A stretch of 54,969 bases of DNA from Candidatus Omnitrophota bacterium (GTDB taxonomy: Bacteria; Omnitrophota; Gorgyraeia; Duberdicusellales; 4484-171). The position numbers were made by a program, and so were the translations under genes. The notes under the pieces are model-generated. The model worked only from the letters and a program-made list of their open reading frames with translations. It made no database searches and was not told where the DNA came from. Positions 1 to 54,969 of this stretch are shown here, one piece after another. Within the stretch, counting starts at the first letter, position 1, and each line of letters opens with the position of its first letter. The stretch covers positions 1-54,969 of the forward strand of contig JAQUWY010000003.1 of the NCBI GenBank assembly GCA_028692655.1, written 5' to 3'.

Positions 1-53
1 CATTCTAAAACGATCTTGGCTTTGGTCTTTGGGTCCCATTTTCTGTATTTCAT
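1..53 (-). CDS. IS3-type transposase OrfA, N-terminal fragment (cut by window edge)
   Basis: The first 53 bases read on the minus strand as an ATG followed by 16 codons giving MKYRKWDPKTKAKIVLE, which resembles the start of IS3-family OrfA proteins (the helix-turn-helix subunit that binds the element ends). A purine-rich AAGGGGG lies about six bases upstream of the ATG. The gene runs off the left edge, so its completeness, OrfB and the frameshift site cannot be judged. A short peptide match is limited evidence, but the basic, W-D/P-K-x-K-x-x-IVLE pattern is characteristic. Confidence 0.6.
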   Translation of the reverse strand, partial: MKYRKWDPKTKAKIVLE

Positions 54-93
54 CTGCTACCCCCTTGGTGCTATTATAGGAGATTTTCCTACA
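1..93. mobile_element. Left portion of an IS3-type insertion sequence
   Basis: The OrfA start at 53 is preceded on its strand by a short leader containing TATAAT (near 72-78) and then TGTAGGAAAA ending at 93. TG...CA termini and a leader of this size are usual for IS3-type elements, so 93 is a plausible element end. The other end and any target duplication lie outside the window, so the boundary is inferred. Confidence 0.4.
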
Positions 94-461
94 AATTGCA
101 CCCATTAGCTTAACGGGGAGCAGTATACAAGAAACGGAAGAACCAAAAAACCGAAAAGCCAAGAAACTGGAAAACGGAAAACTAAAATATCGATTGAAAC
201 AATTTATTTCTATGTATTTCCATATATTTCTATTGTATTTCTATAGGAATGTTTGGGATTTTTGTTTTTCTGGTGTTCTGGTGACTGGTGCTCTTTTGTA
301 GCTTACAGCTGTTTTTATTTGGAGTTTTAATTTTGAGATTTTCCGCCAAAGACGGATCAACATCAGGCTGAACTTGGGATTTGGTAACATTTAAATTTGG
401 GATTTCTTTCTCGACCTTAACCTCAAACCTTAACCTATACCTGGTTTTTTCGGCTTATAGC
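94..461. repeat. Non-coding mosaic repeat region, first copy of the 10-bp-period family
   Basis: No gene is seen here. Bases about 126-318 match, as the reverse complement, the block at about 9938-10090. The shared part contains degenerate 10-base units of the form TAGAAATACA on the minus strand (about 190-245), then CACCAGA-type and AGCTGTA-type short units (about 270-318). Bases 405-440 carry CCTTAACCT-type units also found beside other repeat blocks at 10310, 14880 and 28160. The block ends directly at the lipA stop codon. Confidence 0.7.
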
Positions 462-1319
462 CTATTCCGGCGGATTGACTAAATCTTTAGCCATATAGGA
501 AGAGCGGGTATACGGAGAACTTTTTACACCCTTAAACCCAAGCTTGACAGCATCATTTTCAAATGATAAGAATTCTTCGGGTTTAATGTATTTTTTTAGC
601 GGATAATGGTTAAGAGAAGGCGGTAAATACTGCCCCAGAGTAATAAAATCACATCTAACAGAAGTTAAGTCTTTCATAACATCAATAACTTCTTGTTTGG
701 TCTCTCCTAAACCCAGCATAAGGCCTGATTTAGTTTTAACTTCAGGGCTTATCTCTTTAAGCAAAGATAATACTTTTAGAGACCGGCTGTAGCTGGCCCC
801 TTTTCTTACCTTTATATATAAAGAAGGTACTGTTTCCATATTATGGGCGATTACGGCTGCGCCTGAACCGGCAACAGCTTCTAAAGAGTCTTTATTTCCT
901 AAAAAATCAGGTATTAGCACCTCCACCCTATAGCCGGAGCCTAAACTCATAATTTCTCTGATAGTTCGACAAAATATACTCGCACCGCCATCAGGCAGGT
1001 CATCCCGGGTAGGCGAAGTAAGAACAACATAATTCAAGCCCAGCTTCTTTACAGCTTCTTTAACGCGTATAGGTTCATCTTTATCAACAACTACAGGAAC
1101 TCCTTTCCTTACGCCACAATACCTGCAACCACGGGTACAAATATCACCCAGAATCATAAAGGTAGCTGTTTTCTTTGAAAAACACTCTGAGATGTTGGGG
1201 CATAATGATTCTTCGCATACAGTATGCAAAGATAGCCCTCTTAATAATTCTTTTACTTTCCGGCAGGTTTGAAGGCTTACTTTTTTGGATAACCAAACAG
1301 GTTTTGATTTAAAAACCAT
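462..1319 (-). CDS. lipA: Lipoyl synthase (radical SAM)
   Basis: LipA inserts two sulfurs into the octanoyl chain bound to lipoyl domains such as GcvH. The 285-residue protein has the auxiliary-cluster motif with Cys35, Cys40 and Cys46 (C-x4-C-x5-C), the radical SAM motif Cys61, Cys65 and Cys68 (C-x3-C-x2-C), and the RSSY end motif from about residue 272 that ligates the auxiliary cluster. Length is normal for the family. It lies 27 bases after a small pilin-cassette gene and has no strong Shine-Dalgarno, so it may be read from the pilin promoter. Its partners, the acyltransferase and gcv genes, lie just beyond that cassette. Confidence 0.96.
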   Translation of the reverse strand: MVFKSKPVWLSKKVSLQTCRKVKELLRGLSLHTVCEESLCPNISECFSKKTATFMILGDICTRGCRYCGVRKGVPVVVDKDEPIRVKEAVKKLGLNYVVLTSPTRDDLPDGGASIFCRTIREIMSLGSGYRVEVLIPDFLGNKDSLEAVAGSGAAVIAHNMETVPSLYIKVRKGASYSRSLKVLSLLKEISPEVKTKSGLMLGLGETKQEVIDVMKDLTSVRCDFITLGQYLPPSLNHYPLKKYIKPEEFLSFENDAVKLGFKGVKSSPYTRSSYMAKDLVNPPE

Positions 1320-1346
1320 TTGAATAAGGGTAATAATATCCTGTAA

Positions 1347-1685
1347 TTATTGCTGAACGCAGGTATCTTTATTCCGGCAGGTTTCTGCTTTAATTTTATT
1401 ATTATCATCCAGCATAATATCCGAATGCAACCTGTCTAAAGAAACATTGCTGCCTGCTTTATCTGCGCTTCTGACATCAATATCTAAAGTTACCGGGCTA
1501 CCCGTTTTTAGCGTGCCCGCACGAGATGAAAGCTGGCCTTTTTGCATACTGTATAAAAACGCATTTGAATTGATCTTACGAAAAAAGTCTTTTTCAACCA
1601 TGGTTTGTAGGCCCGGAACAAAAGCAATGAAGGCCGAAAGCAAAACAGAAAGACCAACAATTATAGAAATTATAATCGCTATCAT
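1347..1685 (-). CDS. Small single-pass membrane protein of the pilin cassette
   Basis: This 112-residue protein is not recognised as a known family. Residues about 2-25 form one strongly hydrophobic segment, followed by a polar region and a C-terminal Cys pair (CRNKDTC). It starts three bases after the stop of the preceding prepilin gene, so it is almost certainly cotranscribed and translationally coupled. Position and topology suggest an accessory pseudopilin or anchoring subunit, but there is no FTLxE-type cleavage motif. Function is unknown. Confidence 0.65.
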   Translation of the reverse strand: MIAIIISIIVGLSVLLSAFIAFVPGLQTMVEKDFFRKINSNAFLYSMQKGQLSSRAGTLKTGSPVTLDIDVRSADKAGSNVSLDRLHSDIMLDDNNKIKAETCRNKDTCVQQ

Positions 1686-1688
1686 TAT

Positions 1689-2258
1689 TTAACCTACCAC
1701 CTCTATATACCAAAAACGTATAACCTCACCCTGAACAACCTCGTTAGAAACTCCGAAAAAAGGAATTTTATCGCCTGCGGCAGTTATAGCCACCTTTAAT
1801 GTATTAGGCGGACTACCAGCTATGTACTCAAACTCAATACTGGGGAAAAACCTTCCCTCGATTAAGATATCGGTTATCTGGCCATTCTTAAATAAAACTA
1901 AATCGCCGTTAGCCGGATTTATCTGGTAGCGGTAAATAGCATTATCGCTTAAATCGTCGGGTGTTATATTCTGTAAATTAGCTTCTCCTTCAAACTCAAA
2001 ATTATCCCTGGTTTCTCCTGTCGCATTAAAAAAACTGTTTACTTGGATAGCGCTTATGCAACGTAGCCTTATGTCTTCCAAGGCGTAATTTATCTGGCCA
2101 TATATATTGTATCTTTCCGTATTATAAGTAACTTGGCGTATGAAAAACAGTGACGTAGCCGTTATGCCCAAAAGCACAACACCGGTTATAACCATAACGA
2201 TTATAATTTCGACTAAAGTAAAAGCTTTTTTTGCCACACCAAGCTTAGCGTTTTTCAT
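1689..2258 (-). CDS. Prepilin-type protein (minor pseudopilin-like)
   Basis: The 189-residue product starts with a short basic leader and KKA-FTLVEIIIV, the type III signal of type IV pilins and type II secretion pseudopilins: Phe at +1, Glu at +5 and a long hydrophobic helix. The residue before the cut is Ala rather than the usual Gly. After the helix comes an extended domain of about 150 residues, of the PilW/GspJ sort by size and place. Its start overlaps the preceding prepilin gene by 14 bases. Expected to be processed by a prepilin peptidase, which is not encoded in this window. Confidence 0.8.
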   Translation of the reverse strand: MKNAKLGVAKKAFTLVEIIIVMVITGVVLLGITATSLFFIRQVTYNTERYNIYGQINYALEDIRLRCISAIQVNSFFNATGETRDNFEFEGEANLQNITPDDLSDNAIYRYQINPANGDLVLFKNGQITDILIEGRFFPSIEFEYIAGSPPNTLKVAITAAGDKIPFFGVSNEVVQGEVIRFWYIEVVG

Positions 2259-3189
2259 AGGCGGTTATAATAATATTCCCGTCTCTAAGTTTTATGGTTC
2301 CTTCCGGCGTGTCTTTATACCAGTATATTGTAAGCTGATAATCCTGGCCAGCGTGTAAAGAAACTGTATTGCTGGCGACAATGTTATTAAACAATGGTTG
2401 TGAAACAATAGGCGTGCGGCTGATAATACCTAATCGATTGCATGAACCTTCCGAACAAAGATAACATGCAGTCACTATAGTATCTGTTGCTTTAATATTC
2501 GTACTATCTTCAATGCGCAAGGCTATATTATAAGTTACTTCGATATTTTTAACTACTTTGAAAGCTCCTTCGTTAGCCTGCGAAAGATTAAAATTAACCA
2601 ACAGGCCCCCACTAGTTTTCGGATCCGGCAAAGGGAAAGTTGGATTAACATAGGGCGCGGTCGTGCCTATAGGCGAAGATACCCCCATCTGCCCCCAATC
2701 TTGGAACACTATATGTATGGAAGGATAAGGAATAATATTTTCAAGATAGACTTTCTTGTTTGTGGGATTTCTACCAGGGATATCTTCTGAATACGATACA
2801 TCAACCTCTAAATATTTATACGGAACGGGATTACTAACCAGCCCTTCACCTTCTTTTCGTTCGCTGACTTCAACCTGCCATAAAAATGGCTTTCCGCCGT
2901 CGGCAAAGCATTGGTTCTGCTCGTCATATTCCCTGCCCCAATCCTTACCATAGCAAAAAATACCCGTACTTATTGGCTCCAGAGCTTCTAGGCTTCCAAA
3001 TGATTGCGCCAGGAGTTCTTCCATTTTCATAGAAGCAACACTTATCGCTTTAGCTTTATTCTCGGCCTGCTGTAAAAAATACCTCCCGGATAAAAAAATT
3101 CCTATTATAGCGGCAAATCCCAAAGCAATCAGGATTACACCTACCAATATCTCAATGAGGGTAAACCCCCCCCTTGCGTATTTTTTCAT
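2245..3189 (-). CDS. Prepilin-type protein with large C-terminal domain (PilV-like)
   Basis: The 314-residue product begins RGG-FTLIEILVGVILIAL, a textbook prepilin signal with Gly at -1 and Glu at +5, followed by one membrane helix. The remaining 280 or so residues form a large beta-rich soluble domain with several Cys, so it is much larger than a major pilin. It sits in the middle of the six-gene pilin cassette. A minor pilin or tip subunit is likely. The ATG at 3189 fits the signal, although no strong ribosome site precedes it. Confidence 0.82.
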   Translation of the reverse strand: MKKYARGGFTLIEILVGVILIALGFAAIIGIFLSGRYFLQQAENKAKAISVASMKMEELLAQSFGSLEALEPISTGIFCYGKDWGREYDEQNQCFADGGKPFLWQVEVSERKEGEGLVSNPVPYKYLEVDVSYSEDIPGRNPTNKKVYLENIIPYPSIHIVFQDWGQMGVSSPIGTTAPYVNPTFPLPDPKTSGGLLVNFNLSQANEGAFKVVKNIEVTYNIALRIEDSTNIKATDTIVTACYLCSEGSCNRLGIISRTPIVSQPLFNNIVASNTVSLHAGQDYQLTIYWYKDTPEGTIKLRDGNIIITAYEKR

Positions 3190-3229
3190 ACTGCTTAGCT
3201 TTTTCTGCTGTGCGTTTGGCCTAAACTGA

Positions 3230-4006
3230 TTAATTACTACTTCTTACAGGTATCAGCTCAACGATCAATGTCCTCATATCAGCCGGGCTCACAAGCTTCA
3301 TGCATGTTTCGTTTTTCCAACGAACCTCCAAATATACTTCCGGCGGGAATTTACCGTCTGCAAAATAATCCGGCTCAAGCACGAAACTTCCACTTTGAGT
3401 AGGATCATTAGGCTGATAAATAGAAGTTTCACCAGCTGAAGGTATAGTCATAACGATATCATCTCCAGCCTGACGCATTGAATTAGCGCTTGCTCCCACG
3501 AATAATGCCGTCTTAGCTTCTCCTTCACCAAAACGCTGATAAGATGTACCGTGCCAAGGATGACAAAGCTTAGGCCATATGGTGTAAGGGGCCGGTTTGT
3601 ATCCTTCTATCCGCACAGTCCACTTAACAAGAAGTTTCGAAGTTTTCTCAAACCCTTCCGGAATTACTATTAACCCTGACAAACCAGGCATAGTTTGATA
3701 CTGGCTTCTCTGAGCAATTTCGGCAGCTGAAGCATAATTGCACCCCGAGCCTTCCCTATGATAGCCGCTGCAGGTATCAAGTGTTTCACCGCTCAATACA
3801 TCACGTAGATAATCCCCACAATCAGGATTATCACTGCTGTAATCATAGAATTCCGGATAATAAAGAGGCTGTAATGTGGCTTCATTGTCTCCAGTGAATT
3901 CAAATAGCTTTGGCGAAGGATTAACGATCATTCCTTCCTCAGCTTGTACTACAACGCAAAAAGAAATACCTACCATAAAGATTGCCGCTAAGAATATCTT
4001 AAACAT
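3230..4006 (-). CDS. Secreted protein of the pilin cassette, unknown function
   Basis: The product (about 258 residues) starts with a Sec-type signal MFKIFLAAIFMVGISF...VQA, cut probably before Glu. I choose the ATG at 4006 because a GGGGGG-rich ribosome site precedes it; an in-frame TTG at 4030 would add eight residues. The mature part is acidic, has about five Cys, and contains a region around PSPKLFEF and a C-terminal LRTLIVELIPV strand resembling the last strand of its neighbour. I recognise no family. It starts 29 bases after the Cys-rich gene, so they are likely cotranscribed. Confidence 0.75.
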   Translation of the reverse strand: MFKIFLAAIFMVGISFCVVVQAEEGMIVNPSPKLFEFTGDNEATLQPLYYPEFYDYSSDNPDCGDYLRDVLSGETLDTCSGYHREGSGCNYASAAEIAQRSQYQTMPGLSGLIVIPEGFEKTSKLLVKWTVRIEGYKPAPYTIWPKLCHPWHGTSYQRFGEGEAKTALFVGASANSMRQAGDDIVMTIPSAGETSIYQPNDPTQSGSFVLEPDYFADGKFPPEVYLEVRWKNETCMKLVSPADMRTLIVELIPVRSSN

Positions 4007-4035
4007 ACCCACCCCCCTTTTTTTATTCAAATTCC

Positions 4036-5565
4036 TTATTTACGAACCCTTAAAACAATAAGACGTATAGTTTCTACTTCTGCGCTTAAAGACTGCCCTT
4101 TGGCAACCGGGAATTTAATTTCATCGCTTATATCTGGCATATAATAATAAAGGCGTACCATATATTTTTTACCCTGCTCAAGATCGCTCTGCGGAACATA
4201 GGTAGAACCATAAACAGTAAACTTGCCTTGGAAACTTTTTTGGTGAACGATACTTTCATGCGGAGCACGATTAAGCGGCCAACCCTGGTCTATAGGATTA
4301 CCGTCACTATCAACCTCACAAACCAAAACTAAAGTATAAAAATGAGTGTTAATGCCTGTGGGAAGACTGACAGCCGATGTATCAACGACAATTTGCCAGC
4401 TTATAACGGCTTCTTCGCCACTTCTGGCAACAAACTCATAGCGTGCCGAAGAATCACTGGTTATCTCCCTGAAACAACTCCTGCAGCCGCTGCCAGCATT
4501 AAGAAAACATTCCAGAAGACTATTGTCAGCAGTTAAACAATCGCTTTCCATTATAAAATCACAAGCTGGCCAATCCATTCTCTGCTGGCAGGCGCAGTCC
4601 CCACCGGGCAGGCAAGTATCACAATTAGTAAGGCCCGGACAACTAAAACCTGTGCTACAAGTAGCACTCTCCTGACAGCAAGTAAGCCTGCCATTACACT
4701 GCTCCCAAGCATCAGCGTGGCTGCGGCAAGCATCTATATATGTTAAATAATCTATTTTGGGAGTGTATTTATAACAAAGCCCTCCTGTTATACCTAAAGC
4801 ATCTGCTACTTCCATAGGACAATCTCCGGCAGCCTCGCTCGGCCCATAAGAAATAATATCATAAAAATCTAATGGATTGTTTTCGTAATACACAGAAAGG
4901 TACCCGGTAATTGCCGCTTGAGGCTTACAACCTTTATATTGAGGCACGTAGTCACCTTCTTTACAATACCAAAGCCCATCTGTATGCTTAACACAATTAG
5001 TAGAGTAATTTTCTGGTTTAACTTCGGGATCAGGACAACCACTGCGATAGCAATAAGCTAACCCTGTAGGATCAACTCCGCTGCAGCCTATTGTAGTGCA
5101 ATTAGAAACCGCTGATAGAGAGCCGCCGCTTGGATCGCAATAGGGCGCAGAACAAGTTGTGCTCAAAATCGGGCATGTTGCTGTTGCACTACACTTATTA
5201 TCAAAGGTCTTAATACAATTGTAATCGGCTTCAGGATCATCATCTGTACAACGAGTTATGCGGGGAACACTCAAATTAGTATTATTAACACCATAAAGGC
5301 AGCAATCAGGACAATAATATTTTAAATTCATACAGGCATCACATTGTGCCTTGGTAAAAAATAAGTCATTGCGTCCGCATTCGCTTTCGGGAATACCGGA
5401 CAGATGTATCACTCCTCCTGAATAAAACTTCTGCTCAAGTATTTCGTCCCGAGGAAGATAACTTACACTGGTTTGTGTATAAGCCCCTAAACTTATAAAC
5501 AATATTACAGATGCGCTTAATAATGAAATTACGAAGTATAATCTCACTTTTGATTTTCTCACCAT
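4036..5565 (-). CDS. Very Cys-rich secreted or anchored protein of the pilin cassette
   Basis: I start this at ATG 5565: GGAGGAG lies eight bases upstream, and the product then begins MVRKSKVRLYF plus a hydrophobic segment (residues about 8-28), a signal peptide or anchor. The open frame continues upstream to 5643, but that part lies within the pilin gene. The 509-residue protein has about 37 Cys between residues 60 and 390, many as CxxC, CC or C-x3-6-C, followed by a Cys-poor C-terminal domain of about 140 residues. Its start overlaps the prepilin stop by seven bases. No family recognised; a disulfide-rich surface adhesin or pilus-tip protein is possible. Confidence 0.78.
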   Translation of the reverse strand: MVRKSKVRLYFVISLLSASVILFISLGAYTQTSVSYLPRDEILEQKFYSGGVIHLSGIPESECGRNDLFFTKAQCDACMNLKYYCPDCCLYGVNNTNLSVPRITRCTDDDPEADYNCIKTFDNKCSATATCPILSTTCSAPYCDPSGGSLSAVSNCTTIGCSGVDPTGLAYCYRSGCPDPEVKPENYSTNCVKHTDGLWYCKEGDYVPQYKGCKPQAAITGYLSVYYENNPLDFYDIISYGPSEAAGDCPMEVADALGITGGLCYKYTPKIDYLTYIDACRSHADAWEQCNGRLTCCQESATCSTGFSCPGLTNCDTCLPGGDCACQQRMDWPACDFIMESDCLTADNSLLECFLNAGSGCRSCFREITSDSSARYEFVARSGEEAVISWQIVVDTSAVSLPTGINTHFYTLVLVCEVDSDGNPIDQGWPLNRAPHESIVHQKSFQGKFTVYGSTYVPQSDLEQGKKYMVRLYYYMPDISDEIKFPVAKGQSLSAEVETIRLIVLRVRK

Positions 5566-6011
5566 GAGCAATCTCCTCCGGCATGGGCGCCTACAACAGC
5601 CTGGCTGCTCTGCTCTGTAACACTCATCGTTTTCCCTGCACATCCTTCAGGCCCAGGAGAAATACGTGTAGCAATGGCCGTAAACCCATCTATGCCTGAT
5701 TTAGAAATATTATATTCAAAATAAGGGTCTTTTATATTTAACCCCAAAGATTCATTTATCTCTTGCGTATTACTGCAAGAACATATCCCGGGCAGACAAT
5801 ATACACTATCACTGCTATCAAGTTTGTATCTTTTTTGTGCTTGATAAATAAGCACGAGATTATATTGGGCATTTCTGGCTCTTTGTTTCTCGATATAGTT
5901 ATGAAATCCTGGGATAGCTATCCCTGCAATTATACCGATTAAAACAATTAGTATCAAAAGCTCCAACAGCGAGAAAGCTTTTGTGTTTATAGTAGGATTC
6001 TTACTGGTCAC
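5559..6011 (-). CDS. Prepilin-type protein, type IV pilin / GspG-like
   Basis: First gene of the cassette, 150 residues, starting at GTG 6011 with AGGGGG six bases upstream. The signal TKA-FSLLELLILIVLIGII has Phe at +1, Glu at +5 and Ala at -1, then PGFHNYIEKQRARNAQYNL, the typical alpha-helix of major pilins and GspG. A Cys-containing globular part follows (CLPGICSC and Cys near the C-terminus). It ends in a seven-base overlap with the Cys-rich gene. No pilus ATPase, platform protein or peptidase is present nearby, so assembly must use a machine encoded elsewhere. Confidence 0.85.
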   Translation of the reverse strand: MTSKNPTINTKAFSLLELLILIVLIGIIAGIAIPGFHNYIEKQRARNAQYNLVLIYQAQKRYKLDSSDSVYCLPGICSCSNTQEINESLGLNIKDPYFEYNISKSGIDGFTAIATRISPGPEGCAGKTMSVTEQSSQAVVGAHAGGDCSW

Positions 6012-6028
6012 CGCACGCCCCCTATTAT

Positions 6029-6057
6029 TTTATACCATATACAAAGGGTTTTATCAA
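6029..6057 (-). promoter_or_regulatory. Predicted sigma70-type promoter of the pilin cassette
   Basis: On the minus strand TTGATA (6052-6057) is followed after 17 bases by TATAAA (6029-6034), which carries an extended TGG just before it. Transcription would start near 6022, leaving a leader of about ten bases with the AGGGGG ribosome site before the GTG at 6011. Confidence 0.6.
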
Positions 6058-6081
6058 CGTAGTTTTATCATATAAACTATT

Positions 6082-6924
6082 TTAAAACGCTTTCAGCACT
6101 TTTGATAAATCATCAATAACCTTGCCAGCAGGCTTAAAAATCCTCTTATAATTCCAGTCACAAGAAGTGTATTTGCGTCTTAAAAACATACTGGAGAGCT
6201 TTTCTTCCTTAGAAGGCATCTTCTCCTGAGAGAGTTTTATGCTGAAGGCTTCACTAAAGCTTTCAGCCAGCATTACTTGGAGTTTGCAAAAATCTGTCCC
6301 TTGTTTTAATAAATCATCTAAACCGCAAGTTTTAGAATTTATACTCTGCCCGCACATCATAAGGCTAGATAAAAGAGAAAAATCTACTCTCTGAGGAATG
6401 CTGCCGTGTTGAAAAACACTATCCCTTCTTCTCCTCTGAGCATTGCCTCCTATCTTTTTAGCGCCGATCATTAGATCAAACTGCTGGCGGTCCATAAAAC
6501 AGAAGTCGCTTGCCGGAAATATTTTTTCTTGCCTCCCGGGCACGTCCTGGGCAAACTCGGCTGTTAAACCAAGCTTAAGATAAAATATTTTAAGAAAGGA
6601 ACAGAGTTGTCTGTAAGATTCTTTAACCGGGCCGGTTAATTCTAAATCACCTGGCCCGCAAACAATGCTGTAAGTGATTTCTTTATCATGGACAATAACC
6701 GAGCCGCCGGTTATTCTTCTGACAACAGGAATTTTTATAAGAGGATTTAAAACTTTGACCGGATCTTGATTGTACCCAAGAGAAATAAATGGTTTATCCC
6801 AGCCATAAATTCTTAAAGTGGGAATTTTATGAACTGAGTAGCTAAAAAGTAAAGCTTCATCGACAGCCATATTGTAATAGCCGTCATTTTTATTTTCAAT
6901 TATAAGACGCCATCGCTTACTCAT
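6082..6924 (-). CDS. Lipoate/octanoate protein acyltransferase, LipM- or LplA-type
   Basis: The 280-residue protein belongs to the biotin/lipoate ligase fold: N-terminal NMAVDEALL, RRITGGSVIVHD near residues 69-80 (the RRxxGG acyl-binding motif), and KKIGGNAQ near 156-163 with the conserved Lys, then FQHGSI. Cys142 in FCFMD just before that Lys stands where the catalytic Cys of LipM octanoyltransferases lies, so octanoyl-ACP transfer to GcvH is likelier than ATP-dependent lipoate salvage. With LipA in the same block this gives a complete lipoyl route. Distinguishing LipM, LipL and LplA needs alignment. Confidence 0.85.
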   Translation of the reverse strand: MSKRWRLIIENKNDGYYNMAVDEALLFSYSVHKIPTLRIYGWDKPFISLGYNQDPVKVLNPLIKIPVVRRITGGSVIVHDKEITYSIVCGPGDLELTGPVKESYRQLCSFLKIFYLKLGLTAEFAQDVPGRQEKIFPASDFCFMDRQQFDLMIGAKKIGGNAQRRRRDSVFQHGSIPQRVDFSLLSSLMMCGQSINSKTCGLDDLLKQGTDFCKLQVMLAESFSEAFSIKLSQEKMPSKEEKLSSMFLRRKYTSCDWNYKRIFKPAGKVIDDLSKVLKAF

Positions 6925-6950
6925 CTTATCTAAAAAATAGCAAGCTTTCT

Positions 6951-7120
6951 TAAATCTTGCATATCGTTAAGCGGTTGCAGTTACGCAGCTCGAATTGCCT
7001 ATCGTCTTTCGGTTACGTCAAGAAATATTTAAAATAAAAACGATTAACGTTCAACACACAACGTTTCGAGTTACCTGCCTACCGGTAGGCAGGCGCAACC
7101 CCTCAACGATTAACTTATTT
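6951..7120. repeat. Intergenic 7-mer-rich element with a perfect 20-bp palindrome
   Basis: The gap holds GTTAAGC / GGTTGCA / GTTACGC units near 6965-6985, then CGATTAAC, GTTCAAC and ACACAAC units near 7041-7060. The palindrome CCTGCCTACC/GGTAGGCAGG is at 7074-7093, and a second CAACGATTAAC is at about 7102-7112. The order of blocks resembles the element at 44150-44275. It lies downstream of gcvPB and could form a hairpin in its transcript. Confidence 0.6.
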
Positions 7121-8581
7121 TTACTGCTTACTACTTTTCTCTGCGGACCATTTTAAATCAGGGAATCGAGCTGCTCTTACTTCATCTACTCTCTTTACCG
7201 AAGTCCTATGAGGGGCATCTTTTACTTTGGATATATCCGTATCGATTTCATTATTGATTTCGACCATAATCCGGATAAAATTATCCAGAGTCTTTTTGTT
7301 TTCAGTTTCAGTGGGCTCAACCATCAAAGCTTCTTTAACAATTAAAGGAAAATACATCGTCGGAGGGTGTATACCGTAATCTATCAGGCGCTTGGAAATA
7401 TCCAGCGCCGAAGCACCTTTTTCTTTCTGTCTTTGAGCGCTCAGAACGACTTCATGCATACATATAAAAGGATAAGCCACTTCATACAGTAACTGTAGTT
7501 TAACCCTTAGATAATTAGCATTGATAACTGAATTTTGAGCCGCCCGTAATAACCCCTGAGCTCCCAAACGCAAAATATAAGCATAAGCTCTAACTAAAAC
7601 AGAAAAATTTCCGTAAAAGCTGCGCACCCGGCCTATAGAGTGTTTCAAGGAATAATCGAAATAAAAAGATTGGTCTTTTTTGACAACTATGGGAACCGGT
7701 AAAAAGTCTGCTAATTCCTCTACTACCCCCAGGGCTCCCGCCCCCGGGCCGCCGGTTCCATGAGGAGTAGAAAATGTCTTATGTAAATTAAGATGGACCA
7801 CATCAAAACCCATAAGGGACGGTTTGGTTATTCCCAGGAGAGGATTAAAATTTGCTCCGTCGTAATAAAGAAGCCCTCCTTTGGAATGGATGAGCCGGCT
7901 GATTTCTAAAATGTTTTTCTCAAATAATCCCAAAGTATTAGGATTAGTAAGCATAACTGCCGCCACATCATCATCTAAGAGCTGTTCTAATTTATTAATA
8001 TCGATAAGCCCGCGGGAATCGCTTTCTACCGTAATAGTTTCAAACCCGCACATACTGGCAGTAGCAGGATTGGTACCATGCGCTGAATCAGGCACTATTA
8101 TTTTTGTCTTCTTGCTGCCTTTAACCTGATGGTATTTACGGATTATAGAAATCCCGGTGAATTCACCCTGAGCCCCGCTGGAAGGCTCAAGGCTAAAACG
8201 CTTCATGCCCGTAATCTCGCATAAAACTTGCTGTAAATTATATAAAAGTTCCAGGGCGCCCTGGGTATCTCTTTGGTCCTGGCAGGGATGTATACCGCAA
8301 AACCCTTCAAGATTAGCAAGATACTCATTTATTTTAGGATTATATTTCATAGTGCAGGATCCCAGGGGATAGAAATTCGCATCAAGAGAAAAGTTATTTT
8401 TAGAAAGCCGGCTATAGTGCCTTATTACTTCCAGCTCACCTGAATCAGATATGGGAATTTCTTTTCTGAGAAAACCCTCAGGAAAAATATTACCCGGGTT
8501 TATTAAAGGAACTCCAGCGGCAATAATATAGCCCGTTTTATCCGGAATTTCTTTTGCGTTATTTTTCTTTTCCTCAGCCAT
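7121..8581 (-). CDS. gcvPB: Glycine dehydrogenase (decarboxylating) subunit 2, P-protein beta
   Basis: GcvPB is the PLP-binding half of the two-subunit P-protein, which decarboxylates glycine and passes aminomethyl to lipoyl-GcvH. The PLP lysine is in HLNLHKTFSTPHG near residue 270, with SAHGTNPA and the GGPGAGALGV region as expected. I start at ATG 8581, overlapping the gcvPA stop by eight bases and preceded by GAGGTG; the open frame extends 20 codons further, inside gcvPA. The 486-residue length is normal for the family. Confidence 0.95.
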   Translation of the reverse strand: MAEEKKNNAKEIPDKTGYIIAAGVPLINPGNIFPEGFLRKEIPISDSGELEVIRHYSRLSKNNFSLDANFYPLGSCTMKYNPKINEYLANLEGFCGIHPCQDQRDTQGALELLYNLQQVLCEITGMKRFSLEPSSGAQGEFTGISIIRKYHQVKGSKKTKIIVPDSAHGTNPATASMCGFETITVESDSRGLIDINKLEQLLDDDVAAVMLTNPNTLGLFEKNILEISRLIHSKGGLLYYDGANFNPLLGITKPSLMGFDVVHLNLHKTFSTPHGTGGPGAGALGVVEELADFLPVPIVVKKDQSFYFDYSLKHSIGRVRSFYGNFSVLVRAYAYILRLGAQGLLRAAQNSVINANYLRVKLQLLYEVAYPFICMHEVVLSAQRQKEKGASALDISKRLIDYGIHPPTMYFPLIVKEALMVEPTETENKKTLDNFIRIMVEINNEIDTDISKVKDAPHRTSVKRVDEVRAARFPDLKWSAEKSSKQ

Positions 8582-9917
8582 GAAGCACCTCGGCCAGCTC
8601 CTGTATAAAATTATCGATATCTTCTTTAGACTTAGTTTCAATGCAGCAGCTTAAAATCCTGTTTTTAAATTCAGGAAAATCATTACCCAGATAATACCCC
8701 GCTATTATATTTTTGTTGCGTAACTTTTCCATAACCGAAGCTGCCTCTTCAACTTCCCAGACAAATTCGTTAAAAAATCTCCTGCCGTAAGGAATTTTTA
8801 TACCCCTGACTTCCTCCAGGCGCTGGTAGAGATATTGAGCGTTATTAAAACACGACAAAGAAACCGACTCCAACCCCTTTTTGCCCATTAAAGACAGGTA
8901 TATCGCGGCACCAATAGCATTAAGAGAGTGATTCGAGCAGATATTGCTGGTAGCTTTCTGGCGCCTGATATGTTGTTCCCGTGTTTGAAGAGTCAGGCAA
9001 TATGCAGGATTACCATCTTTATCCTGGGTCTTACCGATTATTCTTCCCGGCATATGGCGTAGATACTGGCCCTTTGCCGCCAGCAAACCAAAAGCCGGAC
9101 CACCAAAATTCAGCCTACCGCCCAGGGGTTGGCCGTCTCCGCAAACTATATCAATGCCCAGTACAGCAGGTGCATTAAACATAGCTAAAGATAAAGGATT
9201 AGCTACCATAACCCCCAGAACGCCTTTACTCTTAAGGTATGAAGTAAAACTTTGAACGTCTTCTACCAGCCCGAAGAAATTAGGGCTAGCAAAAGCAAAA
9301 CAAGCAACCTCGTCGTTTAAGCTTTCTTTTAATGTTTTTTTATCGATAAAACCATCTTTATCGCTGGGGACTTCTTCAACCAAAAATTCCAATCCAGAAA
9401 GATAAGTATCCAAAGTCTTGCGATATTGGGGGTGCAACCCGTGAATGAGTATTTTTTTTCTTCCGGTTACACGTAAACTCATCAACACCGCCTCAGCCAA
9501 AGCTGAAGCCCCGTCAAAAAGAGAAGCGTTAGAAACATCCATGCCCGTTAGACCGCAGATAAAACTCTGGTACTCATAAATAGCTTCAAGAGAGCCTTGA
9601 GAACATTCAGCCTGATAAGGAGTGTAAGCAGTAAGAAAACTTGAAGAAGCTAATATAGCATCAACTGCCGCCGGGACGTAATGGTCATAGCATCCGGCTC
9701 CAAGAAATGAATTAAACCTATTTAAAGGCGTATTTTTGCGGGAAAGCGCCTCGATTTCTTTCTTAACCTCGAATTCGCTCAAACCTTCCCTTAAGGAAAG
9801 AGAGCCCTTCAGCCTAATAGAAGAAGGAATATCCCGATAAAGCTCTTCAACAGAGCTTACTCCTATTACTTTAAGCATCTGCTCTATATCTTTGGAAGTA
9901 TTAAGAATGTAAGGCAT
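8574..9917 (-). CDS. gcvPA: Glycine dehydrogenase (decarboxylating) subunit 1, P-protein alpha
   Basis: The 447-residue partner of GcvPB has the family landmarks: FLGAGCYDHYVPAAVD near residue 68, TPYQAECSQGSLEAIYEYQSF near 96, and GDGQPLGGRLNFGGPAFG in the middle. The alpha and beta chains together form the active P-protein, coupled here through an eight-base overlap. A TATAAT lies only three bases before the ATG, but whether it acts as a promoter is unclear. A repeat block of about 430 bases separates it from gcvH, so the gcv genes may form two transcription units. Confidence 0.95.
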   Translation of the reverse strand: MPYILNTSKDIEQMLKVIGVSSVEELYRDIPSSIRLKGSLSLREGLSEFEVKKEIEALSRKNTPLNRFNSFLGAGCYDHYVPAAVDAILASSSFLTAYTPYQAECSQGSLEAIYEYQSFICGLTGMDVSNASLFDGASALAEAVLMSLRVTGRKKILIHGLHPQYRKTLDTYLSGLEFLVEEVPSDKDGFIDKKTLKESLNDEVACFAFASPNFFGLVEDVQSFTSYLKSKGVLGVMVANPLSLAMFNAPAVLGIDIVCGDGQPLGGRLNFGGPAFGLLAAKGQYLRHMPGRIIGKTQDKDGNPAYCLTLQTREQHIRRQKATSNICSNHSLNAIGAAIYLSLMGKKGLESVSLSCFNNAQYLYQRLEEVRGIKIPYGRRFFNEFVWEVEEAASVMEKLRNKNIIAGYYLGNDFPEFKNRILSCCIETKSKEDIDNFIQELAEVLHG

Positions 9918-9937
9918 AATATTATAAATTCCAAACT

Positions 9938-10076
9938 AAAACAGCTGTAAGCTACAAAAGAGCACCAGTCACCAGAACACCAGAAAAACAAAAATCCCAA
10001 ACATTCCTATAGAAATACAATAGAAATATATGGAAATACATAGAAATAAATTGTTTAAATCGATCTTTTAGTTTCC
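9938..10076. repeat. 10-bp-period repeat, inverted second copy
   Basis: This block is the reverse complement of about 180-318. It begins with AGCTGTA/AGCTACA and CACCAGT/CACCAGA units, then continues with four degenerate 10-11 base units related to TAGAAATACA (about 10009-10050). It belongs to the otherwise gene-free stretch 9918-10352. Confidence 0.75.
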
Positions 10077-10333
10077 CGTTTTCCAGTTTCTTAGCCTTTC
10101 GGTTTTCTATCTTTCAGTTCTTTCGTTCTCAGTTTTTACGTTTTTCTGTCTTTCAGTTTTTATGTTTTATGTCTTTCGGTTTTTTGGTTCTCCCGTTTCT
10201 TGGTTTCCTGGTTCTTTCGTTTTTCGGTTTTTACGTTTTTATGTTTTTTGGTTTCCTGGTCTTCCCAAATTATCAGTTATCAATTATCAATTATCAATTA
10301 TTACTTCTCAACCTCAACCTTAGCCTCAGCCTT
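10077..10333. repeat. Degenerate 8-bp tandem array (GTTTTTNN) followed by 7-bp and 6-bp arrays
   Basis: On the plus strand about 25 consecutive units follow the pattern G-T-(T/C)4-N-N, for example GTTTTTAC, GTTTTTAT, GTCTTTCG, GTTTCTTG, GTTTCCTG, with occasional 7-base units. From about 10268 the pattern changes to ATTATCA/GTTATCA 7-mers, and from about 10308 to AACCTC/AACCTT/AGCCTC 6-mers. Near-copies are at about 14680-14900 and, inverted, at about 19500-19690. Long open frames here are artefacts of the period. Confidence 0.8.
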
Positions 10334-10352
10334 AATCTGTATAGTCTATGGA

Positions 10353-10736
10353 CTATGTATGAGCTTCTTTATCTATAAATTCTTTATAAGAAACCTCATC
10401 CATAAGGCCGTCTAGTTCAGCAGGATTTTCAATTTTTATTTTTATCATCCAGCCTCTTTCCTGGGGAGATTCATTTATCCACTGGGGATTATTAATTAAA
10501 TCTTCATTCACTTCAATGACTTTCCCGCCCAAAGGCAGATACAATTCGCTTGCTGCTTTGGTAGACTCAACAGTGCCGAGTTGCGAAGACTGTTTCAGGC
10601 TGTCTCCGGCTTTAGGCAGCTCAATAAAGACTATATCTCCTAATTGTGCCTGGGCGTAATCGGTGATTCCGATCACAGCCGTATCATTGTCAACTCTTGC
10701 CCACTCATGTGATTTGGCAAATTTCATAATACTCAT
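10353..10736 (-). CDS. gcvH: Glycine cleavage system H protein
   Basis: GcvH shuttles the aminomethyl group on its lipoyl arm between P-, T- and L-proteins. The 127-residue sequence has the lipoylation motif GTVESTKAASELY with the modified Lys at about residue 60, and the usual N-terminal KSHEWARVDNDTAVIGITDYAQ. The ATG at 10736 overlaps the gcvT stop as ATGA and is preceded by AAGGAGG, so translation is coupled to gcvT. Repeat DNA begins right after its stop codon. Confidence 0.97.
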   Translation of the reverse strand: MSIMKFAKSHEWARVDNDTAVIGITDYAQAQLGDIVFIELPKAGDSLKQSSQLGTVESTKAASELYLPLGGKVIEVNEDLINNPQWINESPQERGWMIKIKIENPAELDGLMDEVSYKEFIDKEAHT

Positions 10737-11845
10737 GCTGCCTCCTTAAATGAATTTTTTTTTGTTTTTGGGCCAATAAAAGAAAATTTAGCTATCTCAG
10801 CTTCATAATGCTTGCCTCTTACTTCCACACTTATTTTGGTGCCTATTCGGGCATAGTCTTTTCCAACATAAGCCATACCTATAAATCTTTCTAAATTAGG
10901 AGAGTAGGTTCCGCTGGTAACTTCTCCTATTTTGCTTGCTCCCGAATAAACCGGATAACCCTGTCTTACGAGGGCTCTTGACTGCATAATAAAACCCACT
11001 CTTTTTCTTTTGAGTTCTTTTTCTCTTATTTTAAGAAGTTTGTCTCTAGCCATAAACTTTCTTTCTAATTTTACTGCCCAGCCTAAAGAAGCTTCATAAG
11101 GGTTTATCTCTTCATCAATCTCATGCCCGTATAAAGGATAACCGGCTTCTATCCTTAATATATCTCTGGCCCCAAGGCCGCAAAAAGTAAGCCCGTATTT
11201 TTTACCTGCAGAAACAAATTTATCCCACCAGAGGCCTGCTTCATCCCAGTCAGTATAAATCTCAAAACCGTCTTCGGCGGTGTAACCGCTTCGGGAAACC
11301 AGGATGTCTCTGCCCTCTATTTTTCTTTCAAGAAAAAACATATATCGTAGTTCTTCGAAGTCCCGGCCAAAAACTTCCCTTATTATATTATGAGCAGTCG
11401 GGCCCTGCAAAGAAATCAGAGCCGTTTTAGAACTAACGTCCTCTATAACAATTCCTGTTGAGCTATTCTTCATTAACCAAGCCAAAGCTTTGTCTTTATT
11501 AGAAGCGTTAACTACGCAAAGCAAATCTTTCTCTTTACGATAGACCATAAGGTCATCTATAATTCCGGCATCTTCGTTAAGGAGTAAATTGTACTGCATT
11601 CGGCCAAAAGCAAGCGAAGAGATATCGTTAGAAGTAAGTTTCTGCAAAAAATCAACAGCTCTTGGCCCCTTGACCAACAGCTCTCCCATATGAGAAGCAT
11701 CAAATATGCCGCAGGATATACGCGCCGCCTTTGCTTCAGAAAGCATACTGCGGTATTCTACCGGAAGAAGCCAGCCGGCAAAGTCAATTATCCTGCCTTT
11801 TTCCTGGATATGTTTTTGATGTAAGGGAGTTTTTTTGGGTTCCAT
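10733..11845 (-). CDS. gcvT: Aminomethyltransferase, glycine cleavage T protein
   Basis: GcvT transfers the methylene group from GcvH to tetrahydrofolate and releases ammonia. The 370-residue protein shows the family pattern: FAGWLLPVEYRS near residue 20, GIFDASHMGEL near 46 with the catalytic-loop Asp, SRSGYTAEDGFEIY near 191, and GLGARDILRIEAGYPLYGHE near 224. It begins a gcvT-gcvH unit coupled by a four-base overlap. A predicted promoter lies about 35 bases upstream and leaves no room for a glycine riboswitch. Confidence 0.97.
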   Translation of the reverse strand: MEPKKTPLHQKHIQEKGRIIDFAGWLLPVEYRSMLSEAKAARISCGIFDASHMGELLVKGPRAVDFLQKLTSNDISSLAFGRMQYNLLLNEDAGIIDDLMVYRKEKDLLCVVNASNKDKALAWLMKNSSTGIVIEDVSSKTALISLQGPTAHNIIREVFGRDFEELRYMFFLERKIEGRDILVSRSGYTAEDGFEIYTDWDEAGLWWDKFVSAGKKYGLTFCGLGARDILRIEAGYPLYGHEIDEEINPYEASLGWAVKLERKFMARDKLLKIREKELKRKRVGFIMQSRALVRQGYPVYSGASKIGEVTSGTYSPNLERFIGMAYVGKDYARIGTKISVEVRGKHYEAEIAKFSFIGPKTKKNSFKEAA

Positions 11846-11878
11846 TTTAGGCTTAGTTTATACACAAATTGAGATGAT

Positions 11879-11906
11879 ATTTTACCATATAATCACGCGA
11901 ATGTAA
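11879..11906 (-). promoter_or_regulatory. Predicted promoter of gcvTH
   Basis: On the minus strand TTACAT (11901-11906) and TAAAAT (11879-11884) are 16 bases apart, with a TGG extended -10 element. The ATG of gcvT is 33 bases further on. Confidence 0.45.
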
Positions 11907-11972
11907 GAATATTTTTAGAGCTAACGGCCAAAAAATATACTTTTGCGTTGTTTGAGAAATCCGAAATTTAAA

Positions 11973-12635
11973 CTATGTTTTCATAATAAAAGATAGTGTC
12001 CGGGAACTGGTTTTATCCCTCCGGTATGAAAAAAAGTCTTTGCCGAAGCAAAAACTGCATATATTAATATCTAGAAAATTTTTTTCTACTAATCCTTTAC
12101 TTATCAAAACCGACTTAGCAAGCTCTAGCGGGTCAAAATAAAGCTTTCCTTCTTTCCGGGATAGCGACGAAGGCACGAAACCGTAAGAATAAAACTCTTC
12201 TCCCACTTCAAAACAGCAGGAGCGCAAACTCACTCCGGCAAAAACCTTAAAAGAAGACATTTTATAAGGTATATTCTCCAGTATTTTTTCTTTTGCCGAA
12301 CGCCAGCCCATATGAACCACGCCTATGATATTTAATTTTTCGCTTTCAAAAATAAGAGGCAGGCAATCCGCTGTTCTTACAACCAGAAGGTTATCTCCTC
12401 TATCGGTAAAGAGCCCGTCACCTTCATAAATCCCGGGTTCGTCAATAAGGTTAACTATCCCCGAATGAATCTGGTTCATAAAACTTATCCGGGAACGTAA
12501 GCTAAGCTCATCACAAATTTTATAGATATCCGCCGGCATTTTCCCCGCGATTCCGGAGCTGCTAAAGCCAGAAACTATCCCGGCAGAAAAGAAGCCGTCA
12601 ATAATGGAGCAGTTAGTTTTTCGGATTAAACGCAC
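11973..12635 (-). CDS. pgeF: Laccase-domain peptidoglycan editing factor, PgeF/YfiH family
   Basis: The 220-residue protein has the family signatures VRTADCLPLIF near residue 121, GVVHMGWRSA near 134 with the metal-binding His, RSCCFEVGEEF near 177, and NICSFCFGKDFFSYRRDK at the end. Members are zinc or copper enzymes reported to remove wrongly incorporated residues from peptidoglycan precursors and also to act on purine nucleosides. It starts at GTG 12635 after an AGGT element. It lies at the end of a run coaC-rmuC-yggU, separated from yggU by about 50 bases. Confidence 0.9.
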   Translation of the reverse strand: MRLIRKTNCSIIDGFFSAGIVSGFSSSGIAGKMPADIYKICDELSLRSRISFMNQIHSGIVNLIDEPGIYEGDGLFTDRGDNLLVVRTADCLPLIFESEKLNIIGVVHMGWRSAKEKILENIPYKMSSFKVFAGVSLRSCCFEVGEEFYSYGFVPSSLSRKEGKLYFDPLELAKSVLISKGLVEKNFLDINICSFCFGKDFFSYRRDKTSSRTLSFIMKT

Positions 12636-12688
12636 GTATCTACCTGGAAGGATTTGCTAAATTAACTACTTTTAATATATTCTGCTTA

Positions 12689-12925
12689 TTAATCTCTGAG
12701 AGCCTGTATGCCTTCAAGCTCAACAATTTTTTCCCGCGACTTAAAGCCCTTTCGTATTACCACAGCTCTTTTTTTAAGGCCGTAATGAGCGGCCAACACT
12801 GCCAGCAATTTCTTGTTGGCCTTGCCCTCGATTGCCGGTTCGTTAAGATATACCTTTATACCGCCGGCAAACGGCTCAATCCTGGCTTTCGAGGCCCGGG
12901 GTATTACTCTCACTTTCAGAATCAT
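12689..12925 (-). CDS. DUF167 / YggU family protein
   Basis: A 78-residue protein with the DUF167 pattern: VRVIPRASKARIEPFAGGIKVYL, then PAIEGKANKKLLAVLAAHYGLKKRAVVIRKGFKSREKIVEL. These small alpha/beta proteins have no settled function. Its start lies 50 bases inside the end of rmuC, in another frame, so the two are coupled. The ATG at 12925 gives the usual family start. Confidence 0.9.
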   Translation of the reverse strand: MILKVRVIPRASKARIEPFAGGIKVYLNEPAIEGKANKKLLAVLAAHYGLKKRAVVIRKGFKSREKIVELEGIQALRD

Positions 12926-13856
12926 TATTTTGACTACCTATGGCCTGCAATTTGAACGATAATTTTTCTACCTTTTTAGCCGCCTCGTCATACTTAGAAG
13001 AAGCACTCCTCAGGTGTGTGCCTAAAATCTCATACTCTCTGATAAAAGCGCTAAGATCTTTTTCCAGCCTTTTTAGATTATTGTAAATCTCCCTGGCTTT
13101 TTTCTCTATTTTCATGGCCCCGAATCCGATAAGTATTGTCTTTAGATAGGCGTATAAAGTATTCGGGCCGACAACGAAAACTTTTTTGTGTTGGGCAAAC
13201 TCAATTAATGATGTTTCGGTAACAATAAAATAATATACCGCTTCCGACGGAACATACATAAGAGAAAAGTCCGTTGTGCCCTCGTCCGGATAAACATAGC
13301 TTGCGGTTTCGGTTATTCTTTTTTTTATGCCCTCAATGCACAGCCGGCGCTGGCGTTCCTTTTCTGATTCGCAAGCATCAAGATAATTCTGGAAACTATC
13401 CATGGAGAATTTAGCATCAATCGGAAGCAGGCCTGAAGGAAGTTTTATGGCAAAATCTACCTTTTTGCCATCTTTAAAAGAATACTGTGCCACGACTACA
13501 TCTTTAGGAAAAACATCTTTAAGGAGATTTTCGAGTATACTCTCACCAAATATACCTCTTGATTTAGTCGGTTTAAGAATATCATGGAAAGACTTGGTAA
13601 GTTGTAATATCTGGGTGCTTTCTCTATCCAGGCTGCCGATTTTTTCATAAAGCCTGGTAAGCTCCTCGGTCACCGCGCGCTGAGAATCCAAAAGGTTACC
13701 TTGTGACTGAAGCAGATTGCGGGAAAGCTCTTCTCTCAAAGAATCCATCTTGCTATGCAATATAGCATCATCTTTGGGCCTGTTTATTTTGAGAATAAGC
13801 AGGAATAAAGTAAGTAGCAAAACTGCCAGAATAGCCAACAGCAAATAGGTTATCAT
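12876..13856 (-). CDS. rmuC: RmuC family protein
   Basis: The 326-residue protein has an N-terminal membrane segment (residues 2-24), a coiled-coil stretch (about 35-85), and the RmuC core from about residue 95. The core includes GIFGESILENLLKDVFP, VDFAIKLPSGLLPIDAKF and SLMYVPSEAVYYFI. That region contains a PD-(D/E)xK-like LPIDAKF motif. RmuC is linked to limiting inversions and recombination at short repeats, which is of interest in a genome region so rich in inverted repeats. It starts nine bases after the coaC stop. Confidence 0.9.
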   Translation of the reverse strand: MITYLLLAILAVLLLTLFLLILKINRPKDDAILHSKMDSLREELSRNLLQSQGNLLDSQRAVTEELTRLYEKIGSLDRESTQILQLTKSFHDILKPTKSRGIFGESILENLLKDVFPKDVVVAQYSFKDGKKVDFAIKLPSGLLPIDAKFSMDSFQNYLDACESEKERQRRLCIEGIKKRITETASYVYPDEGTTDFSLMYVPSEAVYYFIVTETSLIEFAQHKKVFVVGPNTLYAYLKTILIGFGAMKIEKKAREIYNNLKRLEKDLSAFIREYEILGTHLRSASSKYDEAAKKVEKLSFKLQAIGSQNNDSESESNTPGLESQD

Positions 13857-13865
13857 ATTTTATGT

Positions 13866-14429
13866 TTACTTTCCCGAAATGGATATGGCCTTTGACATAA
13901 TATCCTTAGGCTCAGGCATTCTTCCTTGGCCGTAGGCACCACAGGCGAGCTCACCCTCAGCCGGATTCATGAGGATATATTTATTAAAGCTCTTGAGTTT
14001 TTTTACATTTTCCTGAATCAAAGGATTCTGCCACATGCATTCATTCATCGCCGGAACCAACAAAACCTTTGTCTTCTGTTCCAAAGCGCAGATAAGTGTA
14101 GTAAGAAGATTATCGCAAATTCCGGAGGCTATTTTAGAAAGCGTATTGGCCGAACAAGGGGCAACGATACAAAGATTGGCCCATTGGGCAAGGCTTACAT
14201 GCTCAACCAACATATCTCCGGCAGATACAAACATATCACAGTGCACAGGATTCATTGAAAGCTCTTTAAACACAAGAGGCCCAACAAATTTAGTAGCATT
14301 TTCAGTCATAACCACTTTGACCGAAAAACCCTTTTTTACCAGTAAACGGACCAACTCGCATGTTTTATAGGCGGCTATCCCTCCACTGACCCCAACGATA
14401 ATATTCTTAGTTTTTAAAGCTTTTTTCAT
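13866..14429 (-). CDS. coaC: Phosphopantothenoylcysteine decarboxylase (stand-alone CoaC)
   Basis: CoaC is an FMN enzyme that decarboxylates 4'-phosphopantothenoylcysteine in coenzyme A synthesis. The 187 residues include GVSGGIAAYKTCELVR at the N-terminus, catalytic His in VEHVSLAQWANL, APCSANTLSKIA, the PAMNECMW motif, and GELACGAYGQGRM with the catalytic Cys. In most bacteria this is the N-terminal half of a fused CoaBC. Here it is a separate gene, and coaB lies upstream of it in transcription, across a repeat block. Confidence 0.95.
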   Translation of the reverse strand: MKKALKTKNIIVGVSGGIAAYKTCELVRLLVKKGFSVKVVMTENATKFVGPLVFKELSMNPVHCDMFVSAGDMLVEHVSLAQWANLCIVAPCSANTLSKIASGICDNLLTTLICALEQKTKVLLVPAMNECMWQNPLIQENVKKLKSFNKYILMNPAEGELACGAYGQGRMPEPKDIMSKAISISGK

Positions 14430-14972
14430 CTAGCTTGCATTTTACCTCAATATTTCCGGCTTGTAAACCACCTCTTAAACAGTAATCTTGCTTAAAAAAT
14501 TCATACCCCTCGCCATATACCATGTTGCAAACCCGCATTGCAATAAGGTTCAGCCTGCGGTTCTCGGTTTGCGGTTTTGCTTCTTTAGTTTTTATGTTTT
14601 TTAGTCTTTTGGTTTTTATGTAATCTAGACTTACAGCTTGAAGCTTGAAGCTTATAGCCTTTTCCGGGGTTTTTGTTTTTTTGTTTTTTGGTTTTCTATC
14701 TTTCAGTTCTTTCGTTCTCAGTTTTTACGTTTTTCTGTTTTTATGTCTTTCAGTTTTTTGGTTTTCCCGTTTCTTGGTTTCCTGGTTCTTTCGTTTTTCG
14801 GTTTTTACGTTTTTATGTTTTTTGGTTTCCTGGTCTTCCCAAATTATCAATTATCAGTTATCAATTATTACTTCTCAACCTTAACCTTAGCCTTAGCCTT
14901 TATGCTCTGTGGACTGCTTGCCCTGAGCCCTTCGATTTCACTCAGGATAAACGTAGTCGAAGGGTGGCCTGT
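14430..14972. repeat. Non-coding mosaic repeat block between coaB and coaC
   Basis: No gene. In order: CGGTTTGC-type 7-mers (about 14550-14580); GTTTTTAT 8-mers (about 14585-14622); four CTTGAAG-type 7-mers (about 14629-14660); a GTTTTTNN 8-mer array (about 14675-14850); ATTATCA 7-mers (about 14841-14870); AACCTT/AGCCTT 6-mers (about 14877-14900). The last part, 14930-14972, has CCTTCGATTT...GTCGAAGGG arms that can pair. About 14527-14900 is closely repeated, inverted, at 19465-19790. The block supplies the last codons and stop of coaB. Confidence 0.8.
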
Positions 14973-15592
14973 CAACTGCCTGCCCTGACAATCTTATCCA
15001 GTACCAAAGCAAGCTGTTTCTGGGAATTAACCGAAACAACTTCTTTGGCTCCGTTGATAACAAATCGCTTGCAGCCTGAGGATAAGTCTTTTAAGGAGTT
15101 AGCAACGACGAAGTCACTCTTATTTTCTTTGAGGCTCCTGAACGCAGCTTGAATAAGATTTTTGCGGTTAGCCTGGAGTTTGAATTGAATAATTTTAGCT
15201 TTGGGGGCAAGCCGGCGCATAGAAGTTATTACCTTTGGCAAAGGAACCAACTCCAGCCTTAGCTTACTTTTCCCGGAAGGCGCTTTACCCTTAAAAGTAT
15301 TTTTAGGGCGATAATCGCTGACTGCCGCGGTATGGATAATCGCGTCAAACCTTTCTTCTCGCAGGCATTTTAAGACCTGGGCCTTAAATTCACTGAAATA
15401 ATGGTAACAAACGGCCTTTGGCCCCTTTACCTCTCCCACACAGTGAGGGTTTATTATTAAAGTAACCTTGTGCCCTTTATTTTTTAAGGCTTTTGCCAGG
15501 TACAAGCCGGTTTTGCCGCTGAATCGGTTAGTTAAAATTCTTGCTTCGTCAACTTTTACCCAGGTAGCTCCGGCAGTAATCAAAACTTTCAT
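14972..15592 (-). CDS. coaB: Phosphopantothenate-cysteine ligase (stand-alone CoaB)
   Basis: CoaB joins cysteine to 4'-phosphopantothenate, the step before CoaC. The 206 residues begin with MKVLITAGATWVKVDEARILTNRFSGKTG, matching the nucleotide-binding start of CoaB, and have HTAAVSDYRP near residue 89 and KAPSGKSKLRLELVPLPKVI. The start overlaps ttcA by four bases (ATGA). The last codons read into repeat DNA (RAGS then stop), so the original C-terminus may have been replaced. It precedes coaC in transcription, the reverse of the order in fused CoaBC. Confidence 0.93.
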   Translation of the reverse strand: MKVLITAGATWVKVDEARILTNRFSGKTGLYLAKALKNKGHKVTLIINPHCVGEVKGPKAVCYHYFSEFKAQVLKCLREERFDAIIHTAAVSDYRPKNTFKGKAPSGKSKLRLELVPLPKVITSMRRLAPKAKIIQFKLQANRKNLIQAAFRSLKENKSDFVVANSLKDLSSGCKRFVINGAKEVVSVNSQKQLALVLDKIVRAGS

Positions 15593-16326
15593 AAAAGATA
15601 ACCTTTTTTTATTCTCTTCAAGGAACGAAATATATTCTTTTTAACATAAGGGCATTCTTTTTCTAAACCTTCCAGCATTCCTTTAACCAGATTCCGGCGG
15701 CTCCGCTTTCCGTAAGGACATTCATAGTGCGTATCGGGAAAAGAAAATCTCGAAGCAAAATCAAGAATTTCTTTTTTTTCAATATAGCATAAAGGACGGA
15801 TTATTTTAAGTTTTCCTCCGAACATCTCTAAGGCCGGAGGAGAAACGCTTACCTCTCCCCGAAAGCACATATTCATCAATATGGTCTCGGTCATATCATC
15901 TATATTATGCCCTAAAGAGACTTTATTGCAATTATGTTCTCTGGCGGTTTCAAACAAAATCCTTCTTCTCATCCAGGAACACCAAAAACAGCCTACGCCT
16001 TCAGTATTCAACTCCAATTTTTTAACTGTATAATTAATCCCGCAGGAGTCAAGATATTCAAAAAGAGCCGGCCTATCCAACTTAACAAAACTGGTATCCA
16101 CAAAGCAGGCGATTATCTCAAAATTAATCGGGATACGTTTCTGCCTCATGCAGAAAAGCTTTAGCAAAGAAAGGCTATCAACACCTCCGGAAACCCCGAT
16201 TAGAATCCTATCCCCTTCTGAAAGCATATTGTAATCAGCAATCGCCTTACCCATGATTTTGTAAAGGCGTTTTACAATGCCCCTGAGAGGAACTTCTTCC
16301 TTATTCTTTAAAACTGTTTCATTCAT
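15589..16326 (-). CDS. ttcA: PP-loop tRNA thiolase, TtcA-type
   Basis: The 245-residue protein has the ATP pyrophosphatase loop ILIGVSGGVDSLSL near residue 41, the CxxC motif in CFWCSWMRRR near 113, and LGHNIDDMTETILMNM near 138. These are typical of TtcA, which makes 2-thiocytidine in tRNA using an iron-sulfur cluster. A C-terminal CPYGKRSRR stretch is family-like. Other members of this PP-loop group modify uridine 34, so the target base is not certain. It follows pyk by 34 bases. Confidence 0.85.
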   Translation of the reverse strand: MNETVLKNKEEVPLRGIVKRLYKIMGKAIADYNMLSEGDRILIGVSGGVDSLSLLKLFCMRQKRIPINFEIIACFVDTSFVKLDRPALFEYLDSCGINYTVKKLELNTEGVGCFWCSWMRRRILFETAREHNCNKVSLGHNIDDMTETILMNMCFRGEVSVSPPALEMFGGKLKIIRPLCYIEKKEILDFASRFSFPDTHYECPYGKRSRRNLVKGMLEGLEKECPYVKKNIFRSLKRIKKGYLL

Positions 16327-16360
16327 TCTTGGCCAGTCGCTTTGCGGATTTTATCCTTAA

Positions 16361-17386
16361 TTATCTTTTGAGCCCTTGCTGATAGCTTTCTGTATTTTTA
16401 ATAATCTTATTCATCATATCAACTGCCTGGCAAGGATACTCGCCTATAGTCGTCTCGCCTGAAAGCATAAGGTGGGTTGCCCCGTCAAGAATAGCATTGG
16501 CAACATCACTTACTTCAGCCCGGGTGGGAATGCGGCAGGCAGTCATGCTGTCCAGCATCTGAGTAGCCACGACTACCGGTTTATTCGCAAGAATACATTT
16601 TTTGATAATTTCTTTCTGGATAACCGGAACTTTATAAATCGGCACACAAATCCCCAGGTCTCCCCGGGCAACGATTATCCCGTCAGCTTCAGAAATTATC
16701 TCGTCTATATTCTCAAGAGCCTGTCTATTCTCAATTTTAGCAAAAATCCTGCATTTTGGATGTCCGGGCAAAATCCTTTTCTTAAGCAGTTTTAAATCGC
16801 CGGCATTGCGCACAAACGATTGAGCCAGATAATCAAGCTTATGATTTACCGCCACTCTTAAATCTTTTTTGTCTTTTTCGGTCAAAGCCCCGAATTCTAA
16901 AACCGCTTCAGGTATGTTAATCCCTTTGGAATCCCTGAGCTGGCCGCCGGAAATAATCTTTGTTTTAAGGCGGTTTTTTTCTATGCCGGATACCCTAAGC
17001 ATGAGTTTGCCGTCATCAATATAAATCAAAAACCCTGTTTTTATCCTCTTCAAAGAACCTAGATAATCAAAAGAAACTTCCCGGCTGTTGCCTAAAACAT
17101 CCTGTTGGGTAAGATAAAGCGTGGAACCTTTTTTTAACTCCAGGGGATCTTTAAGCTTACCCACCCTTATCCGGTAACCTTCTAAATCCTGCATAATCTT
17201 TACGGCCCGGTGCATTCTTGCATTAAGCTTTCTTATAATCTTAATCCTGTTTAAATGCTCTAAGCGGCTGCCATGAGAAAAATTAAGCCGCACGCAATCC
17301 AGTCCGCGAATATACATCCGGCGTATAACCGCTTCTTTACTGCTGGAAGGGCCTAAGGTGGCAATTATTTTAGTTCTAGCAATCAT
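16361..17386 (-). CDS. pyk: Pyruvate kinase lacking the C-terminal domain
   Basis: The barrel and B domain are present: ATLGPSS near residue 9, RLNFSHG at 33-39, Lys217 in FAKIEN, ARGDLG at 240-245, TQMLDSMT near 275, PTRAEVSDVANAILDG and MLSGETTIGEYP. The protein stops at residue 341, soon after that motif, so the regulatory C domain of about 120 residues is absent. The usual DLKGPEIR is DLEGYRIR. The stop codon is clean and ttcA follows 34 bases later, so I read it as a natural short form. Starts 13 bases after the permease gene. Confidence 0.9.
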   Translation of the reverse strand: MIARTKIIATLGPSSSKEAVIRRMYIRGLDCVRLNFSHGSRLEHLNRIKIIRKLNARMHRAVKIMQDLEGYRIRVGKLKDPLELKKGSTLYLTQQDVLGNSREVSFDYLGSLKRIKTGFLIYIDDGKLMLRVSGIEKNRLKTKIISGGQLRDSKGINIPEAVLEFGALTEKDKKDLRVAVNHKLDYLAQSFVRNAGDLKLLKKRILPGHPKCRIFAKIENRQALENIDEIISEADGIIVARGDLGICVPIYKVPVIQKEIIKKCILANKPVVVATQMLDSMTACRIPTRAEVSDVANAILDGATHLMLSGETTIGEYPCQAVDMMNKIIKNTESYQQGLKR

Positions 17387-17399
17387 TTTAACTCTTCTC

Positions 17400-19247
17400 T
17401 TAAATCTCCCGCTTGCGGGTAGAAGATAATATCAACATTCTTAAAGAATCGCTGTCTTTCATCCGCATCCAATTTTCGTAAAAACCTTTTTCTCTGACAA
17501 TCTGAGCTATGGCCATCAAAGTCCTTAAATGAAAATTTCTTTCATCGAGAGAGCCGGCTAAGACAAAAATAATATGTATTGGCGGTTCTTGCTCCGAAAA
17601 GATTATGCCTTCCCTGGCCCTGACAAGTATTACTTCAAACTTGCTTTTACCTTCAACGACGATATGCGGAATAGCTAAGCCCTTTTCAATAACGGTATGA
17701 GACTCCTGCTCTCTTCTTATTAAAAGCTCTTTGATCTTGCCCTGGTTGACATCCAAGCGAGAAGAAAGCGTCCTTGAAATAAGTTCGAAAAAATCATCCC
17801 AGGACTTTTTTTCCTTTATATCAAAAACGGGGCAAGCTTCAATTAAGTGGTCGAACCTATCTTTATTTACCTTATCTCTTTCATGCAGGATATCTTTTAA
17901 CTCATCCTCCAGGGAATTATCAACGAGTTCTCTGGCGGTAACTCTTTCTACGATATGCATAAGGGCTGAGTGCCGTTTTATGGTGCGGGCTGAAAAAAGA
18001 AACCATATAAAGCTCGCCCCTACAAAGAAAAGGCTTATAAGTAAGGGAACTTTTCCCATAGTAAAGATCAAAAAACTATACCCTACAATAGCGGTTATTT
18101 GAAGCCAGGGATAAAACGGAGATATAAAGGTAGGCTTATAATTTATCATTTTGCTTTCCCGCATAATTATTACAGAAAAATTCTCAAATATAAATAGCAT
18201 TATCATAAGAGTAGAAGCGGTCTTAACTAAATTTTCCAAATTCAAAAGAAGAATCAAAGAAAGCATAAATATACCGGTAACAATAATGGCGATGTAAGGT
18301 GTGCCATACTTTTTAGAAAGTAAAGAAAACCTGGCGGGAAGAAAATCATCTTTGGCCATGGCAAAAGGCACGCGGGAAGACGACAATATCCCGGCATTAG
18401 CAGTAGTTATAAAAGCTGTCATGGCAGCCAAAGATAAAAACACTCCAAACCAAAGCCCCCCCATACTCGTAGCTCCCCGGGTAAGAGGTGTAAGCGTAGA
18501 CGCCAAAGCCCGCGGCGGCAAAATTCCTATAGTAACCGCTACGCACAAACAGTAAAGAATTTGAACAACCAGAAAAGATAAAAGCATACCCAGAGGGATA
18601 GTACGGGAAGGATTATGTGTATCTTCGGCAATAGAAGCAACTTTGGTTAATCCTCCATAGGAAATAAAAATCATTCCTATAATAGAAAAAAAAGGATAAA
18701 TCCTAGCAGGAAACAGGGGACGAAAATTGCCAAGATTTATATGCTTCAAACCCAAGATACCGTACAAAACACAGGCGGTAAGCAAAAACACGACTAAGCT
18801 ATTTTGTATTTTGGCTCCAACCTTAACGCTAAAAAGATTTATCACCACAAAAAAGATACAGAAACAGGCAGCAACAAGCTTAATCTGTAAATATCCCGCC
18901 TGAGGTATAAAAAACTGCAAAAACGCGCCTATACCAATAAGAGCGAAAGCGCTTTTAAGAGCTATGGAAAACCAATTTGACAAGCCGCCAAAAATACCCA
19001 AAAATGGACCGAAACTGCGTTCAATAAAAAAATAAGCTCCGCCGTATTTAGGCATAGCTGTGATAAGCTCAGCCTTACTGAAGATTGAAGGCAGCATCAG
19101 CAACCCGGCTAAAAAATAAGCTATAATAATTGAAGGCCCGATATAACCATAGGCAATAGCCGGAAGGACAAACAGGCCGGAAGATATCATCGCGCCGGTA
19201 GCAATACAAAAAATATCCCATAAATTAAGCTTATTTTTAGATATCAT
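17400..19247 (-). CDS. APC-type amino-acid permease fused to a PTS EIIA (type 2) domain
   Basis: Residues 1 to about 420 form an APC superfamily transporter of about 12 helices. It has the helix 1 motif ATGAMISSGLFVLP, SKAELITAMPKYGGAYFFIERSFGP, and SYGGLTKVASIAEDTHNPSRTIP. From about residue 460 a soluble EIIA domain of the fructose/PtsN type follows, with SRLDVNQGKIKELLIRREQE, the phosphorylatable His528 in GLAIPHIVV, and an intact C-terminus. The domain could report PTS phosphorylation state to the transporter. The substrate is unknown; an amino acid is likely from the family. Confidence 0.9.
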   Translation of the reverse strand: MISKNKLNLWDIFCIATGAMISSGLFVLPAIAYGYIGPSIIIAYFLAGLLMLPSIFSKAELITAMPKYGGAYFFIERSFGPFLGIFGGLSNWFSIALKSAFALIGIGAFLQFFIPQAGYLQIKLVAACFCIFFVVINLFSVKVGAKIQNSLVVFLLTACVLYGILGLKHINLGNFRPLFPARIYPFFSIIGMIFISYGGLTKVASIAEDTHNPSRTIPLGMLLSFLVVQILYCLCVAVTIGILPPRALASTLTPLTRGATSMGGLWFGVFLSLAAMTAFITTANAGILSSSRVPFAMAKDDFLPARFSLLSKKYGTPYIAIIVTGIFMLSLILLLNLENLVKTASTLMIMLFIFENFSVIIMRESKMINYKPTFISPFYPWLQITAIVGYSFLIFTMGKVPLLISLFFVGASFIWFLFSARTIKRHSALMHIVERVTARELVDNSLEDELKDILHERDKVNKDRFDHLIEACPVFDIKEKKSWDDFFELISRTLSSRLDVNQGKIKELLIRREQESHTVIEKGLAIPHIVVEGKSKFEVILVRAREGIIFSEQEPPIHIIFVLAGSLDERNFHLRTLMAIAQIVREKGFYENWMRMKDSDSLRMLILSSTRKREI

Positions 19248-19464
19248 AGCATAGAAATAATATCATAATTCGGCTAAGGGATAAAGGACAAAATATACCG
19301 CAAGCTATATTTAGGTTAAGGTTAAGGTTAAGGTTTAGGCTGAAATTTAAAAAAGCCCGTAGTCCTTATGTAGTTAGTTGAATTAATTAAATTAGCCGAA
19401 TTTATTAAATTAATTGAATTTGAACTAAGAATGGTTACAAAAAACCTCGCTGCGATGAACCTAG
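19248..19464. repeat. Non-coding region with GGTTAA hexamers and a 9-bp array
   Basis: No gene. About 19312-19340 is AGGTTA/AGGTTT hexamers, the reverse of the CCTTAA units at other blocks. About 19374-19430 consists of five degenerate 9-mers: TTGAATTAA, TTAAATTAG, CCGAATTTA, TTAAATTAA, TTGAATTTG. Confidence 0.65.
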
Positions 19465-19827
19465 TTGCAATGCGGGTTTGCAACAAGGTCTGATAACTGA
19501 TAATTGATAATTTGGGAAGACCAGGAAACCAAAAAACATAAAAACGTAAAAACCGAAAAACGAAAGAACCAAGAAACCAAGAAACGGAAGAACTGAAAAA
19601 CTGAAAGACATAAAAACAGAAAAACGTAAAAACTGAGAACGAAAGAACTGAAAGATAGAAAACCAAAAAACAAAAAAACAAAAACCCCGGAAAAGGCTAT
19701 AAGCTTCAAGCCGCAAGCCTAGATTACATAAAAACCAAAAGACAGAAAAACATAAAAACTAAAGAAGCAAAACTGCAAACCGCAAACCGAGAACCGAACA
19801 CCGTAAACCGATAGCTTAAAACGTGAA
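19465..19827. repeat. Inverted copy of the mosaic repeat block (8-bp CNNAAAAA array)
   Basis: About 19500-19690 is the reverse complement of the GTTTTTNN array at 14675-14850, reading as C-N-N-(A/G)5 units such as CGTAAAAA, CCAAGAAA, CTGAAAGA. It is followed by CTTCAAG/CCGCAAG 7-mers (about 19700-19722) and then ACCGCAA/ACCGAGA/ACCGTAA 7-mers (about 19775-19815). AATGCGGGTTTGCAAC at 19469-19484 matches the edge of the 14527 copy. The two copies flank coaB, ttcA, pyk and the permease. Confidence 0.8.
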
Positions 19828-19871
19828 ACTTTTAACTTGAAAATTCTGGTAAAAGCAAAAGTTGACTAATG

Positions 19872-22688
19872 CTAGGAGCAGAGAAGTCTAAAACGGCAGA
19901 ATTCGCATATACGTTGTTCTTTTTTGGGAATAAAAGGCACAGATTCAGAAAAAATTTCCTCGCAAACAAGCCCAAGAGCCTCAAGGCATATCTCCATAAT
20001 CTTTTCCCGGGAGTCCGCATCCTGGTCACTGATGAAAGATTTTCTCTCCAAGGTCCTTAAGCTGTAAAGCTGAGCATTGACTTCTTTAGAAGGAAATTCC
20101 CGGGAGACAAAATAGCAATAAAGCGGTAGTTGAAAAGATTTAATATCTCTTCTTATTGACTCAAGGTTCATCTCCATAGCTCTAAGAGCAGCCAGCTTTT
20201 TGGGGACTTTATCAGCGGATCCGCTTTTGTAATCAATTATAACCAGAGAGCCGTCTTTAAGTTCATCTATCCTGTCAATCGTATAATTAAATACCAGGGG
20301 AGCTCCATTTATTTCTATGGTGCCGCTTCTTTTTTCTTCCAGGCAAATTATTTTTGCCACTTGCCTTTCGGCTTCCCGGTCAAGAAAGCTGTCAAGGCGC
20401 TTATGAATTATCTTTTTTAAAATGAAAGAATCCGACTTCATCCGCCGGGCCAGTTCCTTCTCAAAGCGTTCATCCATCTTTCTGAAAAAAAACTTCTTAA
20501 ACTTTGCGTCAATCACCGGGGACAAGCCTTTAAATTTTTCAAAAACCTCTTCCAAAAGCCCGTGCATAAAATTTCCTATACAGGAAGCATCGGGCTCATC
20601 AAGCATATCTTCCTTGTCCCTGAAACCCAGAACATACTCATAATAAAACTGCAAGGGACAGCTGAGATAAGTATTAATGCGGCTGGCTGAATATCTTTGT
20701 CGTTTTAGGTGTTCAACCATTTCAGGGGTTTTATTGACAATGACCTTACGGCTAACAGTGCTAACGGTAAAAAAAACTTTTGGTATGGAAAAGGTTTCCA
20801 GATATTCCCGTTGGGCCTGCCTTTGCCAAATAAGCTCTTCAATAAAACGGCTCTTTTCCTTTTCCTGGTTTTCTTCATAAACAAGGTAAACGTTCTTTGC
20901 CCCGGATATAAGAGAATGAAACTGATAGCGCTGTATTTCTTCCTCTTTTTCAAGGCGGTTAAGCCCCAACAACAACATAACCTCCCGGGGTATCAACGGC
21001 TCGTTTACTTTCAGCTTTGGAAAGACCCCCTCGTTCATATCCATAATGATTACATTTTCAAAATTCAGGGAACGGGTTTCAAATAAACCCAGGACCTGCG
21101 TTCCCCTAAGAGGAGAACCTATGAAAGAAATAACTTCAGTTTCAAGTTTCTGCTGAAATATTTCCCAAATCTGGCGGTTACTAAAAACTTCTGTGTTAAA
21201 GGATAGGTTTTTCAGCTCATCCTCTATGAGCCTGAGTTTGTCTATTGTCTTTAGGTTAAAGACAAATTTCACGATAGGGCTTTTTTCAACCAGTAGATCC
21301 AGTAAAATCCCCAGGTTTTCGGCAAATTTTTCAAAAGTTGAATTATTCTCCCAAACCCTGAATAAGAATTTGTGCAGTTCAGAAAGAATAAGGCTGCAGG
21401 TTTCAATATCAGACTCTATGCCCATAGCAGACAAGGTCTGGATAGCCATTTCGTATATTTTATTTTCTTCCTCGATGCCGGACAGGCTCAAGAATAAACT
21501 GCCTCCGATAGAACTTTCTCTTTCACCTTTTAGGAGCTCCTCTATTTTATGAACCATTATCCTGGTTACAGCAGGGTTGCCGTTGATTTCAAGATTTTTT
21601 ACTAGAGGATGCTGCAAGAGCCTGAGATAATCTTTTGCGTAATACTTACCATCTTTACTGCTCTCTTGTGCTTTTGACAAAGCGTTGAATAAATCAAAAA
21701 GCGAACTTCGCTTTAAGGGATAACCCATAGAAACATTATAATTATCCAGGCACTGTGAAACCGCGCTAAGCAGCGGAACTATGGTTTGAGGCCTGGGCAT
21801 AACTATAACTGTATCGTCTTTATCTTTTATCTCCTCTAAGATATTTCTTACGGCCGAAACCTGGGAATGCATATCAAACCCTTTATTGATATGAAGGTTA
21901 TAGCCGGATTTGTTTTCAACCTCCGGTTCAATCTTGAAGCCAAGATCCTTCGAATTCTTTTTCAAAGCTTCCCAATCTTTTCCGGAGCCCTGGAAAAAAC
22001 AAATTCCTCTGCCTTTGAGACAAACTTCCCTGATTATCCTGGCCTCGGTTGAATGAAGATAAAAAAAGTTGCAGAAAATTATAGTTTCGAAATCTTTGAA
22101 GTCCTTGTCCTTGACTGCCGCAGAAGCCTGACGGTAGATCCGGCCCCGGGAATAGACGCGCCTTTCTTCCAGGGCTTTATGATAGAAGCTCCTTATCTTT
22201 ACTATTCTCTCAAGAAGAATATTGATACTGGCAGGAACATCATAGCCTATCTGAGCGCTTCTTTCTACGCCTAAAAGGCTGTCGTCAGCCAAATTTTCCA
22301 AATCAGCCTGCTCTATAAATGAATGTATCTCATTTGCCCAGGGCAAGAATTCATTAAACCCTTCCCGCCCCTTAAAAACTCCCGGAGCATATTTCTTAGC
22401 CAATGTATAAATGATATAAGCGGCTTCTAAGTTCGTAAGCTTGGCCAGAGGCAATTCCGATATAACTCTTTCGGCAAAAGAATCTATCGTAAACACTTTA
22501 GGCCCAAAAAAAGGTTTTTTTATTTTACGGGCCAGAGACCTTTGTAAGAAAAGTGCCGGGCGTTGACCGCCAAAGACACAGGCGATTTTGCTAAAATCAT
22601 TACCCTCAGGAGCTATCTCTTTAATCAAAAAATCACTTAGCTCTTCGATAAAATTCTGGCCAAAACCTAAAGTTACGGCTTTCTTCAT
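19872..22688 (-). CDS. addB: AddB/RexB-like helicase-nuclease subunit
   Basis: The 938-residue protein has an inactivated helicase-like body and a C-terminal RecB-type nuclease: SASRINTYLSCPLQFYYEYV near 675, then TIDRIDELKDGSLVIIDYKSG with catalytic D and K. The final CEFCRFRLLC (C-x2-C-x5-C), together with the Cys in SCPLQF, makes the four-Cys iron-sulfur site known from AddB. It overlaps addA by four bases. With AddA it would resect DNA ends before RecA loading. It is shorter than Bacillus AddB (about 1,160), and the N-terminal region lacks a normal Walker A. Confidence 0.88.
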   Translation of the reverse strand: MKKAVTLGFGQNFIEELSDFLIKEIAPEGNDFSKIACVFGGQRPALFLQRSLARKIKKPFFGPKVFTIDSFAERVISELPLAKLTNLEAAYIIYTLAKKYAPGVFKGREGFNEFLPWANEIHSFIEQADLENLADDSLLGVERSAQIGYDVPASINILLERIVKIRSFYHKALEERRVYSRGRIYRQASAAVKDKDFKDFETIIFCNFFYLHSTEARIIREVCLKGRGICFFQGSGKDWEALKKNSKDLGFKIEPEVENKSGYNLHINKGFDMHSQVSAVRNILEEIKDKDDTVIVMPRPQTIVPLLSAVSQCLDNYNVSMGYPLKRSSLFDLFNALSKAQESSKDGKYYAKDYLRLLQHPLVKNLEINGNPAVTRIMVHKIEELLKGERESSIGGSLFLSLSGIEEENKIYEMAIQTLSAMGIESDIETCSLILSELHKFLFRVWENNSTFEKFAENLGILLDLLVEKSPIVKFVFNLKTIDKLRLIEDELKNLSFNTEVFSNRQIWEIFQQKLETEVISFIGSPLRGTQVLGLFETRSLNFENVIIMDMNEGVFPKLKVNEPLIPREVMLLLGLNRLEKEEEIQRYQFHSLISGAKNVYLVYEENQEKEKSRFIEELIWQRQAQREYLETFSIPKVFFTVSTVSRKVIVNKTPEMVEHLKRQRYSASRINTYLSCPLQFYYEYVLGFRDKEDMLDEPDASCIGNFMHGLLEEVFEKFKGLSPVIDAKFKKFFFRKMDERFEKELARRMKSDSFILKKIIHKRLDSFLDREAERQVAKIICLEEKRSGTIEINGAPLVFNYTIDRIDELKDGSLVIIDYKSGSADKVPKKLAALRAMEMNLESIRRDIKSFQLPLYCYFVSREFPSKEVNAQLYSLRTLERKSFISDQDADSREKIMEICLEALGLVCEEIFSESVPFIPKKEQRICEFCRFRLLCS

Positions 22689-25600
22689 TTAACTTCCTGT
22701 ATATTCATATCATCCAGAAAAAGCAAAAACCCTCTCACCCGCTTACCAGGAAAAATATCCCCGATAATGTCTATATACTCGCGAATCTGGCCACGGTAAT
22801 TTTCTATATCGCCATAAGAGCTTTTGTAGTCAATTACCCAAGCTTCTTTATCTTTTACTATTAAACGGTCTATGCGTTTCAGTTCTCCGAAACGATTAAT
22901 GACTTCTTTTTCACAAAACACCTGGCCCTGGTTGACATAAAAAATGTCCTTGAGGCCCGGATTAGCGATAACTTGTTCGGCTTTAATCCTATATTTTTCA
23001 ATATCAAATGAAAAACTTTTTGCCGCGGCTAATTTTAATCCTTCGTTTATCATACCCGCGGCATCTGCCTTGGCGCAATTTATCACCCGGGAAAGCACAT
23101 TATGAATATTATTCCCTTCAAGAATTCTTTCGCGATTTACTATTTCCTGAATGCTGCCAAACTCATCACGCAGTGCCGTCAGCCAGTTTTTATATTCGGG
23201 CTGCGAAGCCGGAAAATACTTCTGGGGACTTGCCTCAACCGGTTTACAAAAGCTGGCTCTTTGCCCCTTTTCTGATACGCCCTCGGGCATAAGCCAGGCG
23301 GCCTTATTATTAGCCGAGGCACTCCTGGCCGGAATATATATATACATTTCATGTTGGGCGCGGGTAAGTGCCACATACATATTATTAAGTTCATCAATGC
23401 AGGCTTTTTTATAAGCGTCTGTATATATATTATTGAGTCGGCTTGAATATTTGCGATGCATTTTGGTAATACGCACCAGGCCTATAGAGTCCTTGCCTTC
23501 TTCTACCACGTAAGAGCTGGTGCCTTTGCCGGCGGTCTCAGGATTAATTTCCATTCTTAAGAGAGGAAGGATGACAACGGGAAACTCCAGCCCTTTGGCC
23601 TTATGCACCGTAAGAATTCTTACTGAAGCGCTGTGCGAAGCATTAACGTATAAATCATCACTAAGGGCGTCTTTTAAATATTCCAAGAAATCTCCCAATC
23701 CGGAGTAATCATCCTCCTTTACCTTGATAAGTTCAAGAAACTTCATAAAAAACGCCTGCTGGCCGCTAAAATTTTTAAATACTTCGAAACGCTGGTAAAT
23801 CCCTGTCACAAGTTCATAAGCCGATACAAACCCCACGCTTTTAAAAAATTCATCAAAATACCTATCCCAGATTTCAGGATAGCGCTGGCGAAAAATTCTA
23901 TACAAACTCCTGTCGGATGAAAAAGGGCCTTCTGAGCGGACTGAAAAAATAAAGTCAGAGGCTTCTCTGTTGGAAATACCGCTGGCTGCCGAGAAAATAT
24001 CGCCAAGAATAAAGCCGGCGAAACTTAAATTGTCAATAGGTGAATGCAGGAAGGAAAGAAAAGAAACGATATTTTTTATCAGTAAATTTTCGGTAACATT
24101 AAGAGTCTTTTCCGACTCAACCGGAATACCCTCCCCCAAAAGTAAAGAACTAAGCAATTCTACATCACTGTTATCCCGGACCAAAATAGCAATATCCTCA
24201 TAGCCAAATCCCCGGGAACGCAAATCTTTTAGTAAATCAATAATTTTAGGAAAAATTATTTCATTGCGTTCACCCTGGTTCTTCTCTTTGATTTTTTCCA
24301 GATATACATATCCGCCTTCATAACCGGGACGCACCTTTTGATGAGCCCCGCCAAAAATACTGCCTACTTGTTTATCAAAATCGGGGTCCTCTCCCAACTC
24401 CGAAGATATACCGCAGGCGCTAATAAAACTGCTGAGGTTTTCCTGAGAAAAAACCTGGTTATTAAAATCCACTATTGCTTTTTTGCTTCGCCAGTTCTGG
24501 TCAAGCCGCCTTAAAGTAACATTGAAATTACTTAACCTGTTCTTTACCTCATCAAACAGCCTGGCCTCTCCTCCCCGGAAACGATATATGGCCTGTTTTT
24601 TGTCGCCTACATAAAATAAAGTCCCCCCGCAAGCCAAAGCATCTTCAACCATCGCCTGAAGATTGCGCCATTGCAGGACACTGGTATCCTGGAATTCATC
24701 AATCAGGTAATGTTTAAAACGGGTAGAAAATTGATAGTAGAGCTCAGCCACACTCAAGCCATCTTCATCAAACAGGGCTCTCGCCCGGCGGTTTAATTCT
24801 TCTAAAAAAAGCACATCTTCTTTTCTTGATATCTCCTGGAAAAAAAGAGAAAGACGCCCGAATAACTTGATATAAGGGTTATAAGCGACTACCGCGTCCA
24901 GCTCTATGAGTTCCAGCAGGCTGAGGCGGATTTTCTCCCAGGCAAGGTTAAATTCTTGCGTCGAAACTTTGCCTTTGTTCATCAGAGGAGTTTCTTTCTG
25001 CAAGACAGCAGGAAGGCTGCTTATATCAAATATATCCCTGCTTTTCTCCAGGAAAGAAAGTATGGATTTTTTGGCGCTTGAGTTAAAGCCTTCGGGGATT
25101 TTGCCTGATAATTTTGACAGCAAGCTATGAATATGCTTTTTTAGTTTTATAACGTCACTGCCGGAACCTTTAAAAGTCCTGAGAGTCCGGCCGTACTTAT
25201 TGCTTAATTGAAAAAGTGAATGCATGAAGGTAAGAATATCTTCCTTGGGAAACCAGCCGTTTCTGTTTTCCACAAAAAGATAGTGTTCAAGAAATTCTTC
25301 CAAAAAATCAAAGACTTCCTTGCTGGCAACAGCTTCTTCTATCGCTAAATCCAGGCAATAAGAAAGTTGGCGGTTATAATCCCGCTGTATTTTGAAATTA
25401 GAAGAGCGGCCAATATTAAGGGCTGAGCCCAGAAGGAGAAAATTTATAAAACTGTCTATGGTTTGGACCTGAAAAAAACTGTAATGGTGGATAAACTCTT
25501 TGATGATTCTAGAGGCTTTATCCCGGGCCAGCGCTTTATCTACCCCCAGCTCTCTCAATAAATCTTCTTGCTGCTGGTTGTCTTTATACGCCTCAAGAGA

Positions 25601-25831
25601 TATCCTCTTTAAAAGCTCCAGTATCCTCTCTTTCATCTCAACCGTAGCTTTGTTGGTAAATGTTATCGCTAAAATACTCCTTAAGGGTATGTCATCCGGG
25701 GAAAGCGCGGGGTTTATGAGCAGTTTAAGGTATCTTTTGGCTAAAGCGTAAGTTTTACCGGAACCGGCAGAAGCCTCAACAACAACAACCTGGGGAGAAA
25801 GGAGATCAGCATAATCTTCGTTTTGGTTCAT
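22685..25831 (-). CDS. addA: AddA-like UvrD/Rep-family helicase-nuclease subunit
   Basis: About 1,048 residues. Motifs run in order: ASAGSGKTYALAKR (Walker A, near 20), ITFTNKATVEMKERIL, LIDEFQDTSVLQWRNL (Walker B), GDKKQAIYRFRGGEARLFDEV, RRLDQNWRSKKAIVDFNN, ILTVHKAKGLEFPVVILP and NNMYVALTRAQHEMYIY. A C-terminal nuclease has IDRLIVKDKEAWVIDYKSS. I start at ATG 25831; the frame also has a TTG one codon earlier. The gene begins 75 bases after the PilZ gene and overlaps addB by four bases. Confidence 0.93.
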   Translation of the reverse strand: MNQNEDYADLLSPQVVVVEASAGSGKTYALAKRYLKLLINPALSPDDIPLRSILAITFTNKATVEMKERILELLKRISLEAYKDNQQQEDLLRELGVDKALARDKASRIIKEFIHHYSFFQVQTIDSFINFLLLGSALNIGRSSNFKIQRDYNRQLSYCLDLAIEEAVASKEVFDFLEEFLEHYLFVENRNGWFPKEDILTFMHSLFQLSNKYGRTLRTFKGSGSDVIKLKKHIHSLLSKLSGKIPEGFNSSAKKSILSFLEKSRDIFDISSLPAVLQKETPLMNKGKVSTQEFNLAWEKIRLSLLELIELDAVVAYNPYIKLFGRLSLFFQEISRKEDVLFLEELNRRARALFDEDGLSVAELYYQFSTRFKHYLIDEFQDTSVLQWRNLQAMVEDALACGGTLFYVGDKKQAIYRFRGGEARLFDEVKNRLSNFNVTLRRLDQNWRSKKAIVDFNNQVFSQENLSSFISACGISSELGEDPDFDKQVGSIFGGAHQKVRPGYEGGYVYLEKIKEKNQGERNEIIFPKIIDLLKDLRSRGFGYEDIAILVRDNSDVELLSSLLLGEGIPVESEKTLNVTENLLIKNIVSFLSFLHSPIDNLSFAGFILGDIFSAASGISNREASDFIFSVRSEGPFSSDRSLYRIFRQRYPEIWDRYFDEFFKSVGFVSAYELVTGIYQRFEVFKNFSGQQAFFMKFLELIKVKEDDYSGLGDFLEYLKDALSDDLYVNASHSASVRILTVHKAKGLEFPVVILPLLRMEINPETAGKGTSSYVVEEGKDSIGLVRITKMHRKYSSRLNNIYTDAYKKACIDELNNMYVALTRAQHEMYIYIPARSASANNKAAWLMPEGVSEKGQRASFCKPVEASPQKYFPASQPEYKNWLTALRDEFGSIQEIVNRERILEGNNIHNVLSRVINCAKADAAGMINEGLKLAAAKSFSFDIEKYRIKAEQVIANPGLKDIFYVNQGQVFCEKEVINRFGELKRIDRLIVKDKEAWVIDYKSSYGDIENYRGQIREYIDIIGDIFPGKRVRGFLLFLDDMNIQEVK

Positions 25832-25905
25832 CAATTATAGCGGGTTTATCAACTCTTTAAGAGTAAAATATATGCCTTTTAGAGAAGAATTAAAGACAGC
25901 GGTAT

Positions 25906-26256
25906 CTATTTAGAGAATCTCTCTTGTAACTTCTTAAGATAATACCCGGCGAACTTATCCTGTTTGCCCTCTTCGATATCGATTATTTCTCCGCCGCAAA
26001 AATATCCCTGCTCGGTGTTAATGAATTCCGACCAGACAACAACTATCTTTATTTTAAAAGAATCAAGCTCTTCGGAAATAAAATAATCTATTTCCAAAAC
26101 CTGCCCCCGCTCCCACTGGGCTTGGGAAGAAAAGCATATCCCCATAAGAGTGACATCACGGGTTTTTCCCTTATAGGCACGATTTGGCCCATCAACCGGC
26201 TTAATCTCAAGAAAATCGCCGACATTTAAACGTATGAGTTTTCTATTGTTTTCCAT
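25906..26256 (-). CDS. PilZ-domain protein (probable cyclic-di-GMP binder)
   Basis: With the ATG at 26256 the product is about 116 residues: MENNRKLIRLNVGDFLEIK, then KTRDVTLMGICFSS, which fits the RxxxR and (D/N)xSxxG pattern of PilZ with Thr in place of Ser, followed by a beta-barrel-like region. The upstream TTG at 26283 would add nine residues but lies across a promoter-like TATAAT. No Shine-Dalgarno is present, and the -10 sits seven bases before the ATG, so the mRNA may be leaderless. Cyclic-di-GMP binding is inferred from the family. Confidence 0.75.
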   Translation of the reverse strand: MENNRKLIRLNVGDFLEIKPVDGPNRAYKGKTRDVTLMGICFSSQAQWERGQVLEIDYFISEELDSFKIKIVVVWSEFINTEQGYFCGGEIIDIEEGKQDKFAGYYLKKLQERFSK

Positions 26257-26263
26257 TAGAGTT

Positions 26264-26292
26264 ATTATACCAAAAAAATACAAATAAAGAAG
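26264..26292 (-). promoter_or_regulatory. Predicted promoter giving a leaderless PilZ transcript
   Basis: TATAAT on the minus strand (26264-26269) is exactly seven bases from the ATG, the normal distance to a transcription start. The -35 region (about 26286-26292, TTCTTT) is weak. Confidence 0.4.
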
Positions 26293-26679
26293 ATGAATTA
26301 GCTGTTATCGGGCCAACCAAAGCCCGTTGGCTCCTACATATTTACCGAATATATTTTGTCTATCTGCCAAACAAAGGGTTACAAAATAACACTCGTTCTC
26401 GGTGCTGGCAAGCCCCTCATTTCACATTTCAAGGGCTGACCCCGTTGTTTGATGCGTTTGAACCACGATATGTATTGACCTAATTCTTTATATTGTACGG
26501 GCGAAACCATGTTTTCGCCCGTATTAATACCATTTTTATTATCGCAGGTAATTTAGGCATTAATTTAATTTGTTTATTATTATTTTATTGGTCTAACACA
26601 AAAATCACCTGCCTGACGAAGCCGCGAGGCGAGCGAGAGCTGGCCCCGTTGTTTTCGGTGATTTATCAGTTTATCAGCC
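26293..26679. other. Gene-free stretch with two inverted repeats
   Basis: No gene supported. A strong 11-bp hairpin lies at 26496-26523 (TACGGGCGAAA / TTTCGCCCGTA, six-base loop). AAATCACC (26602-26609) and GGTGATTT (26657-26664) can pair around a GC-rich segment. CTGACCCCGTTGTTT near 26435 recurs as CTGGCCCCGTTGTTT near 26639. An open frame on the plus strand covers part of this region but has no coding features. Confidence 0.5.
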
Positions 26680-27345
26680 TTAGGCTTTATACCTGGCTTT
26701 CTTTGCCCTTTTAAAAACAGCTTTTCTGGTTTCAATTTCAAGGTCAATTTTTTTGTCAAAAGCAATTTGTGATATATCCATAATCATAGCGGTAAGTAAT
26801 TCTTTCGAAGGCTTTTTTTTCTTTAACTTGTTTATCTTTCCGTTTAAATCAAGCAGTAATTTTTTATAGCTGCGGCGCGAATTATGACTCTGGGAATGGG
26901 CGCATTCTTTTAAAAAAATATTAGCCAGCAACAAAGACGGTGCTGTAGCAGGCAGGCGGTCACTGATTAGCTTTCTTTTTTTCTGCTTAGCTTTATCTTT
27001 TATCCAGTGTTTTAACACATCATTTTTTGTCTTAAGTTTTTTTGAAGAGAAAACATGCGGGTGGCGGGTAATCAGCTTATCGTTAGTTTTTTTAAATATG
27101 TCTTTAAGGTTAAACTCCCCTTTTTGTTTAAACATCTCGGCAATCGTCATTAAAATAAGAAAGATATCTCCTAATTCTTCTCTGGCAGAAGAAGAATCAT
27201 TACAGTCTATGGCGTCAATAAGTTCATAGACTTCCTCCAGCAGATACTTCTTCATATCGGATATCTTCTGCGCCCTGTCCCAGGGACACCCTCCGGGGGC
27301 ACGCAGAGTCCTGATTGTCTCAAGCAGGCTTTTAAAGTCTTTCAT
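26680..27345 (-). CDS. mazG: MazG family nucleoside triphosphate pyrophosphohydrolase
   Basis: MazG hydrolyses (d)NTPs to monophosphates and helps clean the nucleotide pool. Residues about 17-30 are APGGCPWDRAQ, then YLLEEVYELIDAID near 35 and REELGDIFLILMTIAEMF near 55, the metal-binding ExxE...ExxD pattern. The 221-residue chain keeps one clear MazG domain plus a lysine-rich C-terminal region (about 125-221) where a second domain would be in the Escherichia coli protein. It overlaps the nitroreductase stop by four bases. Confidence 0.92.
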   Translation of the reverse strand: MKDFKSLLETIRTLRAPGGCPWDRAQKISDMKKYLLEEVYELIDAIDCNDSSSAREELGDIFLILMTIAEMFKQKGEFNLKDIFKKTNDKLITRHPHVFSSKKLKTKNDVLKHWIKDKAKQKKRKLISDRLPATAPSLLLANIFLKECAHSQSHNSRRSYKKLLLDLNGKINKLKKKKPSKELLTAMIMDISQIAFDKKIDLEIETRKAVFKRAKKARYKA

Positions 27346-27926
27346 TTCATTTTATTAAGGTACAGGATGTTTTTTAAAGGGCGTTTGGGAACATGCAGGC
27401 GGCCTTTAGCATCCAGCCAATACTTAATCTTCTTTGAGCCAGTTTCAAGTTTTGGATTCTCCGCCGGATAACCGCAGGCAATAATAGAATCTATCTGGTA
27501 ATTCTTAGGAATTTTTAATATCTTGATTAAAGCTTCTTTATCAAGGCTGGCAATCCAGCAAGCGCCTATGCCTTGGCTCAAAAGAGAAAGAATAATGTTT
27601 TCGGCGGACGCACCGATGTCGCGAGAGTCCGGCTGTTTTGTTTTTGCTTTATTTATGAGGATAAATATATAAGCCACGGGCTTTTTGCCTTCAGGAGGCA
27701 TTCTTCTCGGGTATAAATATCCTGCCCAGCGGGTAAAGGAGAAAATTTTTTCGCACAATTGCGGTTTGTTTACCGCAAGATATTCTAAAAACTGCAGATT
27801 TGCCGCCGAAGGCGCCAGCCTGCCGGCGTTAACCGCTTTTTTAATTATACCGAGAGGAATCTTCTTCTGTTTAAAAAGCCTGATTGAACGGCGGCTGATT
27901 ATTAAATTATGTAATTGATGCTTCAT
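27342..27926 (-). CDS. Nitroreductase family FMN protein
   Basis: A 194-residue protein from ATG 27926 (the frame extends to a TTG at 27962, with no good ribosome site at either). It starts with LHNLIISRRSIRLFKQKKIP, then APSAANLQFLEYL, and has NIILSLLSQGIGACWIASLDKE and IIACGYPAENP, the FMN-contacting pattern of nitroreductases. The length is typical. Substrates in this family range from quinones and flavins to iodotyrosine and cannot be told here. Translation is coupled to mazG. Confidence 0.8.
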   Translation of the reverse strand: MKHQLHNLIISRRSIRLFKQKKIPLGIIKKAVNAGRLAPSAANLQFLEYLAVNKPQLCEKIFSFTRWAGYLYPRRMPPEGKKPVAYIFILINKAKTKQPDSRDIGASAENIILSLLSQGIGACWIASLDKEALIKILKIPKNYQIDSIIACGYPAENPKLETGSKKIKYWLDAKGRLHVPKRPLKNILYLNKMK

Positions 27927-28024
27927 ATACACAAACAGCTGCAAGCTGTCAGAAACAGGCAAAGGCTAAGGTAAAGATTAAAAAATTCAACCCACGGACC
28001 AAACCAGTTGAAAAACCCCAAATT

Positions 28025-28083
28025 CAAATACTACCAAATCCCAATTTTGGATTTGGAAATTGGGATTTATTTGGTAGTATTTG
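28025..28083 (-). terminator. Large hairpin downstream of ribD, possible terminator
   Basis: CAAATACTACCAAAT...CCCAATTT (28025-28046) pairs almost fully with 28057-28083, with a five-base bulge and a loop of about ten bases. On the minus strand the hairpin is followed by a GGGGTTTTT stretch. It falls between ribD and the nitroreductase gene. It could equally be a repeat-derived structure. Confidence 0.4.
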
Positions 28084-28094
28084 GATTTTGCCTA

Positions 28095-28180
28095 ACCAAT
28101 CTATTTCCATATATTTCTACCGTATTTCCGCTAAAAGAATGTTTTAGGATTTTTCTCAACCTTAACCTGCACCTATATAT
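28095..28180. repeat. Short diverged copy of the 10-bp-period repeat
   Basis: TATTTCCATATATTTCTACCGTATTTCCGC followed after some bases by GGATTTTTCTC and CTCAACCTTAACCTGCACC parallels the 200-260 and 405-440 parts of the left-end repeat. The repeat runs nearly to the ribD stop at 28188. Confidence 0.5.
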
Positions 28181-28187
28181 TTATTCG

Positions 28188-29270
28188 TCAATACTGCGGA
28201 TATCCGTAAACCAGGATATCTTGTTTTATTTTTTCTATCTCGATATCTTTTAAAACCGGCGCTTTATTGAGCGAAGCCTGGCCCTTTGCGCCGATTGAAC
28301 CAAGCGCAGTGCTTCCTCCGATTATTTTCGGAGCAATAAAAAAGTAAGCTTTATCAATCAGCTTAGCGTCAAAAAAATTACCAAGAGTTTTTGAACCGCC
28401 CTCAACGAAAATTGACATTATTCCTAGGCCATAAAGCGATTTTAAAACTTTTTTAAGCGGAATTGTGCCGGTTTTATCTCTTTTAATACTTAAAACTGTT
28501 ATTGAATCAGAAAGTTTCTTTAGTTTACATTTATCGGCTGAGGCAGTGACAATGATTGTTTTTTCTGGGTTATGCTTTAAGATATAAGTTTTCTGATTAA
28601 TCTTTAAATTAGGGTCAATCACCACTCTAAATGGCACCCTTTTTAAGCCGGCTAAGCAAGGATTATCTTCTAAAACAGTGTTGACGCCGACTAAAATCGC
28701 ATCATATTTGTCCCGCAGGGCCCTTGAGGCATAGCGGGAACCGCTGTTAGTTATCCATTTAGACTGGCCGGTTGAAGTAGCGATTTTTCCATCCAGGCTT
28801 TGAGCAGTTTTAGCAACCACAAAGGGAAGGGCTTTTCTCATATTTTTAAAAAATACTTCATTAAGCTTACGCGCCTCTTGAGAAAGTACGCCTACTGTGA
28901 CTTTGACTCCGGCTTTTTTTAATCGTGTTACGGACCTGCCGTTTACCTGCGGGTTAGGGTCAAGTGTTGCAATAACTACTCTTTTGATTTTTTGCTTTAT
29001 AACCTCGTCAACGCAAGGCGGGGTCTTGCCGAAATGACAGCAGGGCTCTAAATTGATATAGAGAGTAGAGCCTTTAATATTTTTATCACGGGCATTTTTT
29101 ATGGCTTTAATTTCAGCGTGATTGCCGCCGCAAGCTTTATGATAGCCGCTTGCAATTACTTTGCCGTTTTTAACAATTACCGCCCCCACTAAAGGGTTGG
29201 GAGAAGTAAAACCTTCGGCTTTTTTGGCTAACTTTAAAGCTTCTCTGAGATAATAATCATCTCTTTTCAT
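28188..29270 (-). CDS. ribD: Bifunctional riboflavin deaminase/reductase
   Basis: RibD deaminates and then reduces the pyrimidine intermediate of riboflavin synthesis. The deaminase zinc site is His51-Ala-Glu53 and Cys77, Cys86 in EPCCHFGKTPPC. The reductase domain starts near residue 150 (PFVVAKTAQSLDGKIATSTGQSKWIT) and has VEGGSKTLGNFF near 298. Length 360 is standard. It follows the PHP gene by ten bases and closes a riboflavin cluster with ribBA and ribH. No riboflavin synthase gene is present in the cluster. Confidence 0.96.
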   Translation of the reverse strand: MKRDDYYLREALKLAKKAEGFTSPNPLVGAVIVKNGKVIASGYHKACGGNHAEIKAIKNARDKNIKGSTLYINLEPCCHFGKTPPCVDEVIKQKIKRVVIATLDPNPQVNGRSVTRLKKAGVKVTVGVLSQEARKLNEVFFKNMRKALPFVVAKTAQSLDGKIATSTGQSKWITNSGSRYASRALRDKYDAILVGVNTVLEDNPCLAGLKRVPFRVVIDPNLKINQKTYILKHNPEKTIIVTASADKCKLKKLSDSITVLSIKRDKTGTIPLKKVLKSLYGLGIMSIFVEGGSKTLGNFFDAKLIDKAYFFIAPKIIGGSTALGSIGAKGQASLNKAPVLKDIEIEKIKQDILVYGYPQY

Positions 29271-29280
29271 TAGAAAATTA

Positions 29281-30120
29281 TTATTTTTTATTTTTTAGGC
29301 GGCCTTTCATTGCCTGAACCCACTCATACGGCACGGTGACTTTGCCGATTTGGGTGAATTCTTTGTAACTTCCATGAGCATCGGAACCGCCGCTTTTCAA
29401 GAGGTTATGCTTTGAAGCCATCTGCGTGTATAAGAATTTTTTTACCGGTGACATGCTTGAATAATTTATTTCAAGGCCATCAAGGCCAAAATTAATAAAC
29501 TCCCTGACCCAAGCCTGGTTTGATATCATATGAGGATGCGCCAAAAAACTTAAACCGCCGCTTTTTTTGATAACTTCAATGGCATCTTTAACAGAATATT
29601 TGAAACCGGCTACATATGCCGGCTTGCCGGGAGTAAGATACTTTTTAAATGCTTCCCAGAGATTAGAAACCTTGCCTTTACCCAAAAGATAAAGTCCCAA
29701 GTGCAGCCTGGTAGGCATAGCCGCTCCTATTGCCTCAAGCAGCTCTTCGATGTCAACCTCTACGCCAATAGCATTTAAAGCCTTGGCCATATCCAAAATT
29801 CTTTGCTTACGCAAGCCCCTCATACTGTCTAATTGCTCATTTAGATATTCACTTTCTGAATCCACAAAATATCCCAAGACATGGATCTCGATACCCTGAT
29901 GTTGAGCGCTTAATTCTAATCCTTCTATCAATTCAATTCCGTAACGCCGGCTACAATCCCTGGCCAGAGGAATCCCGGAAACAGTATCGTGATCAGTGAT
30001 GGCAATGCAGTGAAGATTTTTTTCTTTAGCCTGCTTGAATATACTCTCTATATCAGCATCGCTGTCGGAAAAAATAGAATGTATATGCAAATCACAAAGC
30101 TGCCGGGCACTTTCGCTCAT
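29281..30120 (-). CDS. PHP-domain phosphoesterase (TrpH/YciV-like)
   Basis: The 279 residues carry the PHP metal motifs: DLHIHSIFSDSD near 11, ITDHDTVSG near 40, GLELSAQHQGIEIHVLGY near 67, FLAHPHM near 195 and GGSDAHGSYKE near 250. Known members of this type include a 3',5'-nucleotide phosphatase and the Escherichia coli RNase AM, which trims RNA 5' ends. It overlaps the nusB stop by four bases, so it belongs to the riboflavin-nusB operon. Confidence 0.88.
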   Translation of the reverse strand: MSESARQLCDLHIHSIFSDSDADIESIFKQAKEKNLHCIAITDHDTVSGIPLARDCSRRYGIELIEGLELSAQHQGIEIHVLGYFVDSESEYLNEQLDSMRGLRKQRILDMAKALNAIGVEVDIEELLEAIGAAMPTRLHLGLYLLGKGKVSNLWEAFKKYLTPGKPAYVAGFKYSVKDAIEVIKKSGGLSFLAHPHMISNQAWVREFINFGLDGLEINYSSMSPVKKFLYTQMASKHNLLKSGGSDAHGSYKEFTQIGKVTVPYEWVQAMKGRLKNKK

Positions 30121-30533
30121 TTATCTTTTTTACCTTCCGTTTTATAAATCTTATCGAGTACGCCGTTAACAAAACGGGGCGAGTCTATGTCTCCAAACCT
30201 TTTAGCTAACTCTATGGCTTCATTGATGGAAACCTTGGGGGGTATATCATTCATAAAAAGAAGCTCAAAACAGGCAATACGAAGAATATTGCGGTCTATA
30301 ACCGCCATTCTTTCGATTCCCCAATTTTTAACATTCTTTTTGATTAAGGCGTTGACTTCTTCCGCGTTGCTGCAGGCGCCTTGGGAAAGCAAAGCGGCGA
30401 AATCTATTACTTCCTGTTTTTGAGGAAAATTCTGCAGATAATCATCCAGGGCCTTTGAACAATCAACTTTAGACAGTTCGACTTGATAAAGGACGCAAAG
30501 AGCGACTTCCCTAGCTTTTGAGCGCAATCTCAT
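30117..30533 (-). CDS. nusB: Transcription antitermination factor NusB
   Basis: NusB binds NusE/S10 and boxA RNA during rRNA transcription. The 138-residue protein is recognised from AREVALCVLYQVELS at the start, ERMAVIDRNILRIACFELLF near 85, PPKVSINEAIELAKRFGDIDSPRFVNGVLDKIYK at the end. Linkage of ribH and nusB is widespread in bacteria. No strong ribosome site is visible before the ATG at 30533. Confidence 0.95.
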   Translation of the reverse strand: MRLRSKAREVALCVLYQVELSKVDCSKALDDYLQNFPQKQEVIDFAALLSQGACSNAEEVNALIKKNVKNWGIERMAVIDRNILRIACFELLFMNDIPPKVSINEAIELAKRFGDIDSPRFVNGVLDKIYKTEGKKDK

Positions 30534-30597
30534 TATAAAATTACTTTGATGAACAATTAGTCAGGATTAAATGCCGATTCAAATTCTCCGCTAAACT

Positions 30598-31056
30598 TTA
30601 TAATTGGGAATAAACACTAGCCATCTCCAAAGCCGCCAGGGCAGCATCCCTGCCTTTATTTCCCTGTTTATTTCCGGCTCTCTCAATAGCCTGTTCCATA
30701 GTATCAGAAGTAATTATTCCAAAAATAACAGGAATTTTTTTATCCTGAGAAACACGAGCGATTCCTTTGACAGCTTCAGAAGCAATATATTCAAAATGCG
30801 GCGTATCTCCTCTTATAACCGCTCCCAGGGTAATTACCGCATCAAGCCTTTTGGTATCAAGCTTGTTAAGGGCCTGGGGTATTTCAAATGCCCCGGGAGT
30901 CCAGACAACGGAAATATCAGATTCTGAGACAGCAGCCTTCTTTAAAGTATCCAGGCAGCCGCTTAATAATTGCCCGCTTATAAATTCATTGAATCGTGAA
31001 ATAACAATGGCTATTTTTTTCCCTTTACCGGAAAAGTTTCCTCTTACTTCTTTCAT
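30598..31056 (-). CDS. ribH: 6,7-dimethyl-8-ribityllumazine synthase
   Basis: RibH condenses the RibD/phosphatase product with dihydroxybutanone phosphate. Landmarks in the 152 residues are VVWTPGAFEIPQAL near 50, LGAVIRGDTPHFEYIASEAVKGI near 77 with the catalytic His, and PVIFGIITSDTMEQAIERAG near 107. AGGAGG lies seven bases before the ATG. An inverted repeat fills the gap to ribBA upstream. Confidence 0.97.
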   Translation of the reverse strand: MKEVRGNFSGKGKKIAIVISRFNEFISGQLLSGCLDTLKKAAVSESDISVVWTPGAFEIPQALNKLDTKRLDAVITLGAVIRGDTPHFEYIASEAVKGIARVSQDKKIPVIFGIITSDTMEQAIERAGNKQGNKGRDAALAALEMASVYSQL

Positions 31057-31073
31057 ATTTGCCTCCTTCTTTT

Positions 31074-31156
31074 ACGCAGATGATCACAGACAAAAATCGC
31101 AAATGATCACTAATGTTATCTGAGATCATCTGTCTATAATCTGCGATTATCTGCGT
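31074..31156. repeat. Imperfect inverted repeat with ATCTGCG decamers
   Basis: ACGCAGATGATCACAGA at the left edge pairs imperfectly with ATAATCTGCG/ATTATCTGCGT units at the right edge. The right end touches the ribBA stop codon at 31157. It lies inside the ribBA-ribH spacer and would fold in the mRNA. Confidence 0.6.
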
Positions 31157-32344
31157 CTAAAGCATGTGATCCATTTTTTTCTTTTTTGTCTCCAGGTAAC
31201 GCGTATTTTCACTGCAAAAATTACCTGTCATAGGCACTCTTTCTACAATTTCTAAGCCATAGCCCTGGAGGCCGATAATTTTTTTGGGGTTATTGGTCAA
31301 TAATTTTATTTTCTTAACACCTAAATCTGTAAGTATCTGGGCTCCTATGCCGTAATCCCTTAGGTCAGCGGGAAAACCCAATATTTCATTGGCTTCAACG
31401 GTATCAACACCTTGCTCCTGAAGATGATAAGCTTTAATTTTATTCTTAAGCCCGATGCCTCTTCCTTCCTGGCGCATATACAGGACGACCCCTCCCTTAC
31501 TGCCCACTATCCTCAGGGCTTGGTGCAGTTGGTTGCCACAGTCACAGCGCCTCGAAGTAAATATATCACCGGTTAGACACTCTGAATGCACTCTGACAAA
31601 AACAGGTTCGTTGAAGTTTTTCTCGTTAACCAAAGCAATATGTTCAGTTCCGTCAATTAAAGACTCATACAAGAAAAGTTTGAACTTTCCGTACTCGGTA
31701 GGTAAATCAACTTTTTCAATAAACCTTATAAGCTTTTCCTTCCTCCGCCGGTATTCAATCAGCGAAGCAACAGTACCTATTTTTAAGTTATGTTTTTTGG
31801 AAAACTTAATAAGATCAGCCAGCCTGGCCATGGAGCCGTCTTCATTTATTATCTCACAAATTACTCCCGCCGGTTCCAGTCCCGCGAGCCTGGTCAAATC
31901 AACCGCGGCTTCGGTATGCCCGGCTCTGGTCAGGACCCCACCGTCTTTTGCCTCCAGAGGAAAAATGTGCCCAGGCTTTATTAAATCCTTGGCAGTACTT
32001 TGAGAATCAACCAATACCTCAATAGTCCTGGCCCGGTCAAAAGCAGAAATTCCGGTGGTAACGCCTCTGGCAGCATCAACCGAAACCCTCCAGGCTGTTT
32101 TGAATGGATCGGCAGAACTCTGGTGATACATAGGTTCAAGGCCCAGGTTCAGAATTTTTTCCCGCGTGAGGGGGACACAAACCAGGCCCCGGCCATGGCT
32201 AATCATAAAATTAATAAGGTCAGGCGTGATAAATTGAGCGGCAACGATTAAATCTCCTTCGTTTTCACGAGATTCATCGTCAACGATAATGACCGGACGG
32301 CCGGCTTTTATTTCAATAAGTATGTCTTGGATAGAACTAAACAT
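31157..32344 (-). CDS. ribBA: Bifunctional 3,4-dihydroxybutanone-phosphate synthase / GTP cyclohydrolase II
   Basis: The N-terminal half has DDESRENEGDLI near residue 22, SHGRGLVCVPLT and TTGISAFDRA (RibB). The C-terminal half has VRVHSECLTGDIFTSRRCDCGNQL, the zinc Cys set of RibA, and MRQEGRGIGLKNKI and LTNNPKKI. At 395 residues it is a complete fusion that makes both riboflavin precursors. TTGACA with 17-base spacing to TAAGTT lies upstream, and a TATAAT is six bases from the ATG. No FMN riboswitch sequence is seen. Confidence 0.97.
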   Translation of the reverse strand: MFSSIQDILIEIKAGRPVIIVDDESRENEGDLIVAAQFITPDLINFMISHGRGLVCVPLTREKILNLGLEPMYHQSSADPFKTAWRVSVDAARGVTTGISAFDRARTIEVLVDSQSTAKDLIKPGHIFPLEAKDGGVLTRAGHTEAAVDLTRLAGLEPAGVICEIINEDGSMARLADLIKFSKKHNLKIGTVASLIEYRRRKEKLIRFIEKVDLPTEYGKFKLFLYESLIDGTEHIALVNEKNFNEPVFVRVHSECLTGDIFTSRRCDCGNQLHQALRIVGSKGGVVLYMRQEGRGIGLKNKIKAYHLQEQGVDTVEANEILGFPADLRDYGIGAQILTDLGVKKIKLLTNNPKKIIGLQGYGLEIVERVPMTGNFCSENTRYLETKKKKMDHML

Positions 32345-32369
32345 AATACCATTATAAAATTAATAGAAT

Positions 32370-32398
32370 AACTTAACGCAACCAGGTATAATTGTCAA
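32370..32398 (-). promoter_or_regulatory. Predicted promoter of the riboflavin cluster
   Basis: TTGACA (32393-32398) and TAAGTT (32370-32375) are 17 bases apart on the minus strand. A second -10-like TATAAT is at 32351-32356, only six bases from the start codon. Confidence 0.4.
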
Positions 32399-32498
32399 GA
32401 TTTTTTGCCTTAGCCTGCTTAAAATTTTTCTTTTATAAAATAAATAATTCCGAAGGATAGCCGCGGATATATGAAAATAGCCTTGATAAGGATGCGGT

Positions 32499-32561
32499 AT
32501 TCCTGCCTCGCTAAATATGTGCTAAATTTTCTTCGCAAATTTAGCACAACTCAGCAGGAAT
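32499..32561 (-). terminator. Nested hairpin after rpsI, possible terminator
   Basis: An inner perfect 12-bp stem (32518-32529 with 32537-32548, seven-base loop) sits inside an outer ATTCCTGC/GCAGGAAT stem (32499-32506 with 32554-32561). It starts 14 bases after the rpsI stop. There is no clear U-run, so intrinsic termination is uncertain. Confidence 0.4.
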
Positions 32562-32574
32562 TAATTTGATCTTA

Positions 32575-32979
32575 TTAACGTTTGGTCCACTGGAACCTGC
32601 GGCGTGCACCCTTGCGGCCATATTTTTTACGTTCTTTGGCCCTGGGGTCACGAGTCAATAAGTCCTCTCTTCTTAAGACCGTTCTGAGTTGAGGGTTCAA
32701 TTCCACCAAGCATCTGGCAATCCCCAAGCTAACCGCTCCGGCCTGGCCATTTATGCCTCCTCCGGAAACATTCGCCAGAACATCCATTTTACCCTCGAGT
32801 TCGGTTACCACAAAAACTTTCTTGACCTGCATCTCGCTATCTATGGTAGGAAAATATTTTGAGCTTTCTTTACCGTTAACAATAATTTTGCCTTTACCCT
32901 TGGGCATAAGCCTAACCCGGGCAACAGCCTCTTTTCTTCTTCCGGTAGCCATTAGTATTTCTTTTGTTTTTTCCTTCAT
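32575..32979 (-). CDS. rpsI: Ribosomal protein S9
   Basis: The 134-residue protein has TGRRKEAVARVRLMPKGKGKIIVNGK near the start, SGGGINGQAGAVSLGIARCL in the middle, and the basic tail KKYGRKGARRRFQWTKR that reaches into the ribosomal P site. It starts five bases after the rplM stop, the conserved rplM-rpsI pair. Confidence 0.98.
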   Translation of the reverse strand: MKEKTKEILMATGRRKEAVARVRLMPKGKGKIIVNGKESSKYFPTIDSEMQVKKVFVVTELEGKMDVLANVSGGGINGQAGAVSLGIARCLVELNPQLRTVLRREDLLTRDPRAKERKKYGRKGARRRFQWTKR

Positions 32980-32984
32980 AATTA

Positions 32985-33410
32985 TTAAACCTCTATCGTT
33001 GAAGGCTTCTGAGCGGCTTGATCATGGCTGCCTTCAGGGTAAACTTTTAAAGACTTATACATCATCGCTCCCAGGTTGTTTTTAGGCAGCATACCTTTAA
33101 TTGACAGCTGAAGCGCTTTAACCGGATTCTTCTCCATAATAATCTTAAAGCTTGTTTCTTTATGCCCGCTGGGATATCCCGAATATTTAGCGTAGGTTTT
33201 TTTATCCGGCTTGTTAGCCGATAATTTTATATACCTGGCGTTTATGACTACGACCTTGTCACCGCAAAGAAAATTGGGGGTGTAAGTAGGTTTATTTTTG
33301 CCTTGTAGAATACGGGCTATACGTGAAGAAAGCCTGCCTAAAATCTTGTCCTTGGCGTCAATGAGAAGCCACTTTCTCTCTTCCTGATTGAAAAAACGCG
33401 TAGTTTTCAT
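32985..33410 (-). CDS. rplM: Ribosomal protein L13
   Basis: The 141 residues match L13: KWLLIDAKDKILGRLSSRIARILQGKNKPTYTPN, GDKVVVINARYIKLSANK and the C-terminal GMLPKNNLGAMMYKSLKVYPEGSHDQAAQKP. The family start MKTT... fixes the ATG at 33410. CCTCCT stands directly before that ATG instead of a Shine-Dalgarno. The promoter -10 is only seven bases away, so the mRNA may start at the ATG. Confidence 0.98.
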   Translation of the reverse strand: MKTTRFFNQEERKWLLIDAKDKILGRLSSRIARILQGKNKPTYTPNFLCGDKVVVINARYIKLSANKPDKKTYAKYSGYPSGHKETSFKIIMEKNPVKALQLSIKGMLPKNNLGAMMYKSLKVYPEGSHDQAAQKPSTIEV

Positions 33411-33417
33411 AGGAGGT

Positions 33418-33445
33418 TTTATATCATATCCTGAAAAAATGTCAA
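33418..33445 (-). promoter_or_regulatory. Predicted strong promoter of rplM-rpsI
   Basis: On the minus strand TTGACA (33440-33445), 16 bases, then TGA-TATAAA (33418-33423). Seven bases, ACCTCCT, separate the -10 from the rplM ATG. Confidence 0.6.
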
Positions 33446-33463
33446 CAAATAAATATAAAAATC

Positions 33464-34177
33464 TTAAAAATCAACCCCAAAAGCAGGAATATCTATTCTC
33501 CCTTCATACAGGGCTTTACCTGTAATAACACCCCAAAAAAAAGGGCACTTTTGTTTAATCACCTTGAAATCCTCAATAGAAGCAATACCCCCTGAAAGAA
33601 TAATATTCATCTTTTTGAAAGTATCCAGGGTGGCCAAATTTTCACAATTTACCCCCAAAAGAGTGCCATCCCGGGAAATATCGGTATAAATAATCCAGCG
33701 CACGCCTTTAAGTTCTAAATAAGCTACGAAATCTAAAGCGTTAAAATCCGTTTTAGTTTTCCACCCCTCAACGGCAAGGCAGGAATCAAGAACATCTATC
33801 CCTATGGCTATTTTTTCTTTTCCAAATTCTTTGAGAAGTTCATTGAGAAAATCTTCATCGAGAGCCTTAGTCCCTATGATAGCCCTTTTTGCCCCTAAAG
33901 ACAAAATTTCCTCTGCCACACACACATCCCTTATGCCGCCGCCAACCTGGACATCTATATTTACTTTACGGCATATATCTTTTATAATCTCGCGATTGTC
34001 ACCTTCGCCAAAAGCTGCAGATAAATCAACCACGTGCAAGAGCTTTGCCCCCTGAGCCTGCCATTTCTCTGCTACAGCTACCGGATCATCACTGTAAACG
34101 GTAGGCTCTTGCGGCCTGCCCCTTACAAGACGGACTACCTTTTGCTGATATAAATCAATAGCCGGTATAACTAACAT
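33464..34177 (-). CDS. hisA: ProFAR isomerase HisA
   Basis: HisA catalyses the Amadori-type isomerisation of ProFAR in histidine synthesis. The 237-residue barrel begins MLVIPAIDLYQQKVVRLVRGR with catalytic Asp8, has VGGGIRD near residue 79, and TDISRDGTLLGVN with the second catalytic Asp. Last his gene of the local operon; rplM with its own promoter follows. Confidence 0.95.
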   Translation of the reverse strand: MLVIPAIDLYQQKVVRLVRGRPQEPTVYSDDPVAVAEKWQAQGAKLLHVVDLSAAFGEGDNREIIKDICRKVNIDVQVGGGIRDVCVAEEILSLGAKRAIIGTKALDEDFLNELLKEFGKEKIAIGIDVLDSCLAVEGWKTKTDFNALDFVAYLELKGVRWIIYTDISRDGTLLGVNCENLATLDTFKKMNIILSGGIASIEDFKVIKQKCPFFWGVITGKALYEGRIDIPAFGVDF

Positions 34178-34201
34178 ATTTGTGCTCTCAGCCTCCCTGC
34201 C

Positions 34202-34825
34202 TTACGGTAATCTTAAAAAATTATCGAACACTTTAAGCCCTGAAGCCTGGCTTTTTTCTATATGGAATTGCACCGCCCAAATATTTTGTTTAGAGACTGC
34301 ACAGGCAAATTCTGTTCCGTAATCAGTTGAAGCGCTTACTACTTCTTTTTCCTTCGGCTGGCAATAATAGGCGTGGACAAAATAGAAAAAACTTCTATCC
34401 TTGATCCCTTTGAAAATCCCGTTACCTTTATTTTCTGTTTTTTTATCTTTTATCTTCACGCGGTTCCAGCCCATATGAGGAACAGCAAGTGCCCCGCTTG
34501 GAAAACGCTTCACCTTTCCCTTTATCACTCCTAACCCTTTTATCCCGCCAGCCTCCTGGCTCTCTTCAAACAATATCTGCATGCCCAGGCAAATCCCCAG
34601 AAACGAAACGCCTTCGGTAATCCTATTCTTAAGAAGGTTGAAAAGGCGGCGCTTCTTGAGCTCCTTAACTGCCCGGCCAAAATGCCCCACACCGGGAAAG
34701 ATTATCTTATCAGCTTTCTTTATCTTATTTACAGAATCAGTAACGCAGGCCTCATACCCAAGGAAAGAAGCCGCGTTTTTAACGCTTTTTAAATTCCCTA
34801 CGCCGTAATCAACTATCGCTATCAT
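34202..34825 (-). CDS. hisH: Imidazole glycerol phosphate synthase glutaminase subunit
   Basis: HisH supplies ammonia to HisF. The 207 residues have the class I amidotransferase triad: Cys79 in LGICLGMQ, His188 and Glu190 in VQFHIEKSQASG, with Ile where the family usually has Pro. DYGVGNLKSVKNA at the start and PGVGHFG near 44 confirm the assignment. The partner gene hisF is not in the window. Confidence 0.95.
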   Translation of the reverse strand: MIAIVDYGVGNLKSVKNAASFLGYEACVTDSVNKIKKADKIIFPGVGHFGRAVKELKKRRLFNLLKNRITEGVSFLGICLGMQILFEESQEAGGIKGLGVIKGKVKRFPSGALAVPHMGWNRVKIKDKKTENKGNGIFKGIKDRSFFYFVHAYYCQPKEKEVVSASTDYGTEFACAVSKQNIWAVQFHIEKSQASGLKVFDNFLRLP

Positions 34826-34834
34826 AACTTATAT

Positions 34835-34915
34835 TCAAAAATTTATCGAAATGCATAGAAATATGCTACGCGAAACACAGGAGAAATACAATTGCATTCC
34901 TGTATATTTCTATCT
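34835..34915. repeat. Diverged 10-bp-period repeat between hisB and hisH
   Basis: Units such as TAGAAATATG, ACGCGAAACA, GAGAAATACA and TATATTTCTA resemble the TAGAAATACA family at 200-245 and 10009-10050. Parts are self-complementary (CAGGAGAAATAC / GTATATTTC...). The intergenic gap is about 96 bases and holds no gene. Confidence 0.45.
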
Positions 34916-34921
34916 TCACCT

Positions 34922-35539
34922 TTAATCAATTATTCCCTTCGTGGAAGGTATGCCTTTTCTCCGGGGATCAATTTGTGTAGCCTGATCCAGAGCTTTGCCT
35001 AAGGCCTTAAAAAGCGCTTCCAGAATATGATGCAGGTCTCCTTCACCAGATTTTATATTATAAACTAGACTTATTCCGGCATGCTGGATAAAAGCTTCTA
35101 AAAACTCTTCAGCCTGTCTTGCGGTAAAGCCAGTATCATCAAAAGTCTCACTAGCTAAGACCGTATCTACCTTAACTTTATTGGTGTCGGTGATTGCGCG
35201 ATGCAAAGAAGGTCTTCCGGAAATATCAACATTAGCCTCAACCACTACCTTATCCATGGTTGCCGAAAATGACCCATAACGATTAATGCCTGTTTTATCG
35301 CCTAGAGCTTGTTTAAAAGATTTACCTAAAGCTATACCAATATCTTCAATTATATGATGCTGGAGATCCCCTTTTGCTTCTAATTCCAAATCAAACAGGC
35401 CATGGAAAGCAAAAAGTGTCAAAAGGTGGTTAAGTGGTTCTAAACCTGTAGCGACCTTGGTTTTGCCCTGGCCATCAATAGAAAACCGGCCTTTTATATC
35501 TACTTCATTAGTTTTTCTTTCTATAATTGTTTCCCTCAT
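34922..35539 (-). CDS. hisB: Imidazoleglycerol-phosphate dehydratase
   Basis: The 205-residue monofunctional IGPD has the metal-binding motifs LEPLNHLLTLFAFHGLFDLE near residue 32, DLQHHIIEDIGIALG near 60 (an HHxxED motif) and a second GEGDLHHILEALFKALG near 166. The N-terminal phosphatase domain of enteric HisB is absent, as in most bacteria. AAGGAG lies upstream of the ATG. Sits between hisD and hisH. Confidence 0.96.
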   Translation of the reverse strand: MRETIIERKTNEVDIKGRFSIDGQGKTKVATGLEPLNHLLTLFAFHGLFDLELEAKGDLQHHIIEDIGIALGKSFKQALGDKTGINRYGSFSATMDKVVVEANVDISGRPSLHRAITDTNKVKVDTVLASETFDDTGFTARQAEEFLEAFIQHAGISLVYNIKSGEGDLHHILEALFKALGKALDQATQIDPRRKGIPSTKGIID

Positions 35540-35598
35540 AATAATCTCCTTGATACCAATTTTTCTTGGCTACATACCTTACTATACTATCTTCACAT

Positions 35599-36813
35599 TC
35601 ACAATCTAATCTTAACGCTTTCTATATGTTTGACCATGCCTTCTAAACCGGCAATTTTCTCTAAAATTTCAGCCTCTTCTTGTAAAGCTTTCTTGGTATA
35701 ATTTATAACGTGGACTTCCTTTAGAAAATCTTTAACCGAAAGGCAGGAAAAAAATCTGCTGCTTCCTCCGGTAGGAAGCACATGGCTGGGGCCGGCAACA
35801 TAATCGCCCAGCGCAACCGGGCTGTATTCTCCAAGAAATATTGCCCCGGCATTTTTAATCTTTTTCAATAAAGAGGCTGGTTTTTTGGTTAAAATCTCAA
35901 GATGCTCCGGGGCTATACTGTTAACCGCCAGGCATCCGGCTTCCAGGTTTTTTACTCTTAATATAAAGCCGGAAATTTTTCTATTCCTTAAATCTTTGAT
36001 GATTTTACGTGAATTGGTAACTAAAATTCCCAAACCGTTGCTGTGCTCCATCTGTGCTTCCATATCGGCAACAATATGTTCGGGGCTGGCATCTTTCGAG
36101 GCTAAAATAACTACCTCCGAAGGCCCGGCAAGCATATCAATGTCAACTTCTCCGAAAAGCTGCCTTTTAGCCTCAGTAACGAACTCATTACCAGGGCCGA
36201 CTATTTTATCAACTTTCTTAATCGTTTTGGTCCCGTAGGCTAAAGCGGCTATGGCTTGAGCTCCGCCTATACGATATATTTCTTTTATTTTGAGCAATGA
36301 AGCTATGGCAAGAATGAAAGGATTAATACTTTTATCTTTACCGGGAGGAGAAACTAAGACTATTTCTTTAACTCCGGCAACCAAAGCCGGAATAACTGCC
36401 ATATAAACCGAAGAAACCAAAGGAGCCGTACCCGCCGGAACGTATACGCCGACTCTTTCTATAGGCAGATAACGGCTTAACAAAGTCTTACCGTTATCTT
36501 CTTTTATCCGGACAGTTTTAGGTATTTTCTGTTTATAAAATTTAGTTACATTGTCTATTGCAATCTTAAAAGCAGAGATTTTGGAAGAATCAAGTTCATT
36601 AAAAGCTGCACTTATCTCCGATTCACTTATTCTTACATCCCGTAAAGGTACATTTACCTTATCAAATTTTTTAGTATATTCAGCGATAGCGCTATCGCCA
36701 TTGGTTTTAACATCTTCGATGATCTTTTTAACTTTTTCATCGATTTTGTTTTTACGGAGCCTTTTTTCGGCAAGTATTTTTTCTAAGCTTTCTAAATCTC
36801 TTACTACTCTCAT
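35599..36813 (-). CDS. hisD: Histidinol dehydrogenase
   Basis: HisD oxidises histidinol to histidine in two NAD-dependent steps. The 404-residue chain has PVPAGTAPLVSSVYM-type residues (VYVPAGTAPLVSS) near 122, VGPGNEFVTEAKRQLFGEVDIDMLAGPSEV near 205, ADMEAQMEHSNG near 249 and DYVAGPSHVLPTGG near 342 with zinc ligands. Its ATG overlaps the alaS stop by four bases, so the his genes are cotranscribed with alaS. Confidence 0.96.
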   Translation of the reverse strand: MRVVRDLESLEKILAEKRLRKNKIDEKVKKIIEDVKTNGDSAIAEYTKKFDKVNVPLRDVRISESEISAAFNELDSSKISAFKIAIDNVTKFYKQKIPKTVRIKEDNGKTLLSRYLPIERVGVYVPAGTAPLVSSVYMAVIPALVAGVKEIVLVSPPGKDKSINPFILAIASLLKIKEIYRIGGAQAIAALAYGTKTIKKVDKIVGPGNEFVTEAKRQLFGEVDIDMLAGPSEVVILASKDASPEHIVADMEAQMEHSNGLGILVTNSRKIIKDLRNRKISGFILRVKNLEAGCLAVNSIAPEHLEILTKKPASLLKKIKNAGAIFLGEYSPVALGDYVAGPSHVLPTGGSSRFFSCLSVKDFLKEVHVINYTKKALQEEAEILEKIAGLEGMVKHIESVKIRL

Positions 36814-39449
36814 TTTTTTGTAAATTGTTTGAAACAGGCTTCTATTTTTTCTGAAAACCCGCTAATTTCGGTTTCTATTACGCCCTGGACTAAGCTATCC
36901 TTTCCCCCGCCTTTTAGAAACAACTCTTCTTTAAAGTCAAAAACAAATTTTTTACAGCCGAAACCTTTAGCTATTATATCGTTACTTGCCGAACAGAAAA
37001 ACTTATTTTTTCCTTCGACTTTGGTAACAATAAAAATAAACACCGAGCTTAGATGTTTTCTTACCGCATCTGACAAAGCCCGGACAGCAAAAGCTCCCTC
37101 CAGAGAGGAATACTTTTTATTATCAATATAGGCAAGAAAATTCACTCCATTTATATCTTTTTTATTTGAAGCAATAATTTTCTGCGCGGTAAAAAAAGCC
37201 AATTCCACCAGAAGCCTGCTGACATCCTGCTTGCAAGATTTTGTTTCTTCGATAAGTTTTTGTAAGGCAGAGTTTAGATCAGCCGGATTGCACTTAAGAG
37301 TTGCTGCTATTTCTAACTCATTTTCCTGCATTGATTTAAGAAAAGAGTAAGCTTTATAACCAACTAAAGCTTCGATCCTTCTTACGCCGCTGCTTATGGA
37401 AGACTCTGACTCAATGACAAACATACCTGCCTCGGAAGTATTGTCGAGATGCGTTCCGGCACAAAGCTCTTTGCTGTAATCTGAAATCGAAACCACTCTT
37501 ACCTTGCTGCTGTATTTATCTTTAAAAAAAGCCAAAGCCCCTTCTTTTTTTGCCTGTTCATAAGAGAGGTTTTTTTTACATACAGCGCAAGCATCTATTA
37601 TATATCTATTAACCAGATCCTGAACTTTCTGTATTTCCTGGCTGGTTAAAGCCTGAAAATGGGTAAAATCAAAACGGAATTTATCTTCATCAACCAGAGA
37701 GCCTTGCTGAGCTACATGGCCACCCAATACGGTACGCAAAGCCGCCTGGAGAAGATGAGTTGCGGTATGAGCCCGGGCCAGAGCCATTCTTCTCTGTTTA
37801 TCTATAGAAGCCTGGGCTTTAGATATTCCTATTTTCCCTTTTAAAACCTGCCCCTTATGGAGAAATGCATCAGCCACCTTAAAAACTTCCTCGACTTTAA
37901 ACTCTCCGCCCTTAGTCTTTATATATCCGGTATCGGCAAGCTGGCCGCCGCCGGCAGCATAAAAGGGAGTTTCTGATAAAACTATAAGCCCCTGCCGGCC
38001 TTGAGAGATTTCTTTTGCCTCTTTGCCTAAAACAAATATCTTAACAATATCAGTCTTGATGCTATCTTTTTGGTATCCTGAAAACTTAGTCTTTTCCTTT
38101 AAAGAAAGGCCGCCTGTTTTAAAAATATTATCATCAAACATACTGCTGGAGCGGGAGCGTTCACGCTGCTGTTTTAATAAAATCTCAAAGCCTGAATCGT
38201 CAGTGCTAAAACCATTTTCCCGGACTAACTCCTTTATCAAACCCAGAGGCAAGCCATAAGTATCATAAAGATAAAAAACATCATCCGCCGCCAAAACAAT
38301 TTTCCCTGCTTTCTTCAATTTTCCCATGATAACATCTACATAAACCTTTCCGTCTTTAAGCAGGGAAAAATACTTCTTTTCCTCTGCCATTATGATTTTT
38401 GAAATGTCGTTTTTTTTCTGGCTTATTTCCGGATACTGCCCCTTCATGAGCTCAGCAAAAACCTCAGGCAGCCTATATAAAAAGGGCTCCTTATTTCCTA
38501 AACTGCCGCTTTTAAAAAGAGCGTTTTTGATAATCTTCCTGATAACATAGCCTTGTTCTTTATTGGAAGGGAATATCCCATCGCTAATTGCAAAAGTTGC
38601 TGCCCGGGCATGGTCGACAATCGCGTAAAACAAACCCTTGTCTGAATCTCCGGAAGAAGAACTTTTTTTAATGATACTCCTAACTTCTTCAACTACGGGC
38701 GCCAGAATATCTATCTCAAAGTTTGTCCTTTTACCTTGTAAAACACAAGCCATGCGCTCAAGCCCCATACCAGTATCAATATTCTTTTGAGGCAGGGCTA
38801 AAAGATTATCTTTGCCTTTTCTATTAAACTGGGTAAAAACAAGATTCCAGACTTCAACAAACCTGCCGCAACCGCAGTCCGGGTTACAGCTTTTCAAACC
38901 GCAGCCGGAATTGGCACCCTGGTCAAAAAATATCTCAGAACACGGCCCGCAAGGCCCGTCAGGGCCATTGCTGGGAGCATTTGCCGGCCAAAAATTACTT
39001 TTTTCCCCCAATTTTATTATTTTCTCTGCAGGTAAACCTGCATAATCTTTCCAGATTTCGAAAGCCTGAGTGTCTTTCTCGTAAACCGAAACCCACAAAT
39101 CTTTTTCTTTTATGTTTAACTCTCCCGTAACAAAATCCCAGGCAAATTCTATGGCCTCTTTTTTAAAATAGCCGCCAAAAGAAAAGTTACCTAACATTTC
39201 AAAAAAAGTGTGGTGATAAGCGGTCCTGCCGACGTTATCTAAATCTCCTGTGCGCAGGCACTTCTGACAAGATGCTGCCCGAACTATATCCTTCTTTTCT
39301 CCCAAAAAATAAGGCTTGAATTGGTTCATTCCTGCCGAAGTAAAAAGAACCGATTCGTCATCCGGCTTCAAATTATCAGAAGGAAAGATAACGTGCCCTT
39401 TTTTTTTGAAAAATTCTAAAAATTTATCCCGTAATTGATTCGACTTCAT
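36810..39449 (-). CDS. alaS: Alanyl-tRNA synthetase
   Basis: The 879-residue enzyme has the class II catalytic domain (FTSAGMNQFKPYFLG near residue 32, RTAYHHTFFEMLGNFSFGGYF near 74), the editing-domain motifs ARAHTATHLLQAALR near 580 and ELCAGTHLDNTSEAG near 687, and a C-terminal glycine-rich region near the end. The length is complete. It follows recX by three bases and leads into hisD. Confidence 0.97.
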   Translation of the reverse strand: MKSNQLRDKFLEFFKKKGHVIFPSDNLKPDDESVLFTSAGMNQFKPYFLGEKKDIVRAASCQKCLRTGDLDNVGRTAYHHTFFEMLGNFSFGGYFKKEAIEFAWDFVTGELNIKEKDLWVSVYEKDTQAFEIWKDYAGLPAEKIIKLGEKSNFWPANAPSNGPDGPCGPCSEIFFDQGANSGCGLKSCNPDCGCGRFVEVWNLVFTQFNRKGKDNLLALPQKNIDTGMGLERMACVLQGKRTNFEIDILAPVVEEVRSIIKKSSSSGDSDKGLFYAIVDHARAATFAISDGIFPSNKEQGYVIRKIIKNALFKSGSLGNKEPFLYRLPEVFAELMKGQYPEISQKKNDISKIIMAEEKKYFSLLKDGKVYVDVIMGKLKKAGKIVLAADDVFYLYDTYGLPLGLIKELVRENGFSTDDSGFEILLKQQRERSRSSSMFDDNIFKTGGLSLKEKTKFSGYQKDSIKTDIVKIFVLGKEAKEISQGRQGLIVLSETPFYAAGGGQLADTGYIKTKGGEFKVEEVFKVADAFLHKGQVLKGKIGISKAQASIDKQRRMALARAHTATHLLQAALRTVLGGHVAQQGSLVDEDKFRFDFTHFQALTSQEIQKVQDLVNRYIIDACAVCKKNLSYEQAKKEGALAFFKDKYSSKVRVVSISDYSKELCAGTHLDNTSEAGMFVIESESSISSGVRRIEALVGYKAYSFLKSMQENELEIAATLKCNPADLNSALQKLIEETKSCKQDVSRLLVELAFFTAQKIIASNKKDINGVNFLAYIDNKKYSSLEGAFAVRALSDAVRKHLSSVFIFIVTKVEGKNKFFCSASNDIIAKGFGCKKFVFDFKEELFLKGGGKDSLVQGVIETEISGFSEKIEACFKQFTKK

Positions 39450-39452
39450 ACT

Positions 39453-39950
39453 TTAAATATTAATGATTTTTCTGCCTTCCATTTCTTTCATGATGTCCTG
39501 ATAGCTAAACCCCCTGTTAAGCAGGTACCGCAGGATTTTCTGCAACTTTTTTTTTGCCGCGATTTTATCTTTAACCGGCCCTAAGGAAGCGTCCTTTTTA
39601 TCTATTAAACGCTGAATCTGGAAGCTATAATCAACCCCTCGGCCCAGCATCTCAGAGCGAAGCCTGACGTCTACACCCAGCTTGGCCAGATTAAAATCGA
39701 TTTTCCTGGGGCCCCATCCCTTCTGGAGCCCGCTTTCAATAAAGACCCGGCAAAATTCTTTATCGTTTATATAATTATACTGGGATAGATACCTGACTAT
39801 TCTTTTGATAACCGCACTACCGTACTTTTTCTTCTTAAGGCGCGAAATCATTTCATTTTTGCTCCTGAGCCGGTAACGCAGGAGTAAAAAAGAATAGTTT
39901 AAAGCCTTTATGTAATCCGCTTCTTCCGACGGGCCTAACTTACTTTCCAT
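39453..39950 (-). CDS. recX: RecX, RecA regulator
   Basis: RecX binds RecA filaments and limits RecA activity. From ATG 39950 (GAAGG seven bases upstream) the product is about 165 residues. It contains FLLLRYRLRSKNEMISRLKKKKY and YNYINDKEFCRVFIESGLQKGWGPRKIDFNLAKLGV, the three-helix repeats of RecX. A TTG at 39980 would add ten residues. In this window the recA-recX pair is split by an HtrA protease gene. Confidence 0.9.
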   Translation of the reverse strand: MESKLGPSEEADYIKALNYSFLLLRYRLRSKNEMISRLKKKKYGSAVIKRIVRYLSQYNYINDKEFCRVFIESGLQKGWGPRKIDFNLAKLGVDVRLRSEMLGRGVDYSFQIQRLIDKKDASLGPVKDKIAAKKKLQKILRYLLNRGFSYQDIMKEMEGRKIINI

Positions 39951-40008
39951 ATTAACCTTCGCGGATACGTTCCGGGCCAAAAATCCGGATTCAGGTATTT
40001 TTTTAAAT

Positions 40009-41427
40009 TTATTCGTCTTTCAAAACAAAATAGCCTTTGTCGGTTTTTATCAGGCAATCGCCCCTGACTCTGGAAACAGCAGACTTAAAGTCCCTCTCGT
40101 CTTTTATTTTTCTATTCTCAACTTTAAGAATAACCTGGCCTATGGCAATTCCGGTTTTAGCCGCTTGCGTGCCCGGAACAATTCCGGTAACAATAACTCC
40201 CTTATTTATTTTTATCTTAAACTTAAGCTTATTTTCCGCAGACAGATTCTCGACTGATAGCCCCCGGAACATTCCCTGCCCTGAAGTTTCTGTAGTATTT
40301 GGATTAACCGAAGTTTTGGCTTGCGGATCTTTGCCAATAGTCAAATTCAAATTAATAGTCTTGCCTGCCCGAATTACCCTTACTGGAACTTTCTGCCCTA
40401 CTTCGGATGAAGAAACTAAACGAATTAATTCCCGGGTATTTTTTACCTGTCTTTGTCCGAAAGAAAGTATTAAATCGCCTTCTTTCAATCCGCCTTTTTC
40501 AGCCGGAGAATCTTTTAAAACTTTAAGTGCAACTGCCCCTTCCTGCTCTTTAATGCCAAAGTAATTACGTAAATCACTATCTAAATCCCTCACTGTGACA
40601 CCCAGCCAACCATAGCTTATGCTCTCTCCCTTAAGCAGTTTATCCAGAATCTCTTTTGCCTTATTTATCGGCACCGCAAAACCTAAACCATTACGCTCTC
40701 CTGCAGAAGAAACAATCGCGGTATTTATGCCGACAACTTCACCTTTAATATTTACCAGCGGCCCCCCGCTATTACCGGGATTTACCAAAGCCGAAGTCTG
40801 AATAAGGCCGTCGTAGCTTTTTTCTCTCTTACCCAAAGCCGGCAGATAACATTCCAGAGAACTTACCACCCCAAAATTCACCGTAGGCTTGGAGTTGTTT
40901 ACAAAAAACCCAAAGGAATTGCCAACGGCAAAAACCCAGCTGCCAATTTTAAGCTCATCAGAATTGCCAAGTTTTGCCACCGGCAAGCCTTCGGCATTTA
41001 TTTTTATAACCGCCAAGTCACTCCTTTCATCTATACCTTTAACCTGGGCATCATATTCTCTTGAATCATGCAGTTTAACTTTCAATTTGGTTGCCCCCGA
41101 AATTATGTGCTCATTGGTTAAAATATAACCTTCCTTATCTATTATTAAACCGCTCCCTAAGCCTACTCCTTTAACTATGCGGCCGGGATCCTGGCCAAGA
41201 AGCTCCTGGAAAAACACCTCGGAAAACCCTTCTCTTTCCTTTTGGGAAGAAGAAAGCCCGAACTTGCTTTCCAGTTCATCAACGGTCAAGCTGCTTATAG
41301 AGACAACTGCTTTACTTATACCGGAAACAATATCAATAGTAGCTTTTTCCAAATCAGAAAAATTCTGGGCAGAAAGCGGCAGGTAAAAAAGAAAGCTTAC
41401 TATTGCAAATAGAAAAATTCTGGGCAT
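40009..41427 (-). CDS. HtrA/DegQ-type periplasmic serine protease
   Basis: A signal peptide (residues 1-20, ending LSA-QN) precedes a trypsin-like domain with His107 (TNEHIISGA), Asp137 (ERSDLAVIKI) and Ser220 (VNPGNSGGPLV). Two PDZ domains follow, about 270-360 and 385-472. This is the DegP/DegQ/DegS family, which degrades misfolded envelope proteins; which paralogue is unclear. AAAGG lies eight bases before the ATG. It sits between recA and recX, an unusual place. Confidence 0.92.
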   Translation of the reverse strand: MPRIFLFAIVSFLFYLPLSAQNFSDLEKATIDIVSGISKAVVSISSLTVDELESKFGLSSSQKEREGFSEVFFQELLGQDPGRIVKGVGLGSGLIIDKEGYILTNEHIISGATKLKVKLHDSREYDAQVKGIDERSDLAVIKINAEGLPVAKLGNSDELKIGSWVFAVGNSFGFFVNNSKPTVNFGVVSSLECYLPALGKREKSYDGLIQTSALVNPGNSGGPLVNIKGEVVGINTAIVSSAGERNGLGFAVPINKAKEILDKLLKGESISYGWLGVTVRDLDSDLRNYFGIKEQEGAVALKVLKDSPAEKGGLKEGDLILSFGQRQVKNTRELIRLVSSSEVGQKVPVRVIRAGKTINLNLTIGKDPQAKTSVNPNTTETSGQGMFRGLSVENLSAENKLKFKIKINKGVIVTGIVPGTQAAKTGIAIGQVILKVENRKIKDERDFKSAVSRVRGDCLIKTDKGYFVLKDE

Positions 41428-41478
41428 AAAATACCTTTCTATTGAATTCGCAGTTTAAATACTATCCTGAAAATATTT

Positions 41479-42495
41479 TTATTCCTGTTTCAAGGAAACT
41501 TCACTACTCTGGAAATCACTTTCTAATTCTTTTCTTAAGGCTTCATTTTCCTTCAAAGCTACCCGCAGCTGCTCCTTCCCCTGAGCTAAATTTTTATCTT
41601 TATAAGAAAACCAACTACCGGCCTTCTTGATTAATCCATTGTCTATGGCTGCATCTATCAGGGCTCCGACTTTTGATACTCCCTCATTATACATAATTTC
41701 AAAAATGGCTTCTTTAAAGGGAGGCGCCACTTTGTTTTTCACTATCTTGGCCCGCACCCTTATCCCTACTGCCACGCTATCGGTGGTAATTGTGGCTATG
41801 CGCCTTAAGTCTATTCTCATTGAAGAGTAAAACTTCAATGCCCGGCCGCCCGGTGTTACTTCAGGAGAACCGAACATTACGCCGACTTTTTCTCTTAGCT
41901 GATTAATGAATACAACGCAGGATTTAGATTTACTTATAGCTGCAGTGAGCTTGCGAAGAGCTTGGCTCATCAAACGCGCCTGAAGAGCTATTTGAGAATC
42001 CCCCATCTGGCCTTCAATCTCAGCCCGGGGAACAAGGGCCGCCACAGAATCAATGACAATCAAATCGACTGCGTTAGAACGAACAAGAGCTTCTACTATC
42101 TCCAGCGCCTGTTCACCTGTATCAGGCTGAGAAATTAACAGGTCTTCCAGATTTACTCCGATTAGCTTAGCATATGTCGGGTCAAAAGCATGCTCAGCAT
42201 CAATAAAAGCAGCTACCCCGCTGCTAAGCTGTGCCTGAGCGATAATACTTAGCGTTAAAGTTGTCTTTCCGGAAGATTCCGGCCCGTATATCTCAATAAC
42301 CCTGCCCCGGGGGAGCCCTTTAACTCCTAAGGCTTTATCAAGGGATATTATGCCGCTGGGTATAACTTCAACGTCAAGATTAGCGTTTTCGCCCATTCTC
42401 ATGATCGCCCCCTTACCAAATTGTTTTTCTATCTGGGCAAGGGCTAATTCTAAAGCTTTCTTTTTGTTGCTTTCAAGGTTCTTATCTTTAGCCAT
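41479..42495 (-). CDS. recA: Recombinase RecA
   Basis: The 338-residue protein has [16 protein letters not shown] (Walker A) near 66, [23 protein letters not shown] (Walker B and loop 1), and [30 protein letters not shown] (loop 2). AGGAGG lies five bases before the ATG. No obvious LexA box can be recognised upstream. With AddAB and RecX it completes a break-repair set in the window. Confidence 0.99.
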
Positions 42496-42584
42496 ATTTC
42501 CTCCTGTTTTAAATCTTTTGATTATCCGCTTAATATTTGAAAACTTCTGGATACCCTTAAATCCCGTTTTATAGAACGTAATTC

Positions 42585-43184
42585 CTAAACTTTATTTTCC
42601 GTTTTATTCAAAAGCCTTTTTATATTTTTACGATGCTGAAAAACAATAAAAACACATAGGAGAAATGAAACGATTTTAATACTGACGGAATTTACAAATA
42701 TCAGAGCTAATACTAAAAAACCTAAACTCGCTGTTATCGAAGCTAACGAAACAAAACGGAAAATTAAAAAGACAACTAACCAGATACCTATCGCAGTAAT
42801 CAAACCCCAGCCTAATCCCGGAAATACAAATCCTAAGCCGCTCAAAGCTCCCAGGCTGGTAGTCACGCCTTTGCCTCCCTTAAATCTTAAAAAAGGGGTC
42901 CAATTATGTCCACAAACAGCTAAAACAGCTACTAAAATAAGAAAACTATCAGAAGAACTGACGAAATTTTTGGCGATAAGCACCGGGAAAAAACCCTTTA
43001 AAAAGTCCAGGATAAAAACAGTAACACCCCAACTTTTTCCTACCACTCTATAAACATTGGTTGCGCCTATATTTCCAGAACCGAATTTTCTTATGTCAAT
43101 CTTCCTGACAGCATAAGCAACCAGAAAACCAAAAGGCATACTGCCGGAAATAAAACTAAGAATTAGAGTTATCAGTTTTTCCAT
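42585..43184 (-). CDS. plsY: Acyl-phosphate glycerol-3-phosphate acyltransferase PlsY
   Basis: PlsY is the membrane enzyme for the first acylation in phospholipid synthesis. The 199 residues hold about five helices and the family motifs [37 protein letters not shown] near the start and [23 protein letters not shown] near residue 94. The start lies 29 bases inside pgsA, so both phospholipid genes are coupled. Confidence 0.95.
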
Positions 43185-43710
43185 TAATAGCTTTTACTCC
43201 TCTTATAAAATAATTAATGCCCGAGATAAGCGTAAAAAATACCGCTAAAAAGGATATAAAGAAATAGAACGGTATACCGCTGAGCGCCCAGATAACGGTA
43301 AACATCTGGAAAAAGGTAGTCAATTTTCCCCAGATTGAAGGAGCAATAACCACGTCTATTTTTAGAAAATGCAAAATGGTAAACCCCAGGAGTATAACCA
43401 TATCCCGGCTTACAACGATAAAAACAACCCATAAGTATATATTAAAATGCAGCAGATAAAGAGTGATAAAAGCTGTTGTAAGCAAAAGCTTATCGGCTAA
43501 AGGATCAATTATCTGGCCCAAGTCAGATTTTTCCTTCTTTATCCTGGCTACCAGGCCGTCAAAGAAATCACTTAGAACAGCCAGGATAAAAACACCCAGA
43601 GCAACAATACGCAAAACAGGGAATGTCTTTGAATAGATCAGAAGTGAAACAAAAACAGGAATTAAAATTATTCTTACTGAAGATACTTTATCGGCAAATG
43701 TCATACCCAT
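43156..43710 (-). CDS. pgsA: CDP-diacylglycerol-glycerol-3-phosphate phosphatidyltransferase
   Basis: PgsA makes phosphatidylglycerol phosphate. The CDP-alcohol phosphotransferase motif is intact: SDFFDGLVARIKKEKSDLGQIIDPLADKLLL, that is D-x2-D-G-x2-A-R-x8-G-x3-D-x3-D. Several membrane helices span 184 residues. Two ATGs (43710 and 43704) are possible, neither with a clear ribosome site. It is followed by plsY with a 29-base overlap. Confidence 0.93.
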   Translation of the reverse strand: MGMTFADKVSSVRIILIPVFVSLLIYSKTFPVLRIVALGVFILAVLSDFFDGLVARIKKEKSDLGQIIDPLADKLLLTTAFITLYLLHFNIYLWVVFIVVSRDMVILLGFTILHFLKIDVVIAPSIWGKLTTFFQMFTVIWALSGIPFYFFISFLAVFFTLISGINYFIRGVKAINGKTDNSNS

Positions 43711-43754
43711 TTTCTGTCAATTTTTACATATCTCTTTTTCTTGAATCACTAAAA

Positions 43755-44078
43755 CTACTTATAATCAGAAACCGGCTTAAGCTGAGCACCGTCATAAGGG
43801 CAATACACCATATCTGTGTCGTTAAAACGGCGGCCGCACTGCGGGCAAAATTTAGTTACGGTTTTCTTTTCATCCACAGCATCTCCTATGAGAGCCCCTG
43901 CCAGAGCCCCCGCACCTGCCCCGATTAAAGCCCCCTCTCCGGTATGGCCGGATTGATGCCCGATAACGGCCCCCAGGCCGCCGCCGGCAGCCGCGCCAAT
44001 ACCAGCACCTTTCTGGGTCGCCGTGCATCCGAATAAACCGATTATCGCAAAAACTAACAAGTACTTTGCCGCTTTCAT
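43755..44078 (-). CDS. Glycine-zipper lipoprotein with a zinc-ribbon-like tail
   Basis: The signal peptide ends in a lipobox, GLFG-Cys18. Residues about 23-70 form a glycine zipper, with repeated GxxxG in GIGAAAGGGLGAVIG and GALIGAGAGALAGALIG. The last 35 residues have FCPQCGRRF...VYCPYDGAQL, a rubredoxin-like knuckle with three Cys and an Asp where a fourth Cys is usual. The protein would be an outer-membrane-associated lipoprotein; the zinc-type tail is an unexpected addition. GGAGGGG precedes the ATG. Function unknown. Confidence 0.8.
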   Translation of the reverse strand: MKAAKYLLVFAIIGLFGCTATQKGAGIGAAAGGGLGAVIGHQSGHTGEGALIGAGAGALAGALIGDAVDEKKTVTKFCPQCGRRFNDTDMVYCPYDGAQLKPVSDYK

Positions 44079-44149
44079 ACCCCTCCTGATTTTTTACATC
44101 TGGTTTATAAGGTTAATTTTAGACTCTTTGTAAAAAACTTTTATTTTTG

Positions 44150-44280
44150 CCTGCCGGCCGGCAATTACGTAGCCCGAATTACTTTATGTTGACGAGTTGT
44201 ATCTATAAAAATCAAAAAAGAAGTTTGACTTTCAACCCATGATGTTTCCAACTACGTAGCCGTTCAACGATTAACATAAT
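44150..44280. repeat. Intergenic element related to the one at 6951-7120
   Basis: Contains the palindrome TGCCGGCCGGCA (44152-44163), TTACGTAGCCCGAATTAC, then TTCAACCCATGATGTTTC and TTCAACGATTAAC. These match the layout and many bases of the 6951-7120 element. No gene is found in 44079-44332. Confidence 0.5.
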
Positions 44281-44332
44281 CTGATTATGCCAATACTTAT
44301 TCTATTAGTATATTATACGCTTAAGTTGCTAT

Positions 44333-44926
44333 TTATTCAATCATTGTCAACCGTTTCAAAGGCCACCAAATGAATACGGCTTTACCGACTACATCTTTGC
44401 TATCGGCAAACCCCCAGTATCTACTGTCTAAGGAAGAAAGGCTGTTGTCTCCTAAAAGAAAGTATTTGCCTTCGGGAACGATTATTTCCTTGCCCTCTTG
44501 AGCGTAATTGCCTTGATTGTAGTAGTAGTTTCTGGCTATCATCGGATCCACAACCTCTTTGCCATTGACATAGATGTTGCCTTCTTTAATTAAAACTTTA
44601 TCCCCTCCAAGGCCAATCAGCCTTTTAATATAGGCTTTTTTTCTGTCATGAGGAGGGACAAAAACTACCACATCAGCCCTTTCTGGCTTTCTAAATCCTT
44701 TAATCCTAAATCCGGTAAAAGGAATCTTGGGCCCATAAGTCAATTTGCTAACGAATATCTTATCTCCCGGCATTAGCGTATAAACCATGGAAGTAGTAGG
44801 TATTTTATATATCTGAAAGAAAAAGGTTCTTAAGAATATAGCTAGAGCCGCGGCTACAAGAAAGGATTCTACCCACTCCCTGGTTAAACTCTTCTTTTTG
44901 GCGCTATCCTTATTAATTAACCCCAT
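44333..44926 (-). CDS. lepB: Signal peptidase I
   Basis: The 197-residue type I signal peptidase has one N-terminal helix (about 20-38), catalytic Ser46 in KIPTTSMVYTLMPGD, Lys101 in AYIKRLIGLGGD and GDNSLSSLDSRYWGF. In the Ser motif the usual Pro after SM-x is replaced by Tyr. It cleaves Sec signals of exported proteins, including several in this window. It follows lepA by 19 bases; the lepA-lepB pair is conserved in many bacteria. Confidence 0.95.
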   Translation of the reverse strand: MGLINKDSAKKKSLTREWVESFLVAAALAIFLRTFFFQIYKIPTTSMVYTLMPGDKIFVSKLTYGPKIPFTGFRIKGFRKPERADVVVFVPPHDRKKAYIKRLIGLGGDKVLIKEGNIYVNGKEVVDPMIARNYYYNQGNYAQEGKEIIVPEGKYFLLGDNSLSSLDSRYWGFADSKDVVGKAVFIWWPLKRLTMIE

Positions 44927-44945
44927 TAGCCTGCCCCCTTATTTC

Positions 44946-46742
44946 TTACATCTTCAAAACTTCTAAAAACGCCTCCTGAGGAACTGTAATGCTGCCGAGT
45001 TGTTTCATCTTCTTTTTACCCTTCTTTTGCTTCTCCCACAATTTACGCTTGCGGGTTATGTCTCCACCATAGCATTTAGCAGTAACATTTTTTTTCAGGG
45101 CAGCTACGCGTGCCGAAGCAATAACCTTGGCTCCGACTGCAGCCTGTATCCTGACTTCATACATCTGCCGGGGAATCAATTCTCTAAGCCTTTCCACTAC
45201 CAGGCGGGCCTTAGCTTCAGATTTATCCTCATCAACCAAGAGGGAAAAAGCCTCTGATTTCTTTTGATTAAGAAGAATGTCTATTTTTACCACCTTAGCC
45301 GTCTCATACCCTTGAAACTCATAATCAAACGAAGCATATCCTTTAGTTAAAGACTTTATTTTATTATAAAAATCAACTATTATCTCTGCCAAAGGTAACT
45401 TAAAGACTATGCTGATTCTGTCTTTACCTAAAAAATCCATCTTTATGAATTCTCCCCTGCGGGACTTAGCAAGATCACATAAAGGATCCAAGCCTTCAAC
45501 CGGAGAAACGATAGTAGCCTTAACAAAAGGCTCATACATTTTTTCAATACAGGAAGGGTCGGGAAACTGATGAGGGCTCTCTAAGTCTTCAGTAGCATCC
45601 TTGCCTTTGCGAAGCATTTTATACATAACATTAGGGGAGGTCAAGATAAGGTCAAGACCGTATTCACGTTCAAGCCTTGCTTGGACTATCTCCATATGTA
45701 ATAACCCCAGGAAACCGCAGCGAAAGCCATGCCCTAAGCTTCCCAGGTTATCGGGTTCATAAGTAAAAGATGAATCTGAAAGTTTTAATTTTTCTATAGC
45801 CTGGCGCAAAGCCGGATAATCCTTGGGCGCGGACGGAAAGATACCGCAGAACACCATAGGAGATATTTTCTTGTAGCCCTTGAAAGCTTCTTCGGCCGGA
45901 TTGCTGGATAAAGTTACAGTATCTCCAACATCGATTTCCTGCGGATTTTTTATATTGCAGCATATATAGCCGACTTCTCCGCATAAAAATGTCTCTCTTT
46001 TTTTTGGTTGCGGCAGGAATACGCCTAATTCTTCAATCTTATAGGTCTTTCGCTGATGCATAAGAAGAATCTCATCGCCCAAAGAAACTTTACCTTCAAA
46101 TACCCTTAAGAAAAGTATCACCCCCCGGTAAGAATCATATGTTGAATCAAATAACATTGCTTTAAAAGGTTTATTTAAATTTCCGGAAGGAACCGGTATT
46201 TCCCGGATAATCCTATCTATCAAATCTTCGAGCCCAGTGCCTTCTTTTGCTGATACAAGAGATATTTCCTCTCTCTTAAATCCAAAAATATCACAAAGTT
46301 GATTCGTGCTTCTTTCAACATCAGCTCCCGGAAGGTCTATTTTGTTGAGTGCGGGTATAATTTTTAAATCTTCCTCTAAAGCCAGATGAAAATTCGCAAC
46401 GGTTTGAGCTTCAACCCCTTGAGTGGCATCAACTAAAAGGATAACCCCTTCACAAGCCTTAAGCGATTTGGCCACTTCGTAAGAAAAATCCACATGCCCG
46501 GGAGTATCGATAAGGTTCAGAATATATTCTTTTCCCTGACGAAATATATTCAGACGTACAGCTTTAGCCTTAATAGTTATGCCCCTTTCTCTCTCCAGTT
46601 CCATACTATCTAGAACTTGGGCTTGATTCTTTGTGCTGCCGAAAGCTCCTGCCAGCTCCAGAAACCTATCCGCCAAAGTAGATTTACCATGATCTATGTG
46701 GGCAATAATGCAAAAATTTCTTATGTTGTCTATTCTTTCCAT
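44946..46742 (-). CDS. lepA: Elongation factor 4 (LepA)
   Basis: LepA is a ribosome-associated GTPase. From ATG 46742 the product is 598 residues with AHIDHGKSTLADRFLE (G1), RERGITIKAK (G2), DTPGHVDF (G3) and NKIDLP (G4), then GFLGLLHMEIVQARLEREYGLDLI and the C-terminal KCYGGDITRKRKLWEKQKKGKKKMK typical of LepA. A TTG at 46760 extends the open frame by six codons but has no ribosome site. Confidence 0.97.
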   Translation of the reverse strand: MERIDNIRNFCIIAHIDHGKSTLADRFLELAGAFGSTKNQAQVLDSMELERERGITIKAKAVRLNIFRQGKEYILNLIDTPGHVDFSYEVAKSLKACEGVILLVDATQGVEAQTVANFHLALEEDLKIIPALNKIDLPGADVERSTNQLCDIFGFKREEISLVSAKEGTGLEDLIDRIIREIPVPSGNLNKPFKAMLFDSTYDSYRGVILFLRVFEGKVSLGDEILLMHQRKTYKIEELGVFLPQPKKRETFLCGEVGYICCNIKNPQEIDVGDTVTLSSNPAEEAFKGYKKISPMVFCGIFPSAPKDYPALRQAIEKLKLSDSSFTYEPDNLGSLGHGFRCGFLGLLHMEIVQARLEREYGLDLILTSPNVMYKMLRKGKDATEDLESPHQFPDPSCIEKMYEPFVKATIVSPVEGLDPLCDLAKSRRGEFIKMDFLGKDRISIVFKLPLAEIIVDFYNKIKSLTKGYASFDYEFQGYETAKVVKIDILLNQKKSEAFSLLVDEDKSEAKARLVVERLRELIPRQMYEVRIQAAVGAKVIASARVAALKKNVTAKCYGGDITRKRKLWEKQKKGKKKMKQLGSITVPQEAFLEVLKM

Positions 46743-46811
46743 TTTAATATATAAAATCAATTCCGGCTATTAAGGATTGAATTATCTGAGGGTTATTTAA
46801 AACTACACGTA

Positions 46812-47459
46812 CTAATTCTCTTTCTGAATATATTCGGCTATAAATTCAACTGTCTCGCTAATACCAAAAGGAGTTGTGTCTATAACTATAGCATCTTTAC
46901 TCTTTATCAGGGGACCTACTTCTCTGTTCTTGTCGGAATGGTCTCTCTTTTCCAGATCGTTCTTTACTTCTTCAAACCCGATATCAGTCCCCTTGGCTTT
47001 GAGTTCATCGTAGCGGCGTTTTGCTCTTACCAAAGGATCAGCATCGAGATAGAATTTTAACTTCGCATTAGGAAAAACCACGGTAGTAATATCCCGCCCT
47101 TCGACGATGCAATCCTTGCCTTTGGCTATTTGCCGTTGGAGTTTTACCATAACCTCTCTTACCTGCGGATAGGAAACTACCTGAGAAATGCTTTTATCAA
47201 TCTGGGGCGTTCTTATGCCTGCCGTTACATCTTCAGCATCTAGATAAACAGCTGAATCTCTAAATGATAAATTAATACCTTTAGCCAGCGTTTGCAATGC
47301 GTGGGCGTCAGATAAAGAAACTTTTTCTTTCAAAGCCAGGTATGTAAGTGCCCTGTAGGTTGCGCCGGTATCCAGATAAAAAATTCCAAGTTTTGCAGCT
47401 AACAATTTAGCCACGGTAGTCTTTCCAGAGCCAGCAGGCCCGTCTATAGCTATAACCAT
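46812..47459 (-). CDS. cmk: Cytidylate kinase
   Basis: Cmk phosphorylates CMP and dCMP. The 215 residues start MVIAIDGPAGSGKTTVAKLLAAKLG, followed by LDTGATYRALT, EGRDITTVVFPNAKLKFYLDAD near 125 and RAKRRYDEL with the lid arginines. An AAAGG element lies upstream of the ATG. It lies 18 bases after tyrA; in many genomes aroA stands between these two genes, and it is missing here. Confidence 0.96.
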   Translation of the reverse strand: MVIAIDGPAGSGKTTVAKLLAAKLGIFYLDTGATYRALTYLALKEKVSLSDAHALQTLAKGINLSFRDSAVYLDAEDVTAGIRTPQIDKSISQVVSYPQVREVMVKLQRQIAKGKDCIVEGRDITTVVFPNAKLKFYLDADPLVRAKRRYDELKAKGTDIGFEEVKNDLEKRDHSDKNREVGPLIKSKDAIVIDTTPFGISETVEFIAEYIQKEN

Positions 47460-47477
47460 ATTGATGTGCCTTTTATT

Positions 47478-48326
47478 TTAAAGTTTACTTATTTTAGAAT
47501 TTTTATAATTGACTTTCTTGATAAACTTAACAATTCTTTCCCTGTCTCCTTTTTTCAAGGTATCGGTAAAGCCTCGTAAAGCCCGAATAAAAGCTTCAGC
47601 GTCTTTTAAAAGATTGTCTTTATTGGAAAGAAAAATGTCCGCCCAAACATAGGCAGATGAACCGGATATTCTGGTTAAATCCTTAAAACTTCCCGAAGCA
47701 AAGCGGTGATAATTTTCCGGAACTAAATAAGTAAGAATGAAAGAAATAACATGCGGAAAATGCGAAACAGAAGAAAGAACTTTATCATGAAAATCCGGAT
47801 TAATAAAAACCACTTTGGAGCCGACGCCCTGCCAAAGCTTCTTTACCACCTTTATGCCCGGATCCGTAGCATCCGCAGTAATCAAGCAAATTGAGTCTTT
47901 GTATAAATCTTTACAGCTAGACCCCGGGCCGCTTTTCTCACTACCGCACAAAGGATGACAGCCGATAAAAACAGCTTTTTTGCCTAAATGCTTTTTAGCG
48001 GCGTTGCTTATTAACCTTTTGCTGCTGCCTAGATCTAATACAATAGCTCCTTTTTTTAATAAACCAGATAAAGGCTTCAGGTAATCAACGATTGCCCCTA
48101 CCGGCATCGCCAATATTACCATATCAGCATCTTTAACGACCTTACTCAAATCTCTTTCTATTTTATCCAGAATTCTAAGCTTTTTGAGCTTAAGGTAAGA
48201 TTCTTTGCTCCTGGCATAACCTGATATTGAAATGTTAGAAAAGGATTCTTTGAGGGCCAAGGCCAAAGACCCGGCCATAAATCCTACTCCGACAATCCCA
48301 ACCTTTTTAATACTATAAAGTTTCAT
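47478..48326 (-). CDS. tyrA: Prephenate dehydrogenase
   Basis: TyrA oxidatively decarboxylates prephenate toward tyrosine. I start at ATG 48326, 19 bases after the aroF stop, giving 282 residues beginning KVGIVGVGFMAGSLALALK, the NAD-binding motif with Ala in place of the usual Gly. HPLCGSEKSGPGSS near 130 and the SHFPHVISFIL stretch fit the family. The frame continues upstream into aroF, which I discount. No strong ribosome site is visible. Confidence 0.93.
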   Translation of the reverse strand: MKLYSIKKVGIVGVGFMAGSLALALKESFSNISISGYARSKESYLKLKKLRILDKIERDLSKVVKDADMVILAMPVGAIVDYLKPLSGLLKKGAIVLDLGSSKRLISNAAKKHLGKKAVFIGCHPLCGSEKSGPGSSCKDLYKDSICLITADATDPGIKVVKKLWQGVGSKVVFINPDFHDKVLSSVSHFPHVISFILTYLVPENYHRFASGSFKDLTRISGSSAYVWADIFLSNKDNLLKDAEAFIRALRGFTDTLKKGDRERIVKFIKKVNYKNSKISKL

Positions 48327-48345
48327 TGAATAATTTAAAATTTTG

Positions 48346-49362
48346 CTAAATAGACCTCTGTACAGCCTTGGCCACAATTTTCAATTCCTTCATCAATTGA
48401 GAAAAATTTTCCGGTAATAACTGCTGTGGACCGTCACTTAGGGCTTCTTGAGGATTGTGATGAACTTCTATCAACAAACCATCACAGCCTGCCGCTACTG
48501 CCGCTTTACTCAAAGGGCTAACTAGGCCCCATTTGCCGGCCGCATGCGATGGGTCAACTACAACCGGTAAATGCGACAACATCTTTACTACCGGAACCGC
48601 GCTAATGTCCAAAGTGTTGCGGGTATAATCTTCGAAGGTTCGTATTCCTCGTTCACAAAGTATTACATTAAAGTTTCCTTCGCTCAATATATATTCGGCA
48701 CTCATCAAAAGTTCTTTAATTGTAGCGTTTAAGCCTCTTTTTAAAATTACCGGTTTTTTAGTTTGGCCAACTTCTTTTAGAAGATTAAAGTTCTGCATAT
48801 TCCGGGCACCGATTTGTAAAACATCGGCGTATTTAGCAACGAGTTCGACATCGCGAGTATCCATAACTTCAGTAGCCGTAGCTATAGAAAACTCATCGGA
48901 CGCTTTTTTTAGAATCTTTAAACCCTCTTCGCCTAAACCTTGAAAGGTATAAGGCGAACTCCGTGGCTTGAAGGCACCGCCTCTTAAAATCGAGGCTCCA
49001 GCCTGCTTAATCTTCCTGGCAACTTCCATAAGCTGGCCTTCGCTTTCAATAGAACAAGGCCCGGCGATGACTGCTATTTTCTTTCCCCCAAACTCAACGC
49101 TATTTGCAATTTTAACTACTGTGTCGGCTCTTTTAAACTCTCGTGACACAAGTTTATAAGGCGAGAGGACTTCCATTACCTTTTCAACACCGGGAAAAAC
49201 TTCTAAAGGATGTAAACGAATTATATCTTCCGGCCCAATGACGCCTACAATAGTCCTCTCGGTACCTTTAGAGACCATTGCTTTTAACCCTAACTTTTTG
49301 ACCCTTAACAGCAAACCGTTAACTTGCCGCTTTGTGGCTTCTTTCTTAAATACTATAATCAT
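48346..49362 (-). CDS. aroF: 3-deoxy-7-phosphoheptulonate synthase (AroF/AroG-type with regulatory N-domain)
   Basis: This enzyme joins phosphoenolpyruvate and erythrose 4-phosphate, the first shikimate step. Residues 1 to about 75 form a ferredoxin-like domain, and the barrel starts near VIAGPCSIESEGQLMEVARKIKQAG. RGGAFKPRSSPYTFQGLGEEG and VVDPSHAAGK supply the ligand and metal residues. It is the type I-beta form, often feedback-regulated through the N-domain. The ATG at 49362 overlaps hisC by four bases. Confidence 0.96.
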   Translation of the reverse strand: MIIVFKKEATKRQVNGLLLRVKKLGLKAMVSKGTERTIVGVIGPEDIIRLHPLEVFPGVEKVMEVLSPYKLVSREFKRADTVVKIANSVEFGGKKIAVIAGPCSIESEGQLMEVARKIKQAGASILRGGAFKPRSSPYTFQGLGEEGLKILKKASDEFSIATATEVMDTRDVELVAKYADVLQIGARNMQNFNLLKEVGQTKKPVILKRGLNATIKELLMSAEYILSEGNFNVILCERGIRTFEDYTRNTLDISAVPVVKMLSHLPVVVDPSHAAGKWGLVSPLSKAAVAAGCDGLLIEVHHNPQEALSDGPQQLLPENFSQLMKELKIVAKAVQRSI

Positions 49363-50477
49363 TTCTTTGTTCTCCCTGAAACTTTACCGCTCTGTGATAA
49401 AAATTTTTTTAAAGCTTCAACAAACTTAGCGTTCTCCTTATGCGTTCCCAGAGTAACCCTGAAAAAACCCTTCAATCCCCAGCCTCCTAATTCACGTATG
49501 ATAATTCCCCGGCGCAGTAAATATTCGGAAAGTTTTCCCGCATCTTTAGCAAATTTTATCAAAATAAAATTAGTGGCACTCTTTATGAAACTAAGCCCTG
49601 CTTTATCAAGCTCTCTGTATAAATATTTTTTTTCCCTGGCAGTATCCAATAAAACTTTCTTTACAAAATTATCACTCTTGAGGGCGGTTATTGCCGCGGC
49701 CTGAGCAAAACGATTAACATTAAAAGGATCTCTGATTCGGTTCAAGACACCAGCCAGCTCTTTGGAAGTTATGCCGTAACCTATGCGTAAACCGGCCAAA
49801 CCATAAACTTTAGAGAAAGTCCTTGAAACTATAATATTTTTCCGTTTCTTTAGAAGATTTATGCTTTTGGGAAAATCTGCCGGAGCGAATTCAAAATAAG
49901 CTTCATCAAGATAAACTAAAACATTAGCGGGAACCTTCTTTAGAAAACCCTCAATCTCTTTCTGGTTTAAGTATGTTCCTGTAGGATTATCTGGATTCGC
50001 GATAAAAATAATTTTTGTCCGTTTATTGATTTTCGATAATATTTCCTCTAAATTATAGCGGAGCCCTTTCAACGGAGCCCGAACGACTCTGGCACTATGG
50101 ACTTTTGCTTGTATTTCATAAATTAGGAAAGTCGGATAAGCCACAATAACCTCGTCCCCTTTATTAATCAACGCTCTTAAAGCCAAGGCTATTACTTCAT
50201 CGGACCCATTACCAAAGACCAGCCTTTCTTTGTCCACTTTTAATTTTTTGGCTAAAATTTCTCTCAAATAGAAACAATCTCCCTGGGGATAACGGTTTAT
50301 ATTCTTCAATTCTTCGATAACCGCCTTACGGGCATAATCCGGGAAATTAGCTATTTCATTGGAAGCAAGTTTATGGACATCTTTTAAGCCAAGTAGCCTT
50401 TTCACCTCTTCTATGGGCCGGCCGGGCTTATAAACTGCTATTTTGTCTAATTCTTGGCGATAAATTTTATTTTTCAT
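49359..50477 (-). CDS. hisC: Histidinol-phosphate / aromatic aminotransferase
   Basis: The 372-residue class II-like aminotransferase has KPGRPIEEVKRLLGLKDVHKLASNE near 18, FGNGSDEVI near 95, ANPDNPTGTYL near 163, and the PLP Lys in VSRTFSKVYGLAGLRIGYG near 218. It is encoded between pheA and aroF, while the his operon in this window lacks hisC. A dual role in histidine and in phenylalanine/tyrosine synthesis, as known for some Bacillus HisC, is therefore plausible. Confidence 0.92.
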   Translation of the reverse strand: MKNKIYRQELDKIAVYKPGRPIEEVKRLLGLKDVHKLASNEIANFPDYARKAVIEELKNINRYPQGDCFYLREILAKKLKVDKERLVFGNGSDEVIALALRALINKGDEVIVAYPTFLIYEIQAKVHSARVVRAPLKGLRYNLEEILSKINKRTKIIFIANPDNPTGTYLNQKEIEGFLKKVPANVLVYLDEAYFEFAPADFPKSINLLKKRKNIIVSRTFSKVYGLAGLRIGYGITSKELAGVLNRIRDPFNVNRFAQAAAITALKSDNFVKKVLLDTAREKKYLYRELDKAGLSFIKSATNFILIKFAKDAGKLSEYLLRRGIIIRELGGWGLKGFFRVTLGTHKENAKFVEALKKFLSQSGKVSGRTKK

Positions 50478-50505
50478 AATTCGTAATAAATTATCTTAGT
50501 TTCGC

Positions 50506-51573
50506 TTATCTCTCCCTGGGGTATGAACCAAGAATTTTAACGAAAACACAATCTTTTTCCAGTTTGGTCAAAGCCTTTTGAACAGAAGGATTACTCCTGT
50601 GGCCTTCTATATCAACAAAGAAATAATATTCCCAGGGTTTTTTCTTAGACGGCCTTGATTCTATTTTAGTGAGATTTATCCCCTGGTTCTTGAATAAAGA
50701 AAGAACATCATATAGAGCCCCCACTTTATCTTTTACAGAAAATAAAAGCGAGGTTTTATCCTTACCTGAAGCAGCACTATCACTTTCGGCAATAATTAAA
50801 AACCTTGTGTAATTGTTAAGGGAATCTTCCATTGAAGACGCCAGTACTTGCAATCCATACAAACTGGCTAAAACTTTATTGCCAATGCAAGCCCCATTCC
50901 TATCTCCTTTAGCTTTCTTTGCAGCTAAAGCAGTTGAAGATACAGTTATCAATTCCGCCTCCTTTAAAGAACGTGAAATCCACCTGCGGCATTGGGGAAA
51001 CACCTGGGGATGAGAATACACTCTTTTTATCTTTTTTAGAGACACGCCCTTTACAGCCAGTAAAGAATGTGACACATTCAGGGTAACTTCAGAGCATATA
51101 TTTAAATTGGAAGCAAAAAACATATCTAGAGTGTAATTGACCACTCCTTCCGTAGAATTCTCTATAGGTACTACGCCGTAGTCAGCTTCTTTTCTCTCTA
51201 CCTTATCAAAAACATCACCTATGCTGTCAACCGGAATATATTCTGATTTTTTTCCAAAATTCTTTAAGGCCGCTAGATGAGTGAATGTCCCTTGCGGCCC
51301 AAAATAGGCTATTTTTAAACTGCTATCCTGTGACCTGCAAGCTGATAGTATTTCCCGAAAAATATTCTCTATATCTATACCAGAGAGAGAGCCCTTGCCT
51401 ATCGCCTTAAGATGGGCCAGCATACTAGCTTCCCGTTCCGGAGAATAATTTTTAAGCCTCTTTTCTTTTTTTAAACGGCTTACCTTCTTAACTTCCGACA
51501 TCCTAGAGCTAAGAAGCTTGAGTATTTTACTATCGATGAAATCAATTTTATTCCTTAACTTTTTTAGATCCAT
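50506..51573 (-). CDS. pheA: Bifunctional chorismate mutase / prephenate dehydratase
   Basis: From ATG 51573 (GGAGG five bases upstream; an adjacent ATG at 51576 is also possible) the product has about 355 residues. The first 80 are an AroQ-type chorismate mutase (MDLKKLRNKIDFIDSKILKLLSSRM). The dehydratase domain follows, with IAYFGPQGTFTHLAAL, GVVPIENSTEGVVNYTLDMF, and a C-terminal ACT domain with ESRPSKKKPWEYYFFVDIEGH for phenylalanine sensing. The open frame upstream of 51576 overlaps the nucleotidyltransferase gene and is not coding. Confidence 0.95.
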   Translation of the reverse strand: MDLKKLRNKIDFIDSKILKLLSSRMSEVKKVSRLKKEKRLKNYSPEREASMLAHLKAIGKGSLSGIDIENIFREILSACRSQDSSLKIAYFGPQGTFTHLAALKNFGKKSEYIPVDSIGDVFDKVERKEADYGVVPIENSTEGVVNYTLDMFFASNLNICSEVTLNVSHSLLAVKGVSLKKIKRVYSHPQVFPQCRRWISRSLKEAELITVSSTALAAKKAKGDRNGACIGNKVLASLYGLQVLASSMEDSLNNYTRFLIIAESDSAASGKDKTSLLFSVKDKVGALYDVLSLFKNQGINLTKIESRPSKKKPWEYYFFVDIEGHRSNPSVQKALTKLEKDCVFVKILGSYPRER

Positions 51574-51611
51574 CATGCCCTCCTGAAAATATCTTAGGTA
51601 TTGTAAAAAGT

Positions 51612-52343
51612 TTACCTGAATTCTTTCTCGGCCCTTTTTAAAGAATCGAAATGGCCGATATCTATCCACTTACCTTTTAAAACAGTTCCGTAAACTTTAC
51701 TTTTTTTAACCAGCCAAGCTATATACTTGCCGGAGGCATCTACATTTTCATTACTTTTGATAAAGCTGTCCATAATATCTAAAGACTGCCTGGGGAAAAA
51801 ATAAACACAAGAAGCTGCTAAAGTCGAAAAAGGATTCTTGGGTTTTTCTTCGAATGCAACTATACGATTTCTGGTATTCAGCTTTACCACACCAAACCTC
51901 GTCGCCTCTTTCTTTGATTTTACATCATAAAGGCCTATAGTCGGATAAGGCCTGTTCGCAAGAGAAAATTTAACAAACTCAACGAGGTCATCCTGGAAAA
52001 GATTATCTCCACCCAGGATCAACCAATCTTCTTTAATTTTACCCATCGCCAGACGCATATCTCCAATAGCCCCTAGCCTATCCTCAGGGTTATTGGAACC
52101 ATCGTTAATTATTTTAGCTTTTATTTTGCTTTTTTTATTCCAGGAAACAAAATCTTCAAAGAACTTATTGTTTGCTATAACTCTGGCCTCTTTTACTGTG
52201 AATTTCTTTTTTAAATTAACTATTTTTTCTATCAAATAGTCAATCATAGGTTTGTCATTTACAGGAACTAAAGGTTTAGCCACCTTCAAAGTCAAAGGAT
52301 ACAACCTTGTTCCATAACCTGCGGCTAGAATTGCTATACGCAT
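51612..52343 (-). CDS. Sugar-1-phosphate nucleotidyltransferase
   Basis: The 243 residues begin MRIAILAAGYGTRLYPLTLKVAKPLVPVNDKPMIDYLIEKI, the G-x-G-T-R-L-x-P-L-T signature, and have LILGGDNLFQDD and VKLNTRNRIVAFEEKPK. The layout matches RmlA/GlmU-like NTP transferases that make NDP-sugars, but specificity is open. It starts five bases after ptsI, which makes it part of the PTS operon. Confidence 0.9.
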   Translation of the reverse strand: MRIAILAAGYGTRLYPLTLKVAKPLVPVNDKPMIDYLIEKIVNLKKKFTVKEARVIANNKFFEDFVSWNKKSKIKAKIINDGSNNPEDRLGAIGDMRLAMGKIKEDWLILGGDNLFQDDLVEFVKFSLANRPYPTIGLYDVKSKKEATRFGVVKLNTRNRIVAFEEKPKNPFSTLAASCVYFFPRQSLDIMDSFIKSNENVDASGKYIAWLVKKSKVYGTVLKGKWIDIGHFDSLKRAEKEFR

Positions 52344-52348
52344 AGATA

Positions 52349-54109
52349 TTAGATCATCAAGATATGGTAAAAGTCTTCTTTAAGAATTTTACGTAACTCG
52401 TCCTGAAGGTATTTCTCTACTTCTTTGGAAGTATATAGTTCTAAGACACCGGAAACAACCTTGCGGGCGTCTGCCAGCTTAACATTGCTGATGAGCTCTT
52501 TTATCTTTGGTATTTGAGGAGGCGGCATACTGAAGCTATCAAGCCCCATACCTAAAAGCAAAAAAGCAAATATCGGCTCCCCTGACATCTCCCCGCACAT
52601 GCCTACCCATATTTTATTAGCGTGAGCTACTTCAATTACACTTTTTACCAAACGTAATACAGCCGGATGACCCGGTTCGTACAAGTAAGCCACCTTTTCA
52701 TTTCCTCTATCGACAGCCAGAGAATACTGAATCAAATCATTTGTCCCGATACTGAAAAAATCACTCTCTTTCGCCAAAACATCAGCAGTGATGGCCGCTG
52801 AAGGAACTTCTATCATAGCGCCAACTGAAATGTTTTCGTCAAATTTTTTTCCTTCGTTCCTTAATTCTTTTTTACAGTCTTCAAGAAGTTCCTTTGCCTG
52901 CCTTAACTCTTCTATCCCCGAAATCATAGGAAACATAACTCTGACGTTCTTATCTACTGAGGCCCGTAATATAGCTCTGAGCTGAGCTTTAAAAACTTGG
53001 GGGCTGGCTAAACAAAACCGTATCGCTCTCCAACCAAGGAAGGGGCTCATCTCTTTAGGGACTTCGGGTTGAGAAAGAAACTTATCTCCTCCTATATCGA
53101 TGGTTCTAAAAATTACTTTACTGGGAGAAACTTCCTTAGCAACTTTAGCATACGCTTTATATTGCTCCTCTTCGGAAGGAAGGTCTTTGCGGCCTAAAAA
53201 TATATATTCTGTACGATACAACCCAATGCCCTCGGCACCATAATGTTTTACCAAAGAAAGTTCTTGCGGCAGTTCGATATTGGCAGAAATAACAATTTGT
53301 TTCCCATCTTTAGTGCAAGCTTTAATTTCCTTGGGAATATGGATAGCTTTTACTTCTTTCGTATAAAGAGTAGATTTTTTCTGATACTCTTTAATAATAT
53401 TTTCTGTAGGCTTGATGATGACATGGCCGGAAGAACCATCTACTATAATTTTATCTCCCGACTGTATATCCCTTGTGGCAATCTCGGCTCCCACAACAGC
53501 AGGAATGCCCAAAGTTCTTGCTATAATTGCAGTATGAGAAGTCCTTCCGCCAACATCAGTAACAAAACCTAAAATCTTCTCTTTAGGTAAAGTAGCAGTT
53601 TGTGAAGGAGCAAGGTCGTGAGCTACAACAACCACCTTATCCTGCAATTCACTTAAGCTCACGGATTTTTCTTTGAGCATAGCCCGCAAAACCCTGCGAG
53701 AGATATCTTCAATATCTACAACTCTCTCACGTAAATACTCGTCATTGAGCTTAAGCAGCGTGCCTACATATTTTTTCACACTTTGCGAAAAAGCATATTC
53801 AACGTTTACCAGCTTATTTTTTATCTGTTTTATGACATCTTCAATTAGAACCCTATCCTCCAAAACAAGAAAATGAGCTTCGAATATCCTGCCATGATCA
53901 AAGCCTATCTCTTTGGATATTTTGCTTTGAAGGTCAGAAATCTCCCTGCGTGTCTCTATTAGAGCTTCTTCAAGCCTGTATATTTCACGTGATATTTCAC
54001 TATGCAGTATCTTCCTGTGAGGTATAGAGATATCGTCTTTGCTTAAAAGCAAAGCCTTGCCTATTCCAACACCACCTGATACTGCTATTCCTTTAAGTTT
54101 AATCATCAT
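52349..54109 (-). CDS. ptsI: PTS enzyme I, phosphoenolpyruvate-protein phosphotransferase
   Basis: EI takes phosphate from PEP on a His and passes it to HPr. The phospho-His192 lies in GGRTSHTAIIARTLGIPAVVG, and the PEP-binding barrel has EGIGLYRTEYIFL, TIDIGGDKFL, RAIRFCL, GAMIEVPSAAI and GMCGEMSGEP. The 586 residues match a full-length EI. It overlaps ptsH by 11 bases. No EIIB or EIIC gene is near. Confidence 0.96.
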   Translation of the reverse strand: MMIKLKGIAVSGGVGIGKALLLSKDDISIPHRKILHSEISREIYRLEEALIETRREISDLQSKISKEIGFDHGRIFEAHFLVLEDRVLIEDVIKQIKNKLVNVEYAFSQSVKKYVGTLLKLNDEYLRERVVDIEDISRRVLRAMLKEKSVSLSELQDKVVVVAHDLAPSQTATLPKEKILGFVTDVGGRTSHTAIIARTLGIPAVVGAEIATRDIQSGDKIIVDGSSGHVIIKPTENIIKEYQKKSTLYTKEVKAIHIPKEIKACTKDGKQIVISANIELPQELSLVKHYGAEGIGLYRTEYIFLGRKDLPSEEEQYKAYAKVAKEVSPSKVIFRTIDIGGDKFLSQPEVPKEMSPFLGWRAIRFCLASPQVFKAQLRAILRASVDKNVRVMFPMISGIEELRQAKELLEDCKKELRNEGKKFDENISVGAMIEVPSAAITADVLAKESDFFSIGTNDLIQYSLAVDRGNEKVAYLYEPGHPAVLRLVKSVIEVAHANKIWVGMCGEMSGEPIFAFLLLGMGLDSFSMPPPQIPKIKELISNVKLADARKVVSGVLELYTSKEVEKYLQDELRKILKEDFYHILMI

Positions 54110-54365
54110 CAGTTTCTAAAAATTTTTTTAGATCGTCCATAGCCTCTTGGGCGTCTTCACCTTCTACCACAAGCTTTATGCCAACACCATTGTTAACTCC
54201 TAAGCTCAAAATAGCTATTATAGACTTACCATCAACGGCTTCGCCGTCTTTTTCAACTTTTACAGACGAATTGAATTTATTAGCCAGCTGTACAAAAATG
54301 GTAGCCGGACGGGCATGTAACCCATGAGCCTTGTTAACTTTTATTTCTTGTTCTATCTTCTTCAT
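54099..54365 (-). CDS. ptsH: PTS phosphocarrier HPr
   Basis: The 88-residue protein has the active-site His17 in HGLHARPATIFVQLANKF and Ser48 in DGKSIIAILSLG. Ser48 matches the regulatory Ser46 targeted by HPr kinase/phosphorylase, although no kinase gene is in the window. A C-terminal acidic run (ETDDD) overlaps the ptsI start. Partner of EI and of the EIIA domains encoded at both ends of the window. Confidence 0.95.
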   Translation of the reverse strand: MKKIEQEIKVNKAHGLHARPATIFVQLANKFNSSVKVEKDGEAVDGKSIIAILSLGVNNGVGIKLVVEGEDAQEAMDDLKKFLETDDD

Positions 54366-54389
54366 CTTATTTAGCCTGGGCCAATTTTT

Positions 54390-54860
54390 TCAGGCTACTG
54401 CCTGCTGCTGTTTATCCAGCAATTCTAAAACCTCTTTTTCGCTTTTTGAACTTTTGAGCCTCTGAACAAGGTATTTATCTCTGAACATTCGGGCTAAAAA
54501 AGCCAACATCTTGAGGTGTAGACCTGCTTCTTTTTGGTTAGAAAGAAGCAAGGCAATGATATTCACAGGCTCCTGGTCTAAAGAATCGAAATCAAGCCCT
54601 TCTTTTGATATGCCTATACAAATAATAGCATCTTTAACTAAGTTGAGGCGAGCATGGGGAAGGGCTATGTGATTGCCAATAGCAGTAGAACCAACTTCTT
54701 CGCGCTGTATGATAGTCTTAAGAATTTCCTTCTTGCTATCCTTAGATATTTTGTTTTTCTGAATAAGATGGTCAAGCATCAAAGAAATAATGCTTTTTTT
54801 ATTCTTTTGCCTCACCCCTAAAAGAATACCATCTGTGTCTAAGTAATTAAGAACGTTCAT
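54390..54860 (-). CDS. PTS EIIA domain protein, PtsN/fructose type
   Basis: A stand-alone EIIA of 156 residues: VLNYLDTDGILLGV at the start, REEVGSTAIGNHIALPHAR near 53-71 with phospho-His69, and HLKMLAFLARMFRDKYLVQRL near 134. It opens the ptsN-ptsH-ptsI-nucleotidyltransferase run and precedes ptsH by 24 bases. Without EIIB/EIIC it most likely acts in regulation, as EIIA-Ntr does. The 109 bases beyond its start, to the window end, hold nothing I can name. Confidence 0.9.
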   Translation of the reverse strand: MNVLNYLDTDGILLGVRQKNKKSIISLMLDHLIQKNKISKDSKKEILKTIIQREEVGSTAIGNHIALPHARLNLVKDAIICIGISKEGLDFDSLDQEPVNIIALLLSNQKEAGLHLKMLAFLARMFRDKYLVQRLKSSKSEKEVLELLDKQQQAVA

Positions 54861-54969
54861 TCTGATTATTGCTTATAAATGCAAATCAATTTTATTCTGT
54901 ACTCCAAAATTACCGCTTTATTCAATAACTTTATTTGCTTTTCAAAGAAAACATATAAAATCCAAAGAA

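Follow-up and report, generated by a model that had tools for sequence, protein, structure and literature searches.

In described systems, IIA components of the phosphotransferase system (PTS) act on transporters either as a fused domain or as a separate protein. LacS of streptococci and lactobacilli carries a fused IIA domain that is phosphorylated by HPr, which alters transport; a review (PMC10710835) names LacS as the sole bacterial transporter under direct phosphorylation control, and a table in it lists the effect of phosphorylation as inhibitory. The second mode is represented by PtsN (IIANtr) of Escherichia coli, which in its unphosphorylated form binds and inhibits the antiporter YcgO (PMC11808508). 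PTS relays without EIIC are also known in several lineages (PMC2405797, PMC2937029). Comas et al. describe group R organisms as being without PTS transporters, with the exception of some Proteobacteria (PMC2405797), and a functional EIIC-less relay is reported for Brucella, together with a GAF-like extension as a feature of EINtr (PMC2937029).

The stretch of DNA analysed here (the window) comprises 54,969 nucleotides from a Candidatus Omnitrophota bacterium. It encodes a permease of the APC type that continues, through a conserved linker, into an EIIA domain (Table 1). The reading preferred here, to which we assign a probability of roughly 0.68, is that HPr phosphorylates His528 of this domain, and that phosphorylation gates the amino-acid permease according to the ratio of phosphoenolpyruvate (PEP) to pyruvate. 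This article examines the structure, conservation and genomic surroundings of the fusion protein, and the other proteins that carry its tail.

Table 1. Features of the locus and of related proteins. Positions refer to the window unless prefixed by the handle of another stretch.
Feature	Position	Strand	Remarks
APC permease-linker-EIIA fusion protein	17400..19247	-	615 aa, ATG start, stop codon included in coordinates
Permease part, residues 1-420	17988..19247	-	CAT/LAT-like APC fold; Pfam and structure match
Conserved linker, residues 421-470	17838..17987	-	invariant E449, L450, R457, D458, D463
EIIA domain (PF00359), residues 479-607	17427..17813	-	Pfam, structure
His528 codon, predicted phospho-acceptor	17664..17666	-	aligned with PtsN His73
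Arg512 codon, invariant	17712..17714	-	aligned with PtsN Arg57
Thr518 codon, invariant	17694..17696	-	aligned with PtsN Thr63
His573 codon, invariant	17529..17531	-	aligned with PtsN His120
Short pyruvate kinase, 341 aa	16361..17386	-	barrel domain only; 13 bases behind permease stop
PP-loop, TtcA-like protein	15589..16326	-	direction as permease
DFP (CoaB-like) gene	14972..15592	-	overlaps PP-loop gene, direction as permease
Enzyme I (EI), 586 aa	52349..54109	-	intact; no further domain in Pfam scan
HPr, 88 aa	54099..54365	-	intact
Free EIIA (PtsN/Fru type), 156 aa	54390..54860	-	intact
ATP synthase alpha-EIIA, G285	L090:449-2671 = G285:C49:10448-12670		741 aa
ATP synthase alpha-EIIA, G386	L091:543-2765 = G386:C115:11842-14064		741 aa
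P-type cation ATPase with C-terminal linker-EIIA, G338	L092:1450-4737		second catalytic His replaced by Tyr
APC-EIIA-TrkA_C permease, G229	L093:437-2569		711 aa
N-terminal EIIA on P-type cation ATPase, G015	L051:1-3186		about 1062 aa, cut at stretch edge
EIIA-CBS protein, genome of the window	L004:1483-2403 (C34)
Pyruvate kinase remnant joined to DFP gene, G019	L007:3339-4130

The permease-EIIA fusion protein

The first-pass annotation had described the protein as an APC permease with a C-terminal PtsN-like domain, and both profile and structure searches bear this out. In a Pfam scan, AA_permease_2 spans residues 7-396 (E 2e-39); PF13520 and PF00324 score 136.1 and 136.3 bits against cut-offs of 27 and 24.6, and the EIIA domain (PTS_EIIA_2) follows with an E-value of 4e-21 and 75.9 bits (cut-off 27). 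The model of the permease part matches 6f34 over residues 1-425 with a Z-score of 43.5, an rmsd of 2.2 Å and 419 aligned residues; against 6f34 and 5oqt together, Z is 43 at an rmsd of 2.2-2.3 Å, which identifies an APC fold of the LeuT type. For the narrower permease subfamily TIGR00909 of NCBIfam, the score of 206.3 stays below the cut-off of 556.8. The protein is a predicted amino-acid permease, and its substrate is presumably not a sugar.

Structural alignments of the full-length model spanned residues 1-440 only, and the tail was therefore folded and searched separately. Modelled alone, the EIIA domain reaches a mean pLDDT of 93.7 and resembles E. coli IIANtr (1a6j) with a TM-score of 0.82 and an rmsd of 2.2 Å; the linker is modelled with lower confidence (pLDDT 63-77). 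The domain falls short of the PtsN equivalog TIGR01419, with a score of 25 against a cut-off of 138.7. It has a PtsN-like fold, yet is not PtsN itself.

Distribution of the fusion

Among 384 Omnitrophota genomes, 174 contain some match to the fusion profile. A fusion was counted when the match begins in the permease and extends into EIIA at least as far as position 572; among the matches listed, at least 83 genomes carry such a fusion, at least 77 of them at full length, and six of the 83 lie outside the class of the window. A closer set of 58 relatives, which includes the genome of the window itself, yields 33 genomes with a match at E 1e-20. In 29 of these the match reaches EIIA, in one (G031) the end of the contig truncates it, and the remaining three have the permease only. 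A scan of genome contigs gave eight loci; seven are fusions, or fragments, from Omnitrophota, and the eighth is a plain permease from Chitinophaga.

These numbers make an artefact of assembly or gene calling practically impossible, and it was ruled out: the window gene is a single open frame, and the full-length fusion recurs in at least 77 of 384 independent assemblies. Nothing about the window gene itself points to an artefact; that such errors occur in the group is illustrated by G001 (CP070807), where the permease gene is split over two distant places (L017 and L041) of a chromosome labelled 'complete'. A gap of 100 N lies at each break, and the split is probably a scaffolding error.

The literature searched, which comprised titles and the beginnings of abstracts and had key reviews outside its coverage, gave no description of an APC-EIIA fusion; we do not claim the fusion as previously unreported.

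The catalytic site and the linker

Alignment with the sequence of IIANtr, from which the residue numbers of the latter were counted, pairs the four catalytic residues of Table 1 with their PtsN counterparts and, in addition, E513 with E58 and P527 with P72. Conservation was assessed on 45 distinct fused frames, from which identical copies and frames ending before the end of the domain had been left out. Arg512, Thr518, His528 and His573 are invariant in all 45, at pairwise identities of 38-97%; an earlier comparison of the window with 28 loci had given 29 of 29. Just 16 of the 146 columns in residues 470-615 are invariant, and R512, E513, T518, P527, H528 and H573 are all among them. The first-pass annotation had located the phospho-histidine at His528 in the motif GLAIPHIVV and had regarded its loss in orthologues as counter-evidence. 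The residue is where it was placed, and none of the 45 orthologues has lost it, down to 38% identity. Such conservation is far beyond chance, and phosphorylation of His528 by HPr is predicted.

Conserved catalytic residues would also be expected if the tail were a phosphoryl sink or sensor that receives phosphate from HPr and reports amino-acid status to the relay or to other EIIA proteins, while the rate of the permease stays constant. Several EIIA proteins per genome are served by one EI/HPr pair in the relatives, and could compete for phosphate. What speaks against a mere reporter is the linker, whose five invariant residues (Table 1) are kept in 45 of 45 sequences, a strictness equal to that of the catalytic site. 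This suggests a mechanical link between EIIA and the transporter, and we regard a sink or sensor at constant permease rate as unlikely.

The phosphorelay

EI, HPr and a free EIIA, which had been reported at 52349-54860, are all three present and intact. The translations contain HGLHARPA in HPr and GGRTSHTAIIA in EI, which we take to be the phospho-histidine motifs. The EI consists of the three EI domains only; it has no N-terminal GAF domain and in this respect is unlike the EI of proteobacterial PTSNtr. EI was detected in 54 of the 58 relatives, HPr in 53 and EIIA in all 58.

The search for EIIC covered two families, PF02378 and PF03609 (EII-Sor); neither family was found in any of the 58 genomes, which are incomplete, while the positive controls matched. 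With no EIIC of these two families, no acceptors other than EIIA domains were seen, and the relay looks purely regulatory, no sugar-transport part of it having been found. HPr kinase likewise gave no match above the cut-off in the 58 genomes; three controls matched, and Bacillus subtilis, which has HPr kinase, was not among them.

EI was not found in G016, G020, G033 and G042, and HPr was found neither in these nor in G022; the completeness of the five assemblies is 74, 91, 84, 93 and 68%, respectively. All five carry the fusion, and there is no fusion-less genome without EI/HPr. The presence of the fusion in all four EI-less relatives speaks mildly against a dependence on EI, unless assembly gaps are responsible. 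Since the pts genes lie side by side in the window and the assemblies are incomplete, the lack of a single contig could account for most of the absences; this is the simplest reason, though not a proven one. G033 lacks EI/HPr, whereas its congeners G003 and G026 possess them. The co-occurrence of EI/HPr and fusion is uninformative and slightly adverse, because EI is nearly universal and its four exceptions carry the fusion.

The same absences could be taken to mean that the tail has been freed from phosphorylation and serves as a structural or docking domain, for instance in dimerisation or in binding membrane partners. A structure search found EIIA-like folds in the cytosolic domains of the band 3/AE2 exchangers, and the tyrosine in the P-type ATPase copy (Table 1) suggests that phosphotransfer may be relaxed there. 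A docking domain would have no need of the full catalytic set that all 45 permease fusions retain unchanged, and this role for the tail is rated as quite improbable.

Coupling to pyruvate kinase

Pyruvate kinase converts PEP to pyruvate, and the PTS is driven by the PEP:pyruvate ratio. The gene that follows the permease in the window encodes a short pyruvate kinase, the only one found in that genome. The same order, permease and then pyruvate kinase, occurs in nine genomes of nine genera, in each of which it is the sole pyruvate kinase match. Relative to the permease stop, the nearest candidate start lies at -8 to +13 bases, four of the nine genomes show a 4-base ATG overlap, and no terminator-like site was found between the two genes. 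The PP-loop gene further downstream is probably on the permease transcript as well, as we infer.

Pyruvate kinase stands behind the permease in 9 of 12 genomes, window included, that have a permease at least 55% identical to that of the window and downstream sequence available. In G019, an N-terminal remnant of pyruvate kinase runs in frame into the DFP gene; in G016 and G006, the start of the ORF that follows the permease resembles, by eye, that of DFP. The other 33 distinct sequences show no pyruvate kinase in the 371-1503 bases downstream. As 36 of the 45 sequences show no pyruvate kinase beside the permease, the enzyme is best seen as a lineage-specific partner. As it converts PEP to pyruvate, its coupling to the permease gene supports the control of the permease by PEP/pyruvate that the first-pass annotation had proposed, and provides the strongest circumstantial support for it.

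On the other side of the permease gene, between it and its upstream neighbour, A-rich tandem repeats with periods of 6 to 48 occupy positions 19313-19810; they give rise to spurious Phe-rich ORFs.

Proposed mode of action

In the proposed gating mechanism, the phosphoryl group would pass from PEP to EI, then to HPr, and finally to His528 in the EIIA tail of the permease itself. This tail would be held on the cytoplasmic side by the conserved linker that follows the last membrane helix, and the way it docks on the transporter would depend on its phospho-state. At a low PEP:pyruvate ratio, unphosphorylated EIIA may hold the permease back; at a high ratio, phosphorylation would free it. Pyruvate kinase would be made together with the permease and would set the ratio to which the tail responds. 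The inhibitory role given to the unphosphorylated tail is borrowed by analogy from PtsN and its silencing of YcgO; the inhibitory effect of phosphorylation in LacS means that control in the opposite direction is also possible.

The linker-EIIA cassette on other proteins

Matches to the linker and EIIA alone, in the 384-genome search, led to other carriers. In G285 and G386, the cassette forms the C-terminus of the alpha subunit of ATP synthase F1. The gene in G285 lies in an operon with those for the a, b, delta, gamma and beta subunits. The two proteins are 92% identical (89% at the DNA level), so that two assemblies agree, and their tails keep R, E, T and both histidines. Each of the two genomes has a second alpha-type frame of 498 aa that is tail-less. 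A full-length match to alpha-EIIA occurs in only 2 of the 383 genomes examined, which belong to one genus. The cassette is further found at the C-terminus of a P-type cation ATPase in G338, and G229 has a permease form in which TrkA_C follows EIIA.

EIIA domains also occur in other settings. Frames resembling Na+/H+ exchangers with a C-terminal EIIA are present at L044-L050, L052 and L053 (L044, L046, L050 and L053 were Pfam-scanned), and in several of them the second histidine was not seen. A P-type cation ATPase in G015 bears EIIA at its N-terminus, relatives encode HTH-EIIA proteins (L054, L055), and the window's own genome an EIIA-CBS protein. The phospho-acceptor histidine is kept in all 19 EIIA sequences of this other-fusion set.

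A wider interpretation, offered tentatively and at somewhat less than even odds, is that the Omnitrophota PTS, without sugar transport, may be a wired-in energy governor. Its mobile linker-EIIA cassette would sit on APC permeases, a P-type ATPase and, in a single genus, the alpha subunit of F1Fo, with related EIIA domains on Na+/H+ exchangers, a second P-type ATPase, CBS pairs and DNA-binding domains. Through histidine phosphorylation, PEP:pyruvate would then govern directly the uptake of amino acids, the flux of ions and even the synthesis of ATP, and the co-expressed pyruvate kinase would close the loop. Should the gating proposed for the permease hold, the fusion would be a second, unrelated case beside LacS, with another fold and another IIA, and widespread in one phylum. 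The purpose of an EIIC-less PTS would be visible in outputs built into the very proteins that they regulate. With outputs fused to targets, the question can be tested protein by protein, with no need to culture the organism.

Comparison with known systems

GkApcT, a bacterial CAT homologue (5oqt/6f34), has the same fold as the permease part of the fusion; its solved chain of 456-458 residues is without a cytoplasmic regulatory domain, unlike the fusion. The closest relatives in plasmid records, among the matches listed, are haloarchaeal APC permeases with 36-38% identity over permease and linker. Against the fusion profile, haloarchaeal APC-Usp permeases score 474-481 bits, with the match ending at position 442-452, and a Usp tail is present in all four plasmid relatives examined, out of 40 listed among 1260 matching records. 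Permease and linker are thus common to both types up to about profile position 450, beyond which the haloarchaeal proteins have Usp whereas the Omnitrophota protein has EIIA in that place; the Pfam scan of the latter found no Usp domain (PF00582). APC-Usp and APC-EIIA appear to share a single chassis on which the sensors can be exchanged.

PtsN and YcgO provide a precedent for what is proposed here, in that the phospho-state of a IIA of the PF00359 type determines how active a transporter in the membrane is. Whereas PtsN diffuses as a protein of its own, the regulator in the fusion is a covalent part of the permease.

LacS and the fusion are alike in being secondary transporters with a IIA domain fused to the C-terminus, with gating a prediction in the present case. 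LacS combines a GPH symporter with IIAGlc, neither of which was detected in the Pfam scan of the fusion protein; that scan gives only APC and PF00359, so that a LeuT-fold permease is combined with a IIA of the Fru/Mtl/Ntr family. A further difference from LacS is that neither of the two EIIC families searched turned up in the genome, and that the presumed substrate is other than sugar. Set against LacS, the fusion is another IIA-fused transporter, distinct in its IIA family, its fold and its pyruvate kinase partner, and with no sugar PTS found beside it.
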